Shown: one piece after another, positions 1 through 64,000 of the stretch
Layout: every line of letters starts with the position of its first letter
How positions within the stretch are numbered: position 1 is the first letter of the stretch
NCBI RefSeq assembly: GCF_014217685.1
Contig: NZ_CP043653.1
Coordinates: 1 to 64,000 of the forward strand
Reading direction: 5' to 3'
Length of the DNA stretch: 64,000 nt
Origin: Glaciihabitans sp. INWT7
GTDB taxonomy: Bacteria > Actinomycetota > Actinomycetes > Actinomycetales > Microbacteriaceae
The notes under the pieces: generated by a model
What the model was told of the DNA's origin: nothing
The model's input: the letters and a program-made list of their open reading frames with translations, nothing else
Database searches by the model: none
Program-made: the position numbers and the translations under genes

Positions 1-1440
1 ATGAGTGACATCACGGATTCAACCCAGGAGATCTGGACATCCGTACTCACGACTCTGCGCACTGACGACCGGATCACCCCCCAGCTCCAGGGATTCCTCA
101 GCCTGGTCGAACCCAAAGGTGTCATGGCGGCGACGCTCTATCTCGAGGTACCCAACGACCTGACCCGCGGAATGCTCGAACAACGTATCCGATTGCCGCT
201 CCTCGACGCGCTGAACGGGCTCGACGGCGAACAGTCGGTCAGTAATTTCGCGATCGTCGTGAACCCGGAGATCGCCCACGACGCCCTCAGCCATCCCTCG
301 GCCGATGCGCTCGAACAGCAGCCGCAGCCCTACATCGAGCAGCCGATGGCACCGACGCCCCCCACCGAAGGGATCGCTTCCGGCACACGCCGGGCTGATT
401 CGCGGCTCAATCCGAAATACAACTTCGACAACTTCGTCATCGGAGGGTCCAACAGGTTCGCTCATGCCGCGGCGGTCGCGGTGGCCGAGGCGCCGGCGAA
501 GGCCTACAACCCCCTCTTCATCTACGGGGACTCCGGCCTCGGTAAGACCCACCTCCTCCACGCGATCGGCCATTACGCCGAGAGTCTCTACCCGGGCATC
601 CGTGTGCGGTATGTGAGTTCCGAGGAGTTCACCAACGACTTCATCAACTCGATCGCCAACAACCGTGCCTCGGTTTTCCAGTCGCGCTATCGCGAGATCG
701 ACATCCTGCTCATCGACGACATCCAGTTTCTACAGCGGGCGGTGGAGACGCAGGAAGCTTTCTTCCACACCTTCAACACCCTCCACGACCACAACAAGCA
801 GGTGGTCATCACCAGTGACCTGCCGCCGAAGGCCCTCACCGGGTTCGAGGACCGCATGCGGTCCCGGTTCGAATGGGGACTGATCACGGATGTTCAGGCG
901 CCCGACCTCGAGACCCGCATCGCCATTCTGCGCAAGAAGGCCCAGAGCGAGAAGCTGCAGGTGAGTGCCGAGATCCTGGAGTACATGGCAACGAAGGTCT
1001 CTTCCAACATCCGCGAACTCGAGGGGACCCTCATCCGGGTCACCGCCTTCGCCAGCCTCAACCGCACACCCGTCGACCTCGCGCTCGTCCAGACCGTGCT
1101 GAAGGACCTGATCACCCTCGACGACGACAACGTCATCGCGCCGGTCGACATCATCAACCACACCGCGGAGTACTTCAAGTTCACCGTCGACGATCTCTAT
1201 GGCTCGTCCCGGTCCCAGGCCGTCGCGACCGCCCGGCAGATCGCGATGTACCTCTGCCGGGAGATGACCAACCTGTCCCTCCCCAAGATCGGCCAACTCT
1301 TTGGCAACCGCGACCACACCACGGTGATGTACGCCAACAAGAAGATCACCGAACTCATGAAAGAACGTCGCTCGATCTACAACCAGGTAACGGAACTCAC
1401 CAGCCGCATCAAGCAGAATCACCGCTACAACTCGATCTAA
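1..1440 (+). CDS. dnaA: Chromosomal replication initiator protein DnaA
   Basis: DnaA binds the 9-bp boxes in oriC, oligomerises as an ATP complex, melts the DNA unwinding element and loads the helicase. At 479 aa it has the usual actinobacterial length. Domain I (about residues 1-85) is followed by a short Pro/Gln-rich linker (domain II). The AAA+ core has Walker A GDSGLGKT near residue 176 and Walker B ILLIDDIQFL near 236. The C-terminal domain IV carries the DnaA signature around DHTTVMYANKKI (about 438-449). It starts with ATG at base 1, which fixes the numbering of the window at dnaA. The box-rich non-coding region follows directly. Confidence 0.99.
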   Translation: MSDITDSTQEIWTSVLTTLRTDDRITPQLQGFLSLVEPKGVMAATLYLEVPNDLTRGMLEQRIRLPLLDALNGLDGEQSVSNFAIVVNPEIAHDALSHPSADALEQQPQPYIEQPMAPTPPTEGIASGTRRADSRLNPKYNFDNFVIGGSNRFAHAAAVAVAEAPAKAYNPLFIYGDSGLGKTHLLHAIGHYAESLYPGIRVRYVSSEEFTNDFINSIANNRASVFQSRYREIDILLIDDIQFLQRAVETQEAFFHTFNTLHDHNKQVVITSDLPPKALTGFEDRMRSRFEWGLITDVQAPDLETRIAILRKKAQSEKLQVSAEILEYMATKVSSNIRELEGTLIRVTAFASLNRTPVDLALVQTVLKDLITLDDDNVIAPVDIINHTAEYFKFTVDDLYGSSRSQAVATARQIAMYLCREMTNLSLPKIGQLFGNRDHTTVMYANKKITELMKERRSIYNQVTELTSRIKQNHRYNSI

Positions 1441-1820
1441 GCGCCAAGGTAGACGACTCAGTCTCGCAGTGTGGATAACCTGTGGATAACTGTGGAACAC
1501 GCCGATAAACACTGTGCAATCAAAACCCGCCCTGTGGAAAGTCCCTCGAGCGAATGCGAGGCAGCATCCTCGATTCGCCGTCGAATGCCACATCTTCCCC
1601 ACAACTCACACTGTTGTAGTTCCCCGCTCTCGACGACCATCGACAGAGTTATTCACAGATCGCACAACGGTTAAGAGTGTTAATCCTTAATGACAATTAT
1701 TTTGGAGAAGATAACCCTTGGGTCGGAGGTAAGAACCGGCTGTGCCAGTATTAACCTCCCGGATCACCGCTCGCTCCGAGAGCGCCAATTCGATAGCAGG
1801 TTCGATAGCAAGGGGTGCCC
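1441..1820. other. Origin of replication (oriC) between dnaA and dnaN
   Basis: This 380-bp non-coding gap holds DnaA-box-like 9-mers. Two perfect TTATCCACA boxes lie on the minus strand (as TGTGGATAA) at 1470-1478 and 1481-1489. One-mismatch TTATTCACA is at 1649-1657, and weaker matches are TTCCCCACA at 1595-1603 and TGTGGAAAG at 1533-1541. An AT-rich stretch at about 1670-1716 is the best DNA-unwinding-element candidate and is conspicuous against the high-GC background. A 12-bp direct repeat (unit ending TTCGATAGCA, copies at 1787-1798 and 1799-1810) lies just before dnaN. Position and box density support oriC; the exact unwinding site is inferred. Confidence 0.92.
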
Positions 1821-2969
1821 ATGAAGTTCCAGGTCAATCGCGACGTCTTCAGTGAAGCCGTCTCCTTTGCGGTGAAACTCCTGCCCCAGCGCACGACCCT
1901 GCCGATCCTCAGCGGCGTGCTCATCGAGACCACCGAGACCGGCCTCACGCTCTCGTCGTTCGACTACGAGGTATCCGCGCAGACGGAGATCGCGGCTGAC
2001 ATTACGGAACAGGGCAAGATCCTGGTCTCCGGGCGACTTCTAGCCGATATCGCCAGCCGCCTTCCCAATGCTCCGGTGCAGTTCTCGACCGAGGAAGGAC
2101 GCATCTCGGTCACCTGCGGACCGGCGAAATTCACACTTCTCAGCATGCCGGTGGAGGAGTATCCCACCCTGCCGCAGGTCTCCGCACAATCGGGACTGCT
2201 GCCGGCAGACGCCTTCGCGACCGCCGTTGCCCAGGTCGCGGTCGCGGCATCCCGTGACGATGTGACTCCGGTGATCACCGGGGTGCAGCTCGAGGTGTCC
2301 GAGAACAGCCTGACAATGGTGGCCACCGACCGCTACCGCGTTGCGGTGCGTGCCATCGATTGGGATTCCGGAGAGACCGGATCGACCGAGACTCTCACCG
2401 CCCTGGTTCCGGCGCGCACGCTGCAGGAGATCGGCAAGACCTTCGGCCACAGCGGCACGATCTCTGTGGCGATCACCAACACCGACGATCGTGAGCTCAT
2501 CGCCTTCCGCGCCGATCGAAAGACCGTCACATCCTTGCTGATCAAAGGCAACTTCCCACCGGTCAAACGGCTTTTTCCGGAGACTGTGGACAACTACGCG
2601 GTCATCAACACGGCCGAACTCATCGAAGCAGTGAGGCGGGTGTCCCTCGTGCTCGAACGAGAGGCAGCCCTCCGCTTCACCTTCACGATCGACGGAGTAA
2701 CCCTCGAGGCCATCGGATCGGAACAGGCTCAGGCCTCCGAGTCCATCGATGCGCACCTCAGTGGAGGAGACACGGTGGTCTCTCTCAAGCCGGCCTTCCT
2801 GCTCGACGGTCTCGGAGCTGTGCACTCCGAATTCGTGCGGATCTCCTTCACCAAGACCGAGAATCCCAACAAGCCGGGACCGGTGCTGATCACGAGTCAG
2901 TCGTCTAAGGACCAGCCGGGCGCGGATAATTACAAGTACCTCCTGCAGCCCAACCTGCTGCTCAGGTAA
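1821..2969 (+). CDS. dnaN: DNA polymerase III beta subunit (sliding clamp)
   Basis: The beta clamp encircles DNA and tethers polymerase III and many repair factors. The translation from ATG 1821 (382 aa, MKFQVNRDVFSEAV...) covers the three clamp domains with the usual phrases LPILSGVLIE, VTDRYR-like MVATDRYRVAVRA and the C-terminal YKYLLQPNLLLR. ATG 1821 is preferred over an in-frame GTG at 1815 because AGGGG at 1811-1815 is a well-placed ribosome binding site for 1821. The gene lies downstream of oriC and upstream of gnd and recF, the conserved actinobacterial order. Confidence 0.98.
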   Translation: MKFQVNRDVFSEAVSFAVKLLPQRTTLPILSGVLIETTETGLTLSSFDYEVSAQTEIAADITEQGKILVSGRLLADIASRLPNAPVQFSTEEGRISVTCGPAKFTLLSMPVEEYPTLPQVSAQSGLLPADAFATAVAQVAVAASRDDVTPVITGVQLEVSENSLTMVATDRYRVAVRAIDWDSGETGSTETLTALVPARTLQEIGKTFGHSGTISVAITNTDDRELIAFRADRKTVTSLLIKGNFPPVKRLFPETVDNYAVINTAELIEAVRRVSLVLEREAALRFTFTIDGVTLEAIGSEQAQASESIDAHLSGGDTVVSLKPAFLLDGLGAVHSEFVRISFTKTENPNKPGPVLITSQSSKDQPGADNYKYLLQPNLLLR

Positions 2970-3003
2970 CTTCACCCCGCGACATCCCTAAGGAAGTTCT
3001 GAC

Positions 3004-3894
3004 ATGCACATCGGTCTCGTCGGTCTCGGCAAAATGGGTAACAACATGCGCGAGCGCCTGCGTGCGCACGACATCGAGGTCACCGGTTACGACCGCAACC
3101 CCGATGTGACGGACGTCGCGAGTCTCGCCGACCTGGTGAAGGCCCTTCCCACGCCGCGCGTCGTCTGGGTGATGGTGCCGGCCGGCGCTATCACCGACTC
3201 GGTGGTCACCGACTTGGCCGGGGTGCTCGAATCCGGCGACATCATCATCGACGGTGGCAATTCGCGCTTCACGGAAGACATCAAGCACGCCGAGCAGGTC
3301 TCGGCACAGGGAATCGAGTACGTGGATGCCGGTGTCTCCGGGGGTATCTGGGGATTGGCGAACGGGTACGGCCTGATGGTGGGCGGTCACAAGAAGAACA
3401 TCGACCTGTTGATGCCGATCTTCGATGCCCTTCGACCGGAAGGCCCGCGCGAAGAGGGATTCGTGCACGTGGGCGAAATCGGTGCCGGACACTACGCGAA
3501 GATGGTGCACAACGGCATCGAGTATGCGTTGATGCAGGCCTACGCCGAGGGCTATGAGCTGCTCGACAAGCGCGACGACATCATCAAGGACGTCACCGGC
3601 ACATTCAAGGCCTGGCAGCGCGGAACCGTGGTGCGTTCCTGGCTTCTGGAACTGCTCGTGCGCGCCCTGGAGGAAGACCCGGAGTTCACCAACATCGAAG
3701 GCTATGTGGAGGATTCTGGAGAGGGTCGTTGGACCATCGAGGAAGCACTCGCCAACGCCGTTCCGGTTCCGACCATCAGTGCGTCGATCTTCGCGCGATT
3801 CGTGTCACGCCAGCCGGAGGGTTCTCCCGCCATGAAGGCCGTTGCCGCGCTGCGCAACCAGTTCGGCGGGCATTCGGTCAAAGCCGTCGACTGA
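3004..3894 (+). CDS. gnd: 6-phosphogluconate dehydrogenase, decarboxylating (short type)
   Basis: It oxidatively decarboxylates 6-phosphogluconate to ribulose 5-phosphate in the pentose phosphate pathway. The N-terminus has the Rossmann motif GLGKMGNNM (residues 6-14), then the family phrases IIIDGGNSRF and the substrate-binding helix with HYAKMVHNGIEYALMQ (around 163-178), which contains the catalytic lysine. At 296 aa it is the short, YqeC/GndA-like form, generally associated with NAD, rather than the 470-aa form. A ribosome binding site (AAGGAAG) precedes ATG 3004. Insertion of gnd between dnaN and recF is a common actinobacterial feature. Confidence 0.95.
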   Translation: MHIGLVGLGKMGNNMRERLRAHDIEVTGYDRNPDVTDVASLADLVKALPTPRVVWVMVPAGAITDSVVTDLAGVLESGDIIIDGGNSRFTEDIKHAEQVSAQGIEYVDAGVSGGIWGLANGYGLMVGGHKKNIDLLMPIFDALRPEGPREEGFVHVGEIGAGHYAKMVHNGIEYALMQAYAEGYELLDKRDDIIKDVTGTFKAWQRGTVVRSWLLELLVRALEEDPEFTNIEGYVEDSGEGRWTIEEALANAVPVPTISASIFARFVSRQPEGSPAMKAVAALRNQFGGHSVKAVD

Positions 3895-3898
3895 TGCT

Positions 3899-5083
3899 GT
3901 GATCGTCACCCACCTCAGCCTCACCGATTTTCGCAACTACAGTTCCGCGGAGGTCGCCCTCTCCGCCGGAGCCAACCTGTTCGTCGGCAGCAACGGGCAG
4001 GGCAAGACCAACCTGGTCGAGTCCCTCGCCTACCTCAGCACCCTCGGGTCGCATCGGGTGTCGATGGACCACGCCATGATCCGGCAGGGGACCGACTCCG
4101 CGATCATCCGCGCCCGCCTCGAGAACGGCGAGCGACAGATCCTCGCTGAGGTGCAACTCAACAGATCGGCGCCCAACCGCGCCCAGATCAACCGTTCGGT
4201 GATCAAGACTCGGGAGCTGCCCCGCTATTTCTCCAGCGTGTTGTTCGCCCCGGAGGATCTGGCGCTGATCAGAGGGGATCCGGCAGGGCGGAGGAGATTC
4301 CTCGACGAGCTCCTCGTGTTGCGGTCGCCCCGCATCTCGGGAGTGATCGCCGACTACGACCGGGTGGTGCGACAGCGCAACACGCTGCTCAAGTCCGCCA
4401 GGGCTTCCGGAGTGCGTGGAGACAAGCTCTCCACCCTCGACATCTGGGATGAACGTCTGGTCGCGCTCGGGTCGCAACTGATCGAAGCCCGAACGACTCT
4501 CGTCGCGGAGTTGTCGCCCGAGGTCGCGGCCGCATACACGTCAGTCGCGGGCGAGGATCACAAGGCGGGTCTGGCCAACCAACTCAGCATCTTCGCGGCG
4601 GGTTCCGCCCCCGATAGTGCGGGAGAAGAGGACGTCGAACCGGGCGGATCGAGTCGGGGCATCATCTCGGCAGGTGAAGCCGCTGTCTCGTTCCGCAACA
4701 CGCTCGCGCACCGGCGCCGCAGCGAACTGGAGCGGGGGATCACCCTGGTGGGGCCACACCGCGACGATCTGGTGCTCGAACTCAACTCCCTGCCCGCGCG
4801 CGGCTACGCCAGCCATGGGGAATCGTGGTCGTTCGCTCTCGCTCTGAAGCTCGCGTCGGCCATTCTGCTGAGGCGGGAGTCGTCCACGGGAGATCCGGTT
4901 CTCATGCTCGATGATGTCTTCGCCGAACTAGATGCCTCGCGACGCGCTCGCCTGGCCGCTGCCGTGCGGGACTTCGAGCAGGTTCTCATCACCGCCGCGG
5001 TGTTCGAGGATGTTCCGCAGGAGCTCACCGGCAACACCGTGCATATCTCGCGGGGCACCATCGTCGAGGCGGCTGCACCGTGA
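3899..5083 (+). CDS. recF: DNA replication and repair protein RecF
   Basis: RecF is an SMC-like ATPase that helps load RecA at gapped DNA and stalled forks. Translation from GTG 3899 (394 aa) gives the typical start VIVTHLSLTDFRNY. Walker A is GSNGQGKTN near residues 31-39, the signature-like region is LVGPHRDDL, and Walker B is LMLDDVFAELD, followed by the C-terminal VLITAAV. The open frame extends back to 3842 inside gnd, but those residues do not look like RecF. GTG 3899, 4 bp after the gnd stop, is therefore the likely start. Translational coupling with gnd is probable. Confidence 0.96.
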   Translation: MIVTHLSLTDFRNYSSAEVALSAGANLFVGSNGQGKTNLVESLAYLSTLGSHRVSMDHAMIRQGTDSAIIRARLENGERQILAEVQLNRSAPNRAQINRSVIKTRELPRYFSSVLFAPEDLALIRGDPAGRRRFLDELLVLRSPRISGVIADYDRVVRQRNTLLKSARASGVRGDKLSTLDIWDERLVALGSQLIEARTTLVAELSPEVAAAYTSVAGEDHKAGLANQLSIFAAGSAPDSAGEEDVEPGGSSRGIISAGEAAVSFRNTLAHRRRSELERGITLVGPHRDDLVLELNSLPARGYASHGESWSFALALKLASAILLRRESSTGDPVLMLDDVFAELDASRRARLAAAVRDFEQVLITAAVFEDVPQELTGNTVHISRGTIVEAAAP

Positions 5084-5093
5084 CGGTCGCGCG

Positions 5094-5600
5094 ATGAAGG
5101 ACATGGCGGATGCTCCGGAGGAATCCGAGCCGGTATCGGTGTACCTGCGGTTTCGTCGCGTCTTCGGTGATGGCTCGAGCAGATCCGCCGACGCACGCAA
5201 GCGGGCGAAGAAGGAGCCCGGGTCGACGATCCCCTTCGGAGGAGGGCGCGATCCGGAAGGACTCGGTGCAGTCATGGACTCGCTGACCTCGAAACTGGGG
5301 TGGAGCTCGCCGTTGGCGCGCTCGGAGTTGCTGGCATCGTGGCTGGAGATCGCGGGAGCCGACACTGCAGAGCACTCGGCGCCGGTCGGAATCGAGGAGG
5401 GTGTTCTTACCGTCAAGTGTGACTCGACCGCCTGGGCGACCCAGCTTCGGCTCATGCGTGTGCAGATCATGAGTCGCATCGTCGCGAGGTATCCGGATGC
5501 CGGCATCGACTCGGTGCGATTCGAAGGACCGGGTGCCCCCTCCTGGAAACGCGGCCCCAGATCAATCCCAGGGCGTGGTCCGCGCGATACTTACGGTTGA
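5094..5600 (+). CDS. DUF721 protein, DciA-like helicase-operator family
   Basis: This 168-aa protein belongs to the DUF721 family found between recF and gyrB in actinobacteria. DciA, the best-known member, assists loading of the replicative helicase DnaB. The N-terminal third is charged and variable. The DUF721 core spans about residues 60-150, with LLASWLEIAGADTAEHSAPV, LTVKCDSTAWATQLRLM and VRFEGPG. ATG 5094 starts 10 bp after recF; a second in-frame ATG at 5103 is possible. The location in the dnaA-gyrA block supports a replication role, but the function in this organism is inferred. Confidence 0.9.
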   Translation: MKDMADAPEESEPVSVYLRFRRVFGDGSSRSADARKRAKKEPGSTIPFGGGRDPEGLGAVMDSLTSKLGWSSPLARSELLASWLEIAGADTAEHSAPVGIEEGVLTVKCDSTAWATQLRLMRVQIMSRIVARYPDAGIDSVRFEGPGAPSWKRGPRSIPGRGPRDTYG

Positions 5601-5673
5601 CAGGGCAAAACAGGTCGCCATGGCAGATCTAAGTCCCCAGATCGCCGATTCGCGCCTATGGGCCCCGAGGGTT

Positions 5674-5682
5674 TGGTAGAAT
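5674..5682 (+). promoter_or_regulatory. Extended -10 promoter element upstream of gyrB
   Basis: TGG immediately followed by TAGAAT (5677-5682) forms an extended -10 box about 85 bp before gyrB. No good -35 is seen at 17 bp, which is tolerated for extended -10 promoters. The long leader is consistent with regulation of gyrB expression, but the start site is inferred. Confidence 0.45.
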
Positions 5683-5760
5683 TACAGAGTCGTCATGGCA
5701 GCTCCCTTCTGGGGAACCTGAGCCGCGAACGAACAATCGATCTACCTGGCAGGAGCCTAA

Positions 5761-7737
<1,977 letters not shown>

Positions 7738-7745
7738 ACATTCCC

Positions 7746-7831
7746 TGGTCGAGTGGCGCCGTCTTCGGTGCGGATCGAGACCACACCACCGGATCTCGAT
7801 ACGGGCCGCAGGCGGCCCCACTCGATCACCA
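7746..7831. repeat. Composite palindromic (REP/BIME-like) element in the gyrB-gyrA gap
   Basis: The element has outer arms TGGTCGAGTGG and CCACTCGATCACCA (imperfect inverted repeat). Inside are two smaller hairpins (around GGCGCCGTCTTCGGTGC and GGGCCGCAGGCGGCCC) and inner arms ATCGAGAC and TCTCGAT. From memory, elements with TGGTCGAG...CGAGACC arms are widespread between genes in Microbacteriaceae. It sits 8 bp after the gyrB stop and 19 bp before gyrA, so it is transcribed if the two genes are co-transcribed. It could act as a terminator, attenuator or RNA-stability element. I noticed no second full copy in this window. Confidence 0.7.
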
Positions 7832-7850
7832 CTGCTGAGAAGGTAACAAA

Positions 7851-10436
7851 ATGGCTGATGTAACACCCCCGGACGACGCGGAGCCGCAGATCGCGGGCCG
7901 CGAGATCGACCTCGCCCACGACAAGATTACGCAGGTCGACCTCCAGCTCGAGATGCAGCGCTCCTACCTCGACTACGCGATGAGCGTGATCGTCGGGCGC
8001 GCCCTTCCCGAGGTGCGCGACGGCCTGAAGCCGGTGCACCGACGCGTGATCTACGCGATGTACGACGGCGGCTACCGCCCGGACAAGGGATTCTCCAAGT
8101 GCACCCGCGTCATCGGCGACGTCATGGGGCAGTTCCACCCGCACGGCGACTCCTCGGTCTACGACGCCCTCGTGCGACTCGTGCAGCCGTGGAGCCTCCG
8201 CTATCCGCTGGCTCTCGGCCAGGGCAACTTCGGATCTCCCGGAAACGACGGTGCCGCGGCGCATCGATACACCGAGACAAAGATGGCCCCGCTCGCGATG
8301 GAGATGGTGCGGGACATCGAGGAAGAGACCGTCGACTTCCAGGACAACTACGACGGTCGCACCCAGGAGCCCTTCGTGCTCCCGAGCCGCTTTCCGAACC
8401 TGCTCGTCAATGGTTCGGTGGGAATCGCTGTCGGCATGGCCACCAACATCCCCCCGCACAACCTCCGTGAGGTCGGCGAGGGCGCACTCTGGCACCTGGC
8501 CAATCCGGATGCCTCGCAGGAGGAGCTCGTCGAAGCGCTCATCCAGCGCATCAAGGGACCGGACTTCCCCACCGGAGCGCAGATCCTCGGCCTCAAAGGC
8601 ATCCAGGACGCGTACCGCACGGGACGTGGATCGATCACGATGCGCGCGGTCGTCAACGTGGAGGAGCTCCAGGGTCGCACCTGCCTCGTGGTGACGGAGC
8701 TGCCGTACCAGGTGAACCCCGACAATCTCGCGCTCAAGATCGCGGAGCTGGTGAAGGAGCAGAAGATCACGGGCATCGCGGACATCCGCGACGAGACCTC
8801 CGGCCGCACCGGCCAGCGACTCGTGATCGTGCTGAAGCGCGACGCCGTGGCGAAGGTCGTGCTCAACAACCTCTACAAGCACACCCAACTGCAGGAGAAC
8901 TTCGGCGCGAACATGCTCGCGATCGTGGACGGGATCCCACGCACGCTCGCCATCGACGGGTTCATCACGGCGTGGAGCGACCACCAGATCGACGTGATCG
9001 TGCGCCGCACCGCGTTCCGGCTGCGCCGGCACGAAGAGCGCGCCCACATCCTGCGCGGATATCTCAAGGCCCTCGATGCGCTCGACGAGGTCATCGCGTT
9101 GATCCGTCGTTCGGCGACCGTCGAGGATGCCCGCGACGGGCTCATGACGCTGCTCGAGATCGACGAACAGCAGGCCCGTGCCATCCTCGAGATGCAGTTG
9201 CGCCGCCTCGCCGCACTCGAGCGCCAGAAGATCATCGAGGAGGCCGAGAAGATCGAACTCGAGATCGCGGACTTCAAGGCGATCCTGGCGAGCCCGCAGC
9301 GCCAGCGCGACATCGTGAGCGAGGAGCTCACGGAGCTCATCGCGAAGTACGGGGACGACCGTCGCACCGAGATCATGTTCGGTTTCGACGGCGACATGAA
9401 CGTGGAAGACCTCATCCCCGAAGAGGAGATGGTGATCACCGTCACCCGCGGTGGCTACATCAAGCGCACGCGAAGCGACAACTACCGCAGCCAGCACCGG
9501 GGCGGCAAGGGCGTCAAGGGCGCACAGCTGCGCGCGGATGACGTGGTGGAGCACTTCTTCGTCACGACCACCCACCACTGGCTGCTGTTCTTCACGAACA
9601 AGGGTCGGGTCTATCGCGCGAAGGCCTACGAGGTGCAGGAGGGCGGCCGCGACACCAAGGGCCAGCACGTCGCGAACCTGCTCGCCCTGCAGCCGGATGA
9701 AGAGATCGCACAGATCCTGGATATCCGCGACTACCAGGTGGCCAAGTACCTTGCCCTGGCCACCCGCGGGGGGTTGGTGAAGAAGACCCTGCTGTCGGAA
9801 TACGACACCAACCGCACCGGCGGCATCATCGCGATCAACCTCCGCGAAGACGACGAACTCGTCTCGGCGATGCTCGTGGAAGAGGACTCGGACCTGCTGC
9901 TCGTCTCCCGCAAGGGCATGTCCATCCGCTTCACCGCCTCCGATGACGCGCTGCGACCGATGGGCCGCGCCACCTCCGGCGTGATCGGAATGCACTTCCG
10001 CGACGAGGACACCCTGCTCGATGCATCCGTCGTCGCGGACACCGGATTCGTCTTCGTGGTGACCGAAGGCGGGTTCGCCAAGCGCACCGCCGCGGACCAG
10101 TACCGGGTGCAGAATCGCGGCGGACTCGGCATCAAGGTGGCCAAGCTGCAGGAAGCCCGCGGGGATCTCGCCGGTGCGCTCATCGTCGAGGATGACGACG
10201 AGGTGCTTGTGGTTCTGGCCAGTGGCAAGGTGGTACGCTCGTCTGTCGCCGAGGTGCCGGCCAAGGGTCGTGACACTATGGGCGTAGTCTTCGCACGTTT
10301 CGCGGACGACGACAAGATCATCGCAGTCGCGAAGAACAGTGAACGCAATCTGGAAGCCGAAGGTCTGGATGTTCCCGATGAGGAGCAGCCGGCCGGAGAA
10401 ATCCAGACCGGAAAGGACGAGTCCGTAGATGAGTAG
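7851..10436 (+). CDS. gyrA: DNA gyrase subunit A
   Basis: GyrA carries the breakage-reunion tyrosine and the DNA-wrapping C-terminal domain. The 861-aa product has the winged-helix start [18 protein letters not shown], the quinolone-determining segment [14 protein letters not shown] and the active-site Tyr in AAHRYTE. The C-terminal beta-pinwheel has repeated blades ([27 protein letters not shown]). In the quinolone region both the Ser (E. coli 83) and Asp (E. coli 87) positions are the susceptible residues. The protein ends in an acidic tail. ATG 7851 follows the AAGG of GAGAAGG at a suitable distance. The last 8 bp overlap the DUF3566 gene. Confidence 0.99.
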
Positions 10437-10836
10437 CGTCGCCGAAAAACTCCAGCGAAAATCCCAGCGGGCCACGGCCACGAAGCAGGTTCGCCTGAAG
10501 CTCGTGTACGTCGACTTCTGGTCTGCCGTGAAGCTGTCGTTCCTGATCGCGATCACGCTCGGGATCATCCTGATCGTGGCGAGCATGCTCGTCTGGGTCG
10601 TGCTCGACGGCACGGGGATCTTCGGCAAGCTCGACAGCGTGCTGCAGGACATCCTCAATGAGCCGACCTTCAGCGTGACGGCGAGTTTCTCGCTCGCGCA
10701 GGTCGGCCTGTTCGCCGTGGTTGTCGCCATTCTCAACACCGTTGTCGGCACCGCTCTCGGGGCGATAACGGCGATGCTGTACAACTTCAGCGTGCGCATC
10801 ACCGGTGGCCTGCTGGTCGGTTTCACCAACAACTAA
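10429..10836 (+). CDS. DUF3566 membrane protein downstream of gyrA
   Basis: This 135-aa protein matches the actinobacterial DUF3566 family that follows gyrA. A basic N-terminus (residues 1-25) precedes two hydrophobic segments, about 38-62 ([20 protein letters not shown]) and 88-115 ([20 protein letters not shown]). The protein ends with the family-typical [17 protein letters not shown]. The ATG overlaps the gyrA stop (ATGAGTAG), implying coupling. Mycobacterial relatives (CwsA region) have been discussed as division-associated, but no function can be assigned from the sequence. Confidence 0.93.
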
Positions 10837-10862
10837 CGGGGTTCGGCGCTCGATTCGTTGAA

Positions 10863-10900
10863 ACTCGACAGGTGCGATACTCTCGTATCTGCCCTCGAGT
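10863..10900. promoter_or_regulatory. Nested dyad upstream of tRNA-Ile
   Basis: Outer arms ACTCGA (10863-10868) and TCGAGT (10895-10900) enclose the perfect hairpin GATAC-TCTC-GTATC (10876-10889). It lies 14 bp before tRNA-Ile and 26 bp after the DUF3566 stop. It overlaps where the tRNA promoter must be, with TTGAAA at 10858 as a possible -35. It may be a protein-binding dyad or part of a terminator without a T-tract. Confidence 0.35.
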
Positions 10901-10913
10901 GAATCGGGGCAAT

Positions 10914-10987
10914 GGGGATATAGCTCAGGCGGTTAGAGCGCTTCGCTGATAACGAAGAGGTCCCAGGTTCAAGTCCTGGTATCCCCA
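10914..10987 (+). tRNA. tRNA-Ile (GAT)
   Basis: The cloverleaf is complete. Acceptor arms GGGGATA (10914-10920) and TATCCCC (10980-10986) pair. The anticodon stem CTTCG/CGAAG encloses CTGATAA with anticodon GAT, and the T arm CCAGG-TTCAAGT-CCTGG is intact. The discriminator is A10987 and no CCA is encoded. Confidence 0.98.
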
Positions 10988-11012
10988 CTCGGAATCCGTT
11001 CGACGGATTTCC

Positions 11013-11085
11013 GGGGCTTTAGCTCAATTGGTAGAGCGCCGCCTTTGCAAGGCGGAGGTCAGGAGTTCGATTCTCCTAAGCTCCA
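11013..11085 (+). tRNA. tRNA-Ala (TGC)
   Basis: Acceptor arms GGGGCTT (11013-11019) and AAGCTCC (11078-11084) pair with one G-T wobble. The anticodon stem CCGCC/GGCGG encloses TTTGCAA with anticodon TGC, and the T arm AGGAG-TTCGATT-CTCCT is intact. The 25-bp spacer from tRNA-Ile can itself fold (GGAATCCGT/ACGGATTTCC), probably as a processing spacer. The pair is not linked to rRNA here. Confidence 0.98.
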
Positions 11086-11099
11086 CAGTCTGTACTCCA

Positions 11100-11127
11100 C
11101 CCCCGGTCCTTCGTGACTGGGGGTTTT
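11100..11127 (+). terminator. Rho-independent terminator after the tRNA pair
   Basis: CCCCCGGTC (11100-11108) pairs with GACTGGGGG (11115-11123) across a 6-nt loop with one G-T wobble, followed by TTTTGTGTT. It lies 15 bp after tRNA-Ala, ends that transcription unit and is oriented on the plus strand. Confidence 0.85.
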
Positions 11128-11192
11128 GTGTTGTGGGAGTTTCGCTCGCTCGTGACGGTTTCTAGTCATCCGCTGCGACGGGGAACACACGA

Positions 11193-11238
11193 ACGGGTGT
11201 CACCCGAGCGGCCGATGAGCCTCTCGAGCGACACCCGT
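11193..11238. repeat. Inverted repeat ACGGGTGTC / GACACCCGT
   Basis: Nine-bp perfect arms at 11193-11201 and 11230-11238 enclose a 28-bp centre with a further CGAG/CTCG pairing. It stands beside the tandem 26-mer at 11253. No coding sequence is apparent between 11128 and 11337. It may be the end of a decayed mobile element; this is not proven. Confidence 0.5.
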
Positions 11239-11252
11239 CGTGAAGTGTCCTT

Positions 11253-11304
11253 TATGTGCGACAGCCAGAGAGTCCGTGTATGTGCGACAGCCAGAGAGTC
11301 CGTG
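11253..11304. repeat. Perfect 26-bp tandem duplication
   Basis: Two identical head-to-tail copies (11253-11278 and 11279-11304) each begin TATGTGCGACAGCCAGAG and end AGTCCGTG. The block lies in the gap between the tRNA terminator and the 3' end of the minus-strand gene at 11338. The motif resembles ends of actinobacterial insertion sequences as I remember them, but no transposase is present. Confidence 0.75.
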
Positions 11305-11337
11305 GCCGATCTGCTTATGTACCGCGGTGGGGTGCGA

Positions 11338-11907
11338 CTACGCGCGCGCCGACGCGGGCGCGATGGGGTCATCCGCTTCTTCGTCGCTGACCCAGAGCTC
11401 GTCGTCGGCGCGAAGGGTCTGCCAGGCCGCGTAAGCGACCCCGGCAGCCGCGACGACGGCGAGGGCGATGAGGATGTAGCGTCCCGGGCCCGGCTGGGGC
11501 TTGGGCTGAACGACACCGACCTTGGCGCCGAGCTGGTTTCCGGCGTTGCGAACGTTGCTGAGCGCTTCGCGCACGCGGGGGTCCTTGGAGACCTCGAGCA
11601 CGGCGAGGGCCGAGGCGAGTGCGGAGGAGACTGCCGGGAGCACGTCGCGCTGCACCTTGTCTCGCGCGGTGTCAGCGACGGCGCGACCGGAGGCCACTCC
11701 GAGGTCGACGACCGGGCGCACCCGGTGGTCGTAGGTGTCGCGCACCCGCGGGGCGACTTCTTCGCGCCCGGCATTGGCCGCCTGGCGACCGGCCTCGCGA
11801 ACGACGTGGGAGGCGTGCTCGAGAACATCCTTCTGGTCATCCCAGAGATCGGATGCAGCGGACCGGAGTCGCTTCAATTCTTTCGCGCGCTTACGTGACA
11901 GTGCCAA
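11338..11907 (-). CDS. Hypothetical protein with C-terminal membrane anchor
   Basis: I do not recognise a named family; similar proteins occur in Microbacteriaceae. From TTG 11907 it is 189 aa. The N-terminal part (1-135) is predicted largely helical and highly charged (ALSRKRAKELKRLRSAASDLW, EHASHVVREAGRQAANAGRE), like DUF-type coiled proteins. A single transmembrane segment lies near residues 140-160 (YILIALAVVAAAGVAYAAW), followed by an acidic tail (SDEEADD). TTG 11907 is preferred because GGAGGT lies just upstream; an in-frame ATG at 11943 lacks such a site. It stands alone and is divergent from the cyclophilin gene. Confidence 0.75.
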   Translation of the reverse strand: MALSRKRAKELKRLRSAASDLWDDQKDVLEHASHVVREAGRQAANAGREEVAPRVRDTYDHRVRPVVDLGVASGRAVADTARDKVQRDVLPAVSSALASALAVLEVSKDPRVREALSNVRNAGNQLGAKVGVVQPKPQPGPGRYILIALAVVAAAGVAYAAWQTLRADDELWVSDEEADDPIAPASARA

Positions 11908-12025
11908 GGGGACCTCCAGTAGTCGGACGGAGAATTTATCCATCTTCGCACGCAGGCCTGCACAGACAAACCCGGTTGACTGGACGAACCCTGAACGCTA
12001 GGCATTGCTGTGGGAGAATATAGGC

Positions 12026-12565
12026 ATGTCTACGCACACCCACACCGCAACTTTCCACACCACCGAAGGTGACATCAAGGTCAACCTGTTCGGCAACCAC
12101 GCTCCCAAGACCGTGAAGAACTTCGTCGGTCTCGCCGCGGGCGACATCGAGTGGACCCACCCGGGCACCGGAAAGGTGTCCAAGGACAAGCTGTATGACG
12201 GGGTCGTCTTCCACCGCATCATCGACGACTTCATGATCCAGGGCGGTGACCCCCTCGGCCAGGGGACCGGCGGACCGGGCTACAACTTCGACGACGAGAT
12301 CCACCCGGAGCTCACCTTCACCAAGCCGTACCTCCTCGCCATGGCGAACGCCGGCAGTCGCGGAGGAAAGGGCACCAACGGCTCGCAGTTCTTCATCACG
12401 ACGGTTCCCACCACCTGGCTTCAGGGAAAGCACACCATCTTCGGCGAGGTCGCCGACGAGGCATCCCGCGACGTCGTCAAGAAGATCGAGGCCGTGAAGA
12501 AGGACCGCAACGATCGTCCCCTCGAAGACATCGTGATCAAGTCGGTCACAATCGACGAGGTCTGA
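12026..12565 (+). CDS. Peptidyl-prolyl cis-trans isomerase, cyclophilin type
   Basis: Cyclophilins catalyse proline isomerisation during protein folding. The 179-aa product has no signal peptide, so it is likely cytoplasmic. Family motifs are visible: NHAPKTVKNFVGLA, VVFHRIIDDFMIQGGDPLG with the catalytic Arg, LLAMANAGS, GSQFFITT and HTIFGEV. The start MSTHTHTATFHTTEGDIKV at ATG 12026 is chosen over the frame opening at 12005; a GGGAG element lies upstream. Cyclophilin genes near the origin, before rhomboid and crgA, are usual in this phylum. Confidence 0.95.
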   Translation: MSTHTHTATFHTTEGDIKVNLFGNHAPKTVKNFVGLAAGDIEWTHPGTGKVSKDKLYDGVVFHRIIDDFMIQGGDPLGQGTGGPGYNFDDEIHPELTFTKPYLLAMANAGSRGGKGTNGSQFFITTVPTTWLQGKHTIFGEVADEASRDVVKKIEAVKKDRNDRPLEDIVIKSVTIDEV

Positions 12566-12599
12566 TGCACCGATCCGGTCGACTCCTCGTGAACGCACA

Positions 12600-13454
12600 G
12601 TGAGCGAGGGGTCGGCCAACGCCGACGACTTCTGCTACCGGCATCCGGATCGCCAGAGTTTCATCCTCTGCCAGCGCTGCGGACGCACGATCTGTGCCGA
12701 ATGCCAGACACCGGCCGCCGTCGGTGTGCATTGCCCAGAATGCATGCGCGAGTCGCGGCAGAGTGCCCCGCGCACGAAGCCTGCCGTCGTCACCTCGGTG
12801 CGTCGAATGGCTCAGCCCGGGGCTCCGCTCGTCACGTATGTGATCATGGCACTCTGCGTGATCGTGTTCGCGGCCGAGGCACTCACCGGCCAGCTCGTCG
12901 GGCGGGGCAGCCCGATCGTCAGTGCATTGCTGTACTACCCCCCGTACACGTCGATCGAGCCGTGGCGGATGCTGACGTCCCTGTTCGTGCACGGATCGAT
13001 CATCCACATCCTCTTCAACATGTATTCGCTTTTCGTGCTCGGACCGGAGCTCGAACGGCTGGTGGGGCGATGGCGCTTCCTTGCGCTGTTCCTGTTGAGC
13101 GGATTCGGCGGCTCCGTGGCTGTGCTGCTCAGCAGTCCGGGCTCGGCGGTCATCGGGGCATCCGGCGCGATCTTCGGACTGTTCGGTGCCTACTTCGTGA
13201 TCGCCCGCCACCTCGGCGGCAACAGCCGTCAGCTCATCATCGTGATCGTGATCAACCTGGTGATCGGTTTCATCGTGCCGGGTATCGCCTGGCAGGCACA
13301 CGTGGGCGGGCTGCTCGTCGGAGCACTCGTCGCCTTCCTCCTGGTGCGCACCCGCGACCGCAGCCGGCGAGGCATCCAAGTGGTCTCACTCGCCGGGGTC
13401 TTCGTGGTGTTGATCGGGGCGACCTTCGCCGGCGTGCAGCTCATCGGCGCATGA
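12600..13454 (+). CDS. Rhomboid family intramembrane serine protease with N-terminal zinc finger
   Basis: Rhomboids cut transmembrane helices within the membrane. The 284-aa product starts at GTG 12600. It has an N-terminal B-box-like zinc finger (CYRHPDRQSFILCQRC...ICAEC...HCPEC, residues 12-50) and then about seven membrane segments. The catalytic Ser lies in GASGAIFG and the catalytic His in WQAHVGG of a later helix; the membrane-entry HGSIIHILFNMYSL is typical. The zinc-finger/rhomboid arrangement is common in actinobacteria. Natural substrates are unknown. It is convergent with crgA. Confidence 0.94.
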   Translation: MSEGSANADDFCYRHPDRQSFILCQRCGRTICAECQTPAAVGVHCPECMRESRQSAPRTKPAVVTSVRRMAQPGAPLVTYVIMALCVIVFAAEALTGQLVGRGSPIVSALLYYPPYTSIEPWRMLTSLFVHGSIIHILFNMYSLFVLGPELERLVGRWRFLALFLLSGFGGSVAVLLSSPGSAVIGASGAIFGLFGAYFVIARHLGGNSRQLIIVIVINLVIGFIVPGIAWQAHVGGLLVGALVAFLLVRTRDRSRRGIQVVSLAGVFVVLIGATFAGVQLIGA

Positions 13455-13462
13455 GCCCGGAG

Positions 13463-13493
13463 TTATCCACAGGCTTTTCCACACTGGGGATAA
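13463..13493. promoter_or_regulatory. Cluster of three DnaA boxes outside oriC
   Basis: In 31 bp there is a perfect TTATCCACA (13463-13471), a one-mismatch TTTTCCACA (13475-13483, same strand) and a one-mismatch TTATCCCCA on the opposite strand (13485-13493). It lies between the convergent rhomboid and crgA genes, 12 kb from oriC. DnaA titration or regulation is inferred. Confidence 0.6.
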
Positions 13494-13509
13494 TTACACG
13501 CGTGTAATT
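13492..13509. repeat. 18-bp perfect palindrome AATTACACGCGTGTAATT
   Basis: The two 9-bp half sites are perfectly symmetric, with flanking GGGG and CCCC adding imperfect pairing. It abuts the DnaA-box cluster in the convergent rhomboid/crgA gap. It has no T-tract, so a protein-binding site or bidirectional terminator are both possible. Confidence 0.8.
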
Positions 13510-13531
13510 GCCCCTGTGCGGGGGCGCGGGA

Positions 13532-13777
13532 TCAGCGCCAGCGAGTGGTCATCAGGAAGCCCACGAAGAGGATTCCGAAGCCGATGAGGATGTTCCACTG
13601 GTCGAACTGCGGAACGGGAAGAGTGCCCTGGCTCACGTAGAAGACGATGATCCAGGCGAGGCCGATGAGCATGAGACCGAACATGATCGGTTTGAACCAG
13701 ACCGGGTTCGGAGCGTCGTCCCCCGAACGATTCGTTTCGGAAGCAACGGCCTTGGTGCGCGGAGTGGATCTTGCCAT
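13532..13777 (-). CDS. crgA: Cell division protein CrgA
   Basis: CrgA is a small actinobacterial membrane protein that interacts with FtsZ, FtsI and other septum and wall-synthesis proteins. The 81-aa product has a basic, Ser/Thr-rich cytoplasmic N-terminus. Two transmembrane helices lie at about residues 29-50 (PIMFGLMLIGLAWIIVFYVS) and 62-78 (ILIGFGILFVGFLMTT), joined by a short loop with the typical QFDQWNILIGF. It lies close to the cell-wall operon that begins at 24.3 kb, as in other actinobacteria. Confidence 0.95.
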   Translation of the reverse strand: MARSTPRTKAVASETNRSGDDAPNPVWFKPIMFGLMLIGLAWIIVFYVSQGTLPVPQFDQWNILIGFGILFVGFLMTTRWR

Positions 13778-13864
13778 GCCGGAATTCTAGCCTGAAAGCC
13801 CCCACAGGCCCGAGGCGAGGCTCCCCCGTCCGGGCATTCGGACCGAACACTTAGAATCGAGACC

Positions 13865-14635
13865 ATGAGCGAGCACCGGCAAAGGCAGGCGGATACCGTC
13901 GCGCCGAGGCGTCGGAACCGGGTGAGCGCGATCGGAATCCTCGGTGAGTTGTTCATCACCGCCGGGGTGCTGGTGTTCCTCTTCCTCGGCTGGCAGCTGT
14001 GGCTCAACGACATCATCGTTGGCGCAGACCAGAACAAGGCCGGTGCCGCGCTCGCCCAGGGGTGGGATGCGACGGCGCCCACCCATGAGCACGAAACAGC
14101 CCCCGGTACAGACTTCGGCGACCCCCTCGTGGCGATCGCTCCCGGCGATGCCGTGAAGTTCGCGGTCATGTACGTGCCCCGGTTCGGCGCGGACTACGCG
14201 CGATCCATCTCCGAGGGCGTCGAGACCGCGAAGGTGCTGGACAAGAACGGTATCGGCCACTACCCGGGCACGCAGATGCCGGGCCAGGTGGGCAACTTCG
14301 CCGTGGCTGCGCATCGCACCACCCATGGGGCGCCCTTCAAGCCTCTCGCGAGCCTGCAGGTGGGCGACAGGATCTACGTGCAGACGCAGGACGGCTACTA
14401 CACCTACGAGTTCCGCGGCCTCGAATACGTGCGGCCCACCGGTGTCGGCGTGCTCGATCCGGTGCCGCAGTTCGCCGGTGTCGCCCCGACCGATCGCATT
14501 CTCACGATGACGAGCTGCAATCCGATGTTCTCGGCGGCCGAGCGGATCATCGCCTACGCGTCTCTCGAGTCCTGGCAGCCGACATCCGCCGGAGCCCCGC
14601 CCGCGATCCGCGCGGCCGTCACGGCGAACAGTTAG
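13865..14635 (+). CDS. Class E sortase
   Basis: This membrane-anchored transpeptidase attaches surface proteins to the wall; class E enzymes usually prefer LAXTG-type signals. The 256-aa product has a cytoplasmic basic start and one transmembrane segment near residues 22-45 (AIGILGELFITAGVLVFLFL). The extracellular sortase domain has the catalytic His in VAAHRTTHG, Cys in LTMTSCNP and Arg in AAERIIAYA. It is followed by a 52-aa membrane protein and pabA with close spacing, a usual actinobacterial arrangement. No sorted substrate gene was recognised in the window. Confidence 0.93.
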   Translation: MSEHRQRQADTVAPRRRNRVSAIGILGELFITAGVLVFLFLGWQLWLNDIIVGADQNKAGAALAQGWDATAPTHEHETAPGTDFGDPLVAIAPGDAVKFAVMYVPRFGADYARSISEGVETAKVLDKNGIGHYPGTQMPGQVGNFAVAAHRTTHGAPFKPLASLQVGDRIYVQTQDGYYTYEFRGLEYVRPTGVGVLDPVPQFAGVAPTDRILTMTSCNPMFSAAERIIAYASLESWQPTSAGAPPAIRAAVTANS

Positions 14636-14642
14636 GACGGCC

Positions 14643-14801
14643 ATGTACGCAGCTCTCTGGCGACTGATGCCCGGCCCTCTGTGGCTGCGCGTGATTCTGA
14701 TTGTGCTTTTCTTCGCGGCGGTGCTCGCCGTATTGGTTCTGTTCGTGTTTCCGTGGCTCAACACCTTCGTGAACGTGAACGATGTGACGGTGGGAACATG
14801 A
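14643..14801 (+). CDS. Small (52-aa) single-span membrane protein
   Basis: The protein MYAALWRLMPGPLWLRV... has one hydrophobic segment at residues 17-40 (ILIVLFFAAVLAVLVLFVF) and a short polar tail. ATG 14643 lies 7 bp after the sortase stop, and the stop TGA overlaps the pabA start (ATGA at 14798-14801). The reading frame is bounded on both sides by coupled genes, and small proteins of this shape occur at this place in many actinobacteria. The function is unknown; it may assist the sortase. Confidence 0.8.
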   Translation: MYAALWRLMPGPLWLRVILIVLFFAAVLAVLVLFVFPWLNTFVNVNDVTVGT

Positions 14802-15436
14802 CACGCATCCTGGTGATCGACAACTACGACAGCTTCGTCTACACGCTGAACGGCTACCTGTTGCAGTTGGGGGCGACGACGGATGTCGTGCGCAACGATT
14901 CCTTCCCGGCAGGCGAAGCCGCGTCGCGTATCGCCGAGTACGACGGTGTGCTGCTCTCTCCCGGTCCGGGCACGCCGGCGGCGGCGGGGGTGTCGATCCC
15001 CATCGTGACGGCCGCGCTGTCGTCGGGCCTTCCGCTGCTCGGAGTGTGCCTCGGCCACCAGGCCATCGCGGAGGCGCTCGGCGCGACCGTGACCCACGCC
15101 GAGGAACTCATGCATGGAAAGACGTCGTTGATCAGTCACGACGACAGTGACTTCTATCGGGGCGTTCCCCAGCCCTTCAGGGCCACGCGCTACCACTCGC
15201 TGGCCGTCGTGGATTCCACGGTTCCCGACGAGCTCGTCGTGACCTCGCGGACCGAGGGCGGCGTGATCATGGGCGCGCGTCATGAATCGGCGCCGATCTT
15301 CGGCGTGCAGTTCCATCCCGAGTCGGTGCTCACCGAGGGCGGCTACGCCATGATCGCCAACTGGTTGGCCGTTACCGGTCTCGAGACGGCGCCCGAGGCG
15401 GCTCGGGGGCTGACTCCGCTGGTCAACCTCGGCTGA
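14798..15436 (+). CDS. pabA: Glutamine amidotransferase, anthranilate/aminodeoxychorismate synthase component II type
   Basis: It releases ammonia from glutamine for a chorismate-using partner. The 212-aa class I amidotransferase has the nucleophile Cys in LLGVCLGHQAIAEALG and the His-Glu pair in FGVQFHPESVLTEGG, with the family start ILVIDNYDSFVYTLNGYL. ATG 14798 overlaps the stop of the 52-aa gene. The partner synthase component I is not in the window, so PabA (folate) versus TrpG (tryptophan) cannot be settled. This locus next to pknB is usually annotated PabA-like. Confidence 0.92.
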   Translation: MTRILVIDNYDSFVYTLNGYLLQLGATTDVVRNDSFPAGEAASRIAEYDGVLLSPGPGTPAAAGVSIPIVTAALSSGLPLLGVCLGHQAIAEALGATVTHAEELMHGKTSLISHDDSDFYRGVPQPFRATRYHSLAVVDSTVPDELVVTSRTEGGVIMGARHESAPIFGVQFHPESVLTEGGYAMIANWLAVTGLETAPEAARGLTPLVNLG

Positions 15437-15455
15437 TCACCCAGCCCCTACCGGC

Positions 15456-17144
15456 CTAACCGCTGCAGTAGGTGAGGGTGATCGTCGAGCGTTGCGGCTG
15501 GTCGCCGGTGAGGGACTGCGCCTTCACCTTGCTCCCGGTGCAGGTGGAATCGGCCACCGGATTGATGGTCAGTTGAAGCACGCCGAGCTGGGTGTTCGCA
15601 TCGCCGATGTCCGCTCCGACCACCGACGGGATCGTCACGAGCCCGGTGGAGATGAAAAGGTTGACGACGTCGCCCTCACGAGCAGGGCTGCTTGCCGCCG
15701 GGTCGCTTCGGATGACGGTGCCGGACGTGATTGTGGCGGAGTTCTCCGGCGTGTTGGTGCCCAGCGCGAGCTTTCGGGCCTCGAGGGCGGCCTTCGCCGC
15801 CTCGACGGTGAGATTGCTGAGACTCGGGATGGAGGTGGGCGTCTTGCCCGATGAGACGGTGACCAGCACGGTGCCGTCCTTGGAGACCTTCTGGCCCGCG
15901 GTCGGATCGGTGCTGATGATGTGGCCGCTCTCGACGGTGGAACTCGACTGGTCGAGCTTGGTGGTCTTGAGCCCCGCCTCTTTCAGCTTCGCGGCACCCT
16001 GGTCGTAGAGCTGGCCTTTGACATCCGGCACCTTCACCGAGAGGTTGTCCCCGATGGTGGCGGGCGGGAGGTTGACGACCCAGAACACGACGGCGATGAG
16101 GATGACCGCGAGAACGGTTATCCCGACCCAGATCCAGGCGACGGGAGGACGGTTCTGGGTGCGGACGCCACGCTCGTCGTTGGGCGCGGCCAGCTGCCGA
16201 AGAGCGGCCTCGGAGCCGGCGGTCGCTGAGGGGTTCACGCCGAAGAGCGTGGAGTTGAAGTCGGTGACCGGAGGCTTGCGGGGCGGGATTCCGCCGGCGC
16301 TCGCATCCTCGAGATCCTGGCGGAACTCGGCAGCGGTCTGGAAGCGCTGGAACTTGTCTTTCGCGAGGGCGTGGAGCACCACGGAGTCGAGAGACGGAGA
16401 CACCCGCGGGTTGATGGTGCTCGGCGCGACCGGGGCCTCGCTGATGTGCTGGTACGCGACGGCGGCGGCGCGATCACCGCGAAACGGCGGCCGGCCGGTG
16501 AGGAGCTCGAAGAGCACTACGCCGGTGGAGTAGAGGTCGGTGCGGGCATCCACGGTCTCGCCGCGGGCCTGTTCCGGAGAGAAGTACTGTGCGGTGCCCA
16601 GCACCGCGCTGGTGTCGGCGACGGTGGCGGAATTGTCGGAGACGGCACGGGCGATGCCGAAGTCCATCACCTTGACCTGGCCGTTCTGGGTGACCATGAC
16701 GTTGCCGGGCTTGATGTCGCGGTGCACCAGCAGCGCGCGATGGCTGTACTCGAGGGCGGTGAGGATGCCGGAGACTATGCGCACGGCCTCCTTGGGTTCG
16801 AGCGGACCGTCGGCCACGATGTCTTTGAGCAGCCGTCCGTCGACGAATTCCATGACGATGTACGGCACCTGGGTCTCGAGCCCGTTCGGCTCGCGAACGG
16901 TCTCCTCTCCAGCATCGAAGACGCGCACGATCGTGGGATGAGCCATGCGGGCGGCCTTCTGGGCCTCCTCGCGGAAGAGAACGCGGAATCGCGGATCCGT
17001 CGCCAGCGCCGGCTTGAGCAGCTTGATCGCGACTCGGCGCCCGAGCCGGATGTCCGTGCCGACGTGAACATCCGACATGCCACCCCGGCCAATGAGCGCA
17101 CCGACCTCATAGCGGCCGGCGAGTAGCCGAGTGCCTTCAGTCAC
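15456..17144 (-). CDS. pknB: Serine/threonine protein kinase PknB with PASTA domains
   Basis: This receptor kinase couples peptidoglycan sensing to growth and division. The 562-aa product has a Hanks-type kinase domain (about 10-275) with the glycine loop GRGGMSDV, VAIKLL lysine, HRDIKPGN and DFG. A juxtamembrane linker leads to one transmembrane helix (about 332-354). Three extracellular PASTA repeats follow, beginning near VKVPDVKG, TSIPSLSN and VTIPSVVG; the last contains two Cys (STCTGSK and TYCSG), a likely disulfide. It is the last gene of the fhaA-pknB unit. Its substrates in relatives include the FHA proteins, and PstP reverses its activity. Confidence 0.97.
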   Translation of the reverse strand: MTEGTRLLAGRYEVGALIGRGGMSDVHVGTDIRLGRRVAIKLLKPALATDPRFRVLFREEAQKAARMAHPTIVRVFDAGEETVREPNGLETQVPYIVMEFVDGRLLKDIVADGPLEPKEAVRIVSGILTALEYSHRALLVHRDIKPGNVMVTQNGQVKVMDFGIARAVSDNSATVADTSAVLGTAQYFSPEQARGETVDARTDLYSTGVVLFELLTGRPPFRGDRAAAVAYQHISEAPVAPSTINPRVSPSLDSVVLHALAKDKFQRFQTAAEFRQDLEDASAGGIPPRKPPVTDFNSTLFGVNPSATAGSEAALRQLAAPNDERGVRTQNRPPVAWIWVGITVLAVILIAVVFWVVNLPPATIGDNLSVKVPDVKGQLYDQGAAKLKEAGLKTTKLDQSSSTVESGHIISTDPTAGQKVSKDGTVLVTVSSGKTPTSIPSLSNLTVEAAKAALEARKLALGTNTPENSATITSGTVIRSDPAASSPAREGDVVNLFISTGLVTIPSVVGADIGDANTQLGVLQLTINPVADSTCTGSKVKAQSLTGDQPQRSTITLTYCSG

Positions 17145-17213
17145 GGATGATCTCCTGGGGATGCGGGGGCAGGACCTTGCCAGTGTAATGCGTCGCGGTT
17201 TAGCGCCCGGTGG

Positions 17214-18884
17214 TTAGGGGGTCGTCGTGGGCGGAGCGACAGACGTCTTGGTCAGGGTCGGGGAGGAGGGCGAGGTTCCGCCGGAACAATTCGCGACGTA
17301 GGTCATGGTGTTGTTCGTGCCGAGGGTCGGCGCGAGGTTCCAGGTGACGGTGGTCGCTGTCGCCCCGACCGGATTGGCTGGCGTGAAAGTGGAGGGAGCG
17401 CTCGCCGTGAAGGTGAAATTGAGGAGGGTGGACCCCTCGGGGCAGCCCACGTAGGCCGGGATGGTGACCGTCACAGTGTTGTCGGGGCCGACGGTGCCTG
17501 CCGTGAGTGCGCCAGGCTGGGAGGGCGTGGCCGCGACGTCGCCGTAGAACCGCACGGTGATCGTGTCGTTCTTGCGCACATTGCCGGTGGGGTTCACGAA
17601 GTAGGCGGTGCCGACCTTGGAGGCGTCGGGTGCGGGACTCGCATCCGGCACCATGTTCGCGGCGAGTCCGAGGGAGTCGAGTTCAGCCTGCACCGCGGCG
17701 AGCTTCTCACCGATGAACTTGGTGGGCCCGATGTTGACGATGTCGCTCGTGGGAGACGGCGACGGGCTCGACGACACAGGGGGCTTGGAGACGGGCGGCG
17801 ACTTGGACGGCGCCGGCGAAGGATTGCCCAGCAGCGTGATCAGGGCCCCGATGAGCACGACGAGCAGGATCGCCACGAGTGCGATGAGCGGCCAGGTCCA
17901 CGGGCTGCGGGTCTTGGTGGGCACCGGTGTGGTCGGTGGCCCCGATTCCACGGCGTTCGCGGTGGTGAGCAGCCGGGTCGCCTGGGTTGCGGGGTTCTCG
18001 CGCAGGAGTGCGGGCAGGGTGCCCGCTCCGAGGATTCCGGGCACGGCGGATGCCGCCCCCGCGACATCCCCGCGGCGAAGCGCCTGGGCCGCGCGAGCGA
18101 GATGAGCGGCGGATGCCGGACGGTCGGCCGGGTTCTTGGCGATGCAGGCATAGACGAGGTTACGCACGGGCTCGGAGACCGTCACCGGCAGTTCCGGCGG
18201 GGCCTCGTTGATCTGCGCCATCGCGATGGCGACCTGGGACTCACCGGTGAATGGCCGCTTGCCGGCGAGGGCCTCGTAGGCCACGATGCCGAGCGAGTAG
18301 ATGTCGGTGGTCGGCGAGGCCGGGTGACCGCTCGCCTGCTCCGGCGACAGGTACTGCACGGTGCCCATCACCTGGCCGGTGGCGGTGAGCGGCACCTGGT
18401 CGGCGATGCGGGCGATACCGAAATCGGTGATCTTGACGCGGCCATCCGGGGTGATCAGCAGGTTGCCCGGCTTGATGTCGCGGTGTACGAGTCCGGCTGA
18501 GTGGGCGGCATGCAGCGCGGATGCCGTCTGGGCCACGATATCGAGCACGCGGTCGGTGGAGAGCACGCGTTCGCGTTCGAGGATGGTGGACAGGGCTTCG
18601 CCGGGCACCAGTTCCATCACGAGGTAGGCGCTGCCCTCTTCCTCGCCGTAGTCGAAGACGTTGGCGATGCCCTCGTGGTTGACCAGGGCGGCATGCCGGG
18701 CCTCGGCGCGGAAACGCTCGAGGAAACCGGGATCACCGAGGTACTCGTCTTTGAGGATCTTGATGGCGACGGTGCGCCCGATCACGAGGTCGGTCGCCTG
18801 CCAGACCTCGCCCATGCCGCCGATGGCGACCCGGCTGGAGAGTTGGTACCGTCCTCCGAAAGTGAGGCCACTCGTGGGTCTCAT
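17214..18884 (-). CDS. pknA: Serine/threonine protein kinase PknA with extended extracellular part
   Basis: PknA phosphorylates division and wall-synthesis proteins. The kinase domain (about 12-270) has GGMGEVWQA, VAIKIL, VHRDIKPGNLL and ITDFGIAR. An Ala-rich linker leads to a transmembrane helix (about 332-355, WPLIALVAILLVVLIGALIT). Unlike short PknA proteins, it has an extracellular section: a Pro/Ser stalk, a PASTA-like repeat (KFIGEKLAAVQAELDSLGL..., about 388-445) and a beta-rich domain with two Cys (VGCPEG and VANCSGG), ending in a Thr/Pro tail. The start overlaps the pbpA stop (ATGA). Confidence 0.95.
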   Translation of the reverse strand: MRPTSGLTFGGRYQLSSRVAIGGMGEVWQATDLVIGRTVAIKILKDEYLGDPGFLERFRAEARHAALVNHEGIANVFDYGEEEGSAYLVMELVPGEALSTILERERVLSTDRVLDIVAQTASALHAAHSAGLVHRDIKPGNLLITPDGRVKITDFGIARIADQVPLTATGQVMGTVQYLSPEQASGHPASPTTDIYSLGIVAYEALAGKRPFTGESQVAIAMAQINEAPPELPVTVSEPVRNLVYACIAKNPADRPASAAHLARAAQALRRGDVAGAASAVPGILGAGTLPALLRENPATQATRLLTTANAVESGPPTTPVPTKTRSPWTWPLIALVAILLVVLIGALITLLGNPSPAPSKSPPVSKPPVSSSPSPSPTSDIVNIGPTKFIGEKLAAVQAELDSLGLAANMVPDASPAPDASKVGTAYFVNPTGNVRKNDTITVRFYGDVAATPSQPGALTAGTVGPDNTVTVTIPAYVGCPEGSTLLNFTFTASAPSTFTPANPVGATATTVTWNLAPTLGTNNTMTYVANCSGGTSPSSPTLTKTSVAPPTTTP

Positions 18885-20320
18885 TTGCCAAGCACCGCCT
18901 CTATTACCTTTTTCGCGATTGGGGCCGCGACCGCATTGCCGAAGCTCTTTCCGTTTTCCACGACGACCGCCACAGCAACTTTCGGGTTGTCTGCGGGCGC
19001 GAAGCCGGTGAACCAGAGGGTGTAGGGCTTGCCGTCGCCGTTTTGCGCTGTACCGGTTTTGCCTGCCACATCGACTCCACTAATTCTTGCATTACTGGCA
19101 GCCCCGTTGCTCACGTTGTTGATCATCAGCTGCGTCATGGTGGCACTGGTGGCCGGGGTGATCGGCTGGCTGAAGACCTTCTGCTGGAAGGGCTGGATCG
19201 GCGTGAGATCCGGTGCCGTGATCTCTTTGATCAGGGTCGGCTGCATGAGCGAACCGCCGTTGGCGATGGCGGCCGAGGTCATCGCCACCTGCAGCGGGGT
19301 GACCCGGTCTTCGAATTGCCCGAAAGCCGAGAGCTGCACCTGGGCGGTGTCGCCGACGTTATAGATACTCGGTGTGACGGCCATGGGGATCGAGAGCTTC
19401 TGGCCGAATCCGAATGCCGTGGCGTACTTCTTCAGTTCGTCGCCGCCGAGTGCCGCGCCGAGCTGGGCCATAGGGATGTTGCAGCTGAGACGGAGTGCAT
19501 CGGCGATCGAGACCGTCGCGCCGCCGCCGCAGCTGCCGCCCTCTGCGTTGTTGATGTTCGTCGAGGTGCCGGTGAGGGTGAAAGTGCTGGGGTTGGGGAA
19601 GGTGTCTTCGGGGGTGTATTTGCCGCTGTCGATCGCCGCGGAGGTGGTGATCAATTTGAAGACGGATCCGGGGTAGTACAGGTCGCCGGCGATCGCCCGG
19701 TTGATGAGCGGTTTCGTGGGGTCCGCGAGAAGGGCCTTGTAGGCGCTGATCACGTCGGTGGAGTTGTGGGAGGCCAGCACGTTGGGGTCGTAAGCGGCCT
19801 TCGACACCATGGCAAGGATCGCCCCGGTGCGCGGGTCGAGCGCGACCACCGATCCCGCGTTGTCGCCGAGGGCATCCCAGGCCGCCTGCTGGATCTTGGG
19901 ATCGATGGTCAGGGAGACGGAAGCACCCTTGGGGGTCTGGCCCGTGAGGATCGAATTGACCTTGTTGAGGAACTGGTCGTTGGCGGTGCCGCTGAGGTAA
20001 CTGTTCAGTGCTCCCTCGACGCCGGTGTTGCCCTGATTGAGGGTGAAGTATCCGGTGACCGCGGAATAGAGCTGCGGATTGCTGTAGACGCGCTGGAACT
20101 TGTACTTGTCGGCGACCGGCTTGGATTCGGCGATCGCCTGACCGTCGACGAGGATCGGCCCCCGCTCGGCCGAGTAGCTGTCGTTGAGGGTGCGTACATT
20201 TCGCGGGTCAGCGTTGAGCGAGTCCACTTGGAAGACGGTGATGATGGTGGTAGACGTGAACAACGCGAGGAACATCAGCATCACCGCGATGGTCACGCGT
20301 TTGAGCTGCCGATTCATCAC
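18881..20320 (-). CDS. pbpA: Class B penicillin-binding protein PbpA (FtsI-like transpeptidase)
   Basis: This monofunctional D,D-transpeptidase crosslinks peptidoglycan and works with the neighbouring SEDS protein RodA. The 479-aa product has an N-terminal signal anchor (about 8-30), a dimerisation-like region, and the transpeptidase motifs SxxK in YPGSVFKL, SxN in RLSCNIPM and KTG in VAGKTGTAQ. The start overlaps the rodA stop (ATGA) and its own stop overlaps pknA, so the three genes are translationally coupled. Confidence 0.96.
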   Translation of the reverse strand: MMNRQLKRVTIAVMLMFLALFTSTTIITVFQVDSLNADPRNVRTLNDSYSAERGPILVDGQAIAESKPVADKYKFQRVYSNPQLYSAVTGYFTLNQGNTGVEGALNSYLSGTANDQFLNKVNSILTGQTPKGASVSLTIDPKIQQAAWDALGDNAGSVVALDPRTGAILAMVSKAAYDPNVLASHNSTDVISAYKALLADPTKPLINRAIAGDLYYPGSVFKLITTSAAIDSGKYTPEDTFPNPSTFTLTGTSTNINNAEGGSCGGGATVSIADALRLSCNIPMAQLGAALGGDELKKYATAFGFGQKLSIPMAVTPSIYNVGDTAQVQLSAFGQFEDRVTPLQVAMTSAAIANGGSLMQPTLIKEITAPDLTPIQPFQQKVFSQPITPATSATMTQLMINNVSNGAASNARISGVDVAGKTGTAQNGDGKPYTLWFTGFAPADNPKVAVAVVVENGKSFGNAVAAPIAKKVIEAVLGK

Positions 20321-21747
20321 TCCACCACCAATTGGGGTTGGTTCCGCACGCTGTCGGAGAGCCTCAACAGCAGGGCGGCGATGATCCAGTTGGCCACGAG
20401 CGAGGATCCGCCCGCCGCGAGGAACGGGGTGGTGAGACCGGTGAGCGGAATCACCCGGGTCACTCCCCCCAGCACGATGAACACCTGGAGTGCGATGACG
20501 AAGGAGAGGCCGACGCCGAGGAGGCGCCCGAAATCATCCTGTCCGGCAAAACCGATGCGGAATCCTCGGGACACGAAGAGCAGGTAGAGGGCGAGGATGG
20601 CGAACAGCCCCGCCAGTCCGAGCTCTTCACCGAGGCTCGCGATGATGTAGTCGCTCTCGGCGAGAGGCACGATTCCGGGACTCCCCTGGCCCCAGCCGGT
20701 GCCGATCAGGCCGCCGTGGGCGAGACCGAAGATTCCCTGTACGAGCTGGTAGCTCCCGCCTGGAGCGTCATAGATCTTCGGGTTGAAGGCGTCCAGCCAG
20801 GAGCTGAATCGCCCGCCGACATAGCCGAGCAGTTGGCTGGCGATCAGGGCACCCCCGACGAACAGCGCGAGACCGAGGATGACCCAGCTGAGGCGTCCCG
20901 TCGCGACATAGATCATCACGAGGAACAGGCCGAAGAACAACAGCGCGGTGCCGAGGTCACGCTGGAAGACCAACACCGCCATCGCGGCGAGCCAGATCAC
21001 GAGGATCGGGCCGAGGTCGCGCACCCGCGGAAAGCGCATTCCGAGAAACTTGCGTCCGACGAGGGACAGGCTGTCGCGCGCGGTGACCAGGTAGCCGGCG
21101 AAGAAGATGGCAAGGGCGATCTTGGCGAGCTCTCCGGGTTGGAAGTTGAAGCTGCCGAAGCGGATCCAGAGCCGGGCGCCGTTGATCGTCTGGCCGATCC
21201 CGGGCAGCATCGGCATCAGCAGCAGCACGATCCCGACGAACATGGCGATGTAGCGGTAGCGCTGCAGCACCCGGTGATTGCGGATGACGATCAGCACGGC
21301 AAGCGCCAGCAGCATCGCCAGTGCCGTCCAGGCGATCTGGCGCACGCCGGCCGCCTCCCAGCCCGACTGATTCTTGCCGATGTCCAGCCGGTAGATCTCC
21401 GCTATGCCGAGCCCGTTGAGCAGGGTGATCACGGGGAGGATGAAGGGATCCGCTTGCGCCGCGACGAATCGCAGCGCCACATGGATGACGAGGGTGATTA
21501 CGCCGAGTCCCGCCGCCAGCGCGAGAACCGGGCCCTGCACCGCGCCGAGGGTGCCGAGCTCGACGAGGGCGATCGACGATCCGACGACGGCGACCGCGAA
21601 GAGCAGAAGGGCGAGTTCGAGGTTGCGGAGCTTCGCGGGAACGCGCAACTTCAAGCGGATCGTGCTGGTGAGGGTCGACAGCGCTCCCGTTTCCGACGCT
21701 GCGGGCGCGGGCATCCCGATCTGGGTGGTGCCTTCGGTGCTGGTCAT
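20317..21747 (-). CDS. rodA: SEDS peptidoglycan glycosyltransferase RodA/FtsW
   Basis: SEDS proteins polymerise glycan strands from lipid II and pair with a class B PBP, here PbpA. The 476-aa product has about 12 transmembrane helices and family motifs, among them GIGQTINGARLWI, FNFQPGELAKIALAIF, FQRDLGTALLFFG and the C-terminal GGVTRVIPLTGLTTPFLAAGGSS. The sequence features and the adjacent pbpA favour the RodA (elongation) rather than FtsW (division) assignment. Confidence 0.96.
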   Translation of the reverse strand: MTSTEGTTQIGMPAPAASETGALSTLTSTIRLKLRVPAKLRNLELALLLFAVAVVGSSIALVELGTLGAVQGPVLALAAGLGVITLVIHVALRFVAAQADPFILPVITLLNGLGIAEIYRLDIGKNQSGWEAAGVRQIAWTALAMLLALAVLIVIRNHRVLQRYRYIAMFVGIVLLLMPMLPGIGQTINGARLWIRFGSFNFQPGELAKIALAIFFAGYLVTARDSLSLVGRKFLGMRFPRVRDLGPILVIWLAAMAVLVFQRDLGTALLFFGLFLVMIYVATGRLSWVILGLALFVGGALIASQLLGYVGGRFSSWLDAFNPKIYDAPGGSYQLVQGIFGLAHGGLIGTGWGQGSPGIVPLAESDYIIASLGEELGLAGLFAILALYLLFVSRGFRIGFAGQDDFGRLLGVGLSFVIALQVFIVLGGVTRVIPLTGLTTPFLAAGGSSLVANWIIAALLLRLSDSVRNQPQLVVE

Positions 21748-21756
21748 GACAGTGCT

Positions 21757-23001
21757 CTACTTGCTGGCATTCGTCAGTCGTTTGATGATCGCCTTCGCGT
21801 CGGCGAGATCGGAGGCGCTGATGGTGTCGACGACAGTCTTGCGGGTGTAGCTCGGCAGGTCGTCGAGCCGCACGCTGGTCTCGGTGTAGATGCTGTGCAG
21901 GCTGATCGGACCGAGATCCTGCTGGATTCCCCGGTAGATGGCCACCGTTTGGCCGTCGGCACCCACGTAGTACAGCGACTGCGACCAGCGGTAGCCCACG
22001 AAGAGTGCGCTGGCGAGCAGGGCGACGATGACGATGATCCCCACGAGCCAGGTGACGCGGCGACGACGGGCGCGGCGACGGTCTTCGAGGATCAGCTCGT
22101 CGAGGTACTCGTCGGATTCCGGTTCGAAGTGACTGTCTTCGTGCGCCTGAGTCGACTTGAGCGGATGCAGCAGCAGGGTGGGCAGGCGGAGTGGGCGACG
22201 GCCCGACTCGCCCTCGAAGGTGAGGGGGGAGGCGGCGGACCCGACGATCATGACCGGTGATGACGCGGATTCGCCGGTCTCGTCGATATCGACGATTACC
22301 ACCGTGACATTGTCTGGCGCCCCCTGGTCGAGGCTCTCCTTCACCAGGCGTTCCGCCGCATCCTGCACCACGGCCTGGGACGTGAGAGTGTGCTCGATCT
22401 TGTCGTCGGAGACGTAGCTCGAGAGGCCGTCGGAGCAGAGCATCCAGCGGTCCCCGGGCAGCACATCGAACACCGTGGTGTCGATCTCGGGCGTGGCATC
22501 CACGTCGCCGAGCACGCGCATGAGCACGGACCGGCGGGGGTGGACGGCCGCCTCTTCCGGCGTGATGCGCCCGCTGTCGACGAGGCGCTGCACGAAGGTG
22601 TGGTCGGCGGTGATCTGCTTGAGCGTGCCATCCCTCAGCAGGTAGATGCGGGAGTCGCCGATGTGGGCGATGGCGACCTGCGAGCCGGAACGCAGGATGG
22701 CGCTCACCGTCGTGCCCATGCCGGTGAGCTCCGGATGTTCGAACACCGTCTCGGCGAGCATGGTGTTGGCCGCGCTGAGCGCGGACTGCAGGGCGAACTC
22801 CGCATCGGCGGCCGAGGCGTACTGCCGGTCAGCCTCCATCACGCGTTTGAGCGCGATGGCGGAGGCGACGTCACCGCCGGCGTGGCCGCCCATGCCGTCG
22901 GCGACCACGAAGAGCTGCGTGCCCGCATAGCCGGAGTCCTGGTTGTTCGCCCGGATCTTTCCGACGTGCGAAACGGCCGTGCTCTTGCCCGATGTGGCCA
23001 T
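21757..23001 (-). CDS. pstP: Membrane-anchored PP2C-type Ser/Thr phosphatase PstP
   Basis: PstP removes phosphates placed by PknA and PknB. The 414-aa product has an N-terminal PPM domain (about 5-235) with the metal-binding motifs VGKIRANNQDSG, VADGMGGHAGGDVAS, HIGDSRIYLLRDG and GAPDNVTVVIVDID. A basic linker with an RRARRRR stretch precedes one transmembrane helix (about 328-350), and a short extracellular tail of 60 residues follows. It starts 4 bp after fhaB and sits between fhaB and rodA, as in mycobacteria. Confidence 0.96.
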   Translation of the reverse strand: MATSGKSTAVSHVGKIRANNQDSGYAGTQLFVVADGMGGHAGGDVASAIALKRVMEADRQYASAADAEFALQSALSAANTMLAETVFEHPELTGMGTTVSAILRSGSQVAIAHIGDSRIYLLRDGTLKQITADHTFVQRLVDSGRITPEEAAVHPRRSVLMRVLGDVDATPEIDTTVFDVLPGDRWMLCSDGLSSYVSDDKIEHTLTSQAVVQDAAERLVKESLDQGAPDNVTVVIVDIDETGESASSPVMIVGSAASPLTFEGESGRRPLRLPTLLLHPLKSTQAHEDSHFEPESDEYLDELILEDRRRARRRRVTWLVGIIVIVALLASALFVGYRWSQSLYYVGADGQTVAIYRGIQQDLGPISLHSIYTETSVRLDDLPSYTRKTVVDTISASDLADAKAIIKRLTNASK

Positions 23002-23005
23002 TCAC

Positions 23006-23575
23006 CTACCGCCGAAGTTCGAAACTGGTCGTGCCGATCCGAACCGGAGTATTGAGCGGTACCGGTGTGGGAAGCGTGACCCGAGTGCCGTTGAGGAACG
23101 TGCCGTTGGTCGAGTCTAGGTCCTGGATCACCCAGTCTTCGCTCCACAGCATGAGGCGAGCATGGTGTGTGGAGGTGTAATCGTCGCGGATGACGAGGCC
23201 GCTCTCGCTCGATCGGCCGATGGTCAGGGGCTCCTTCGGCAGGCTGAGTTCGAGGCCCTCCTTCGGCCCGGAGGTGATGACCAGCCGGGTCGCGACGAGT
23301 GACGAGTTACCCCGGTTCGGCTGTACCTCGAACGCCTCGGTGGCGTCGGACGCAGTGCCGCCTCCCCAGGCAGGAGCAGGCGCCACCGGCGGCGCGACGG
23401 CGGAAGCGACGAAGGGCGGGCTCGCCGCGACGGCCCCGGATGCGACATCCGCGGGCAACCGGCGCACCCGCTGTCCGAACAGGTCGGTGCGCAGCGCGTA
23501 GACGACAGCGAAAACGAAGGCCCAGAGGATGATCAGGAACCCGAATCGCAGAAGAAGAAGGGTGAGTTCACTCAT
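23006..23575 (-). CDS. fhaB: FHA domain protein FhaB (FipA-type)
   Basis: The 189-aa product has one N-terminal transmembrane helix (about 6-28, LLLRFGFLIILWAFVFAVVYAL), an Ala/Pro-rich linker and a C-terminal FHA domain (about 105-185). The FHA core shows LTIGRSSESGLVIRDDYTSTHHARL and DLDSTNGTFLNGTRV, the phosphothreonine-binding Gly-Arg, Ser and Asn positions. In relatives it binds phosphorylated partners of PknA/PknB at the septum. The ATG overlaps the fhaA stop. Confidence 0.95.
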   Translation of the reverse strand: MSELTLLLLRFGFLIILWAFVFAVVYALRTDLFGQRVRRLPADVASGAVAASPPFVASAVAPPVAPAPAWGGGTASDATEAFEVQPNRGNSSLVATRLVITSGPKEGLELSLPKEPLTIGRSSESGLVIRDDYTSTHHARLMLWSEDWVIQDLDSTNGTFLNGTRVTLPTPVPLNTPVRIGTTSFELRR

Positions 23576-24297
23576 CGCCGACCGCCGGCACCGTCGTCGC
23601 CGGCACGGAGATCGGAGAACTGGTAAGCCGACGCTGATTGGGCGAGCACCCGGAACACGATACGGGTTCTTCCGATATTGATGACGGAATCGGGGGCGAG
23701 TGGCGCTTTGTGCACCGGAGAGCCGTTGAGCTGCGAGCCGTTGGTGGATCCGAGGTCGTTAACCTCGGCGCGAGTGCCGTCCCAGAGGATCTCGACGTGC
23801 TTGCGCGAGATGCCGGTGTCATCCACGGTGATGTCCGCGTCGTGGCCGCGCCCGATGATCGTGCGGCTCTTCACGATGGGGTAGCGCTTGCCCGCGACAT
23901 CCAGCACCGGCGTCCAGGAGACGGTGCCCTTGACGCTCACCGAGTCGATGCCCAGCACGCCCTGCGTCAGTGTGCCGTCTTCGGCGAGCTCGATGCTGAT
24001 GCCGCCGGAGAACTGGTAATGCTGGGCCGCGGCGTGCTGCTGGACCAGTCGGCTGAGTTCGTCGACGAGCGTGGGGCCGATGGCGGTCATCTTGGCGAAG
24101 TCCGCGCTCGAGAGGCGGACGGTGAACCGGTTGGGCACCAGGATTCGGTCACGGGCGACCACCGCGGCCTTGGTATCGAGCTCCCGGCGCAGCGCGGAGG
24201 TGATCTCGATCGGTTGCAGGCCGGACTTGAAGGTCTTGGCGAACGCCCCGTTGACGGCGCGCTCCAAACCCTTCTCGAAGCTGTCCAGCAGGCCCAA
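23572..24297 (-). CDS. fhaA: FhaA: DUF3662 plus FHA domain protein
   Basis: FhaA reads phosphothreonine marks and in mycobacteria binds the pseudokinase domain of MviN. The 241-aa product has an N-terminal DUF3662 domain (about 1-115, starting MGLLDSFEKGLERAVNGAF) and a C-terminal FHA domain (about 150-228) with TIIGRGHDADITVDDTGISRKH and DLGSTNGSQLNG. Translation starts at TTG 24297, with GGGAG just upstream. It is the first gene of the fhaA-pknB unit; the promoter must lie within 24298-24390. Confidence 0.95.
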   Translation of the reverse strand: MGLLDSFEKGLERAVNGAFAKTFKSGLQPIEITSALRRELDTKAAVVARDRILVPNRFTVRLSSADFAKMTAIGPTLVDELSRLVQQHAAAQHYQFSGGISIELAEDGTLTQGVLGIDSVSVKGTVSWTPVLDVAGKRYPIVKSRTIIGRGHDADITVDDTGISRKHVEILWDGTRAEVNDLGSTNGSQLNGSPVHKAPLAPDSVINIGRTRIVFRVLAQSASAYQFSDLRAGDDGAGGRR

Positions 24298-24395
24298 CGT
24301 TCTCCCTCGTCACTGTGCGAGCATGTAGGTCGATGTTAGCCGCACGGCCTGTGCCGCGCCTTCCACTGCCCGGCTCATCCGGCTCGCGTGCGCTG

Positions 24396-24404
24396 TGGTA
24401 ATGT
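24396..24404 (+). promoter_or_regulatory. Extended -10 promoter of tRNA-Leu
   Basis: TGG followed by TAATGT (24399-24404) is an extended -10 element whose expected start point is a few bases before the mature tRNA 5' end at 24415. No clear -35 was seen. Confidence 0.5.
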
Positions 24405-24414
24405 CGCTAAGTCT

Positions 24415-24498
24415 GCGCGAGTGGCGAAATTGGCAGACGCGCACGGTTCAGGTCCGTGTGCCCGTGAGGGCATGGGGGTTCAAGTCCCCCCTCGCGCA
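24415..24498 (+). tRNA. tRNA-Leu (CAG)
   Basis: This class II tRNA has a long variable arm. Acceptor arms GCGCGAG (24415-24421) and CTCGCGC (24491-24497) pair. The anticodon stem CACGG/CCGTG encloses TTCAGGT with anticodon CAG. The variable stem TGCCCGTGAGGGCA and T arm GGGGG-TTCAAGT-CCCCC are intact. No CCA is encoded. Confidence 0.97.
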
Positions 24499-24547
24499 CA
24501 ACGGTGAATTCACTTTTGAACAAGTCGGGTTCATCTCTTGAACATCT

Positions 24548-24591
24548 GAAGGCCGATCTGGTGAAATACCGGGTCGGCCTTCGGTGTTTTT
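24548..24591 (+). terminator. Rho-independent terminator after tRNA-Leu
   Basis: GAAGGCCGA (24548-24556) pairs with TCGGCCTTC (24574-24582), followed by GGTGTTTTT. It is oriented with tRNA-Leu. A short run of CGGTCG-type hexamers (24592-24620) follows before the 3' end of the minus-strand ABC operon. Confidence 0.85.
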
Positions 24592-24703
24592 CGCGGTCGC
24601 GGTCGCGGTCGCCGTCGCGGGATGTGGGCTCATGTTCGAGTGGCCGAGCGGATCGATCTGGGACTTCACCGCTGAGTGGGACCCTCGGGGCAGCAGGCGC
24701 GCG

Positions 24704-25378
24704 TTACTCGAGCGAGCCGTCGAGGATATTGATGACGCGGTCGGCCCCCGCGGTGATCTTCGGATCGTGGGTCGACACGATCGCCGCCACGCCCTCCCGG
24801 TGGACGAGTTGGGAGAGCAGCCCCATCATCGAAGCCGCGGTCGCGCTGTCCAGCTGTCCGGTCGGCTCGTCGGCGATGAGCAGGCGAGGGCGGTTGGCGA
24901 GCGCGCGGGCGATACCCACGCGCTGCTGTTGCCCCCCGGAGAGTTCCGCCGGGCGTTGGTTGGCATGCGCGCCGAGCCCGACGAGTGCGAGCAGTTCGGC
25001 AACGCGGGCGTCTCTCCCGATGACGGCGTCGCCATGGATTCGAAGCGGAAGTTCGATGTTCTCGGCCGCAGAGAGGTGCGGGATCAGTGCGAATGCCTGG
25101 AAGACATAGCCGACGGTGTCGCGGCGCAGAGCCACCCACTGCGACGGACTCGCGTGGGTGACATCCGTGCCATCGAGGTGAACCCGACCAGAGGTCGGCA
25201 CATCGAGACCTCCGAGGAGGTTCAACAGGGTCGTCTTACCCGATCCGGAGGGTCCACGGAGCACCACGAGTTCACCCGCACCGACCTCGAGGCTTACGTC
25301 TCTGAGGGCATGCGTCGCACCATCGCCCCGCCCGTACACCCGGGTCAGCCCCTCGGCTCTCACGACGACGTCGCTCAT
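24704..25378 (-). CDS. ABC transporter ATP-binding protein (MacB/LolD type)
   Basis: The 224-aa nucleotide-binding protein has Walker A GPSGSGKTT (about 38-46), signature LSGGQQQRVGIARAL (about 135-149), Walker B LLIADEPTGQLD and the H-loop STHDPK. These are the proportions of the MacB/LolD group, which energises extracytoplasmic export or lipoprotein/peptide handling rather than import. It is the last of four co-oriented genes (two ATPases, two permeases) with stop/start overlaps. The substrate is unknown. Confidence 0.93.
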   Translation of the reverse strand: MSDVVVRAEGLTRVYGRGDGATHALRDVSLEVGAGELVVLRGPSGSGKTTLLNLLGGLDVPTSGRVHLDGTDVTHASPSQWVALRRDTVGYVFQAFALIPHLSAAENIELPLRIHGDAVIGRDARVAELLALVGLGAHANQRPAELSGGQQQRVGIARALANRPRLLIADEPTGQLDSATAASMMGLLSQLVHREGVAAIVSTHDPKITAGADRVINILDGSLE

Positions 25379-26280
25379 CGCTGATCCTCGGATTCCTGTT
25401 CAGTGGGACGCACCTCTACCCGGTCAGATTCGAGCTGCAACCGCACACGGTCCTGGAGGCCGAGTGTCGAGAGGTACTCCTCGGGAAGCTGCAGTCGTCC
25501 CACGCGGTCGAGCACCGCGAATTCCTCGGCGTGCTGCACGGACCTCCCACTGTCGTTCACGCGGGTGGAGCGGAACACCTCGGTGGAGGTGCGTCCGTCG
25601 CGGATCTGCACGGTGCGGCGAACATGCGAAGACACCCCGGGGTCGTGGGTGACGATGAGAACGGTCACCCCGAGCCGTTCGTTCACATCCCTCATGGCCT
25701 CGAGCACCCGCTCGGAATTCGCGGCGTCGAGTTCGCCGGTCGGCTCGTCGGCGAAGAGCACCTCAGGGTCATTCGCCAGGGCGACCGCGATCGCTGTGCG
25801 CTGCTGCTGTCCCCCGGAGAGCGTGCCGGGAAGCCGATCACCGAGATCTGCGATGCCAAGGGGCTCGAGAACATCGGCGATTCGCTGCCGCCGCCGCTTC
25901 GTGGGATAGCGCGCCACGGCGAGAGCTGTGGCGACATTCTCGGTCACCGTGAAGTACGGCACGAGATTGCGCGAGGTCTGCTGCCACACGAAGCCGACGG
26001 TGCGGCGCCGGTAGGCGGTGCGTTCTGCGCCGCGCATGGCGAGGAGATCGTGCCCGGCGACACGGGCCGCTCCCGCTGTCGGGGTGTCGAGCCCCGAGAG
26101 TATCGAGAGGAGTGTCGACTTACCCGAGCCGGAGGCGCCGACTATCGCGGTGAGCTCCCCCCGATTCACTCGCAGGGTGAGGCCCTGGAGAGCCTGCACC
26201 TCGATCCCGTCGCCCGAGAAGATGCGCACGAGGTCGACGCATTCGATCTGCGGGGCTTCGGTCAGCGTTGTCGTGGTCAT
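25375..26280 (-). CDS. ABC transporter ATP-binding protein with C-terminal extension
   Basis: The first 235 residues are a complete MacB/LolD-type ATPase: Walker A GASGSGKST, signature LSGGQQQRTAIAVAL, Walker B VLFADEPTGELD and H-loop VTHDPG. About 65 extra residues follow (AEEFAVLDRVGRLQLPEEYL...), resembling a short SpoVT/AbrB-like or linker extension, VGRLQLPEEYLSTLGLQDRV. It overlaps the other ATPase gene (ATGA) and follows permease 2 with no gap. It probably forms a heterodimer with the other ATPase. Confidence 0.92.
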   Translation of the reverse strand: MTTTTLTEAPQIECVDLVRIFSGDGIEVQALQGLTLRVNRGELTAIVGASGSGKSTLLSILSGLDTPTAGAARVAGHDLLAMRGAERTAYRRRTVGFVWQQTSRNLVPYFTVTENVATALAVARYPTKRRRQRIADVLEPLGIADLGDRLPGTLSGGQQQRTAIAVALANDPEVLFADEPTGELDAANSERVLEAMRDVNERLGVTVLIVTHDPGVSSHVRRTVQIRDGRTSTEVFRSTRVNDSGRSVQHAEEFAVLDRVGRLQLPEEYLSTLGLQDRVRLQLESDRVEVRPTEQESEDQR

Positions 26281-28929
26281 TCACGCTCCCATCTTCACGG
26301 CGACAGAGGCGCTGAGTCGCCTTGCCGCCACGGCCGACGTTATCGCGGCTGTTGCCGCCACCACCACGGCGAAGCCGCCGATGGTGACCGCCACGAGAGC
26401 CCACGGCACCGTCGGGGATATCACCACGGAGCCCCCCACCACGGACCGGAGGTCGACGAGCGTGGTGACGATCACGGCGAGGGCGATGCCGAAGCCGGTG
26501 CCGGCCACTAGAGCGGCCACGGTCACGGGGGCGAACTCCCAGGCGATGACCCGGCGAAGCTGCCCGCCCGACATGCCGAGCAGGCGCAGGATCTCGCGGG
26601 ATCGGGCCCGCTCACGTGCCGCGCCGAGCGCGGCGAGCGACACGGCCAGGGCACACAGGAGCAGCGAGAGGCCGGCGGCCACCAGCAGGGCGACTGTGAG
26701 ACCGGCGATTCCCGGGCGAGCCGCGGCATCCGCCGTGACGGTCGTCGTGTCGACGGCCTCGACCCGATCGCGATTGGCTGAGGTCTGGGAGTCGGCGACC
26801 ACGTCTTTGACCGCGCGGGCGGTCGCCGGAATGTTTGCGCCCGCCCGGGTGGCGACGAGGAGCGACCCGTAGGTCGGCGGTTCCCCCACGATCGCGGACT
26901 CGTCGGCGATATCGGCGAGCACCCATGATCGCGAGAGTCCGGGGAGGCCGAGCCGGCTGACGGTGCCGACGGGCGTCACGGCATGCCCGTTGAGGCGGGT
27001 CGCCCCACGCGCCCGGCTTACGAGATCCGGTGACAGCAGCACCTCTCCCGCCGTGAGCACAGGAAGATCCGGTCGCACCTCGTGCAGCGCGGCGAGGTCG
27101 GCGAACACCACGGTGACCAAGGGGGTGTCCCGGCCGAACAGGATCTGCACCCCGGGCACCGTGTCGAGAGCGGCGGCGGCGCGCACCCCGGGCAGGCCGG
27201 TCACGGCGGCCGAGCCACCGATGCTCGCGGCGTCGACCCGGATGTCTGCTCCGACCTGGCTCGATGCGGCAGTTCCGATACCGGTGGTGACTGTCGACAC
27301 CAGCACGAGGGAGAAGATCGCGGCGGACACCCCCACCACCAGCGCGAGTACGGAGGCGAATGCGGTGGTGTTCGCGCGGAGCGACCCGGAGGTGCCGACC
27401 AGGCCGACCGGGCTTCGCCCCCTTCGGGCGGCCCGCTGCAATGCGAGGAGCGGGAGCGGGTAGAGCCGAAGAACGACGACGCATATCGCGAGCGAGAGCA
27501 GTAGCGGGGTGACCGCCAACAGCGGATCGACGACCCCGCCATCGACGGGAACAAGCCCACGGCGACCCAACAAAACCAGCGCGAGAGCCGCAGCGCCGAC
27601 TATCACCGTCTCCACTATCCACCGTCCCCGGCGCTCGTCTGCCCCGAGATCGGTGCGCCCCGCAACCCCCCGCGGGCTCGAGGCGGCGAAGAGCAGTGGC
27701 ACGGCGAGGGCGAGAAGCACGGGGAGTGCATAGCCTGCGGCGACGACGGGCTCGGGCACCGGCACGACAAGCACCACGGCGACCAGAGCGACGAGGGAGC
27801 CGGGGATGCCGATCAAAATCCCTTCGATCAGCATCGTCGCGCGCAATTGGAGCTGGCTCGCACCCCTGGCCGTCGCGAGCGTGAGAGTGGAGCGTCGACG
27901 ATCGAGCACTGTGCGAGTGCCCAGTGCGAGCACGGCCAACAGCGCGCCAAGGGGTGCCGACCCGGAGAGGGAGGAGATTGCCGTGGTCGTCCCGACCGCG
28001 GCCTTCACTTGATCCAGCTCCGCGGGAAGCGTGGTCTGGAACGCCAGATTCGCGCCGCTCGGAAGATACACGCCCAGCGTGCGGATTCGGATCAGCTGGC
28101 CGGTGATCTTCGCGAGCCGGCCGAACCTGAAGGTGTCGGTGCGCACGGGATACCAGGCGCGAAGTTCTGAACGCTCGAGGGAGGTGGGAAGAGCTACCGC
28201 GGAAACCGGATCGATGTACGCGGCTCCCCGCACGACCGTCGGCGACCCCGGGTCGCGGGAGATCGACGCCGTGGTCAACTCTGGAGCGTGCACCCAGAAC
28301 GGATCGTTCGGGTGATCGGGAGTGTAGATGCCGCTCACACGGAGAACTCCCTCAAGGTAGCGGATCTCGTCGCCCACCTCGAAGCCCGCCTCATCGGCGA
28401 AGTCCTGGGAGATCGCGAACTCGATCGGGGCGCTCCTGTCCCGGAGGTTCGCCACCGGCGGCGCTCCCGCGGTGAAGGTGACCCGTTCGAGCCAATGGAG
28501 GTCGACGGCCAAGCGCAGGATCGGTTGCACCCGGAGTCGCGGGGAATCGAGACTCACCAAGTCCGGCGGGAACATGGTGACCCAGGAGACCGGGCCAAGA
28601 GCACCCCTGAGAGGCTCCTTCAGTCCGGCCGGAACGGTGCGGAGGTCGACGTCGGCCCGGCCGAATATCTCCTGGGCGGAGGAGAGGTCACACCCGGTGT
28701 CGATTCGGCCCAGTTTGCCGATGCCGTAAAGGTCTGTGACGCCGGCCGGGAGGGCAGTGAGTTGGTGCTGCAGCTCGGCGTTCGAAACGAGCACCACCGC
28801 CCGCGGCACCAGCACAGCGAGCGCTACGGCAACGGCAATAAGCAGGCCGAGAGCGATGGAGGTGGATACCCGCGAACGTAGATGCCGCAGCACCAGCGCC
28901 GGTGTCGTCACCGGGGACCGGCGGCTCAC
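26281..28929 (-). CDS. Large FtsX/MacB-type ABC transporter permease 2
   Basis: The 882-aa product starts at GTG 28929, overlapping the stop of permease 1 (GTGA). An open frame continues upstream, but that part is antisense-like and out of register with permease 1. A first transmembrane helix (about 18-42, IALGLLIAVAVALAVLVPRAV) precedes a large extracellular domain (about 45-310). Several helices and a second extracellular domain follow, and the typical FtsX C-terminal helices (AGLSLLLCALAVSLAALGAARERARSREILRLLGMS...) end the protein. The two halves each look like an FtsX unit. It works with the two ATPases; the substrate is unknown. Confidence 0.9.
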   Translation of the reverse strand: MSRRSPVTTPALVLRHLRSRVSTSIALGLLIAVAVALAVLVPRAVVLVSNAELQHQLTALPAGVTDLYGIGKLGRIDTGCDLSSAQEIFGRADVDLRTVPAGLKEPLRGALGPVSWVTMFPPDLVSLDSPRLRVQPILRLAVDLHWLERVTFTAGAPPVANLRDRSAPIEFAISQDFADEAGFEVGDEIRYLEGVLRVSGIYTPDHPNDPFWVHAPELTTASISRDPGSPTVVRGAAYIDPVSAVALPTSLERSELRAWYPVRTDTFRFGRLAKITGQLIRIRTLGVYLPSGANLAFQTTLPAELDQVKAAVGTTTAISSLSGSAPLGALLAVLALGTRTVLDRRRSTLTLATARGASQLQLRATMLIEGILIGIPGSLVALVAVVLVVPVPEPVVAAGYALPVLLALAVPLLFAASSPRGVAGRTDLGADERRGRWIVETVIVGAAALALVLLGRRGLVPVDGGVVDPLLAVTPLLLSLAICVVVLRLYPLPLLALQRAARRGRSPVGLVGTSGSLRANTTAFASVLALVVGVSAAIFSLVLVSTVTTGIGTAASSQVGADIRVDAASIGGSAAVTGLPGVRAAAALDTVPGVQILFGRDTPLVTVVFADLAALHEVRPDLPVLTAGEVLLSPDLVSRARGATRLNGHAVTPVGTVSRLGLPGLSRSWVLADIADESAIVGEPPTYGSLLVATRAGANIPATARAVKDVVADSQTSANRDRVEAVDTTTVTADAAARPGIAGLTVALLVAAGLSLLLCALAVSLAALGAARERARSREILRLLGMSGGQLRRVIAWEFAPVTVAALVAGTGFGIALAVIVTTLVDLRSVVGGSVVISPTVPWALVAVTIGGFAVVVAATAAITSAVAARRLSASVAVKMGA

Positions 28930-31880
28930 CGGCTCACCCTGCGCGCATAGTCGACGATGACGAGACCGAGAGAAAGTGCGAGGGCGGCAAGACCGATCGC
29001 CAGCCCCAGCGGCTGGATCCCCACCTCGGTGGGCAGCGCAGCATAAGAGGCGGGAATTGCGGCGCGCGCGAGGGGCCCCAGCGTGAGCGCCGCGACCACG
29101 ATCCCCGCCCCGACTCCCACGGCGAGCCCTGCGGCGGCGACGATACCGAGTTCGATCCGGCGCGTGGAGACGAGTTGCCGGTCGGAGATCCCGAGCGCGC
29201 GGAGCACGAAGACCTCTCGGGCACGGGTGCTCAGCTGTGCACCCGCCACCGTGACGAGGGCGATGAGGGCGAGGATGCCCGCCCCCACCGCACCGAACCA
29301 CAGCGCGGTGACGGCCGAGCCGAGCACTCGTCGATCCTCGCTTGCCACGAGGGCTCCGACGGTGATCCCGCCGGGAACGGCCTCCCGGACGACCGCGGAG
29401 GCCTTGGCCGGGTTCGAGGATCCCAGCCAGGCCGCCGCCGGCGTCGGCGTCTCTTGGTAGAGGCGCGCGCGGGCCGCCTCGACCAGCGAATCGTCGATGA
29501 GCACCGCGGAATCGGATTCGGCGCCCGGGATCGCGGAGACGATCCCGGCGACGACGCTGTCGAATGCGGGCAGAAGCGCATCCACCGACAGCTTCACGGT
29601 GTCGCCGACGGCGATCCGCGCGGCGTGAGCGAGGGCGCTGGAGATGAGAATCGGCGGCACGACCCGACCGCTGAGGTCGCCGAAGGGCGGAGTGACTCGC
29701 ACCGTCGACTCCCGGGCCGCGCCGCTGAATCCGGCACCAGCGGGCGGCCCGGGGAGGGCGGCCGCGAGCGGAGTGAAGCCCGTCGCCGACCATCCACCAC
29801 CCAGGGGAATGTCGAGGCCGTCCGCAGTGAGGCTGGTGATGGCCAGCTCGGAGGGGCCGTCGAGCGACCGATGGACGACGAAGGCCAGGACCTTCCAGCT
29901 GCCGTGCCCCAACGGGAGTTCGAAGCGGTGGTCGCCGGTGGCGCGGATCTCTCTCTGCACGCCCAGGTCGTCGGCCACCACGAGTCCGAGTTCGATTGGA
30001 GCTGTGGAGTCGCTCGTCAGGGACACGGCCACATCTGCCACTCCGTGGGGGAGCACGGGGCCGGTGAAGGGCACTGCGATGGCGCGGGCGGCCGCCCGTG
30101 CATCGAATTCCCCACCCGCGCTCGACGCGAGCGTCGCAATAGCGACGGGTGTCGCCGCGATCATGCTCGCCGGGTTTCCTCCCGCCTCGATCTGCTCGGA
30201 ATCGATTGCGGCCACTGCCGTCACACCCGGTAGGCCTCTCACCGTGGACAGCACCGACTCCGAGAGCGGGCTTTGCGAGGCGATCATCACCAGGTCGGAT
30301 CCCGCACGGAGGGCCGCCGTCGTCGCATAGGCCGAGCCCCAAGTCTCGGCGTAGCCGGCCGCGAGCGTCAACTGGCCCGCCGCGAGGGCATACATCACGA
30401 ACGGCGCGAGGAACAGGCGACTGCGGCGCGACAGGCTTCGCGAAACGAGAGCGGGGCGCGTGGACCTCGCCGAAGCGCGATCCAAGGGTGCCCGGAGGAG
30501 CGGCGTCGCGGATAGCACCAGTACCACGACGGCGATCAGCGCGAGCGCGGGAGCGAGCACGGCGATCGGATCGACCTGCGTCCCGCCGCCACGCGACGCG
30601 ATGATCGGCGAGCCGTAGCGCCGCAACTGCCAGACCGCGAGGGCTGCGGCAATTCCCAGGAAGATCGGTGCGGCGAGCCCGGTCATCCGGGCCATCCGTC
30701 CGTTCGCCTCCAGGCCCTGCATTCGAGAGATCGAGCGTGCGGCCAGGAAGGTCGTCGTTCCGACTACGGCGACGGCCACGGCGGTGGCCGTCGCCGGCAC
30801 TATCCACACAGTCGCCCCGAGGAGCCCCGGCGGTTGCCCCACCAGAACCACAGCCACCACGGTCCCCGCGACCGAACCGAGGATGGCCACGCCTGCCGTC
30901 TCCCCACAGGCCCCGCGGGTGAGGGCGCCGACGGTCTCTCCGCGAGAGAAGAGCAGCAGATGCTCGGTCGAGCGCAGGGTGGCGAGCAATCGACCCAGTT
31001 CGACGAGAGCGATCACAGCGATGGCAGCGATGACGCTGACGGCGGCCGGGGAGACGGCACCGAGAGCGCTCACGCTCGACTGCACCTCTGCAGCCGAGCT
31101 CACGAACTCACCGCCAAGGTCGAGGCTGTCGAGGTTGAAGCCCCGATCCGCACTCAGTGAGTCGGCCATCGTGCGCCAGCCCCCGATGATGATGTCGAGA
31201 TCGCCCGCGCCCACGGTCGCCACCCGGGGCACTATCGCCCACCGGGTGTCCGTCGCGGCCCCGATGGCATCGAGCTCCCGCTGCGGCACCACGATGGGCC
31301 CGAGTACGACACCGCGCAGTCCCTGCATCAGGAGTGAATCGCTCACCCAGCGCGGGTCGAGCGGATCCGTGAGCCGCCAGGTTGCCGTGATCCTCAGCTT
31401 CGCGTCGCCGACGGTGAGCTCTTCACCCGGGGTGAGGCCGAGGGCGGCAGCGGCATCGGCCTGCACGGAGGCGTCCCCCGGTGCGCGCGGCCACGCACCA
31501 TCCACGAGGCTCGCATTCGACTCGAGGCCGGGGATGCTCGCCACGAAGGCCTTGACGCCGGTCGACAGTTGCACGGGGTTGCTCGAGACCTGGCTGCGGG
31601 TGATGTCGACGGGCAGCGCCCGATCCCCGTCCCGGAAGACGCGCGCGATCAGCCTGTGAACGCGCGCATCCTGGGCTGCGCCGTCCGGGTCGCTGGCGAG
31701 GGTCAGCTGCAGCGCGGCGTCCGCCCCCGCACGTTGCGCGAGTTGGGAGCGCACGCCCGAGGACTCCGCGGTTGAGAGGAATTCGAGGATTCCGACGATC
31801 AGACCGCTTGCCACAGCGACGACCACGAGGAGGGCGGCGAAGACGGCCGCACGGTGGCGCATCCGTTTCACCAGGAGCAC
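28926..31880 (-). CDS. Large FtsX/MacB-type ABC transporter permease 1
   Basis: The 984-aa product starts at GTG 31880 with GGAGG six bases upstream. The longer open frame to 32807 overlaps the YihY gene in another frame and is rejected. The first transmembrane helix is near residues 10-34 (AAVFAALLVVVAVASGLIVG), then a large extracellular part, about four central helices, a second extracellular part and three C-terminal helices with the FtsX-like AREVFVLRALGISDRQLVSTR. It is the first gene of the four-gene exporter. The gene is at the size limit for this family. A tandem octamer repeat lies in its leader. Confidence 0.9.
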   Translation of the reverse strand: MLLVKRMRHRAAVFAALLVVVAVASGLIVGILEFLSTAESSGVRSQLAQRAGADAALQLTLASDPDGAAQDARVHRLIARVFRDGDRALPVDITRSQVSSNPVQLSTGVKAFVASIPGLESNASLVDGAWPRAPGDASVQADAAAALGLTPGEELTVGDAKLRITATWRLTDPLDPRWVSDSLLMQGLRGVVLGPIVVPQRELDAIGAATDTRWAIVPRVATVGAGDLDIIIGGWRTMADSLSADRGFNLDSLDLGGEFVSSAAEVQSSVSALGAVSPAAVSVIAAIAVIALVELGRLLATLRSTEHLLLFSRGETVGALTRGACGETAGVAILGSVAGTVVAVVLVGQPPGLLGATVWIVPATATAVAVAVVGTTTFLAARSISRMQGLEANGRMARMTGLAAPIFLGIAAALAVWQLRRYGSPIIASRGGGTQVDPIAVLAPALALIAVVVLVLSATPLLRAPLDRASARSTRPALVSRSLSRRSRLFLAPFVMYALAAGQLTLAAGYAETWGSAYATTAALRAGSDLVMIASQSPLSESVLSTVRGLPGVTAVAAIDSEQIEAGGNPASMIAATPVAIATLASSAGGEFDARAAARAIAVPFTGPVLPHGVADVAVSLTSDSTAPIELGLVVADDLGVQREIRATGDHRFELPLGHGSWKVLAFVVHRSLDGPSELAITSLTADGLDIPLGGGWSATGFTPLAAALPGPPAGAGFSGAARESTVRVTPPFGDLSGRVVPPILISSALAHAARIAVGDTVKLSVDALLPAFDSVVAGIVSAIPGAESDSAVLIDDSLVEAARARLYQETPTPAAAWLGSSNPAKASAVVREAVPGGITVGALVASEDRRVLGSAVTALWFGAVGAGILALIALVTVAGAQLSTRAREVFVLRALGISDRQLVSTRRIELGIVAAAGLAVGVGAGIVVAALTLGPLARAAIPASYAALPTEVGIQPLGLAIGLAALALSLGLVIVDYARRVSR

Positions 31881-31902
31881 GTGCTTCCTCCGGATCCACG
31901 GC

Positions 31903-31930
31903 GAGAAGTCGAGAAGTCGAGAAGTCGAGA
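31903..31930. repeat. Tandem octamer GAGAAGTC x3 in the exporter leader
   Basis: Three perfect copies of GAGAAGTC (31903-31910, 31911-31918, 31919-31926) plus GAGA lie 23 bp upstream of GTG 31880 (on the minus strand, TCTCGACT repeats). They are in the 5' leader or promoter of the ABC operon. Copy-number variation there could alter expression; this is an inference. Confidence 0.8.
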
Positions 31931-32065
31931 CTATCCCGTGTTCGGCGTGATCCGCCCTCGGATCCGGCTCGTCACGCCGTACCGAGGTCGATGCCGCCGT
32001 CTCGGATGGCGTAGACGTCAGCGTGATCCGCGATCGCGGCTGCGTCGAACCCGGGAGGGTAGAGC

Positions 32066-33169
32066 TCAGCCGCGGTGCCGGATCCGCTCCAGCACGGAGC
32101 GGACAGCAGTGCGGAGGCGATAGGTCAGGGTGTCGGTGCGGTGGGGAAGAGGCTCTCCGTCTCGCAGCAGCGCCCCGAGCTGTTCGTCGACCTTGGCCGT
32201 GCGTTGGGCGAGGTCGCTCGCTGTCGTGTCTCGAGTCGGAAGCTGGAGTTGCGCTTCGGCGCGGATGCCGGCTTGAAGCTCTCGCCCTCGCTCGAGTTCC
32301 GTATTGAACTCGGCCCCGAACAGGAGCGCGACATTGACGAGGAACAGCCAGACGAAGAAGATGATGACGCCGGCAAGAGCGCCGAAGGTGCGGTTGTAGC
32401 TGGCGAAGTTCGCCAGGTAGAAGGCAAAGCCTCCCGATGCCGCGCCGAGCAGGCTGATGGCGAGAATCGCCCCCGGACTCAGCCAGCGGAATCGTGGCTG
32501 GTGGATGTTCGGTGTCGTCGCGTAGAGCACCGTCACGATCGTGATCACGGCTGCGACGAGCACCGGCCATTTCGCGATGTCCCACACGGTGACGGCGGTA
32601 TTCCCCACGCCCAGCGCGCCACCGAGAGACCGCAGAATCGGTTTCGATGCCGCCACGATGATCGCGATGATCAAGATCAGGATGACGAGGAGCACGGTGA
32701 CGGCCAGTTGAGCCGGCTTGCGCTTCCAATAGGGACGCCCCTCGGGCACCTCGTAGATGCGGTTCATGGCCCGACTGAACGCGCTCACGTAGGCGGAGGC
32801 GGACCACAGCGAGGCGATCACGCCGGCGATCAGCGCGAAGCTCGCCGTTGAGGTGGTGGCGATGTCGGTGAGCGGCGTGCGCAGCACATCGACGACAGGA
32901 CCGGGGGCGACCTGGTTGAGCAGGAACAGCAGGCGATCGACGGTGCCCGGTCCGTCCCCGAATACCCCGATCAGGGAGACGATCGCCAGAGCCGCGGGGA
33001 ATACCGAGAGCACCGAGAAGAAAGTGAGTCCTGCGGCCGCATCGATGCCGCCATCCTGCACGAATTCATGCAGGGTGCGACGAGTCAGATAGGCCCAGGT
33101 CTGCTTGCGGAGCTGGGTGGGCCACGATGCTTTCACCGCATCATCCGGGGGTGGCGGAGTTGTGGTCAT
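32066..33169 (-). CDS. YihY/UPF0761 family inner-membrane protein
   Basis: The 367-aa product has about six transmembrane helices and family phrases GGIDAAAGLTFFSVLSVFPAALA, SLWSASAYVSAFSRAMNRIYEV, and FLVNVALLFGAEFNTELERGRELQAG. The family was once called ribonuclease BN, a name now considered wrong for YihY; its biochemical role is unsettled. The C-terminal 70 residues are polar and cytoplasmic. ATG 33169. It is followed by a 185-bp gap before the ABC leader and is divergent from the lipoprotein gene. Confidence 0.93.
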   Translation of the reverse strand: MTTTPPPPDDAVKASWPTQLRKQTWAYLTRRTLHEFVQDGGIDAAAGLTFFSVLSVFPAALAIVSLIGVFGDGPGTVDRLLFLLNQVAPGPVVDVLRTPLTDIATTSTASFALIAGVIASLWSASAYVSAFSRAMNRIYEVPEGRPYWKRKPAQLAVTVLLVILILIIAIIVAASKPILRSLGGALGVGNTAVTVWDIAKWPVLVAAVITIVTVLYATTPNIHQPRFRWLSPGAILAISLLGAASGGFAFYLANFASYNRTFGALAGVIIFFVWLFLVNVALLFGAEFNTELERGRELQAGIRAEAQLQLPTRDTTASDLAQRTAKVDEQLGALLRDGEPLPHRTDTLTYRLRTAVRSVLERIRHRG

Positions 33170-33297
33170 ATCTCACGCTATCTCGCGCGAGCGTCGACGG
33201 GATATTCCGGCGCTCTCGCGCCGCCCGCCGGGCATCTGCCCCATCCGGGCGGCGATGCCGGCGTCCGGTAGGTTTCCAACATGGGCGGTGACATCCA

Positions 33298-34140
33298 GTG
33301 AGGGTTTCCGGGGCGGCTGGCGCCGCGATACTGATCGCCGCAGCGCTCCTTCCACTCCTCAGCGGATGCTCGACCGCGCCAGAGCCGAAGCTCTCTGTCG
33401 CTCTGTTCCAAAACCGCGCCGACTATGCGACTCGCAGCCTGCAGGTCGAGATCACCAATCGCGGAAGCACGGATGTGGTCATCACCGCCGCTACCTTCAC
33501 CTCCGCGTACTTTGAGGGATCCGGCACCGCCGGCCACCTGCCATACACCCTGGTCGCCGGCACGACCACGGACTTCCCGGCGACCGTGCCGCCGCCGGTC
33601 TGCGAGGGCCCGGATTCCAAGCCGACCGCCACGATCCACCTCATCCCCAAGGGCGGTTCCCCTCTCGTGGTCACGAGCAGACCGAAGGTGCCGTTCAACT
33701 CCCTCGGCGCCCTGCATGCGCAAGACTGCGGGCAGCAGGCCTTCGAGAAGGTCGCGAGCATCACCCCGGCGCCGCACCTGCGGTTCGAGACGCGGGATGG
33801 CTCGGAGCTCGCCATCCTCGACGTCACCATCGCCCCGACGGGGTCCCCTGGCACCGTGACACTCGTGTCCACCACCGGCACAACGCTGCTGATCCCGACG
33901 GAGGGTGAGGTGCGTCCGCTCGGAATCACCTTCAGTGCTGCGACTGCCCCGACGGTCCTCACCCTCGACTTCGTGCCGTCCCGGTGCGGAACCCACGTGA
34001 TCTCCGAAGACAAGATCGGCACGCTCATCCCCTTCCACGCCGTCGCTGGCGAGTTCGAGGACGCCTACTTCCGCGTCGCGGTCTCCCCCGTGGTCAAGGC
34101 GGAGTTCTACGACTGGGTGGGCCGCTACTGCGGGCAGTAG
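33298..34140 (+). CDS. Predicted secreted lipoprotein, unknown function
   Basis: The 280-aa product starts at GTG 33298 with a signal peptide (VRVSGAAGAAILIAAALL) ending in the lipobox LLSGC (lipidated Cys at residue 24). The mature part is beta-rich, with four further Cys (VCEGP, QDCGQ, SRCGTH, RYCGQ), suggesting one or two disulfides. I do not recognise a named family. A 6-codon reading frame (33281-33301) overlaps the GTG start and could couple translation, but this may be chance. No Shine-Dalgarno site is obvious. Confidence 0.82.
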   Translation: MRVSGAAGAAILIAAALLPLLSGCSTAPEPKLSVALFQNRADYATRSLQVEITNRGSTDVVITAATFTSAYFEGSGTAGHLPYTLVAGTTTDFPATVPPPVCEGPDSKPTATIHLIPKGGSPLVVTSRPKVPFNSLGALHAQDCGQQAFEKVASITPAPHLRFETRDGSELAILDVTIAPTGSPGTVTLVSTTGTTLLIPTEGEVRPLGITFSAATAPTVLTLDFVPSRCGTHVISEDKIGTLIPFHAVAGEFEDAYFRVAVSPVVKAEFYDWVGRYCGQ

Positions 34141-34143
34141 CCC

Positions 34144-35175
34144 TCAGCGCCCGCCCTCGAGATTGCGGTTGCGCTGGGCCACTCCGGCGACACCATAGGG
34201 ATAGTCGTCGGAACGGGGTGCGCTCGCCGCGGTGAGGCTGTCGAGCTGCTCCGGTGAGAGTTTCAGGTCGACGGCGCCCATGTTGTCGGTGAGTTGGGCG
34301 ACAGTGCGAGCCCCGAGAATCACCGACGTCACCGCGGGCTGGGCTCCGAGCCAGGCGAGAGCGACCTGTGAGGAGCTCGCGCCGTGGGCGTCCGCAACCG
34401 ACTTCACGGTGTCGATGATCGTCCAGGTCTGTTCGCGGGCGTTGCGCTGCTTCCAGGCCTCCATGCCGCGCTCGGGATTCTCCCCGAGGCGGGTCGCACC
34501 GGTCGGCGCCTGGTCGCGCACGTACTTTCCGCTCAACCAACCACCACCGAGGGGCGACCACGGCAACAGGCCGATGCTCGCGTCGAGAGCCGCCGGCACC
34601 ACCTCGTGTTCGATGTCGCGCACCAGGAGGCTGTACTGAGGCTGCAGGGTGACCGGTGGGGCCCAACCGTGGGCCTTCGCCACATGCACGGCCTTGGTGA
34701 GCTGCCAACCGAGATAGTTGGAGAAGCCGTAGTAGGCGATCTTGCCCTGCCCGATCGCGTCGTTCAGAAATCCGAGGGTCTCCTCGATCGGGGTGAAGGC
34801 GTCCCACGCGTGCATCTGGTAGAGGTCGATCTGTTCCACTCCGAGACGGCGGAGGGATGCGTCGAGCGCGCGCCCGAGGTGACGGCGGCTGAGACCGAGG
34901 TCGTTGGGGCCGGTGCCCATCGGGAACCGTCCCTTGGTCGCGATCACGACCTGCTCCCGCTCGGTGGGGTGCGAGGAGAGCCAGGAGCCGATGATCTCTT
35001 CCGACGTGCCGGAGCTGTAGACATCCGCAGTGTCGATGAAGGTGCCGCCGGCCTCGAGGAAGGAGTCGAGGATGAGGTGGGATGTTTTTTCGTCGGCCTC
35101 CGCGCCGAAGGTCATGGTGCCGAGGGCCTGCGCTGAGACGACAGTGCCGCTGTTTCCGAGTGTGCGAAATTCCAT
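34144..35175 (-). CDS. Aldo/keto reductase
   Basis: This is an NAD(P)H-dependent oxidoreductase of the TIM-barrel AKR superfamily, 343 aa. The tetrad is visible: Asp and Tyr in FIDTADVYSSGTSEEIIG, Lys in VIATKGRF and His in LYQMHAWD. The C-terminal cofactor-binding part reads SVILGARTVAQLTDNMGAVD. The length fits the Tas/YajO-like subgroup. It is convergent with the lipoprotein gene (3-bp gap) and not in an operon. The substrate cannot be predicted. Confidence 0.94.
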   Translation of the reverse strand: MEFRTLGNSGTVVSAQALGTMTFGAEADEKTSHLILDSFLEAGGTFIDTADVYSSGTSEEIIGSWLSSHPTEREQVVIATKGRFPMGTGPNDLGLSRRHLGRALDASLRRLGVEQIDLYQMHAWDAFTPIEETLGFLNDAIGQGKIAYYGFSNYLGWQLTKAVHVAKAHGWAPPVTLQPQYSLLVRDIEHEVVPAALDASIGLLPWSPLGGGWLSGKYVRDQAPTGATRLGENPERGMEAWKQRNAREQTWTIIDTVKSVADAHGASSSQVALAWLGAQPAVTSVILGARTVAQLTDNMGAVDLKLSPEQLDSLTAASAPRSDDYPYGVAGVAQRNRNLEGGR

Positions 35176-35267
35176 GATTGCGACGGTAGTCCCGATCTGG
35201 CGTGGCGCTACCCCGGCTGCAGAGCTCCGCCCGATCCCGTAGATTTCCTTCTAGGTTTCGTTAGCCC

Positions 35268-35291
35268 GATGTGGTGCACGATGTGGTGCAC
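35268..35291. repeat. 12-bp tandem repeat GATGTGGTGCAC x2
   Basis: Two perfect copies lie 33 bp upstream of the succinate-semialdehyde dehydrogenase start. Each contains the symmetric core GTGCAC. They could be regulator half-sites or slippage products. The longer open frame that starts inside this repeat is not used as the gene start. Confidence 0.55.
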
Positions 35292-35324
35292 GGGCCGGCC
35301 GCGAACACATATCGAGGAGCACGC

Positions 35325-36695
35325 ATGAGCGAGTATGTCGTCACCAATCCCGCCACCGGAGCACAGGGAGCCGTCTTCCCGACGGCGACCGATGCCGAGT
35401 TGGATGCCGCGCTCGGGTCCGCCGACAACGCTCACCGCACCTGGTCACGCACGAGCACCCTCGCCGAGCGCACGGCCCTCGTGCAGAGGGTCGCCGAACT
35501 GCATGTGGAGCGTCGGGAAGCGCTGGCGGAGATCATCGTGCGTGAGATGGGCAAGCCGCTCGACCAGGCCCTCGGCGAGGTCGATTTCAGCGGAGCGATC
35601 TATTCCTACTACGCCGAGAACGGCGAGAAGTTCCTCGCCGACGAGCAGATCGACCTCCTCGACGGTGAGGGCAGCGCCTTCGTGCGCCGGTCATCCCTCG
35701 GCGCGCTTCTCGGCATCATGCCGTGGAACTTCCCCTACTACCAGGTGGCCCGCTTCGCCGGTCCGAACCTGGTGCTCGGCAACACCATTCTGCTGAAGCA
35801 TGCGGGGCAGTGCCCGGAGTCGGCGGCCGCGATCGAGCAGATCTTCCACGATGCCGGGTTCCCCGAGGGCGCTTACGTCAACATCTACGCGTCCAATGAG
35901 CAGGTCGCCGGGCTGATCGCGGATCCGCGCCTCGTCGGAGTCTCCCTCACCGGTTCGGAGCGCGCCGGCGCGGCTGTCGCCGAGGTGGCGGGCCGCAACC
36001 TGAAGAAGGTGGTCCTCGAGCTCGGCGGATCGGACCCGTTCATCCTTCTCAGCACCGACGACATGGATGCCACGGTCGATGCCGCGGTCTCCGGCCGTAT
36101 CGATAACAACGGGCAGGCCTGCAACGCGGCAAAACGGTTCGTCGTGCTTGGCGACCTCTACGAGGACTTCCTCGCCCGCTTCACCGCGAAGCTCACCCAA
36201 CCGACTCCGTCGGACCCGATGGCGGATGGCACGGTGCTCGGCCCGCTGTCGTCAGCGCTCGCCGCCGATCGCCTCGACGAGCAAGTCGACCGGGCGATCG
36301 CCCAGGGCGCGACCGTCGTCGCTCGTGGCGACCGCAGCGGCACCTACTTCTCGTCGGTGGTGCTCACGGGGGTCACGGCGCAGATGGATGCCCACCACGA
36401 GGAGTTCTTCGGCCCGGTCGCCATCGTCTACAGCGTGCCGGACGAGGCCGCGGCTGTCACTCTGGCGAATGACACCCCGTTCGGGCTCGGTTCCTACCTC
36501 TTCTCGACGGACTCCGAGCAGGTACTGCGAGTCGCCGACCAGATCGAGGCAGGCATGGTCTTCGTCAACGGCGTGGGGCTCGACAGCCCCGAACTGCCCT
36601 TCGGGGGCATCAAGCGCAGCGGGTTTGGCCGCGAGCTCGGGCGCTTCGGCATCGAAGAGTTCGTGAACCGGAAGATGATCCGCATCCTCAAGTAG
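35325..36695 (+). CDS. gabD: NAD(P)-dependent succinate-semialdehyde dehydrogenase (GabD type)
   Basis: It oxidises succinate semialdehyde to succinate at the end of the GABA shunt. The 456-aa aldehyde dehydrogenase has the family motifs MPWNFPYYQVARFAGPNLVLGN, general base Glu in VLELGGSDPF, nucleophile Cys in NNGQACNAAKRF, and the C-terminal ELPFGGIKRSGFGRELG. ATG 35325 has AGGAG upstream; the frame opens earlier at 35271, but that part lies in a repeat. It is separate from the aminotransferase cluster at 50 kb. The substrate assignment rests on sequence resemblance only. Confidence 0.88.
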   Translation: MSEYVVTNPATGAQGAVFPTATDAELDAALGSADNAHRTWSRTSTLAERTALVQRVAELHVERREALAEIIVREMGKPLDQALGEVDFSGAIYSYYAENGEKFLADEQIDLLDGEGSAFVRRSSLGALLGIMPWNFPYYQVARFAGPNLVLGNTILLKHAGQCPESAAAIEQIFHDAGFPEGAYVNIYASNEQVAGLIADPRLVGVSLTGSERAGAAVAEVAGRNLKKVVLELGGSDPFILLSTDDMDATVDAAVSGRIDNNGQACNAAKRFVVLGDLYEDFLARFTAKLTQPTPSDPMADGTVLGPLSSALAADRLDEQVDRAIAQGATVVARGDRSGTYFSSVVLTGVTAQMDAHHEEFFGPVAIVYSVPDEAAAVTLANDTPFGLGSYLFSTDSEQVLRVADQIEAGMVFVNGVGLDSPELPFGGIKRSGFGRELGRFGIEEFVNRKMIRILK

Positions 36696-36745
36696 CGCGA
36701 TCGAAGCGGTGCCACCGGTGCCTCGTCAATCGTGCGGCGCGAGGG

Positions 36746-36769
36746 CGGGCCCCGGGTGCGTCGGGCCCG
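36746..36769. terminator. Possible bidirectional hairpin between convergent genes
   Basis: CGGGCCC (36746-36752) pairs with GGGCCCG (36763-36769) around a 10-nt loop, between the 3' ends of the dehydrogenase and the S51 peptidase. No T-tract follows, so efficiency is doubtful. Confidence 0.4.
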
Positions 36770-36772
36770 ATC

Positions 36773-37444
36773 CTAGGGCGAGAAGTGCCGCCAGTGCCCT
36801 TCCGAGACAACACTGACGGAATCGTCGACGACAGTGATCGCGGTCTGGTCGTCGATCGCATAGGACGGGCTAGCGATGCCTGCGGCCCATTTCTCCGCCG
36901 CTGCCATCGAATTGCCCGGCAGCTCGATCGTGGCCAGATGCGGACAGATCGAGAAGTCGACCACCGCAAGGGTGCTGTCGTCTCCGCTTGGTGGTTGCCA
37001 GCCGACGAACTCTTTGCCGATGCGTGGAGTCATCACCATGCTGCCCGCGCTGAGCCCCACCCAAACCATCCTGCTCAACGATGGGAGCATCTCCGCCAGC
37101 CCCGACTGTCGCATCCAGTGGGACAGGTAGAGGGCGTCGCCGCCGGCAACGAGAAGGGCATCCGTCTCGCGAACCAGCGGCTTCCAGCGGCTTTCGTCAA
37201 TGCTCGGCAGGGCGGTCAGCTCGAGCACCCCGACGGACTTCCAGCCCAGGTCGACCATGTGATTCTCGGACCTGCCGGAGATGAACTCCCATGCCTTGAC
37301 GCCGGGCCCCACCCAGGGGTGACCGTATTGGGCAGTCGGGATGCACAGTGCGGTGGACTCCCCGATCGGTTTGCCCAACAGCTCGACCAGCGCGTCGAGA
37401 ATGCTCGGGTTCGAGACCCCCGCCGAGGTGAGAAGAAGTTTCAC
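36773..37444 (-). CDS. Peptidase S51 / peptidase E-like protein
   Basis: The 223-aa product has the alpha/beta fold of class I glutamine-amidotransferase relatives. The catalytic Ser of S51 is in the nucleophile elbow WVGLSAGSMVM, and AGGDALYLSHWMR is also typical. Peptidase E cleaves Asp-X dipeptides; other members of the family act as cyanophycinase. The start MKLLLTSAGVSN at ATG 37444 is family-like. No cyanophycin synthetase is nearby, so a dipeptidase role is more likely. It is divergent from the membrane protein at 37674. Confidence 0.85.
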   Translation of the reverse strand: MKLLLTSAGVSNPSILDALVELLGKPIGESTALCIPTAQYGHPWVGPGVKAWEFISGRSENHMVDLGWKSVGVLELTALPSIDESRWKPLVRETDALLVAGGDALYLSHWMRQSGLAEMLPSLSRMVWVGLSAGSMVMTPRIGKEFVGWQPPSGDDSTLAVVDFSICPHLATIELPGNSMAAAEKWAAGIASPSYAIDDQTAITVVDDSVSVVSEGHWRHFSP

Positions 37445-37673
37445 AGTGCCTTCCGAACCGCTCGGGATCCCCGATTTCCGTCAGCCTAGGGTTTCGAACG
37501 CCAGAAATCCATGGCGCACACGACTGGATGCGGGTCGGACCGGCCTGGTGATCTGCCGCAGCATCCACCCCGGGGATCACGGGAGGAAGCACGGATGCCT
37601 CGGCTCCGAAACGGCCTCCCCTCCCCTTCTCCTTCGTCTGGTGGTGGCAGGTTTCTCGGCATAGTGTGAGGAC

Positions 37674-38111
37674 ATGAGAGGTGCTCGCGAGAGTGACGCG
37701 GAGAACGAGGCATCCCGCGCGGCTCTGCTGGCCGCGGTGGACAACGCCAGGCTCCGGCGGCGGATGGTCGCACGGCTCACACTCCTGACGGGCGTCCTTC
37801 TTATCGCCGGTTCCGTGTTGCTGTGGCCTCGGGGCCTGTTCGGGCTCGGGAACGCCGAGCCGGGCATCTCCCTCGCCCTGATCACGGGCGGATCGGCGCT
37901 CCTGCTCCTCGGCATCGGCGTCATCGCCTGGTCCGTGCGTAGGCTCTCGCTGCTGCACAACAACTACAGCTCAACCGGTAAGCCAGATTCCGGATTCGTG
38001 TTCCGGCCCGATATCGGGCTTCCCCAGATCGGGCAGGGGCATGGCGGCCCACTGGATGCCAGTGCCGCGCTGTTCGCCAATCCTGACAAGGTCAATAACG
38101 GCCGTCGTTAG
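37674..38111 (+). CDS. Hypothetical two-span membrane protein
   Basis: The 145-aa product has a charged N-terminus (MRGARESDAENEASRAALLA) and two hydrophobic segments at about 36-55 (LTLLTGVLLIAGSVLLW) and 67-92 (ISLALITGGSALLLLGIGVIAW), then a polar tail. I do not recognise a family. The ATG at 37674 is preceded by a 229-bp gap shared with the divergent S51 gene. Codon usage fits the neighbours, which supports a real gene. Confidence 0.65.
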   Translation: MRGARESDAENEASRAALLAAVDNARLRRRMVARLTLLTGVLLIAGSVLLWPRGLFGLGNAEPGISLALITGGSALLLLGIGVIAWSVRRLSLLHNNYSSTGKPDSGFVFRPDIGLPQIGQGHGGPLDASAALFANPDKVNNGRR

Positions 38112-38403
38112 TCAGGCGAGCAACTCGACGGCAGAATCTTCCGCACCCGCAGGCTCGAGGAGAAGGTCGCGTAATGTTGTCGTGGTGGCCGACCTGACGG
38201 TAAGGGCACGAGGGGTCGTCCCGGAGACGGGTTCGAGAAGGTCAGGAAGTAGACCTCCGCGTGACGCCACACTCTTCACCACGAGACGAGCCATCGGGGA
38301 ATTCTTCCCGCTGTCTCCCGTTGTCTTGGAGAGGCCTCGCGAGGGTGATCGGGAAGCTCCGATCGCCGTGATCCGCGGGCAACCGAAGGAAAGAAGCCTG
38401 CTC
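38112..38403. other. 292-bp gap without a convincing gene
   Basis: No RNA gene or strong promoter was recognised. A 60-residue minus-strand frame (38112-38294, MARLVVKSVASRGGLLPDLL...) is open but has only a weak ribosome binding site. It may be a small gene or a remnant. Confidence 0.5.
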
Positions 38404-39231
38404 ATGGAACGCGCCAACCTGGACCTCACCGACCGCAACGGCATCATCACCGGAGCGGGCCAGGGAATCGGGCGTGCGCTTGCGCTCGAATTCGGTCGAC
38501 GCGGGGGTCATCTCCTCCTTGTCGGCAGACACGAGCAGACGCTCTCCGAAACGGCGCGGATGGTGGCCGCCGAGGGCGGAACCGCCGACATCCTGGTCGA
38601 AGACCTCACCCGGGATGGTGCCGTGGAGCGCGTCGCGGCCGCTGTCGCGTCGTGGAGCGTCGTCGATCTGCTCGTAAACAATGCGGGGAATGTTCGTGCC
38701 GGCAGGCTCGAACTCACGAGTGACGCGGACGTTCATTCGATGATCGACCTGAACCTCACTACCCCGATTCTCCTGACCAAGGCATTGCTCCCCGCTCTTC
38801 GGCGCTCCGCTGCGGACCGCGGCAGCATCCTGCTCAATATCGCCAGTGGCATTGCGCTCGTCGGTATGCCCTTCTACTCGGTCTATGCGGCCACCAAGTC
38901 CGGAATCGCGCAGTTCGGTGAATCGCTTCGGCGGGAGGTGTTCGGCAGTGGCGTTCACGTCGCCACCGTCTATCCCGGCGCGACCGACACGGCGATGATG
39001 ACGTCGCAGAGCGCCGGAGCAGAACTCGGCTGGGAGCGTCGCTCCCTCGAGGATGTCATCACCGATGTCATCGCGGCGCTGGAGGCCGGCGAGCACGAGA
39101 TCAACACCGCGCCCGAGAGTCGCCGGGCGATGCAACAACTCAACATCACCGACCCCCTGGCCGTCGATGCCTCGATCGCCCCGAACCTCGAGGCGCTCGA
39201 GCTCGCCGTGCGAGACCACCGCAGCATCTGA
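38404..39231 (+). CDS. Short-chain dehydrogenase/reductase (SDR)
   Basis: The 275-aa classical SDR has the cofactor motif TGAGQGIGRALA (about 16-27), NNAG, the catalytic Ser in LLNIASGIAL and Tyr-Lys in YSVYAATKSG. The later PGATDT fits the family. ATG 38404 with GGAAAG upstream is the start; the frame opens as far as 38041 within the previous gene. It stands alone. The substrate is unknown; the C-terminal 60 residues resemble those of SDRs acting on hydrophobic substrates, but this is weak. Confidence 0.92.
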   Translation: MERANLDLTDRNGIITGAGQGIGRALALEFGRRGGHLLLVGRHEQTLSETARMVAAEGGTADILVEDLTRDGAVERVAAAVASWSVVDLLVNNAGNVRAGRLELTSDADVHSMIDLNLTTPILLTKALLPALRRSAADRGSILLNIASGIALVGMPFYSVYAATKSGIAQFGESLRREVFGSGVHVATVYPGATDTAMMTSQSAGAELGWERRSLEDVITDVIAALEAGEHEINTAPESRRAMQQLNITDPLAVDASIAPNLEALELAVRDHRSI

Positions 39232-39304
39232 GTTCGGCTGTAGCGAGGCGCGGCACCCTCGTCAAGGCATACCCGAAATCGGGTTTCGGGATGAAAATGA
39301 CAGG

Positions 39305-39655
39305 GTGACGCACGAACTGATGACACCCGAAAGTACTCTCAAACGCATCATGTGGACAGGCACGGCGTGGTTCGCTGTCGCGGTCGGCGCATCCGCCGTG
39401 ACTCTGGGCCTACTGCTGGGCAGCGGATGGCGCCCCGCAGTGCTTGCCAAAGGCCTGGCCGTGTTGTGGTGGGTCGGAGCCGGGGTGGTCGCTCTGTCCA
39501 TCGGCCTGATCGGGTGGTCTGGATGCCCGGTACTCGAGGTGGATGTTCCGACCGCCGATCGCAACAAGAGCCGCACCATGCAGCTGGGAACCATGATGTT
39601 CATCGTCGGCGGGACGGCGGCGATGCTCGCCGTACTGCTCGGGCCCGCTAGGTAA
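39305..39655 (+). CDS. Hypothetical three-span membrane protein
   Basis: The 116-aa product has hydrophobic segments at about 18-41 (GTAWFAVAVGASAVTLGLLL), 51-70 (GLAVLWWVGAGVVALSIGLI) and 96-113 (MMFIVGGTAAMLAVLL). The GTG start at 39305 or ATG at 39320 are both possible; no strong ribosome binding site decides between them. I recognise no family. It is followed by the VOC-HxlR unit on the same strand but with its own promoter. Confidence 0.6.
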   Translation: MTHELMTPESTLKRIMWTGTAWFAVAVGASAVTLGLLLGSGWRPAVLAKGLAVLWWVGAGVVALSIGLIGWSGCPVLEVDVPTADRNKSRTMQLGTMMFIVGGTAAMLAVLLGPAR

Positions 39656-39687
39656 CCGAGAGCGCTGACCGCCGCTGCGGATGACCC

Positions 39688-39716
39688 TTGACAGCTCACT
39701 TGTTTTTTGCAAGTGT
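39688..39716 (+). promoter_or_regulatory. Promoter and operator of the VOC-HxlR operon
   Basis: TTGACA (39688-39693) is a consensus -35. A perfect inverted repeat CACTTG-N7-CAAGTG (39697-39702 and 39710-39715) occupies the spacer and the -10 position. ACTTGC/GCAAGT-type dyads are typical of HxlR operators, and an HxlR gene is the second gene downstream. Autorepression is inferred. Confidence 0.6.
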
Positions 39717-39756
39717 AGCCTCATCCCGCAGACGGGGCCCAGCGAAGGAGATCACG

Positions 39757-40191
39757 ATGCCCACGATGTTCGTCAACCTGCCGGTGACCGACCTGGAGCG
39801 CGCGAAGGTGTTCTATACAGCGATCGGATTCACCATCAACCCGCTCTTCACCGATCACAACGCGGCCTGCGTCGTCGTCGAGGAGGACCACAGCTACTTC
39901 ATGATCCACGTGCGCGAGTACTTTCAGACCTTCACCGACCTGACCATCGGTGATCCGGCGGTGAGCCCCACGGCATCCGTCGCGATCTTCCTCGACAGCC
40001 GGGAGGCGGTCGATACGGCCGTCACCGACGGGCTCGCTGCGGGCGGATCGGAACCCCGCCCGGCCTCGGACTACGGCTTCATGTACCAGCGGGGGGTCAA
40101 CGATCCGGACGGTAATTCGATCGACTTCGGGTGGATGGATCCGGTCGCTGCCGCGCAAGGCCCCGAGGCGGCCCTCGGCCAGCAGGGCTGA
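39757..40191 (+). CDS. VOC family (glyoxalase/bleomycin resistance) protein
   Basis: The 144-aa protein has the two beta-alpha-beta-beta-beta modules of the vicinal-oxygen-chelate fold (MFVNLPVTDLERAKVFYTAIG start, NDPDGNSIDFGWMDP end). It lacks enough metal ligands to name a reaction; relatives near HxlR regulators are often called lactoylglutathione-lyase-like. ATG 39757 follows a strong GAAGGAG. It is co-transcribed with HxlR (4-bp gap) under a dyad operator, so it probably acts in response to a small reactive compound. Confidence 0.88.
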   Translation: MPTMFVNLPVTDLERAKVFYTAIGFTINPLFTDHNAACVVVEEDHSYFMIHVREYFQTFTDLTIGDPAVSPTASVAIFLDSREAVDTAVTDGLAAGGSEPRPASDYGFMYQRGVNDPDGNSIDFGWMDPVAAAQGPEAALGQQG

Positions 40192-40195
40192 ACAC

Positions 40196-40837
40196 ATGGC
40201 CGCACGGGACTACGGGCAATACGGCGGCATCACACAAGCGCTGGAGCTCGTGGGCGAACGCTGGGCACTGCTCATCGTTCGCGACCTGCTGGTCGGGCCG
40301 CGCCGGTATGGCGAGCTCGCTGCGGGGCTGCCGCGGATCCCGAGCAACATCCTGGCGGCGCGCCTCAAGGAACTGCAGGCGGCGGGCATCCTGCGCCGGG
40401 TGCCACACTCCCGCGTCATTGTGTACGAGCTGACTCCGTACGGCCGGGAACTCGAACCTGTGGTGCTCGCTCTCGGCGCCTGGGGATTCAAGACCCTGGG
40501 TGATCCGCGGGAGGAGCAGATCATCACCCCCGATTCGATGACCATGGATCTGCGCACCGCCTTTCGACCGGAGGTGGCGGCGAGTCTGCCGTCGACCGCC
40601 TACTCGGCCCGACTCGGTGCGGCGGAGCTGCTCATCCGGGTGCACGGATCCGCCCTCGATGTGAGTCGTGGGGACGGACTGGCCGACCTCGCATTCGCCG
40701 CGGGGCCGGACATCCGGCGGCTCATCTCCGGTGAGCTGAGCCCGGATCGCGCGATACAGACGGGTGTGGTCGAGGTGCTGCGCGGCCGCGGCGACCTTCT
40801 CGACCGCTTTGCGACCACGTTCCATCTGGCCGCCTGA
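40196..40837 (+). CDS. HxlR family transcriptional regulator with C-terminal extension
   Basis: The first 100 residues are an HxlR winged helix (GITQALELVGERWALLIVRDLLVGPRRYGELAAGLPRI..., ILAARLKELQAAGILRR, VYELTPYGRELEPV). At 213 aa it is about twice the usual length. The extra C-terminal domain (LLIRVHGSALDVSRGDG..., DRAIQTGVVEVLRGRG) looks like an SCP2-type ligand-binding domain seen in some actinobacterial HxlR proteins. It overlaps neither neighbour but follows the VOC gene closely. Confidence 0.9.
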   Translation: MAARDYGQYGGITQALELVGERWALLIVRDLLVGPRRYGELAAGLPRIPSNILAARLKELQAAGILRRVPHSRVIVYELTPYGRELEPVVLALGAWGFKTLGDPREEQIITPDSMTMDLRTAFRPEVAASLPSTAYSARLGAAELLIRVHGSALDVSRGDGLADLAFAAGPDIRRLISGELSPDRAIQTGVVEVLRGRGDLLDRFATTFHLAA

Positions 40838-40860
40838 CCCAGAGGGTCACAGCCTGGCGG

Positions 40861-41724
40861 TCACGCCCGCTGCTGACCGGTGCGACGCTGCACCCGAGCC
40901 AGCAGCGCGGGGTCCGCTCGGAAGTCGATGCGCGTGACCTGCCCCTTTTCGATGCTGAAGTCGAAGACGACCTTCGCTTCGCCGAGATGGATCCAGGCAG
41001 CCGCCGCGCGCTCCGCGACATAGACGGGAAAGGCGGCCTTCGCCGCGCCATTGAAGAACGTCGCGACCCGCTCTCTGCCATCGATGAACTCCGGCGTTCC
41101 CAGGGCGATTGCCGCGGAATCACCGCGCACAGTGACGTCCGGGGCGAGAAGCTCGAGCAAGCGGGCGAATTCTCCGTTCCGGGCCGCGGCCAGGAAGGCA
41201 TCCACCACCTGCCAGTCGGCGTGCCCGTCTTGTTGCTCCAGCGGGGTCTTCGTCAATGACAGCTTGCTGCGGGCCCGGGACGCCAACTTGCGGGAGGCCG
41301 CCGGAGTCTGTCCCAGAATCTCCGCGATAGTGGCGAAGGGAAACCCGAAGTTGTCGTGAAGCACGAACGCGACGCGCTCTGGCGGTGTCAGCCGATCAAG
41401 AAGCACCTGCAGCGCGACCCCGACGGTCTCGGCGAGGGCGACCTCCTCGGAAGGGTCGGGGGTGGTCTCAGTCGCCTCGACCAGCGCTTCGGGCACTGGG
41501 ATGCGGGCGCGCAGTCGGTCAAGACACAGACGGGTCGTCACCGTCGTCAACCACCCCGCGAGGTTGTCGATGGCCCCGTCGGCAGCAGCCATCCGCAGCC
41601 ACGCGGTCTGCACGACATCCTCGGCTTCGTGGGGATCGCCGAGCACGCGCCCGGCGACCCTCAGCAACCGGGGTCGATGCTGCTCGAATTCGTCGGTCTG
41701 GTTCACGATGATTCCCATCCTCAC
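40861..41724 (-). CDS. ECF sigma factor (SigJ/ECF41-like) with SnoaL-type C-terminal domain
   Basis: The 287-aa sigma factor has region 2 (HRPRLLRVAGRVLGDPHEAEDVVQTAWLRM) and region 4 (RVAFVLHDNFGFPFATIAEILGQTPAASRKLASRARSKL). A SnoaL/NTF2-like domain follows (about 175-285), as in the ECF41 group, where it controls activity instead of an anti-sigma factor. The start is uncertain: GTG 41724 or GTG 41706 (MNQTDEF...). In this group, the usual partner gene encodes a small-molecule-modifying protein; a DUF1059 gene lies directly upstream here. Confidence 0.92.
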   Translation of the reverse strand: MRMGIIVNQTDEFEQHRPRLLRVAGRVLGDPHEAEDVVQTAWLRMAAADGAIDNLAGWLTTVTTRLCLDRLRARIPVPEALVEATETTPDPSEEVALAETVGVALQVLLDRLTPPERVAFVLHDNFGFPFATIAEILGQTPAASRKLASRARSKLSLTKTPLEQQDGHADWQVVDAFLAAARNGEFARLLELLAPDVTVRGDSAAIALGTPEFIDGRERVATFFNGAAKAAFPVYVAERAAAAWIHLGEAKVVFDFSIEKGQVTRIDFRADPALLARVQRRTGQQRA

Positions 41725-41751
41725 CGGTCCCCGGCATGGTCGAGGCTCAAC

Positions 41752-41988
41752 CTAGTCCTCTGGAAGGGCGGCGAACGCTTTCTTGGTGCCGGAATACCAG
41801 TCCATCGACTGCTTCGGATGTTTCCAGCGATTCTTCATATCCTTTCGCGCCTGATCGTGGGTGGCATCACCGTCCTTCACCGCCTGCGTGAGATGGCGGT
41901 CCTGGTCTTTGATCACCTGGTCCGCTGTCTCCGCACTCAGCTGATGATCACACGGGCCGCCCAGCTGTCGACAGGTCATGGTTTTCAT
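41752..41988 (-). CDS. DUF1059 family small protein
   Basis: The 78-aa protein MKTMTCRQLGGPCDHQLSAETADQ... is a DUF1059 member with the conserved CRQLGGPCDH start (two Cys and a His that may bind a metal) and an amphipathic helical remainder. The same-strand ECF sigma gene follows 27 bp downstream, so the two may form a unit. The function is unknown. Confidence 0.88.
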   Translation of the reverse strand: MKTMTCRQLGGPCDHQLSAETADQVIKDQDRHLTQAVKDGDATHDQARKDMKNRWKHPKQSMDWYSGTKKAFAALPED

Positions 41989-42262
41989 TGGTGTTGTTCC
42001 CGTTCTTTCGATGGCGGGGGTTGCGGAGTGCAGCCCCTACCTAGATGACGATTTGCACGGGCAAAGTGTGACCGGCGAGCGGATTCGGGCCTGCCGAGTC
42101 GCCCAGCCTCTGCTCAGAGGGTCTTGGCCGCGAGACCCGCCGTCGTGAAGACCGGCCACGGCGCGACCGCCGTGAGGACAGCGAGGCCGAGTCTCATCAT
42201 CGGCCTGCCATTCCCCCGTGGCCGGTCGACCCGGCGCAGGTGCGGCGAGCTAGCATCGCATC
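41989..42262. other. 274-bp divergent gap
   Basis: It separates DUF1059 (minus) from the glycosyltransferase (plus). I see no strong promoter, RNA gene or repeat. A 28-residue hydrophobic minus-strand frame (42118-42201) lacks a good start site. Confidence 0.5.
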
Positions 42263-43741
42263 ATGCGCAGCACGTCGGCCGGAGGCTCCACCACCGTGGG
42301 AGGGGAGCGCGTGCTGATCCTCTCGGCCGGGGTGGGATCGGGGCACAACAGCGCGGCGGCGGCAGTGCAACAGGCATGCCTCGCGCGCGACGATGTCGCC
42401 GAAGTGCGGGTGCTCGATGTGCTGCAGGAGAGCAGCGTGTTGTATCGCGACCTGTTGGGGAAGGGTTACTTCGTTCTCGTGGAGAACCTGCCGTGGCTGG
42501 TGGAGTGGGCTTACGATGTCAGCGATCCGCCGTTCCGCCGGCGCGGCCCGATCGACCCCTGGACCCGGGCGAACGCGCTTCCGGTGGTCGCTGCCATCAA
42601 GAAGTTCCGACCGACCGCGATCGTCAGCACCCACTTCCTGCCCGCCCAGTTGCTGGCATCGCTGTTGCTCCGCGGCACGATCGATGCGAAGACCGCCATC
42701 GTCACGACGGACTACGACTTCCAGGGTCTGTGGCTCACGAGTGCCTTCCATGCACTCTTCGTCGCGAGGGAGGAGGGGAGGGTGCAGCTCACCTCCCTCG
42801 GCCTGCCTCCCGACCGCGTCGCCGTCACCGGCATCCCGATCGCATCACAACCGCGATCGGGTCAGGCCCGCGACCCCGAGGCACCGCCGATGCTGCTGAT
42901 CTCCGCGGGGGCGGCCGGCGGCGACTACGCCGTCGCGGTGGTGCGGCAGACGCTGCACATCCGCTCCCCGTTCACGGCCACGATCGTGTGTGGGCGAAAC
43001 GATGCGCTACGCCAGCGCATCGAGCAGCTCGTCGCGCCCGCGGGCGACCGCTACCGCGTGCTCGGGTACACGGAGGAGATGCCGCAGCTGCTCAGCCGCG
43101 CCGACCTCTTCGTGGGCAAACCGGGCGGGCTGTCGGCCTCGGAGTGCATGGCCGCCGGGCTTCCCATGGTGCTGGTGAATCCGATCCCGGGGCAGGAGGT
43201 GCGCAACGGGGACTACCTGATGGAGCAAGGGGCGGCGGTGCGCTGCAATTCCACCGCCACTATCGGCTGGAAGATCGATGAGCTGCTGCGGGAGCCGGGG
43301 CGGCTCGCGCGGATGCAGGAGGCCGCACGACGGATCGGGCGTCCCGACGCAGCGGCCGACGTGCTGCGCGGACTGCTCTCCGGGCCATCCCGACCGCTGA
43401 TCGTGACGCGCGCGGCGCAGAAGACGATCCTCGCCGCGAGCGAGCAGCGACAGATCGCCAGCGATCTGACGGGACCGACCGCCCTGGTGCGCCTGATCGA
43501 CCGCGCCACCGACAGTACCGTCTCACTGATGCAGGCCGAGGAGCTCGTCGACCTGCAGAAACGATATGCGGACCCCGCTGGGAAGCTGGTGCTCCGGCGC
43601 GACGAGACCCGGGTGTCGTTCCGATGGGAGGCTCGGAGGCTACTCCGCAGTGTGCTGCGCCAGGACGAATCACTCCCCGTGCGCGTGGAAGGGCTCGCGG
43701 CGAATACTCCCGCCAGTGTCGCCGGCCCGCCGGTCGGTTGA
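42263..43741 (+). CDS. Glycosyltransferase, monogalactosyl/diglucosyl-diacylglycerol synthase type (GT28)
   Basis: These enzymes add a sugar from a UDP donor to diacylglycerol. The N-terminal acceptor domain (about 15-190, ILSAGVGSGHNSAAAAVQ, VSTHFLPAQLL, VTTDYDFQGLW) and the GT28 C-terminal domain (about 200-365, GYTEEMPQLLSRADLFVGKPGGLSASECMAAGLPMVLVNPIPGQE) are complete. About 115 more residues (375-492) form an extension without an obvious match, rich in charged helices and ending in Pro/Val. The enzyme is likely peripheral on the membrane. It is convergent with the GH3 gene. Confidence 0.88.
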   Translation: MRSTSAGGSTTVGGERVLILSAGVGSGHNSAAAAVQQACLARDDVAEVRVLDVLQESSVLYRDLLGKGYFVLVENLPWLVEWAYDVSDPPFRRRGPIDPWTRANALPVVAAIKKFRPTAIVSTHFLPAQLLASLLLRGTIDAKTAIVTTDYDFQGLWLTSAFHALFVAREEGRVQLTSLGLPPDRVAVTGIPIASQPRSGQARDPEAPPMLLISAGAAGGDYAVAVVRQTLHIRSPFTATIVCGRNDALRQRIEQLVAPAGDRYRVLGYTEEMPQLLSRADLFVGKPGGLSASECMAAGLPMVLVNPIPGQEVRNGDYLMEQGAAVRCNSTATIGWKIDELLREPGRLARMQEAARRIGRPDAAADVLRGLLSGPSRPLIVTRAAQKTILAASEQRQIASDLTGPTALVRLIDRATDSTVSLMQAEELVDLQKRYADPAGKLVLRRDETRVSFRWEARRLLRSVLRQDESLPVRVEGLAANTPASVAGPPVG

Positions 43742-43789
43742 CGCCGGCAGCGGTGCCCCTGTCAGCCGGCCCCGCTCAGCCAGTCCCGC

Positions 43790-45967
43790 TCAGCCGGTCC
43801 CGGTAGCGTCCCGGTCGGCGGCTCGGTACAGCGGGCGTGCGCCCTCCCAGCCGCCGGGGCTGTGTTGGGCGGCAAGCACGGCCCAGTCGCCCGGGCGCGC
43901 CGTCCACCGGTGAGTCTCCGGATCGCGTTGCAGCGTCGGTACGGCATCCAGCGCGACGTCCACCGTCGTTTCCATTCCGGGCCGGAGCGGGACCTTGCGG
44001 AAACCCAGCAGCTGAGCGACCGGCCTGTGGAGCGACACGTCTGCGGCATAGACCTGCACAACGGTCGAGCCCGCTCGGTCGCCGGTATTGGTGACGAGCA
44101 CCTTGGCCGTGCCGCCTGTCTCGTCGAAGCTGTGGTCGAGAAGCAGATGATCGAACGTCGTGTAGCCCAAGCCGAACCCGAAGGGGTGAGCGGCGGCATG
44201 GCCCTCTTCATCGAGCAGGCGCTGACCCCACCGGTCGTCATAGACGACGGACTTCGCCGCGCTGTCAAACGCCGGCAGGTGTGCGGGGTCGGTCGGCATG
44301 ACGAACGGGAGGCGCCCCCCTGGCTCCAGGGTGCCGGTCAGCACGCTCGCGAGGGCGTGTCCCCCCTCCATCCCGCCATACCAGGCGAGGAGCAGAGCCG
44401 GCACGCGATCCTGCCATTCCGTGGTCAGGATTGCACTGCCGCCGATCAGCACGACGATGGTGCGTGGGTTTGCGGCCACGACCGCGTGGATGAGGCGCAC
44501 GTCACTCGGCCGGAGGTCGAGCGAGCTGCGGTCGCCCCCTCGCACGAAGTGGGATGCCAGGTGCGCGAGACCCATCAGGGGCCGACGGAGGGGGCCGGAG
44601 CCGAAGGCCCGGCCCAGAATGCCCACATCCACACCGCCGGTGACGACGGATTCACCCTCGTCGTGCTGGTCGAGGCCGACGACGAGCACGACCGTCTCGG
44701 CAGCAGCGGCCACCGACGTGGCGGAGCGCGGGTCCGTGCCAGAGTCGGCGGTGATCCGCACTCCCGGGAGCGCCCCCCGCAGGCCCTGCAGCGGCGAGAC
44801 CGTGCTCGGGGGGCGAACGCGGGACGAGCCGTGATCGCCGAGGTTCGCCCGCGCGGCCAGCCGGCCGATCACGGCGAGACTCCGAATGCCGGGATCGAGG
44901 GGCAGTAGCGGTGCCGGGCCGACCGCGTCGTTCTTGAGCAGCACGATCGACTCCGCGGCGACTCGGTAAGCGAGGTCCCGGTGGGCGGGGGAGGCGACGA
45001 GGGAGGCGCTGGGCTCCGTCATCTCGCGGGTCGCGGCATGCAGCACGGTGGTGCGCAGGATGCGCCTCGCCGAGCGTTGGACGGTCGCGCGGGACAGGGC
45101 TCCCGACCGCAACGCCGACGGCAGAGCGCGGGCGCGGAGCAGCCGCAACGGCATCTCCACATCCATGCCCGCTTCTAGGCTGGCGACCGCATCATGGGTG
45201 CCGAACACCCAGTCGCTCGTCACGAACCCCGGGAAGCCCCACTCGTTCCGCAGAACGTCGGTGAGCAGGGCCCCGTTGACGTCCATGTATTCGCCCCGCA
45301 CCCGGTTGTAGGCACTCATCACCGAGTCGGCCCCGGCATCCAGCACCGCCTTGAAGTGCGGCAGGTACACCTCGTTTAGGGCGTGGTCGTCGACCGACAC
45401 GTCGACCTCGAAGCGCTCGTTCTCCATCGAATTGAGCGCGAAGTGCTTCACGCAGGCCATCACATTCGCGCGGAGCCCCCGGGTCATCGCGGATCCCATG
45501 CGACCCGTGAGCACCGGATCCTCCCCGTAGCACTCCTGTGCCCGGCCCCACGCGGGGTGACGGAGGAGGTTGACGCACACGGAGGCGGCGTAGTTGGCGC
45601 CCCGTGCCCTGGTCTCCAGGCCGATGGCGAGGCCGACCCGCTGCTCAAGCTCCGGATCCCAGGTCGCGGCCCGAGCCATCGTCACCGGGAAGGCCGTGGA
45701 GGCGCCGATCACCACTCCGCGCGCGCCGTCACTGAAACGAATGCCCGGGATGCCGAGCCGCGTGACCGCCCCGGCCACGAACGGTCGTCGGCCGAGCAGC
45801 ACCGGAATGAGGGGCAACAGGCGTCGCGGGGAGTCCCCGTCGAGCAGCCCGAGCACTTCTCTCACCGTCATCCGGTCGATCAGTCGGTCCGCGGCATCAT
45901 CCGGGTCGAGCTCGCCGGCCCTCACCGCACGGACGGCATCCCCGTACGCGGTGCGCTCGGCCCTCAT
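43790..45967 (-). CDS. Glycoside hydrolase family 3 (beta-glucosidase-like)
   Basis: The 725-aa enzyme has the GH3 N-terminal barrel with KHFALNSMENER, the nucleophile Asp in FVTSDWVFGTH and SDGARGV. The C-terminal domain has VLLIGGSAILTTEWQDRVPALLLAWYGGMEGGHALASVL, and a fibronectin-III-like end (TVVQVYAADVS...LLGFRKVPL) follows. No signal peptide is visible, so it is probably cytoplasmic. The substrate (beta-glucoside, xyloside or another) cannot be fixed. The last residues, RDATGTG, overlap a short imperfect direct repeat. The start at ATG 45967 has no clear ribosome binding site. Confidence 0.92.
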   Translation of the reverse strand: MRAERTAYGDAVRAVRAGELDPDDAADRLIDRMTVREVLGLLDGDSPRRLLPLIPVLLGRRPFVAGAVTRLGIPGIRFSDGARGVVIGASTAFPVTMARAATWDPELEQRVGLAIGLETRARGANYAASVCVNLLRHPAWGRAQECYGEDPVLTGRMGSAMTRGLRANVMACVKHFALNSMENERFEVDVSVDDHALNEVYLPHFKAVLDAGADSVMSAYNRVRGEYMDVNGALLTDVLRNEWGFPGFVTSDWVFGTHDAVASLEAGMDVEMPLRLLRARALPSALRSGALSRATVQRSARRILRTTVLHAATREMTEPSASLVASPAHRDLAYRVAAESIVLLKNDAVGPAPLLPLDPGIRSLAVIGRLAARANLGDHGSSRVRPPSTVSPLQGLRGALPGVRITADSGTDPRSATSVAAAAETVVLVVGLDQHDEGESVVTGGVDVGILGRAFGSGPLRRPLMGLAHLASHFVRGGDRSSLDLRPSDVRLIHAVVAANPRTIVVLIGGSAILTTEWQDRVPALLLAWYGGMEGGHALASVLTGTLEPGGRLPFVMPTDPAHLPAFDSAAKSVVYDDRWGQRLLDEEGHAAAHPFGFGLGYTTFDHLLLDHSFDETGGTAKVLVTNTGDRAGSTVVQVYAADVSLHRPVAQLLGFRKVPLRPGMETTVDVALDAVPTLQRDPETHRWTARPGDWAVLAAQHSPGGWEGARPLYRAADRDATGTG

Positions 45968-46225
45968 CGGGCACGTCGATCGGTCGCCAGCACTTCACTG
46001 CTTCCGCGAACTCTCCCGACGCCGCGTGACCATCCCATGATTCGATTCTTCACCCTGCGACCGCGCTCCGAAGACACCGCGACTGCGGCATTGCCACAAA
46101 GACAGACCTACAAAGGCATGGCGCGAACGACTGCACGACCATGCCAGCTCGTTCGGCCCGCGCGTTCGGCCCGCGCGTTCGGTCCGCTCCTTGCGCCCGC
46201 GCGGCGTGCCGGGCCAGCCGGTCCG
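45968..46225. other. 258-bp gap with a triple 13-bp repeat
   Basis: Apart from CGTTCGGCCCGCG repeated at 46150-46162 and 46163-46175, with a two-mismatch third copy at 46176-46188, no feature was recognised. The repeat lies downstream of the VOC gene and upstream of the GH3 gene. Confidence 0.6.
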
Positions 46226-46666
46226 CTAGTCGAGGCAGAACTCGTTGCCCTCGGGGTCGTGCATCGTGATGAATCCGGATTCGCCGGTCGCACTGTCCGG
46301 CTCCACCCGATACGCGCGGGTCGCACCGAGCGCTGCGAGGCGATCGGCCTCGGTCTCCAGAGTGTTCATGCGTTCGTCGCCCTCGAGCCCCGGTGCTGCC
46401 CGAATATCGAGGTGCACCCGGTTCTTGACCGTCTTTCCCTCGGGAACGCGTTGGAAGAACACCCGGGGGTGGGATCCCTCGGCAGCAACGATCGCCGAGC
46501 GCGAGTTCCGCTGTTCGGGGGGAACGCCGAATGCGGCCAAGGCCGCGTCCCACGACTCGAACCCGGGCGGCGGCGGTTGCACCTCGTACCCGAGCGCTTC
46601 GGCCCAGAAGAGCGCCAACGTGCCGGGATCAGCGCAATCAAAGGTGATCTGCACGTCCTTCGTCAT
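46226..46666 (-). CDS. VOC family protein
   Basis: The 146-aa product (MTKDVQITFDCADPGTLALFW start) has the VOC repeat FDCADPGTLALFWAEALGY and the closing MHDPEGNEFCLD. The frame is open to 46735, but ATG 46666 gives the family-like N-terminus. It is divergent from the ArsR-SRPBCC unit (119-bp gap). Enzymes of this group act on small molecules or bind antibiotics; nothing more specific is visible. Confidence 0.85.
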   Translation of the reverse strand: MTKDVQITFDCADPGTLALFWAEALGYEVQPPPPGFESWDAALAAFGVPPEQRNSRSAIVAAEGSHPRVFFQRVPEGKTVKNRVHLDIRAAPGLEGDERMNTLETEADRLAALGATRAYRVEPDSATGESGFITMHDPEGNEFCLD

Positions 46667-46750
46667 CACCCCAGCCTGCCAGAGGGACCCGACAATCGTT
46701 GTGCGAAGGTGCTCGCTCCCGCCCTCTTCAGCCATTCGGCTGGGCTCCCC

Positions 46751-46778
46751 TTGACATTCAACCGTTTGATTGAATAAT
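46751..46778 (+). promoter_or_regulatory. ArsR promoter with overlapping dyad, leaderless
   Basis: TTGACA (46751-46756) and AATAAT (46773-46778) are 16 bp apart. The dyad ATTCAA (46756-46761)/TTGAAT (46770-46775) overlaps both. The GTG start at 46786 lies 8 bp after the -10, so the mRNA is predicted to be leaderless. Confidence 0.6.
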
Positions 46779-46785
46779 TGGGATT

Positions 46786-47133
46786 GTGACCGCCACCGTG
46801 ACTCAGACCTTCGCCGCCATCGGTGATCCGATCAGATCGACGATCGTCGACCGGTTGGCGAGCTCGGATGCGACGGTCGGCGAGCTCGTCGCGCTCTTCG
46901 AGATCTCCTTTCAGGCCGTCTCACAGCATCTCGATGTGCTCGAACGCGCCGGCTTGCTCACGCGTCGGCGAGAGGGACGCACACGAAGGGTCCAATTGGT
47001 TCTCGAGCCGCTCGAAGAGGCCCTCACGTGGATGGAATCACGACGAGACCGCCTCGAGCAGCGCTACGCACGCCTCGATGACCTGCTCGACACGCTGAAC
47101 GATTCGACCGATACCCCAGAGGAGAGACCATGA
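46786..47133 (+). CDS. ArsR family transcriptional regulator
   Basis: The 115-aa winged-helix protein has the ArsR pattern AIGDPIRSTIVDRLASSDATVGELVALFEISFQAVSQHLDVLERAGLLTRRREGRTRRVQL and no cysteine-rich metal site, so it is of the non-metal type that pairs with SRPBCC proteins. It likely represses its own promoter through the ATTCAA/TTGAAT dyad. GTG 46786 is probably translated from a leaderless mRNA. The stop overlaps the SRPBCC start (ATGA). Confidence 0.93.
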   Translation: MTATVTQTFAAIGDPIRSTIVDRLASSDATVGELVALFEISFQAVSQHLDVLERAGLLTRRREGRTRRVQLVLEPLEEALTWMESRRDRLEQRYARLDDLLDTLNDSTDTPEERP

Positions 47134-47621
47134 ACACGCACGACATCCGCCAGCCGGGACTCACCGAGCACACTCGAATTGGCGAGCAGAGCATCTTTCA
47201 CCGTCGGGAGTTCGCGGCATCGGCCGAGAAGGTGCAGCGCGCCCACACCGAGGTGGAGCTGTTCTCCCAGTGGATGGGGCCCCGTGGCACGAGCGTGCGA
47301 ATCGAGCGTTTCGATGCGACCACGGGTGGTTCATTCCGCTACGTCGTCGAGTCCGCATCGGGCAGTTGGGCATTTCGAGGCTCGTACCATCTGGTCAGTC
47401 CGGGTCTCATTGTGCACACCTGGGAGTATGAGGACGAGCCCGGCGCCACCCTCGAGACGCTGCGCTTCGTCGCGCTCGGCCAGGATTCCAGCGCACTGGA
47501 GGTGACCTCCACCTACACGTCGAAAGAAGCGTGCGATGCGATGCTGGCATCCGGAATGGACTCCGGCATGGACGAGGACTTCGAACGCCTGGATGCCGTG
47601 CTGGAGCAGGCCCGGGCCTGA
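47130..47621 (+). CDS. SRPBCC (AHSA1-like) domain protein
   Basis: The 163-aa product has the AHSA1/SRPBCC fold (RREFAASAEKVQRAHTEVELFSQWMGPRG, GGSFRYVVESASGSWAFRGSYHLV, LIVHTWEYEDEPG), a hydrophobic-cavity domain that binds lipids or aromatic compounds. Pairing with ArsR is common across actinobacteria and suggests an inducible response. No catalytic residues can be identified. It overlaps arsR by 4 bp. Confidence 0.92.
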   Translation: MNTHDIRQPGLTEHTRIGEQSIFHRREFAASAEKVQRAHTEVELFSQWMGPRGTSVRIERFDATTGGSFRYVVESASGSWAFRGSYHLVSPGLIVHTWEYEDEPGATLETLRFVALGQDSSALEVTSTYTSKEACDAMLASGMDSGMDEDFERLDAVLEQARA

Positions 47622-47628
47622 GGCGCAA

Positions 47629-48813
47629 TCAGCGGAACGCCGCGATCCCGGTGATGTGGTTGCCGATCACGAGGGTGTGCACTTCGTCCGTGCCCTCGTA
47701 GGTGCGCACGCTCTCGAGATTGTTGGCGTGGCGCAGCGGCGAGTAGTCGAGGGTGATTCCGTTGCCGCCGAGCATGGCACGGGCATCCCGGGCGATCTGG
47801 ATGGCCTCGCGGCAGTTGTTGAGCTTGCCGATCGAGATCTGGTGCGGCTGAAGTCTTCCGGCGTCCTTCAGGCGACCGAGCTGAAGCGCCAGCAGGGTGC
47901 CCTTGTTGATCTCGAGGGCCATGTTCACGAGCTTCTCCTGCGTGAGCTGGCAGCCCGCCAGCGGCTTGCCGAACTGCAGACGCTGCGCGGAGTAGTCGAG
48001 GGCGGCCAGGTAGCTGTCGCGGGCGGCGCCCATCGCTCCCCAGATGATGCCGTACCGGGCCTCGTTGAGGCACTCGAAGGGACCGCGTAGGCCCTTCGCC
48101 TTCGGCAACATCGCTGAGGCGGGAAGGCGCACCTCCGCGAGCTCGATCTCGCACTGGATGGAGGCACGCATCGACAGCTTCTGCGGAATGACGGTCGCGG
48201 TGAACCCGCTCGTGCCGGTGGGCACGAGGAAGCCCCGGATGCCGTCATCCGTCATCGCCCAGATCACGGCGATGTCGGCGATCGAGGCGAGACCGATCCA
48301 GCGTTTGGTGCCGTTGATCACCCAGTCGTCCCCGTCGCGCCGGGCGAACGTGGTCATGCTGCCGGGGTCTGAGCCGGCAGTAGGTTCGGTGAGCCCGAAG
48401 CATCCGATGGCCGTGCCTGCGGCCATCCGCGGCAGCCACTCCTGCTTCTGCTCCTCGGAGCCGTGCCTGTGGATGGCGGTCATCGCGAGCGAGCCTTGAA
48501 CGCTCACTAAGGTGCGCAGGCCAGAGTCGCCGGCCTCCAATTCGAGGGCCGCGATGCCGTACTCCACCGCGGAGCGACCCGGGCAGCCGTAGCCGCCGAG
48601 ATGCATTCCCAGCAGGCCGAGCTCCGCGAGGCGCGGGATGATCTCGGTGGGAAACACCGCGGCGTCGTACCAGCCGGCGATGTGCGGCTTGATCTCCGCG
48701 TCGACGAAGGCTCGCACGGTGCTGCGCAACTCGAGTTCCGAGTCGCTGAGCAGCGAGTCGACGTCGATGAGGTCGGAGGTCTCGGGCACGGGGGTTCCTT
48801 CGGTCGGGGTCAT
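47629..48813 (-). CDS. gcdH: Glutaryl-CoA dehydrogenase
   Basis: It converts glutaryl-CoA to crotonyl-CoA plus CO2, passing electrons to ETF. The 394-aa flavoprotein matches GcdH rather than general acyl-CoA dehydrogenases: the substrate-binding Arg lies in AGDSGLRTLVSVQGSL, FAD binding in CFGLTEPTAGSDPGSM, and the catalytic Glu in TYEGTDEVHTLVIG. ATG 48813 overlaps the stop of the preceding aldehyde dehydrogenase (ATGA). It is the last gene of the gabT-ALDH-gcdH unit. No ETF genes are in the window. Confidence 0.93.
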   Translation of the reverse strand: MTPTEGTPVPETSDLIDVDSLLSDSELELRSTVRAFVDAEIKPHIAGWYDAAVFPTEIIPRLAELGLLGMHLGGYGCPGRSAVEYGIAALELEAGDSGLRTLVSVQGSLAMTAIHRHGSEEQKQEWLPRMAAGTAIGCFGLTEPTAGSDPGSMTTFARRDGDDWVINGTKRWIGLASIADIAVIWAMTDDGIRGFLVPTGTSGFTATVIPQKLSMRASIQCEIELAEVRLPASAMLPKAKGLRGPFECLNEARYGIIWGAMGAARDSYLAALDYSAQRLQFGKPLAGCQLTQEKLVNMALEINKGTLLALQLGRLKDAGRLQPHQISIGKLNNCREAIQIARDARAMLGGNGITLDYSPLRHANNLESVRTYEGTDEVHTLVIGNHITGIAAFR

Positions 48814-50315
48814 TCGCACGGTACCAGTCGCCCATTCAGGCGACGGGGCAGGTTCCAGGGATTCTGCGGCTGCAGCATGGGCGGAAGCTGGATGGATGTC
48901 GCGTTCTGCAGGCTCACCGGTCGCACGAAGCGGGCGAGCCCGGCGGCGCCGACGCTCGTGGCATCCGGGCGCGAGGTCGCGGGCCAGGGGCCGCCGTGCT
49001 GCTGCGACCAGGTGGTGGCCACTCCGGTGGGCCAGGCGTTCACCGCGACTCGCCCGACCCGCGGGGCGAGCTGCGCGATAGCGGCCACCGCATCCTCATC
49101 GCCGTCGGCGCCGCTGAACACCGAGCCGGCGAGCGAGGGCTGGAGGCGATCGAGGGCGGCGAGGGCACCGGCGACCGTGTCGTACTCGGCGACGAGGGCG
49201 ACCGGGCCGAAGCATTCGTCGAGCAGTCGCGACCCGGGCACGAGCTGGTCGAGGGACACCGCGATCACACGCGGTGCGACCGCGTAGCCGGCTGCGGCCG
49301 GTGGGTCGGGGGTGATGCGGGGGTCGGGGGCGGTGTGGGGGTCGAGCTCGGCGAGACCGCGGCGATAGGCGGCGGCGATTCCGGCAGTGAGGAGGGGCTC
49401 CTCGGCGACTCGCGCGACGCACGTGGTGATCGACTCGACGAAGCCGTGACCGGCCGGCACGAGGATGAGGCCGGGCTTGGTGCAGAACTGTCCGGCGCCC
49501 AGGGTGAAGGAGTCGACGAACCCCTGGGCGATCACGTCGCGGTCGGTGGCGGCCGCGGGGCTGACGAACACCGGGTTGACCGTGCCCATCTCGGCGAAGA
49601 CGGGGATGCCGCGCCGAGCACCGCGCTCGACGAGCGCCATGCCCGCCTGCTGGCTGCCGGTGAACGCGACAGCGCGAACGAGGGGAGAGTCGACGAGCTG
49701 AAGACCGGAGTCGAAGCCGACTACGACGTCGAAGGTGCCCTCGGGGGCGCTGGAAGCGGCGAGAGCATCCCGCACCACCTGGCCGAGACGCACGCTGAGC
49801 CGCGGATGAGCGGGGTGCGCCTTCACCACCACCGGGCAGCCCGCCGCAAGGGCGCTCGCCACATCGTGTCCGAAGATGCCGAAGCCGAAGGGGAAATTGC
49901 TCGCGCCGAAGACGCCGACCACGCCGAGGGGGAGGTTGCCGCGCACGATCGTCGATCCGCCATCGAGGTCGTCGCGGCTCACCGCGAGGTAACTCCCCTC
50001 GCGGGCCACCGCGCCGTAGAACCGGGCGCTCGCCGCCATTCGAGCAAGTTCGCCTTCGAGGCGGGCGACCCCGAGCCCGGTCTCGGACCGGGCGAGATCG
50101 ACGAGTTCGGCGGAGGCGGCGAGCACCGAGGCGGAGGCGGCGGCGAGCCAGCCCTCGCGGATCGCCGGGTTGAGGCCCGCGAGCACGGACGCCGCCCCGC
50201 TGGCGCGGTGCAGGATGCGGGAGACGTCATCCGGTGTCGAGTGCGGGACCGCGCCGGTGCGTTCGCCGGTGCGGGGGTCGAAGCTGGCGTCCTCCGCCGT
50301 CGCCGCAAGAGTCAT
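48810..50315 (-). CDS. Aldehyde dehydrogenase of the alpha-ketoglutarate-semialdehyde type (candidate glutarate-semialdehyde dehydrogenase)
   Basis: The 501-aa enzyme has the KGSADH signatures NLPLGVVGVFGASNFPFGF, CPVVVKAHPAHP, Glu in FAEMGTVNPVF and the catalytic Cys in LGAGQFCTKPG. It belongs to that group rather than GabD/DavD. Between an aminotransferase and GcdH it most simply oxidises glutarate semialdehyde to glutarate, a substrate close in size to ketoglutarate semialdehyde. Start ATG 50315 overlaps the aminotransferase stop. The open frame to 51080 is a shadow. Activity on this substrate is inferred. Confidence 0.85.
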   Translation of the reverse strand: MTLAATAEDASFDPRTGERTGAVPHSTPDDVSRILHRASGAASVLAGLNPAIREGWLAAASASVLAASAELVDLARSETGLGVARLEGELARMAASARFYGAVAREGSYLAVSRDDLDGGSTIVRGNLPLGVVGVFGASNFPFGFGIFGHDVASALAAGCPVVVKAHPAHPRLSVRLGQVVRDALAASSAPEGTFDVVVGFDSGLQLVDSPLVRAVAFTGSQQAGMALVERGARRGIPVFAEMGTVNPVFVSPAAATDRDVIAQGFVDSFTLGAGQFCTKPGLILVPAGHGFVESITTCVARVAEEPLLTAGIAAAYRRGLAELDPHTAPDPRITPDPPAAAGYAVAPRVIAVSLDQLVPGSRLLDECFGPVALVAEYDTVAGALAALDRLQPSLAGSVFSGADGDEDAVAAIAQLAPRVGRVAVNAWPTGVATTWSQQHGGPWPATSRPDATSVGAAGLARFVRPVSLQNATSIQLPPMLQPQNPWNLPRRLNGRLVPCE

Positions 50316-51664
50316 GCCGTAGCGCCCTGCTCCTCGATGGCGGCGGTGAGCACTCCCAGGCCGTCTTCGAGCAGTTCGGTGCCGATGACCAGAGGGGGGA
50401 GAAGGCGGATGACGTTGCCGAAGGTGCCGCAGACCAGCACGAGCACACCGGCGGCATGACACGCGGCGGCGACCGCCTTTGCGACATCCGGGCGGGGCGC
50501 GAGGGTACCGGGATCGGCGAATTCGACCGCGAGCATCGCCCCACGGCCCCGCACCTCGGCCACGACGGGCACGGAGTCGAGCAGTGGTTCGAGGTGGGAG
50601 CGCGAGATGCTTTCGATGGAAGCCGCATTGGCGAGCAGGGATCCGTCCGCGAAGGCCTCGAAGACCCCGAGCGCGGCAGCACAGGCGAGCGGGTTGCCGG
50701 CGTAGGTGCCGCCGAGGCCACCGCTGGGCACCGCGTTCAAGAGCTCCGTGCGACCGGTCACGGCCGAGAGTGGAAGTCCGCCACCGAGAGCCTTCGCCGT
50801 GATGATCAGGTCGGCGACGACGCCCTCGTGCTCGCTGGCGAAGAGGGTGCCGGTGCGGCCCATCCCGGCCTGGATCTCGTCCATCACGAAGACGATCCCG
50901 TGGGCATCCGCGATCGCCCGCAACCCGGCGAGGAAGCCCGGTGCCGGAACGAGGAAGCCGCCCTCGCCCTGGATCGGTTCGATGACCATGGCCGCGAAGG
51001 TCTCGGGTCCGTTTTCGGCGAGGATCGCCTCGACGGCGGCGAGCGCTTCGGCGGCGGCATTCCCGGCACCGCTCGGCCAACGCAGGGGAGCGGCGTTCGG
51101 GGCGCGGAAGATCTGCTCGGGAAAGGGCCCGAACCCCTCCTTGTATGGCTTTTCCTTCGCCGTCATCGCCATCGTGAGAAGGGAGCGACCGTGGTACGCC
51201 TCATCGAAGACCAGAACGTTCGGTCGCCCAGTAGCGGTTCGCGCGATCTTGATGGCGTTCTCCACGGCCTCTGCGCCGGTGGAGAACAGCGCGGTGCGCT
51301 TGTCGAAGGTGCCAGGGGTGTGGGCATTCAGCCAGCGGCAGACCTCGGTGAATCCCTCGTACTCGGTGACCATGAAACAGGTGTGGGTGAAGCGATCGAG
51401 CTGCGCGGCGACCTGTGCCTGCACGAAGGCATTCGTCGCGCCGACGCTCGTGACGGCAATCCCGGAGGCGAAGTCGATGATGCGGTTGCCGTCGACATCC
51501 TGCAGGATGGCGCCCTCCGCTCGATCGATGAACACGGGCAGCGCGGAGCCGAACGCGCTCGTCACCTGGCCGTCGCGATGCTCCTGCAACTCCCGGGATC
51601 GCGGGCCGGGAATCGCGTGGACGATGTGACGGGACTGGAGCACGGGAGTGGGAGAGGTGGCCAT
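50312..51664 (-). CDS. gabT: 4-aminobutyrate / 5-aminovalerate aminotransferase
   Basis: This class III PLP enzyme transfers the terminal amino group to 2-oxoglutarate. The 450-aa product has FSTGAEAVENAIKIAR, the PLP Asp in VMDEIQAGMGRTG, the Schiff-base Lys in ITAKALGGGLPLSA and GGTYAGNPLACAAAL. Such enzymes often use both GABA and 5-aminovalerate; the gcdH and CoA-transferase neighbours favour a 5-aminovalerate role. It is first in the unit and divergent from PucR. Confidence 0.93.
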   Translation of the reverse strand: MATSPTPVLQSRHIVHAIPGPRSRELQEHRDGQVTSAFGSALPVFIDRAEGAILQDVDGNRIIDFASGIAVTSVGATNAFVQAQVAAQLDRFTHTCFMVTEYEGFTEVCRWLNAHTPGTFDKRTALFSTGAEAVENAIKIARTATGRPNVLVFDEAYHGRSLLTMAMTAKEKPYKEGFGPFPEQIFRAPNAAPLRWPSGAGNAAAEALAAVEAILAENGPETFAAMVIEPIQGEGGFLVPAPGFLAGLRAIADAHGIVFVMDEIQAGMGRTGTLFASEHEGVVADLIITAKALGGGLPLSAVTGRTELLNAVPSGGLGGTYAGNPLACAAALGVFEAFADGSLLANAASIESISRSHLEPLLDSVPVVAEVRGRGAMLAVEFADPGTLAPRPDVAKAVAAACHAAGVLVLVCGTFGNVIRLLPPLVIGTELLEDGLGVLTAAIEEQGATA

Positions 51665-51698
51665 GGGGCCACGCTATTCTCGTCACCGATCCCCGTCA

Positions 51699-51715
51699 TT
51701 GGATGAATCATCCAA
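51699..51715. promoter_or_regulatory. 17-bp perfect palindrome in the gabT/PucR divergent promoter
   Basis: TTGGATGA-A-TCATCCAA (51699-51715) is perfectly symmetric and lies between the start codons of the aminotransferase (51664) and PucR regulator (51765). It is the best operator candidate for the cluster regulator. Confidence 0.7.
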
Positions 51716-51764
51716 CATTTGGCACATGGTAGATAAACTGGCCAAGAGTTCGGGGAGTTCAGAC

Positions 51765-53228
51765 ATGGTCACACTGGAGCAGTTGTGCGAGCGGCTCGGC
51801 GGCGAGCTCCGACCCGCCTCCCCCGGGCCGATCGGACGCCAGCAGCTCACCGGTGTGCACATCTCAGAGCTCGCTGATCCGACCCCCTATCTCGAGGGCG
51901 GTGAGCTGCTGCTCACCACGGGAATTCCGCTGCACGGCGGTCCCCAGGCGATCCGTAATTACGTGCAGCGCCTCGCCGGCAAGGGCATCGCCGCTCTCGC
52001 CCTCGGCCTGGGAGCGGGCACCGACCGGGTGGATCCCGAGCTCGTCGCGGCCTGTGCGGAGGCATCCTTCGACCTGCTGCTCGTGCCGGAGGCAGTGCCG
52101 TTCCTGCATATCTCCCGCGGATTCTGGCAGCTGGTGGGCAGGTCCGAGCAGGCAGACCTGGCCTCGCGCCTGGGGCTGCAGACGGCCCTGGCTCGGGCGG
52201 CCACCCGGGACGATGCCGTCGAAGCCATCGTCACTGTGCTCGCCAGGGGGCTGGGGGGTTGGGCGGCCTATCTGCCGGCCGACGGGGGCACCGAGACGAT
52301 CTGGCCCGCGACCGCCGCCGAGGTCGTGCCGCAACTGCGCGTCGAATCCGCGCGCTTCGATCTCGTCGGCACCTATTCGGCCGCCACTTTCCCGGTCAAC
52401 GGCACGGATGTCGTCGAGCACTCGATCACCGTCGGTCCGCGAACCGTCGGCTTCCTCGCCGTCGGCGCGGGGCGCGGCTTGCGCAAGGCCGACCGTCAGC
52501 TGATCCTCACATCGTGCATGCTGCTGTCCCTCACCGCGCAACGGGCGCAGGAATCCTCCCGGGTGAGCCTGGCGCTCGGCCGCAGCGTTGCCGCGCTCAT
52601 CCTCGGCGGGCACGTGGATGCGGCGCGACTCGTCGCCGAGCAGGCCGGACTCCCCCCGATCGCCGCATCCGGGAGGCTGCTCGCGGTGCGGTCAGAGGTG
52701 CCACTGGACTCCCGCGAACTCGACGCAACGATCGGCTCGCTCGGCCTGCCGGAGTCCTTGTTGCGCGCGGAAGTCGGCGGGCTGGCCATCGTCATCCTGC
52801 CGGACGGGCCGCAGGACGAGGCAGGACGGGTCGCGACCGGTGTCGCCGGTGTCGCCGCCTCGCTCAGCCCATCACTGCCGCTCATCTCCGTCGCCGGCAG
52901 AGTCGCTGCGGCGCTGTCCGCCTGCCGTGCTGCGGCCCTCGGCACGGTGGTGGGTGCGAGCGGATCCCCCGAGACACGGGGCGATGCGTGGGTGGAGCTG
53001 CTCGCGCGGCAGCCGCGGGGTGACCTGTGCAGCACGGTGCGGAGCTATCTCGCCCACCGGGGGCAGTGGGAGGCTGCCGCGCGTGAGCTCGGCATCCACC
53101 GCAATTCCGTGCGTCACCGGATCGCGGTCGCGACGGAACTGCTCGGGGTGGATCTCGCCGATCCAGACGTCGCCGCCACCCTGTGGATCGCCCTGCGTCG
53201 TCAGGCGATCAGTCCACGGGGTCGGTGA
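51765..53228 (+). CDS. PucR family transcriptional regulator
   Basis: The 487-aa protein has the N-terminal PucR domain (VTLEQLCERLGGELRP..., ELADPTPYLEGGELLLTTGIPL), a central GGDEF-like/regulatory part and the C-terminal HTH_30 (LVSYL-like LRSYLAHRGQWEAAARELGIHRNSVRHRIAVATELLG). PucR-type GabR activates gabT operons in corynebacteria. ATG 51765 has GGGGAG upstream; two earlier in-frame starts (51726, 51648) are less likely. Its last 20 bp overlap the convergent CoA-transferase gene. Confidence 0.9.
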   Translation: MVTLEQLCERLGGELRPASPGPIGRQQLTGVHISELADPTPYLEGGELLLTTGIPLHGGPQAIRNYVQRLAGKGIAALALGLGAGTDRVDPELVAACAEASFDLLLVPEAVPFLHISRGFWQLVGRSEQADLASRLGLQTALARAATRDDAVEAIVTVLARGLGGWAAYLPADGGTETIWPATAAEVVPQLRVESARFDLVGTYSAATFPVNGTDVVEHSITVGPRTVGFLAVGAGRGLRKADRQLILTSCMLLSLTAQRAQESSRVSLALGRSVAALILGGHVDAARLVAEQAGLPPIAASGRLLAVRSEVPLDSRELDATIGSLGLPESLLRAEVGGLAIVILPDGPQDEAGRVATGVAGVAASLSPSLPLISVAGRVAAALSACRAAALGTVVGASGSPETRGDAWVELLARQPRGDLCSTVRSYLAHRGQWEAAARELGIHRNSVRHRIAVATELLGVDLADPDVAATLWIALRRQAISPRGR

Positions 53229-54372
53229 GCCAGTCCCGCACCGCGGCATCCTGCTCCCCCAGCAGTGGAGGAGCGGAGGCACGACGCGGGAGCCGAGGAG
53301 TCCAGGTGATCGGGTGCCGCACCTGCGTCGCCACAGTGACCCCGGATGCGTCGACGACCTCGATGGTCGGATCCAGCCCGAGGGATGACGCGAGCTCGAG
53401 ACCGTCGGCGATCGTGCCGACACGCCCCGCCGGCACCCCGATCGCGGTCAGACGGCGCTGCCATTCCGCGGCTGGCTTCGTGTGCAGGCGCTCCTCGAGC
53501 AGCGGCACCAGCGCCGCGCGATTCGCGACCCGCAGGGCGTTCGTGAGAAAGCGCGGATCCTCGGCCAGAGGCGCTGCCCCGAGCGCCTCGGCGAGGCGTC
53601 GGAACTGGCCGTCGTTGCCGCAGGCGACGGCGATCGGTCCATCCCCGCAGTCGAGAGTCTCGTAGGGAGCGATGGACGGATGCGTGTTGCCGAGGCGCAC
53701 CGGAATCACTCCGGCGCCGAGATAGGCCTGGGCCTGGTTGGCGAGCGACCCCTGAAGGCTCGACAGCAGGTTCAGTTCCAGGAGCGCGCCGAGACCGGTC
53801 GACTGGCGGCGAAGCAGCGCTGCGAGGATGCCCGCGACGGCATCCTTCGCCGTGAGCACGTCGACGAGGGCGACGCCGGCCTTCACCGCTTCACCGTCAG
53901 TCTCCCCGGTGATGCTCATGAGGCCACCGAGCGCCTGCACCACGAAGTCGTAACCGAGCAGGTCACGGCCGCCGGTGCTGCCGAAGCCCGTGATCGAGGC
54001 GTACACGATGCCCGGGTTCGATTGCCGCACCGTGTCGTAGTCGAGGCCGAGCTTCTGCATTCCGCCGGGTTTGAAGTTCTCGACCACGACGTCGGCGCGG
54101 GCGATCAACTCGCGAGCGAGATCGAGATCGTGAGCGTCTGCGAGGTCGAGACAGACCGACTCCTTGTTGCGATTGACGCTCTCGAAGTAGGTGGAGCCGG
54201 TGGCGGAGAAGGGGGGTCCCCACGATCGGGTGTCGTCGCCGACATCCGGCCGCTCCACCTTGATGACCCGGGCACCGAGGTCGGCAAGCGTCATGGTGGC
54301 GAGCGGCCCGGCGAGTACGCGCGAGAAGTCGGCGACGAGGATTCCAGCGAGGGGCGCCTCGGGTGTTGGCAT
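53209..54372 (-). CDS. Class III (CaiB/BaiF) CoA-transferase, candidate succinyl-CoA:glutarate transferase
   Basis: The 387-aa family III CoA-transferase starts LAGILVADFSRVLAGPLATMTLADLGARVIKVERP and has the catalytic-Asp region LLGYDFVVQALGGLM and IAPYETLDCGDGPIAVACGNDGQF. In mammals the homologous SUGCT moves CoA from succinyl-CoA to glutarate, which is what a 5-aminovalerate pathway ending in GcdH needs. It lies beyond PucR, oriented like the gabT unit but not in the same operon. Acceptor specificity is inferred from context. Confidence 0.9.
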   Translation of the reverse strand: MPTPEAPLAGILVADFSRVLAGPLATMTLADLGARVIKVERPDVGDDTRSWGPPFSATGSTYFESVNRNKESVCLDLADAHDLDLARELIARADVVVENFKPGGMQKLGLDYDTVRQSNPGIVYASITGFGSTGGRDLLGYDFVVQALGGLMSITGETDGEAVKAGVALVDVLTAKDAVAGILAALLRRQSTGLGALLELNLLSSLQGSLANQAQAYLGAGVIPVRLGNTHPSIAPYETLDCGDGPIAVACGNDGQFRRLAEALGAAPLAEDPRFLTNALRVANRAALVPLLEERLHTKPAAEWQRRLTAIGVPAGRVGTIADGLELASSLGLDPTIEVVDASGVTVATQVRHPITWTPRLPRRASAPPLLGEQDAAVRDWLTDPVD

Positions 54373-54473
54373 GGTTGAGACCCTAGCGGTGCGGGCCACT
54401 CACCGGCGTGCCGGCCGTCTGTGCAGAACCCGGACCATGTCAGCGTGGGCGCGCGGCCGCGGTCAAGCCGCTT

Positions 54474-54857
54474 CTACTCGCGTCGCGCCTCTGCTGCCGC
54501 ACGGCCGTAGAGCACCAGGGCCCAGACTCCGAGCAGCAGGAAGACGATCGCGGGAATGGCGGCGGCCCAGTTGACTGTGAACAGGAGCAACACCCCGAGC
54601 GCCAGTGCGATCACGACGCTGACTGTGCCGAGCGTGAGCCACCGGTCTGCCCGATTGGTGAAGGGGTGCAGGGGCTCGATCGCGTCGACCGGGGCTCGCT
54701 GCCACACGACGATGAGGAAGGTGGCGAGCGGGCCGATGAACAGCGATACCAGGAACCAGGTGAGCCTCGACCGATTCTTCTGTTCGGCGAGGCCGGCATT
54801 CACCAGGGCGAGCACGACCCATCCGCCGCTGTTGACAGTCCATGAGCTCTGGTCCAT
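54474..54857 (-). CDS. Hypothetical membrane protein
   Basis: The 127-aa product has hydrophobic segments at about 12-24, 33-52 (LTWFLVSLFIGPLATFLIVVW), 72-95 and 97-117, hence probably three to four spans, and an Ala/Arg-rich C-terminus. The phrase RSRLTWFLVSLFIGPLATFL resembles small actinobacterial antitermination/phospholipid-type membrane proteins (SHOCT-less), but no family is certain. It lies just downstream of the class A PBP on the same strand. Confidence 0.6.
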   Translation of the reverse strand: MDQSSWTVNSGGWVVLALVNAGLAEQKNRSRLTWFLVSLFIGPLATFLIVVWQRAPVDAIEPLHPFTNRADRWLTLGTVSVVIALALGVLLLFTVNWAAAIPAIVFLLLGVWALVLYGRAAAEARRE

Positions 54858-54891
54858 AACGCGACACTAGCCCCTGGGTTGCGGCCGCGGG

Positions 54892-57156
54892 TCAGGGTTT
54901 GCGGTTGCCCCCGCCGCCGTTGCCATTGCCGTTTCCCGCACCGAATCCGTTGCCATTCCCATTCCCGTTGCCGGTGCCCGTCGCGGGTGGAGACGAGGGA
55001 GCGGGAGTCGGCGTCGGCGCGCGATAGGTGTAGCTGCGCAGCAGGGTGCCCGTCGGTTCCGTGAACGCACCGCCCTTGCCATAGACCGCACTCGCATTGA
55101 GCGCCGCCAGAATCGGCTTCATCACATAGGTGCGCAGATTGGATGCCAGGATGCCGCCGATCGAGATGCGTCGCATGTTCTGGTCGCCCTCGATGTTGCC
55201 GATCCACACCGCGGTCGTCGTCTGGGTGCTCGAGGCGACCATGTAGCTGTGCAGCGCCTCGGCGGTTCCGGTCTTGCCGAAGAGCGGTGTGCCATCGCGG
55301 GGATTCGCGATCGAACCGGTGCCCCCGGACTGCAACGGACCCTGCAGGTCGTAGGCCGCGGCGGCAGCCACCTCGGGGGTCAGCACTTGGCTGCAGCTCT
55401 GCGTCTGGCCGGGAAGCTCCGTGCCATCCGGCCCGATGATCTTGTCGACGGCGATCGGCTGGCAGAGCTTGCCACCGCTGGCGACGGTGGCGTACGCGTT
55501 CGCCATGCTGAGCGGCGACGGGGTATTGGTGCCGAGAATTGATGCCGGGGCGTGCGAGAGCTCGGAATTGTCGGCGTTGTGCACTCCCATCGATTCGGCC
55601 ACATCGCGGATGTCGCAGAGGTCGAGCTTCGATGCCATGTTCATGAAGGCCGCATTGACCGAGCCCTTTGTGGCACTCAGCACGCTCATCTGGCCCTGGC
55701 TCACCCCGCTGTCGTTCTTGGGGGTGTAGCTATCGATCAGGGGGTAGTAGCCGCCATCGCAGGACGCGGGAAACGACTTCGAGCGGGCCGGATAGGTCTG
55801 GATGTTGGCGTTGACGGTGTCCTGGATGCCGTGCCCGTTCTGCAGCCAGTCGATCAGGGTGAAGAGCTTCCAGGTGGATCCGACGGGGAAGCCGGATGAC
55901 CCGCCGTACTCCTTGTCGGTATTGAAGTTGATCGCCGTGGTGAGGTTCGGGTCGCCAAGACCGGTGTCGTCGAATCCCTTGTTCTGCGCCATGATCAGAA
56001 TTCGGCCGGTGCCCACCTGCACCGTGGAGACCGCGCTTCCCATTTTGAAGCGCGTCTCGCTCGCGGGGGTGCGCTGGGCGAGATCCGTTTCGGCGTTCTG
56101 CTGTTGATCGAGATCGATGGTGGTGTACACGGCGTTTCCGCCGCGGCGCCACGCTTCGCGCCGGTCGTCGGCGGACTCGCCGAGGCCAGGGAGGTTCTTC
56201 ACGTTCTTGATCACGTAGTCACAGAATGCCTTGGCGGCCGAGGCGTAGGTGCATCCGTTCTTGGGCGGACTGATCTTCACCGTCGTCGCATCCACCGGGG
56301 TCGCGATCGCCTCGGCGTACTGCGCCTGCGTGATCATCTTCTCGCTCAGCATGGTGCCGAGGATCGCATCCCGACGGGACTTGTTGCGCTCCCAGTTCGC
56401 TTGCGAGCCCGGATTGCGCAGGGGCGGCTGCTGTACGACGGCGATGAGGCTGGCGGCCTGCGCGAGAGTGAGGTTCGCTGCCGTCGTGGAGTAGTACTGC
56501 TCGGCCGCCGCCTCGATGCCGTAGGTGTTGCCACCGAATCCGGCGATGTTGAGGTAGGCGAGCAGGATCTCGTGCTTCGTGTAGTTCTTCTCGAGTCCGA
56601 TGGCGAGCTTGGCCTCTTTGAGCTTGCGATCGAGGGTGTTCGCCTGGGCCTTCGCCTTTGCGGCTTCGAGCTTCTTCGGGTCGGTGTAGGTGGCGACCGC
56701 ATCCTGGATGGCCAACTGCTTCACGAGCTGCTGCTCGATGCTCGATGCGCCCTGCAGGTCTTTGCCGGTGAGGTTGTTGACCGCGGCCCGCGCGATTCCC
56801 GCGAGGTCGACACCTCCATGCGAATAGAACCGCACGTCTTCGGCCGCGACCAGGGCGTCCTTCGCGAACGGAGACACCGCATCCCAGGCCACTTCCTGGC
56901 GATTCTGGTCGTAGACCTGGGCGAAAGGCACCTGTTCACCGCCGCGAAGACCGTAGAGGATGTTGCGCTGGGACTGGTTGCCGATCTTGATGTAGTCCGG
57001 CAGATTCTCGAACAGGCCTACCGCGTTGTTCGTGACCTGGCTCGTGGCGACGATCGCGGGTGCCGTGAGCGCGACGACGAGCACGGCGGCAAGCGCGCTG
57101 AAACCCAGGAGTCCGAGGATCGAGCGCAACAGGCCGGTGGGCTTCGGTTCAGACAC
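54892..57156 (-). CDS. Class A bifunctional penicillin-binding protein
   Basis: It polymerises and crosslinks peptidoglycan. From GTG 57156 (754 aa) it has a membrane anchor (about 10-35) and a glycosyltransferase domain (about 80-260) with EDVRFYSHGGVD and GASSIEQQLVKQ. The transpeptidase domain has SxxK in VGSTWKLFT, SxN in KGSVNAAF and KTG in FGKTGTAE. The C-terminal tail is Pro-rich followed by about 30 residues of Gly/Asn repeats (GNGNGNGFGAGNGNGNGGGG). GTG 57156 is preferred over ATG 57207 because GAGAGGG precedes it. Confidence 0.94.
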   Translation of the reverse strand: MSEPKPTGLLRSILGLLGFSALAAVLVVALTAPAIVATSQVTNNAVGLFENLPDYIKIGNQSQRNILYGLRGGEQVPFAQVYDQNRQEVAWDAVSPFAKDALVAAEDVRFYSHGGVDLAGIARAAVNNLTGKDLQGASSIEQQLVKQLAIQDAVATYTDPKKLEAAKAKAQANTLDRKLKEAKLAIGLEKNYTKHEILLAYLNIAGFGGNTYGIEAAAEQYYSTTAANLTLAQAASLIAVVQQPPLRNPGSQANWERNKSRRDAILGTMLSEKMITQAQYAEAIATPVDATTVKISPPKNGCTYASAAKAFCDYVIKNVKNLPGLGESADDRREAWRRGGNAVYTTIDLDQQQNAETDLAQRTPASETRFKMGSAVSTVQVGTGRILIMAQNKGFDDTGLGDPNLTTAINFNTDKEYGGSSGFPVGSTWKLFTLIDWLQNGHGIQDTVNANIQTYPARSKSFPASCDGGYYPLIDSYTPKNDSGVSQGQMSVLSATKGSVNAAFMNMASKLDLCDIRDVAESMGVHNADNSELSHAPASILGTNTPSPLSMANAYATVASGGKLCQPIAVDKIIGPDGTELPGQTQSCSQVLTPEVAAAAAYDLQGPLQSGGTGSIANPRDGTPLFGKTGTAEALHSYMVASSTQTTTAVWIGNIEGDQNMRRISIGGILASNLRTYVMKPILAALNASAVYGKGGAFTEPTGTLLRSYTYRAPTPTPAPSSPPATGTGNGNGNGNGFGAGNGNGNGGGGNRKP

Positions 57157-57223
57157 GATCGCCCTCTCGATTCTGCGGTCGGGGGGACTTCCACGATACC
57201 CCGGCATCCTGAGCGAAAGCCGG

Positions 57224-58135
57224 TTAGCTGAGCGGTTCTCCGATACCGGTGTCAGGGAGCCCGCCGCGGGCCGCTCGCGACGCGGAGAGCACCGCGCCGA
57301 TGCTCGCCGCGATGACGAGACCGATCGCGAGGAACGCCAGCCCGGTGAAGGTCTGGCCCAGGATCAGGAAGCCGGCGGTCGTCGCGATCGCGGGAGAGAG
57401 GCTCATCAGGATGGAGAAGGTCGCGGACGGCAGACGACGGAGTGCCACGAGTTCGAGCGCGTACGGGATGGTCGACGACAGCAGCGCGACGGCCGCTCCG
57501 AGCAGAAGGATGCCCGGCTGGAAGATGACCGGCCCCGCGGTTGCGATGCCGAACGGCACCGTGACGACGGCGCCGACGGTCATCGCTATGGCGAGTCCGT
57601 CGAGGCGGGGGAATCGCGCTCCCGTGCGGGCGGAGAGCAAAATGTAGGCCGCCCACATCGTCGCCGCGCCGAAGGCGAAGGCGACGCCAACCGGATCAAG
57701 GTCGCCGAAGCTGCCCTGGCTGAGGATCACGACGCCCGCAAAGGCGAGCACTGCCCAGAGCCAGCTCGACGCCCGGCGGCTCATCACCACGGAGAGCACG
57801 AGCGGTCCGAGCACCTCGATGGTGATGGTGGCTCCGAGGGGCACGCGGGCGAGTGCCTCGTAGAAGAGGGCGTTCATCAGGGCGAGCGCGAGGCCGAAAG
57901 CGATGACAGTGAGCCAGTGGTTCCGACTGTGACCACGCAGGCGTGGTCGCGCGATGGCGAGCAGCACGATCGCCGAGAACGCGAGCCGAAGGGAGACCAT
58001 CCCGATCGCGCCCACCGAGGGGAAGAGCAGCACCGCGAAGGAGGCCCCCACCTCCTGGCAGATGAGACCGGCGGCCACGAGGCCCACGGCACCGAACGGG
58101 CGTGCGGCGGGACGGGGAACGGGCGCGGCGGTCAT
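57224..58135 (-). CDS. EamA/DMT family transporter
   Basis: The 303-aa protein has ten predicted transmembrane helices and two EamA repeats, with phrases ALMNALFYEALARVPLGATITIEVLGPL and SSTIPYALELVALRRLPSATFSILMSLSPAIATTAGFLILGQ. This RhtA-type group exports amino acids or metabolites (threonine/homoserine in E. coli). It is divergent from the type III PKS gene across a 94-bp gap containing a palindrome, so export of a PKS-linked product is conceivable but unsupported. Confidence 0.92.
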   Translation of the reverse strand: MTAAPVPRPAARPFGAVGLVAAGLICQEVGASFAVLLFPSVGAIGMVSLRLAFSAIVLLAIARPRLRGHSRNHWLTVIAFGLALALMNALFYEALARVPLGATITIEVLGPLVLSVVMSRRASSWLWAVLAFAGVVILSQGSFGDLDPVGVAFAFGAATMWAAYILLSARTGARFPRLDGLAIAMTVGAVVTVPFGIATAGPVIFQPGILLLGAAVALLSSTIPYALELVALRRLPSATFSILMSLSPAIATTAGFLILGQTFTGLAFLAIGLVIAASIGAVLSASRAARGGLPDTGIGEPLS

Positions 58136-58165
58136 CCTGCAACGCTAGGGCCGATCAGCGACTTC

Positions 58166-58180
58166 GGTTGACTGTCAACC
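58166..58180. promoter_or_regulatory. 15-bp palindrome GGTTGAC-T-GTCAACC between EamA and PKS genes
   Basis: Both 7-bp arms are perfect. It is 31 bp from the EamA start and 50 bp from the PKS start, a likely shared operator. It contains TTGACT, which could act as a -35 in the PKS direction, but no good -10 at 17 bp was found. Confidence 0.55.
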
Positions 58181-58229
58181 CCTTTCCGGCCACAGCCGAA
58201 CTGGCACCCAACAGTGTTAGCGTCGCCGA

Positions 58230-59297
58230 ATGGCCCGAATAGTCGCCGTCGCCCCCGCGCTGCCGGGCAACGTATACGCGCAGTCCGAGATCACGGACAC
58301 GATCGCGCCGATGGTGACATCGGATGCGAAGAAGCAGGCCGTGCTTCGCCGACTCCATGCCGGCAGCCACGTCGATACGCGCCACCTGGTGATGCCGATC
58401 GAGCGCTACCGGGACAGCAGCACTTTCACGCAGACCAATGACATGTTCATCGAGGTCGCGGCCGATCTGGCCGAAGCGGCGCTGCGGAAGGCCCTCGCGA
58501 CAGCGGGACTCGAGGCCGCCGACGTCGACTACCTCATGTTCACGTCCGTCACCGGCATCTCGGCGCCCTCGATCGATGCGATCCTCGTCGCCCGACTCGG
58601 GCTGCGCTCCGACCTCAAGCGAGTGCCGATGTACGGGCTCGGCTGCGTGGCCGGGGCCGCCGGCATCGCGCGCGTCGCCGACTACCTCGCCGGGCATCCG
58701 GACGGCGTCGCGGTGCTCGTCGCGGTAGAACTCTGTTCGCTCACCTTTCAGCGCAACGACGACTCGACTGCCAACCTGGTGGCGACCGGCCTCTTCGGCG
58801 ACGGAGCGGCAGCAGTGGTGATGGTCGGCGACGATCGCGCGAAACGGATGCCCGTGACCGGTCCCGACGTCGTGGACACCCGAAGCGCGCTCTACCCCGA
58901 CACCGAGTCCGTGATCGGATTCACCGCCAGTGAGACCGGCTTCCGCATCATCCTCACCGCCCAGGTGTCCGACGTGATCGAGGCGAACTTCGGCCGGGAC
59001 GTCACCGGTTTTCTCGATGACAACGACCTCGACCTCGAAGACATCGAGACCTGGGTGGCGCATCCGGGCGGGCCTCGCGTGCTCGAGCAGTTCCAGTCCT
59101 CGCTCGGCCTGCCGGACGGCGTGTTCGACAACAGCTGGCGCTCGCTGGCGGCGGTCGGCAACCTCTCGTCCGTCTCGGTGCTGCACATCCTCGCCGAGGA
59201 GTTGACGACCGTGCATCGGCCCGGATCCCACGGTGCCCTTTTCGCGCTCGGCCCGGGGGTCAGCGCCGAGCTGGTGCTGCTGCGGTGGCCATCGTGA
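58230..59297 (+). CDS. Type III polyketide synthase (SrsA-like)
   Basis: This homodimeric enzyme condenses malonyl units on an acyl-CoA starter. The 355-aa product has the thiolase fold with the Cys-His-Asn triad in YGLGCVAGAAG (about 138), VAHPGGPRVLEQ (about 280) and AVGNLSSVSVL (about 311), and the family start VAVAPALPGNVYAQSEI. It heads an operon with a membrane methyltransferase and an FAD oxygenase, the same order as S. griseus srsABC, where the PKS makes alkylresorcinols. The start ATG 58230 lacks a strong ribosome binding site. Confidence 0.93.
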   Translation: MARIVAVAPALPGNVYAQSEITDTIAPMVTSDAKKQAVLRRLHAGSHVDTRHLVMPIERYRDSSTFTQTNDMFIEVAADLAEAALRKALATAGLEAADVDYLMFTSVTGISAPSIDAILVARLGLRSDLKRVPMYGLGCVAGAAGIARVADYLAGHPDGVAVLVAVELCSLTFQRNDDSTANLVATGLFGDGAAAVVMVGDDRAKRMPVTGPDVVDTRSALYPDTESVIGFTASETGFRIILTAQVSDVIEANFGRDVTGFLDDNDLDLEDIETWVAHPGGPRVLEQFQSSLGLPDGVFDNSWRSLAAVGNLSSVSVLHILAEELTTVHRPGSHGALFALGPGVSAELVLLRWPS

Positions 59298-59307
59298 GCG
59301 GCTCGGC

Positions 59308-59829
59308 ATGATCTGGTTCACCGTCCTGATCCTCGCCACCGGTGCCGAGCGCATCGTCGAGGTGGTGCTCTCCAACCGGCATGCTGCCTGGGCCTTCGAG
59401 CGCGGTGGCCGCGAATACGGCCAGCGGCACTACCCATTCATGGTCGTGCTGCACACGGGCATGTTGCTCGCCTGTCTCGCCGAGGTGTTCTTCACCGGTC
59501 GCCCATTCCTTCCCTGGCTGGGCTGGCCGATGCTCGCGGTCGCGCTCGCGTGCCAAGGCTTGCGCTATTGGTGCATCGGCACGCTCGGCAAGCAGTGGAA
59601 TGCCCGCGTGATCGTGGTTCCGGGGCTCGGGCGGGTCACCGGCGGCCCGTACCGGTTCCTCACGCACCCCAACTACGTGGTCGTGATCGCCGAGGGAATT
59701 GCGCTGCCGCTCGTGCACACCGCGTGGGTGACCGCGCTAGTGTTCACGGTGCTGAATGCGATCCTGCTCTTCGGGTTCCGCATCCCCACAGAGGAGCGAG
59801 CGCTCACGGCATTGGACGCGGTGGCATGA
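59308..59829 (+). CDS. Isoprenylcysteine carboxyl methyltransferase family protein (SrsB-like)
   Basis: The 173-aa integral membrane protein of the ICMT/PEMT fold has four or five helices and the SAM-binding C-terminal part LGKQWNARVIVVPGLGRVTGGPYRFLTHPNYVVVIAEG. In S. griseus, SrsB of this kind O-methylates alkylresorcinols. ATG 59308 lies 10 bp after the PKS stop, and the stop overlaps the next gene (ATGA). Hydrophobic phenolic lipid as substrate fits its membrane location. Confidence 0.91.
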   Translation: MIWFTVLILATGAERIVEVVLSNRHAAWAFERGGREYGQRHYPFMVVLHTGMLLACLAEVFFTGRPFLPWLGWPMLAVALACQGLRYWCIGTLGKQWNARVIVVPGLGRVTGGPYRFLTHPNYVVVIAEGIALPLVHTAWVTALVFTVLNAILLFGFRIPTEERALTALDAVA

Positions 59830-60869
59830 CCGTGGATGCAGACGTGCTCGTGGTGGGCGGCGGGCCGGCGGGGCTCGCGACCGCGATCGAGGCACGTCTG
59901 CGAGGGCTCACCGTGACTATCGTCGAACCGCGCGGTGGCGCGATCGACAAGGCGTGTGGAGAGGGTCTGATGCCCGGGGCACTGCCCGCACTCGCGCGAC
60001 TGGGCGTCGATCCGCCGGGGTTCGCGCTGCGCGGCGTGAGCTATCGCAGCGGCACCTCCCGCGGAGCGGAGCGGCGGGTGGATCATCTCTTCTCCTCCGG
60101 CGAAGGACGCGGCGTGCGTCGCACCGCCCTTCACGATGCGCTCACCGAGCGGGCGAGATCCCTCGGGGTGGTCGTGGTGGCCGGCAAGGTGGATGCCCTC
60201 GAGCAGGACGCGCACTCGGTGACCGCCGCCGGCATCCGGGCCCGCTATCTCGTGGCGGCGGACGGCTTGCACTCCACGGTGCGGCGGCTCACCGGGCTCG
60301 AGCGACCGGTCGCCGCCCGCGGTCGGCGTTACGGCGTGCGCCGGCATTACCACGCCGAGCCACAGTCCGACCTGATCGAGGTGTACTGGACGCCGACCGT
60401 CGAGGCCTATGTCACCCCGGTGGGCGGCGGCGTGGTGGGGATCGCGATGCTCGGTCGCAAGGGAATCGACTTCGATGCCGCGCTTGCCGGCATCCGCCCG
60501 CTCGCGGCTCTCGTCGCGGGGGCAGAACCGGCGACCGAGCTTCGGGGCGCGGGGCCATTCCGACAGAGCACGGGCAGGAGATCCCACGGCCGAGTGCTGC
60601 TCGTGGGTGATGCCTCCGGTTATGTCGACGCGATCACTGGGGAAGGCATCCGGGTGGGGCTCGCGCAGGCCGAGGCCGCGATCGCGAGCATCGCCCGCGA
60701 TGATCCGAAGAGCTATGAGAAGGAATGGATGCGGCGCACCCGGGACTTCCGCGTGCTGACCGCCGGGCTGGTAGCGGCCGCGAACTCGCCGGCGCGGGGC
60801 GCGATCGTCCCCGCCGCATCCGCCCTCCCGCACGTATTCGGTGCGGTGGTGGATCGGCTCGCGCGCTAG
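59826..60869 (+). CDS. FAD-dependent oxidoreductase, geranylgeranyl-reductase/hydroxylase type (SrsC-like)
   Basis: The 347-aa flavoprotein has the dinucleotide motif VLVVGGGPAGLATA (about 7-20), DKACGEGLMPGALPAL, YLVAADGLHSTVRR and the FAD-ribityl motif LLVGDASGYVDAITGEGIRVGL. It belongs to the group including geranylgeranyl reductases and aromatic hydroxylases; in srsABC the third gene hydroxylates the methylated resorcinol, which then oxidises to a quinone. ATG 59826 overlaps the methyltransferase stop. It is convergent with DeoR. Confidence 0.9.
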   Translation: MTVDADVLVVGGGPAGLATAIEARLRGLTVTIVEPRGGAIDKACGEGLMPGALPALARLGVDPPGFALRGVSYRSGTSRGAERRVDHLFSSGEGRGVRRTALHDALTERARSLGVVVVAGKVDALEQDAHSVTAAGIRARYLVAADGLHSTVRRLTGLERPVAARGRRYGVRRHYHAEPQSDLIEVYWTPTVEAYVTPVGGGVVGIAMLGRKGIDFDAALAGIRPLAALVAGAEPATELRGAGPFRQSTGRRSHGRVLLVGDASGYVDAITGEGIRVGLAQAEAAIASIARDDPKSYEKEWMRRTRDFRVLTAGLVAAANSPARGAIVPAASALPHVFGAVVDRLAR

Positions 60870-61008
60870 CAATCGGGGCGGGCCCGTCGACGGGAAACCG
60901 GGCGTTCACGGACCATGGGGGCCGGCGCGCCGACCCGGAATGACCGCATTCGCCCGAAACGGCGTGGCAGCCGCGCCGGTGGGCCCGGGCAGCAGCGGGC
61001 GGACGTGC

Positions 61009-61824
61009 TCAGCCGACGTCGACCACGTGGATGGTGACTCCGGCCGCAGCGATGCGCTCCAGTTCAGCCGGGTCCGCGGTCGAATCGGTGACGAGCTCAT
61101 GGATCTGCCCGAGCGCTGCGACCTTGGCCAGGGTGACGCGGCCCACTTTCGAGCCGTCGGCGACGACGAGCACCCGCTCGGCGTGCAGCACCATCGCGAG
61201 GTTGGTCTTGGCCTCGGTCTCGTCGTGGGTGGTGGCTCCAGCGATCGCGCTGATGCCGTCTGTGCCGAGGATCGCCGTGCCGACGTTGATCGCGTTGAAC
61301 GTGTTCTCCGCCAGCGAGCCGACGAGTTCGAACGAATTGGAACGGATGAGCCCCCCGGTCATCAACACCTTGAGATTGGGGCGGGAGGCGAACTCCATCG
61401 CGGTGGTGAGGGAGTTCGTCACGATGGTGAGCTCAGAGCGGTTGGCCAGCGCCTTCGCGACTTCTGCCGTGGTCGATCCTCCGCTCAGGGCGATGGCGTA
61501 GCGACCGCTCGGGATGAGTTGCGCCGCCTTGCGAGCGATCAGCTGTTTGGCCTGACGGAACTGCGAATCCTTCAACCGCACCGGCAGCTCGGACTGGCTG
61601 GCGACCGCACGGGCACCGCCGTGCGTCCGGGAGAGGAGTCCCTGCGCTTCGAGGTCGGCAAGGTCACGGCGGATGGTGGCGGCCGAGGCGTGCAGCGCAT
61701 CCGAGAACTCCGCCAGGGACACGCTCGACCGCTGGGCGAGCAGGTCGAGGATCGACACCATCCGCTGGGAGCGCTTGGACGACGCCGCGCGCGGCACGAG
61801 GAATCCCGCAGCGCTGATCGTCAT
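61009..61824 (-). CDS. DeoR family transcriptional regulator
   Basis: The 271-aa regulator has the N-terminal HTH (VSLAEFSDALHASAATIRRDLADLEAQGLLSRTHGGA) and the C-terminal sugar-phosphate sensor (IALSGGSTTAEVAKAL, VLMTGGLIRSNSFELVG, ILGTDGISA, VVADGSKVG). The AAGGAG before ATG 61824 is ideal. It likely controls the divergent GH4-aldolase operon through the palindrome ACTTGG-G-CCAAGT at 61846. Confidence 0.94.
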   Translation of the reverse strand: MTISAAGFLVPRAASSKRSQRMVSILDLLAQRSSVSLAEFSDALHASAATIRRDLADLEAQGLLSRTHGGARAVASQSELPVRLKDSQFRQAKQLIARKAAQLIPSGRYAIALSGGSTTAEVAKALANRSELTIVTNSLTTAMEFASRPNLKVLMTGGLIRSNSFELVGSLAENTFNAINVGTAILGTDGISAIAGATTHDETEAKTNLAMVLHAERVLVVADGSKVGRVTLAKVAALGQIHELVTDSTADPAELERIAAAGVTIHVVDVG

Positions 61825-61845
61825 CGTCGACTCCTTCGATTGCGT

Positions 61846-61858
61846 ACTTGGGCCAAGT
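61846..61858. promoter_or_regulatory. 13-bp palindrome ACTTGG-G-CCAAGT, candidate DeoR operator
   Basis: Perfect 6-bp arms lie in the 114-bp divergent gap, 21 bp upstream of the DeoR ATG and 80 bp upstream of the GH4 gene. Confidence 0.6.
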
Positions 61859-61938
61859 CAATCAGTATTTCTGCACAGTTCGACCAAAATGCGGGGCTGA
61901 CCTTGCGCGATTTGATCATACAAGTCGATGATCGCTCT

Positions 61939-63255
61939 ATGACAACGGTTACCTTCATCGGGGCGGGAAGCGTGGTGTTCACCCGCCAGCTCGTGGCCGA
62001 TCTTCTCGGCTTCGTCGAACTCCGCGACATCTCGATCGTGCTCCACGACGTGGATGCCACCCGCCTCGCGGTGGCAGAGGGCACGGCGCGGCAGGTGAAC
62101 GAGCGCTTGGGGGCATCGGCGACCATCACCAGCACCCTGGATCGCCGGGCGGCGCTCGAGGGTGCCGACTTCGTCATCAACACGATCCAGGTTGGCGGCA
62201 TCGCCTCCACCCGAATCGATCTCGAGCTCCCCGCACGCTACGGACTGAACCAGACCATCGGGGACACCACCGGCGTCGGCGGCGTGTTCCGGGCCCTTCG
62301 TACCTTCCCCGTGCTCAGCGAGCTCACCGCGGACATCCGCCGCTACTGCCCCGACGCCTGGCTGCTCAATTACACCAACCCGATGGCGATGAACATCTGG
62401 TGGGCCTCCGTGGTCGCTCCCGAGGTCAAGGCCGTCGGCCTCTGCCACAGTGTCTACTGGACCGTCCACGACCTCGGCGAGCTGATCGGCGTTCCCATCG
62501 AAGAGACGCACTATCGCGCCGCCGGCGTGAATCATCAGGCCTGGCTGCTCGAATGGACCAGGGATGGCAAGGACCTCTATCCGCTATTGCGGGAGAAGAT
62601 CCGCTCGGATGACGAACTCGACCGGCGCGTGCGGGTCGAGATCTTCCGGCGGCTCGGCTTCTATCCCACCGAAACGAGCGAGCACTCCTCCGAGTACCTT
62701 CCCTGGTTCCTGCGTTCGCCGCAGCAGATCGAGCGCTATCGCCTGCAGCCGCTGGAATACGTGGGCATCAGTGAAGAGAACGTCGCGGAATTCGAGCAGG
62801 CACAGCGCTCGCTCGCCGACGGCACGCCCCTCGAGCTGGAGCAGAACGCGGCGGAGTACGCCCCGCAGGTGATCCACTCGATGGTCACCGGCACGGAGCG
62901 GGTCATTCACGCCAACGTGGTCAACGCCGGCCTCATCGACAACCTTCCGCAGGGCGCCGTTGTCGAGGTGCCGGCGACGGTGGATGCTTCGGGTCTCAGC
63001 CCGCACGCGGTCGGTGCGTTGCCCGTGCAGTGTGCCGCCCTCAACCGCCCCTACCTGTCGGTGGCCGAGCTCACGATCGAGGCAATGCGCACCGGCGACC
63101 CGATGCTCGTGCGACAGGCCGTGCTGATGGACCCCAACGCCAATTCGACACTGACACCCGAGCAGATCTGGGAGCTGTGCAACGATCTCGTGACCGCCCA
63201 CGGTGAGCTGTTGCCCGAACCGCTCCGGGAGCTCATCCCGGCAAACGCCCTGTGA
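61939..63255 (+). CDS. Glycoside hydrolase family 4 (alpha-galactosidase/alpha-glucosidase-like, MelA type)
   Basis: GH4 enzymes use NAD and Mn to cleave glycosides by oxidation-elimination. The 438-aa product has the NAD site VTFIGAGSVVFTRQLVADLL, LLNYTNPMAMNIW, the metal-binding Cys and His in VGLCHSVYWTVHDLG and the second His in AAGVNHQAWLLEW. The CHSV motif favours the alpha-galactosidase branch over 6-phospho-beta-glucosidases. ATG 61939 is chosen; the open frame upstream (to 60841) crosses the DeoR gene. The aldolase follows with a GTGA overlap. Confidence 0.92.
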   Translation: MTTVTFIGAGSVVFTRQLVADLLGFVELRDISIVLHDVDATRLAVAEGTARQVNERLGASATITSTLDRRAALEGADFVINTIQVGGIASTRIDLELPARYGLNQTIGDTTGVGGVFRALRTFPVLSELTADIRRYCPDAWLLNYTNPMAMNIWWASVVAPEVKAVGLCHSVYWTVHDLGELIGVPIEETHYRAAGVNHQAWLLEWTRDGKDLYPLLREKIRSDDELDRRVRVEIFRRLGFYPTETSEHSSEYLPWFLRSPQQIERYRLQPLEYVGISEENVAEFEQAQRSLADGTPLELEQNAAEYAPQVIHSMVTGTERVIHANVVNAGLIDNLPQGAVVEVPATVDASGLSPHAVGALPVQCAALNRPYLSVAELTIEAMRTGDPMLVRQAVLMDPNANSTLTPEQIWELCNDLVTAHGELLPEPLRELIPANAL

Positions 63256-64000
63256 CCCTCAGCGCGACGAGAGCGCTCGTCGACGACGCGATCGCCGGCG
63301 GACGCGCGGTACCGAGCTTCAACGTCATCTCGCTCGAGCACGCCGAGGCGATCGTCGCCGGTGCCGACCTCGCCGGCATCGGTGTGCTGCTGCAGTTGAG
63401 CGAGAACGCGGTGAAATACCACGGGGGCATGCGCCCGATGTTGGCCGCGTGCCGGGAGCTCGCGACCTCCGCGCGGTCGCCGATCGGCATCCACCTCGAC
63501 CACTTCGAGGCGGCATCGCTCATTGACGAGGCGATCGCACTCGGTGCGGGATTCGGTCTCGGATCGCTCATGGTCGACGCATCGACCGAGCCATACGAGC
63601 GCAATGTGGCGCTCACCGCATCCGCCGCGTCGCGCGGTCGGGCCGCGGGTCTCTGGATCGAGGCGGAACTCGGGAAGGTCGGCGGCAAGGACGGCGCGCA
63701 CGCTCCTGGCGTGCGAACGGACCCGTCGGAGGCGGCGCGATTCGTGGATGCTACGGGCGTCGACGGCCTCGCCGTCGCGGTGGGCAGCTCCCACGCCATG
63801 ACCGAGCAGACGGCCTCCCTGGATCTCGACCTGATCGCACGACTGGCCGAAGCGGTGGACGTGCCGCTGGTGCTCCACGGATCGTCCGGGGTGCCGGATG
63901 CCGTGCTGCGGGAGGCCGTCGCCGCGGGCATCCGCAAGGTGAATGTCGGCACCGGGCTGAACCGGGCCTTCACCGCCGAGGTGCGCGCCGTGCTCGATGC
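63252..64000 (+). CDS. Class II fructose/tagatose-bisphosphate aldolase, truncated by window end
   Basis: About 249 residues are present. Zn and substrate residues are visible: SFNVISLEHAEA, Asp/His in IHLDHFEAASLIDEA, the active-site loop AELGKVGGKDG, SSHA, LHGSSGVPDAV and RKVNVGTGLN. The start GTG 63252 overlaps the GH4 stop TGA. Class II aldolases of the GatY/KbaY/FBA type split ketose bisphosphates; together with GH4 and DeoR this suggests galactoside or tagatose-type sugar use. The remaining C-terminus (probably about 30 residues) lies beyond the window. Confidence 0.9.
   Translation, partial: MTLSATRALVDDAIAGGRAVPSFNVISLEHAEAIVAGADLAGIGVLLQLSENAVKYHGGMRPMLAACRELATSARSPIGIHLDHFEAASLIDEAIALGAGFGLGSLMVDASTEPYERNVALTASAASRGRAAGLWIEAELGKVGGKDGAHAPGVRTDPSEAARFVDATGVDGLAVAVGSSHAMTEQTASLDLDLIARLAEAVDVPLVLHGSSGVPDAVLREAVAAGIRKVNVGTGLNRAFTAEVRAVLD

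What the first reader, a model, noticed from the sequence alone, without database searches (positions are those of the whole stretch)
13463..13509. DnaA-box cluster plus 18-bp palindrome 12 kb from oriC
Three DnaA boxes (one perfect, two with one mismatch) fall within 31 bp and run into AATTACACGCGTGTAATT. The gap lies between convergent rhomboid and crgA genes, where no promoter is needed. Such a compact box group outside oriC could titrate DnaA (as datA or DARS-like sites do) or control initiation.
Basis: partly seen in the sequence, partly recalled or inferred. Interest (0 to 1): 0.55.

Follow-up and report, generated by a model that had tools for sequence, protein, structure and literature searches.

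The report
Conserved DnaA–McdR site near origin
A 50-letter stretch near the replication origin of this bacterium joins docking sites for the replication starter DnaA to a sequence that matches the docking site of a cell-division regulator (McdR/ResR); it is kept in many related bacteria, so it may help tie chromosome copying to cell division.

Summary
In detail: three DnaA boxes in 31 bp run into AATTACACGCGTGTAATT between convergent rhomboid and crgA genes, 11.6 kb from oriC. It is not chance: a profile of the 50-bp element hits 142 of 149 Microbacteriaceae genomes (127 at E<=1e-6) and 140 of 296 genomes of the class. The palindrome matches, without mismatch, AATnACAnnnnTGTnATT, the published operator of the essential MerR-family regulator McdR/ResR (Rv1830; PMC9040748), and its conservation largely follows that operator's tested rules. 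An mcdR orthologue was found in 30 of 30 genomes searched, this one included; near-identical palindromes sit before whiB genes. In mycobacteria the gap beside crgA (Rv0010c–Rv0011c) binds DnaA and its palindrome is a clinical mutation hotspot, read by its authors as DnaA boxes (PMC7738170). So the DnaA half is known in mycobacteria; the McdR half, the class-wide conservation and the shared operator set are the new part, unless the 2022 Science resR paper, which I could not read, already has it. The mechanism (McdR gating a DnaA reservoir) is inferred; no binding was tested here.

The parts
13461..13510 (+). whole conserved composite element (model R1)
   Evidence: 62.4 bits, E 2e-18 in window; 142 of 149 family genomes
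13463..13471 (+). DnaA box 1, TTATCCACA, in extended conserved context AG-TTATCCACA-GG
   Evidence: box columns 1.1-2.0 bits in the 67 loci scored
13475..13483 (+). DnaA box 2, TTTTCCACA, 12 bp downstream of box 1
   Evidence: start-to-start spacing 12 in 59, 11 in 8 and 22 in 1 of 68 loci with two boxes
13485..13493 (-). DnaA-box-like site 3, TTATCCCCA, opposite direction
   Evidence: TGGGGATAA exact in 57 of 80 loci; whether it binds DnaA is not known
13492..13509 (.). palindrome = predicted McdR/ResR (MerR family) operator AATnACA-N4-TGTnATT, 0 mismatches
   Evidence: motif from PMC9040748
12600..13454 (+). rhomboid-family intramembrane protease gene
   Evidence: PF01694 E 4.5e-34
13532..13777 (-). 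crgA, cell division protein
   Evidence: PF06781 E 3.4e-28
1..1440 (+). dnaA
   Evidence: PF00308, PF08299
1441..1820 (.). dnaA-dnaN gap, presumed oriC
   Evidence: the same gene pair found by tblastn in relatives
1467..1491 (-). two tandem DnaA boxes in oriC, same module as left half of the element
   Evidence: R1 20.3 bits, model positions 2-27
1604..1621 (.). weak McdR-like site inside oriC, 2 mismatches
   Evidence: one of 11 places at up to 2 mismatches in the genome (control 2); same place at 2 or fewer mismatches in 9 of 12 family genomes

Best explanation
The gap holds a conserved origin-proximal regulatory site made of DnaA boxes joined to an operator of the cell-cycle regulator McdR/ResR. 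Shown here: anatomy, conservation, exact motif match, an mcdR orthologue in this genome, and the shared motif before whiB. Shown by others in mycobacteria: DnaA binds the gap beside crgA, McdR binds this motif and represses whiB2, changes in that gap lengthen cells as dnaA changes do, and excess McdR raises origin-proximal copy number. Inferred: the site holds DnaA as a small reservoir that doubles soon after initiation; McdR, whose operator overlaps box 3 by 2 bp, displaces or reshapes the bound DnaA, so that a cell which represses division (low WhiB) also resets how much DnaA is free for oriC.
For: Palindrome matches AATnACAnnnnTGTnATT with no mismatch (motif). Over 79 aligned loci the ACA and TGT columns have 2.0 bits, three of four spacer columns 0.44-0.50, flanks mostly 0.0-0.3, close to the published mutants (spacer letters free, length fixed). 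79 of 80 crgA loci carry operator plus box, 0 of 80 controls. Element kept when 0.8-1.05 kb away from crgA (6 of 80) or inverted (6 of 80). Genome-wide 11 places at up to 2 mismatches (control 2), among them crgA gap, whiB and oriC. Contexts of the 30 family sites fetched: 24 whiB, 6 crgA/rhomboid. McdR orthologue in 30 of 30 genomes, MerR domain; upstream of it CGACACGC, the published WhiB2 motif. Mycobacterial-type genomes carry DnaA boxes plus exact motif by crgA. DnaA binding at Rv0010c-Rv0011c, longer cells, origin copy number with excess McdR.
Against: No binding was tested in this organism. The McdR DIP-seq text names whiB2, MSMEG_0833 and MSMEG_5468; the other two of five peaks are not named in the text I read, and crgA and DnaA do not occur in it. 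The first spacer base is not free (C, 1.14 bits). Box 3 stays TTATCCCCA in 57 of 80, so its conservation may reflect something other than DnaA. 7 of 149 family genomes lack the element, and all 7 keep mcdR. The oriC motif is degenerate and was absent from the 8 dnaA-dnaN gaps scored outside the family. 9 of 27 motif loci fetched from f21 lie in neither the whiB nor the crgA context. Extra origins under McdR excess could follow from blocked division alone.
Confidence: 0.5

Rival explanations
1. Plain DnaA site: the palindrome is just further DnaA-box-like sequence, as the authors of the mycobacterial study read theirs, and the locus titrates or otherwise regulates DnaA without McdR.
For: DnaA binds the mycobacterial gap; its authors describe the palindrome as two sequences resembling DnaA boxes. 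The first two boxes here are clear DnaA boxes.
Against: The palindrome with the same fixed spacing also sits before whiB genes (24 of 30 family loci, 12 of 27 f21 loci) and matches the tested McdR operator at all 12 specified positions.
Confidence: 0.15
2. DARS-like site: three DnaA boxes with one reversed assemble ADP-DnaA and speed nucleotide exchange, raising ATP-DnaA.
For: One box opposite to two others, as in the DARS core (passages of PMC5742627).
Against: DARS1 and DARS2 cores share one spacing; here the gap from box 2 to the palindrome, into which box 3 runs, is 7 to 11 bp in 67 of 68 loci and 18 in one.
Confidence: 0.12
3. Transcription element: promoter of a small or antisense RNA, or a terminator between the convergent genes, repressed by McdR.
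For: One promoter-like match TCCACA-17-GATAAT lies on it (0.1 expected in shuffles); the operator would cover the -10/start, much as at whiB2, where the motif lies around the start.
Against: No terminator-like site. The first hexamer, TCCACA, is poor. Element persists when inverted or 0.8-1.05 kb away from crgA. GATAAT is not kept in the Agromyces, most f21 and f39 versions seen. In M. tuberculosis neither neighbour changes in dnaA mutants.
Confidence: 0.12
4. The palindrome belongs to another developmental regulator such as BldD or MtrA.
For: The BldD half-site TNAC/GTNA resembles it and BldD targets whiB in Streptomyces.
Against: BldD boxes have N5, here N6; MtrA binds direct repeats.
Confidence: 0.03

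Closest known systems
Rv0010c-Rv0011c DnaA interaction site of Mycobacterium tuberculosis / M. smegmatis (PMC7738170: abstract, sections 9 and 10, other passages seen)
   Same: DnaA-box cluster plus small palindrome in a gap beside crgA (Rv0011c = crgA is recalled); DnaA binds it in vitro and in vivo; mycobacterial-type genomes here carry DnaA boxes and an exact McdR motif by crgA.
   Different: There both flanking genes have complement-strand tags, so not a convergent pair; the palindrome was read as DnaA boxes and Rv1830 does not occur in the text.
McdR/ResR operator of whiB2 (PMC9040748: sections 6 and 7, other passages seen)
   Same: Same 18-bp motif, 4-nt spacer, MerR-family regulator present in the genome.
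   Different: There it represses a promoter; here it adjoins DnaA boxes between the 3' ends of two genes.
datA of E. coli (PMC5742627 passages)
   Same: DnaA-box cluster on the origin side of the chromosome, paired with a site for a second protein.
   Different: datA is 262 bp, all essential boxes point the same way, the partner is IHF; here about 50 bp, mixed directions, a division regulator.
DARS1/DARS2 of E. coli (PMC5742627 passages)
   Same: Three boxes, one reversed.
   Different: Spacing here varies between species; DARS2 works with IHF and Fis, for which no sites were sought here.
DnaA-box clusters of Streptomyces coelicolor and Bacillus subtilis (named in a passage of PMC5742627)
   Same: Clusters outside oriC that repress untimely initiation.
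   Different: I saw nothing on a McdR operator there; their sequences were not compared.

Membership tests
Rv0010c-Rv0011c-type DnaA site | location beside crgA, near oriC | tested here: met
   13.0-16.3 kb from contig start in the 11 family contigs fetched that start at dnaA
Rv0010c-Rv0011c-type DnaA site | cluster of DnaA boxes with a small palindrome | tested here: met
   same architecture in six mycobacterial-type crgA loci
Rv0010c-Rv0011c-type DnaA site | DnaA binds it | not testable with these tools
   shown only in mycobacteria
McdR/ResR operator | AATnACAnnnnTGTnATT | tested here: met
   0 mismatches at 13492-13509
McdR/ResR operator | 4-nt spacer free in sequence, fixed in length | tested here: met
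   at this spacing 46 of 80 loci exact, 28 one, 5 two, 1 three mismatches; three spacer columns 0.44-0.50 bits, but the first 1.14 bits
McdR/ResR operator | mcdR gene in the genome | tested here: met
   G000:C1:1342233-1342616, 67% identity over 128 residues; MerR_1 domain
McdR/ResR operator | McdR binds it | not testable with these tools
   needs gel shift or ChIP
datA | essential boxes all in one direction | tested here: inconclusive
   boxes 1 and 2 agree, site 3 is reversed, if it is a DnaA box at all
datA | IHF site between boxes; DnaA-ATP hydrolysis | not tested
   no IHF site was sought; hydrolysis needs an assay
DARS | three-box core, one box reversed, constant spacing | tested here: not met
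   direction fits, spacing varies between species
DARS | releases ADP from DnaA | not testable with these tools
   biochemical feature
BldD box | TNAC-N5-GTNA | tested here: not met
   spacing is N6
MtrA site | direct repeat of a GTnAC-type motif | tested here: not met
   the conserved unit is an inverted repeat; no scan for MtrA repeats was run

The most novel reading that the evidence does not exclude
Across the class, one regulator (McdR/ResR) has a small set of operators placed at the decision points of the cell cycle: a DnaA-binding switch roughly 10-16 kb from oriC, in the Microbacteriaceae oriC itself, before whiB, and in other families before nrdR-nrdJ with DnaA-box-like sequence beside it. 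McdR and DnaA act on each other at the switch, so replication licensing, nucleotide supply and division share one control; the mutation hotspot in the M. tuberculosis gap would then be a McdR operator and not a DnaA box.
Probability: 0.4. Interest if true: 0.85.

Novelty: new variant of a known kind. Interest (0 to 1): 0.62.

Why it matters
How actinobacteria time replication and tie it to division is largely open (general knowledge, not searched here). A 50-bp site that puts the initiator's boxes against a division regulator's operator, kept across a class that includes mycobacteria, gives a small, directly testable candidate. It also offers one explanation for why dnaA and the Rv0010c-Rv0011c palindrome and resR and whiB2 all turn up as recurrently mutated or selected in clinical tuberculosis strains.

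Tried and rejected
BldD: half-sites fit but spacing is one base too long. MtrA: direct repeats. Terminator: none found, and the element moves and inverts relative to crgA. Search of papers for six literal forms of the palindrome: none. Searches for DnaA-box clusters with Streptomyces and H69, and for DnaA boxes with crgA and rhomboid, listed nothing to the point (listings only). In The DnaA Tale (PMC5835720) the words Streptomyces, Mycobacteri- and Actinobacteri- do not occur. A first regex collection of elements failed through a slicing error and was redone. The last step printed nothing and was redone. One search chose a wrong-strand site for L052, so its mismatch and box counts are off for that locus. 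The shuffles keep base composition only, 300 per gap. No structure prediction was made.

Full report
What is there. The window starts at dnaA (1-1440) and the dnaA-dnaN gap is 1441-1820. Between the convergent rhomboid (12600-13454) and crgA (13532-13777) genes lies AGTTATCCACAGGCTTTTCCACACTGGGGATAATTACACGCGTGTAATTG (13461-13510): two DnaA boxes in one direction 12 bp apart, a third box-like site reversed, and an 18-bp palindrome that overlaps the third by 2 bp. The whole genome has 17 exact TTWTCCACA (reversed control 7), and only oriC and this gap have two of them within 100 bp.

Conservation. One search found 321 encoded CrgA relatives and kept the best 80, from named Microbacteriaceae and metagenome-assembled genomes. 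In all 80 the best-scoring site is within 3 mismatches of AATnACAnnnnTGTnATT and has a DnaA-like box beside it (46 exact, 28 one, 5 two, 1 three, which took the wrong strand in L052). With at most 2 mismatches and at least one box it is 79 of 80, with at least two boxes 68 of 80; reversed sequences gave 0 of 80 for both. It lies within 300 bp of the crgA stop in 74, of which 6 (the Curtobacterium loci) have it inverted, and 0.8-1.05 kb away in 6. A sequence profile (R1, 42 rows) matched 142 of 149 family genomes at E<=0.001 (75 of 78 genera; 127 of the 142 at E<=1e-6 by my count of the rows), 165 of 248 in the order sample and 140 of 296 in the class sample (19 of its 27 f21 genomes and 3 of its 30 f34 genomes by my count). 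The three samples overlap, and weak hits may be DnaA boxes alone. Context was checked only for loci fetched: crgA, rhomboid or their neighbour ppi lies in 30 of 30 loci, 27 of 29 new loci and 20 of 21 new loci. The 7 family misses are five genomes of 0.9-1.9 Mb and two of one genus. Some genomes have boxes on both sides of the palindrome (overlapping opposite hits).

What the palindrome is. Exact ATTACACnnGTGTARTT sites occur in 58 of 120 family genomes; the reversed pattern gave 0 in every row. Of the 30 sites fetched, 24 are by whiB and 6 by crgA/rhomboid (neighbour within 1.2 kb). In this genome one with 1 mismatch to the McdR motif lies at 642372-642389, before a WhiB-family gene. I first considered BldD and MtrA and dropped them on spacing and symmetry. 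The match came from PMC9040748 (sections 6 and 7 read): McdR (Rv1830) represses whiB2 by binding AATnACAnnnnTGTnATT; changing the arms or the spacer length abolishes this, changing the spacer letters does not. The palindrome at 13492-13509 matches with no mismatch. The conservation profile over 79 distinct rows largely repeats these rules: ACA and TGT 2.0 bits, the last three spacer columns 0.44-0.50, most flank columns near 0.1; the first spacer column, C at 1.14 bits, does not fit a wholly free spacer. By eye on translations, the gene order in this genome is FHA-domain protein, an FtsR-like MerR protein, mcdR (67% identity to Rv1830 over 128 residues; the names FHA and FtsR are recalled). 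Upstream of it is CCGACACGCCGACACC, which contains the WhiB2 motif cGACACGc reported for the mycobacterial feedback loop. All 30 genomes searched, including the 7 that lack the element, have an mcdR orthologue.

Mycobacterial counterpart. In M. tuberculosis (in vitro) and M. smegmatis (ChIP-seq) DnaA binds five regions, one being Rv0010c-Rv0011c; a small palindrome there is recurrently changed in clinical strains and was described as two DnaA-box-like sequences (PMC7738170 section 9). Rv0011c is crgA (recalled). Three such changes lengthened cells as dnaA mutations do (section 10). The f21 genomes, which I take for mycobacteria and relatives from 97-98% identical Rv1830 hits in two of them, all have the McdR motif at up to 1 mismatch (27 of 27; reversed control present in 4). 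By crgA some have sequences such as GTTATCCACAagtgcTATCAACAaTGGGGATg-AATCACACGCGTGTGATT: boxes plus an exact motif (6 of the 27 loci fetched; 12 others are by whiB and 9 in neither context). I did not read the M. tuberculosis gap itself, so that its hotspot is a McdR operator is an inference from these relatives.

oriC. In the window 1604-1621 (2 mismatches) is one of 11 places in the genome at that level (control 2). At the same place in the dnaA-dnaN gap, 9 of 12 family genomes have 2 or fewer mismatches (window, L156 by eye, L157-L160, L164-L166), L161 and L162 have 3, L163 has 4. Shuffles reached the best score with frequency 0.000-0.053 in 11 of 12 and 0.28 in L163 (for L156 the place scored is another one). 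None of the 8 gaps scored outside the family has it (lowest frequency 0.083). This is suggestive only.

Third context. In several other families the exact palindrome lies before nrdR and, where the neighbour was read (L245), a B12-dependent ribonucleotide reductase gene, beside DnaA-box-like GTCCACAGG-type sequence. Of the 30 loci fetched (some of them of the own family), 12 are crgA/rhomboid, 9 nrdR, 7 whiB and 2 other. Class-wide, 62 of 296 genomes have the exact 14-mer; the reversed control appears in 11 genomes by my count of its rows.

Mechanism. Shown: anatomy, conservation, motif identity. Known from mycobacteria: DnaA binds the gap; McdR binds the motif; excess McdR raises copy number near the origin (PMC9040748 section 6), as expected if McdR frees DnaA, though blocked division could do the same. 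Inferred: DnaA bound at the site is a reservoir duplicated right after initiation; McdR at its operator, 2 bp into box 3, changes DnaA occupancy. The site may work like datA in position and in pairing DnaA boxes with a partner protein, but I do not file it as a datA or a DARS (passages of PMC5742627).

Limits. No binding data were found for this organism. The 2022 Science paper on resR is not held; passages in papers that cite it say that ResR acts with WhiB2 and WhiA and has a site in the whiB2-fbiA gap. Four searches of the open-access library for McdR/ResR/Rv1830 together with WhiB2, DnaA, oriC or Rv0010c listed no paper that joins McdR/ResR to the DnaA site (listings, of which one search showed 15 of 43 and 15 of 533); in the two McdR/ResR papers opened the word DnaA does not occur. 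If the unheld paper reports ResR at this gap, the McdR link is known in mycobacteria and what remains new is its conservation across the class and the shared operator set.

Noticed in passing
L208-L211, L213, L215, L221, L223, L224 (other families): The same palindrome lies before nrdR (in L245 followed by a vitamin B12-dependent ribonucleotide reductase gene), with DnaA-box-like GTCCACAGG-type sequence beside it.
   Followed up: partly
own genome C1:318305-318322 (L325): An exact McdR motif 158 bp before the start of a NlpC/P60 hydrolase open frame, with GCGACACGCC (WhiB2-type motif) nearby.
   Followed up: partly
own genome C1:1825192-1825209 (L326): An exact McdR motif upstream of a DUF3145 gene.
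   Followed up: partly
window 1604-1621: Degenerate McdR-like site inside oriC, at the same place with 2 or fewer mismatches in 9 of 12 family members, followed by CCC.
   Followed up: partly
L262, about 1280-1300: Upstream of mcdR in this genome is CCGACACGCCGACACC, so the WhiB2-McdR feedback loop of mycobacteria may exist here.
   Followed up: partly
L164 (15463 and 16036), G053 contig 3, G116 contig 20: Two copies of the element about 140 to 570 bp apart.
   Followed up: no
L286, L288, L290, L292, L296: A further recurrent exact McdR motif in f21 genomes (AATTACAGGTGTGTAATT or close) in a conserved context, gene not identified.
   Followed up: no
window 13510-13525: Short GC-rich hairpin GCCCC-TGTGCG-GGGGC right after the palindrome, not conserved in sequence; perhaps a terminator without a T run.
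   Followed up: no
L206, L207: Exact palindrome beside what looks by eye like a tRNA gene in two genomes of one genus.
   Followed up: no
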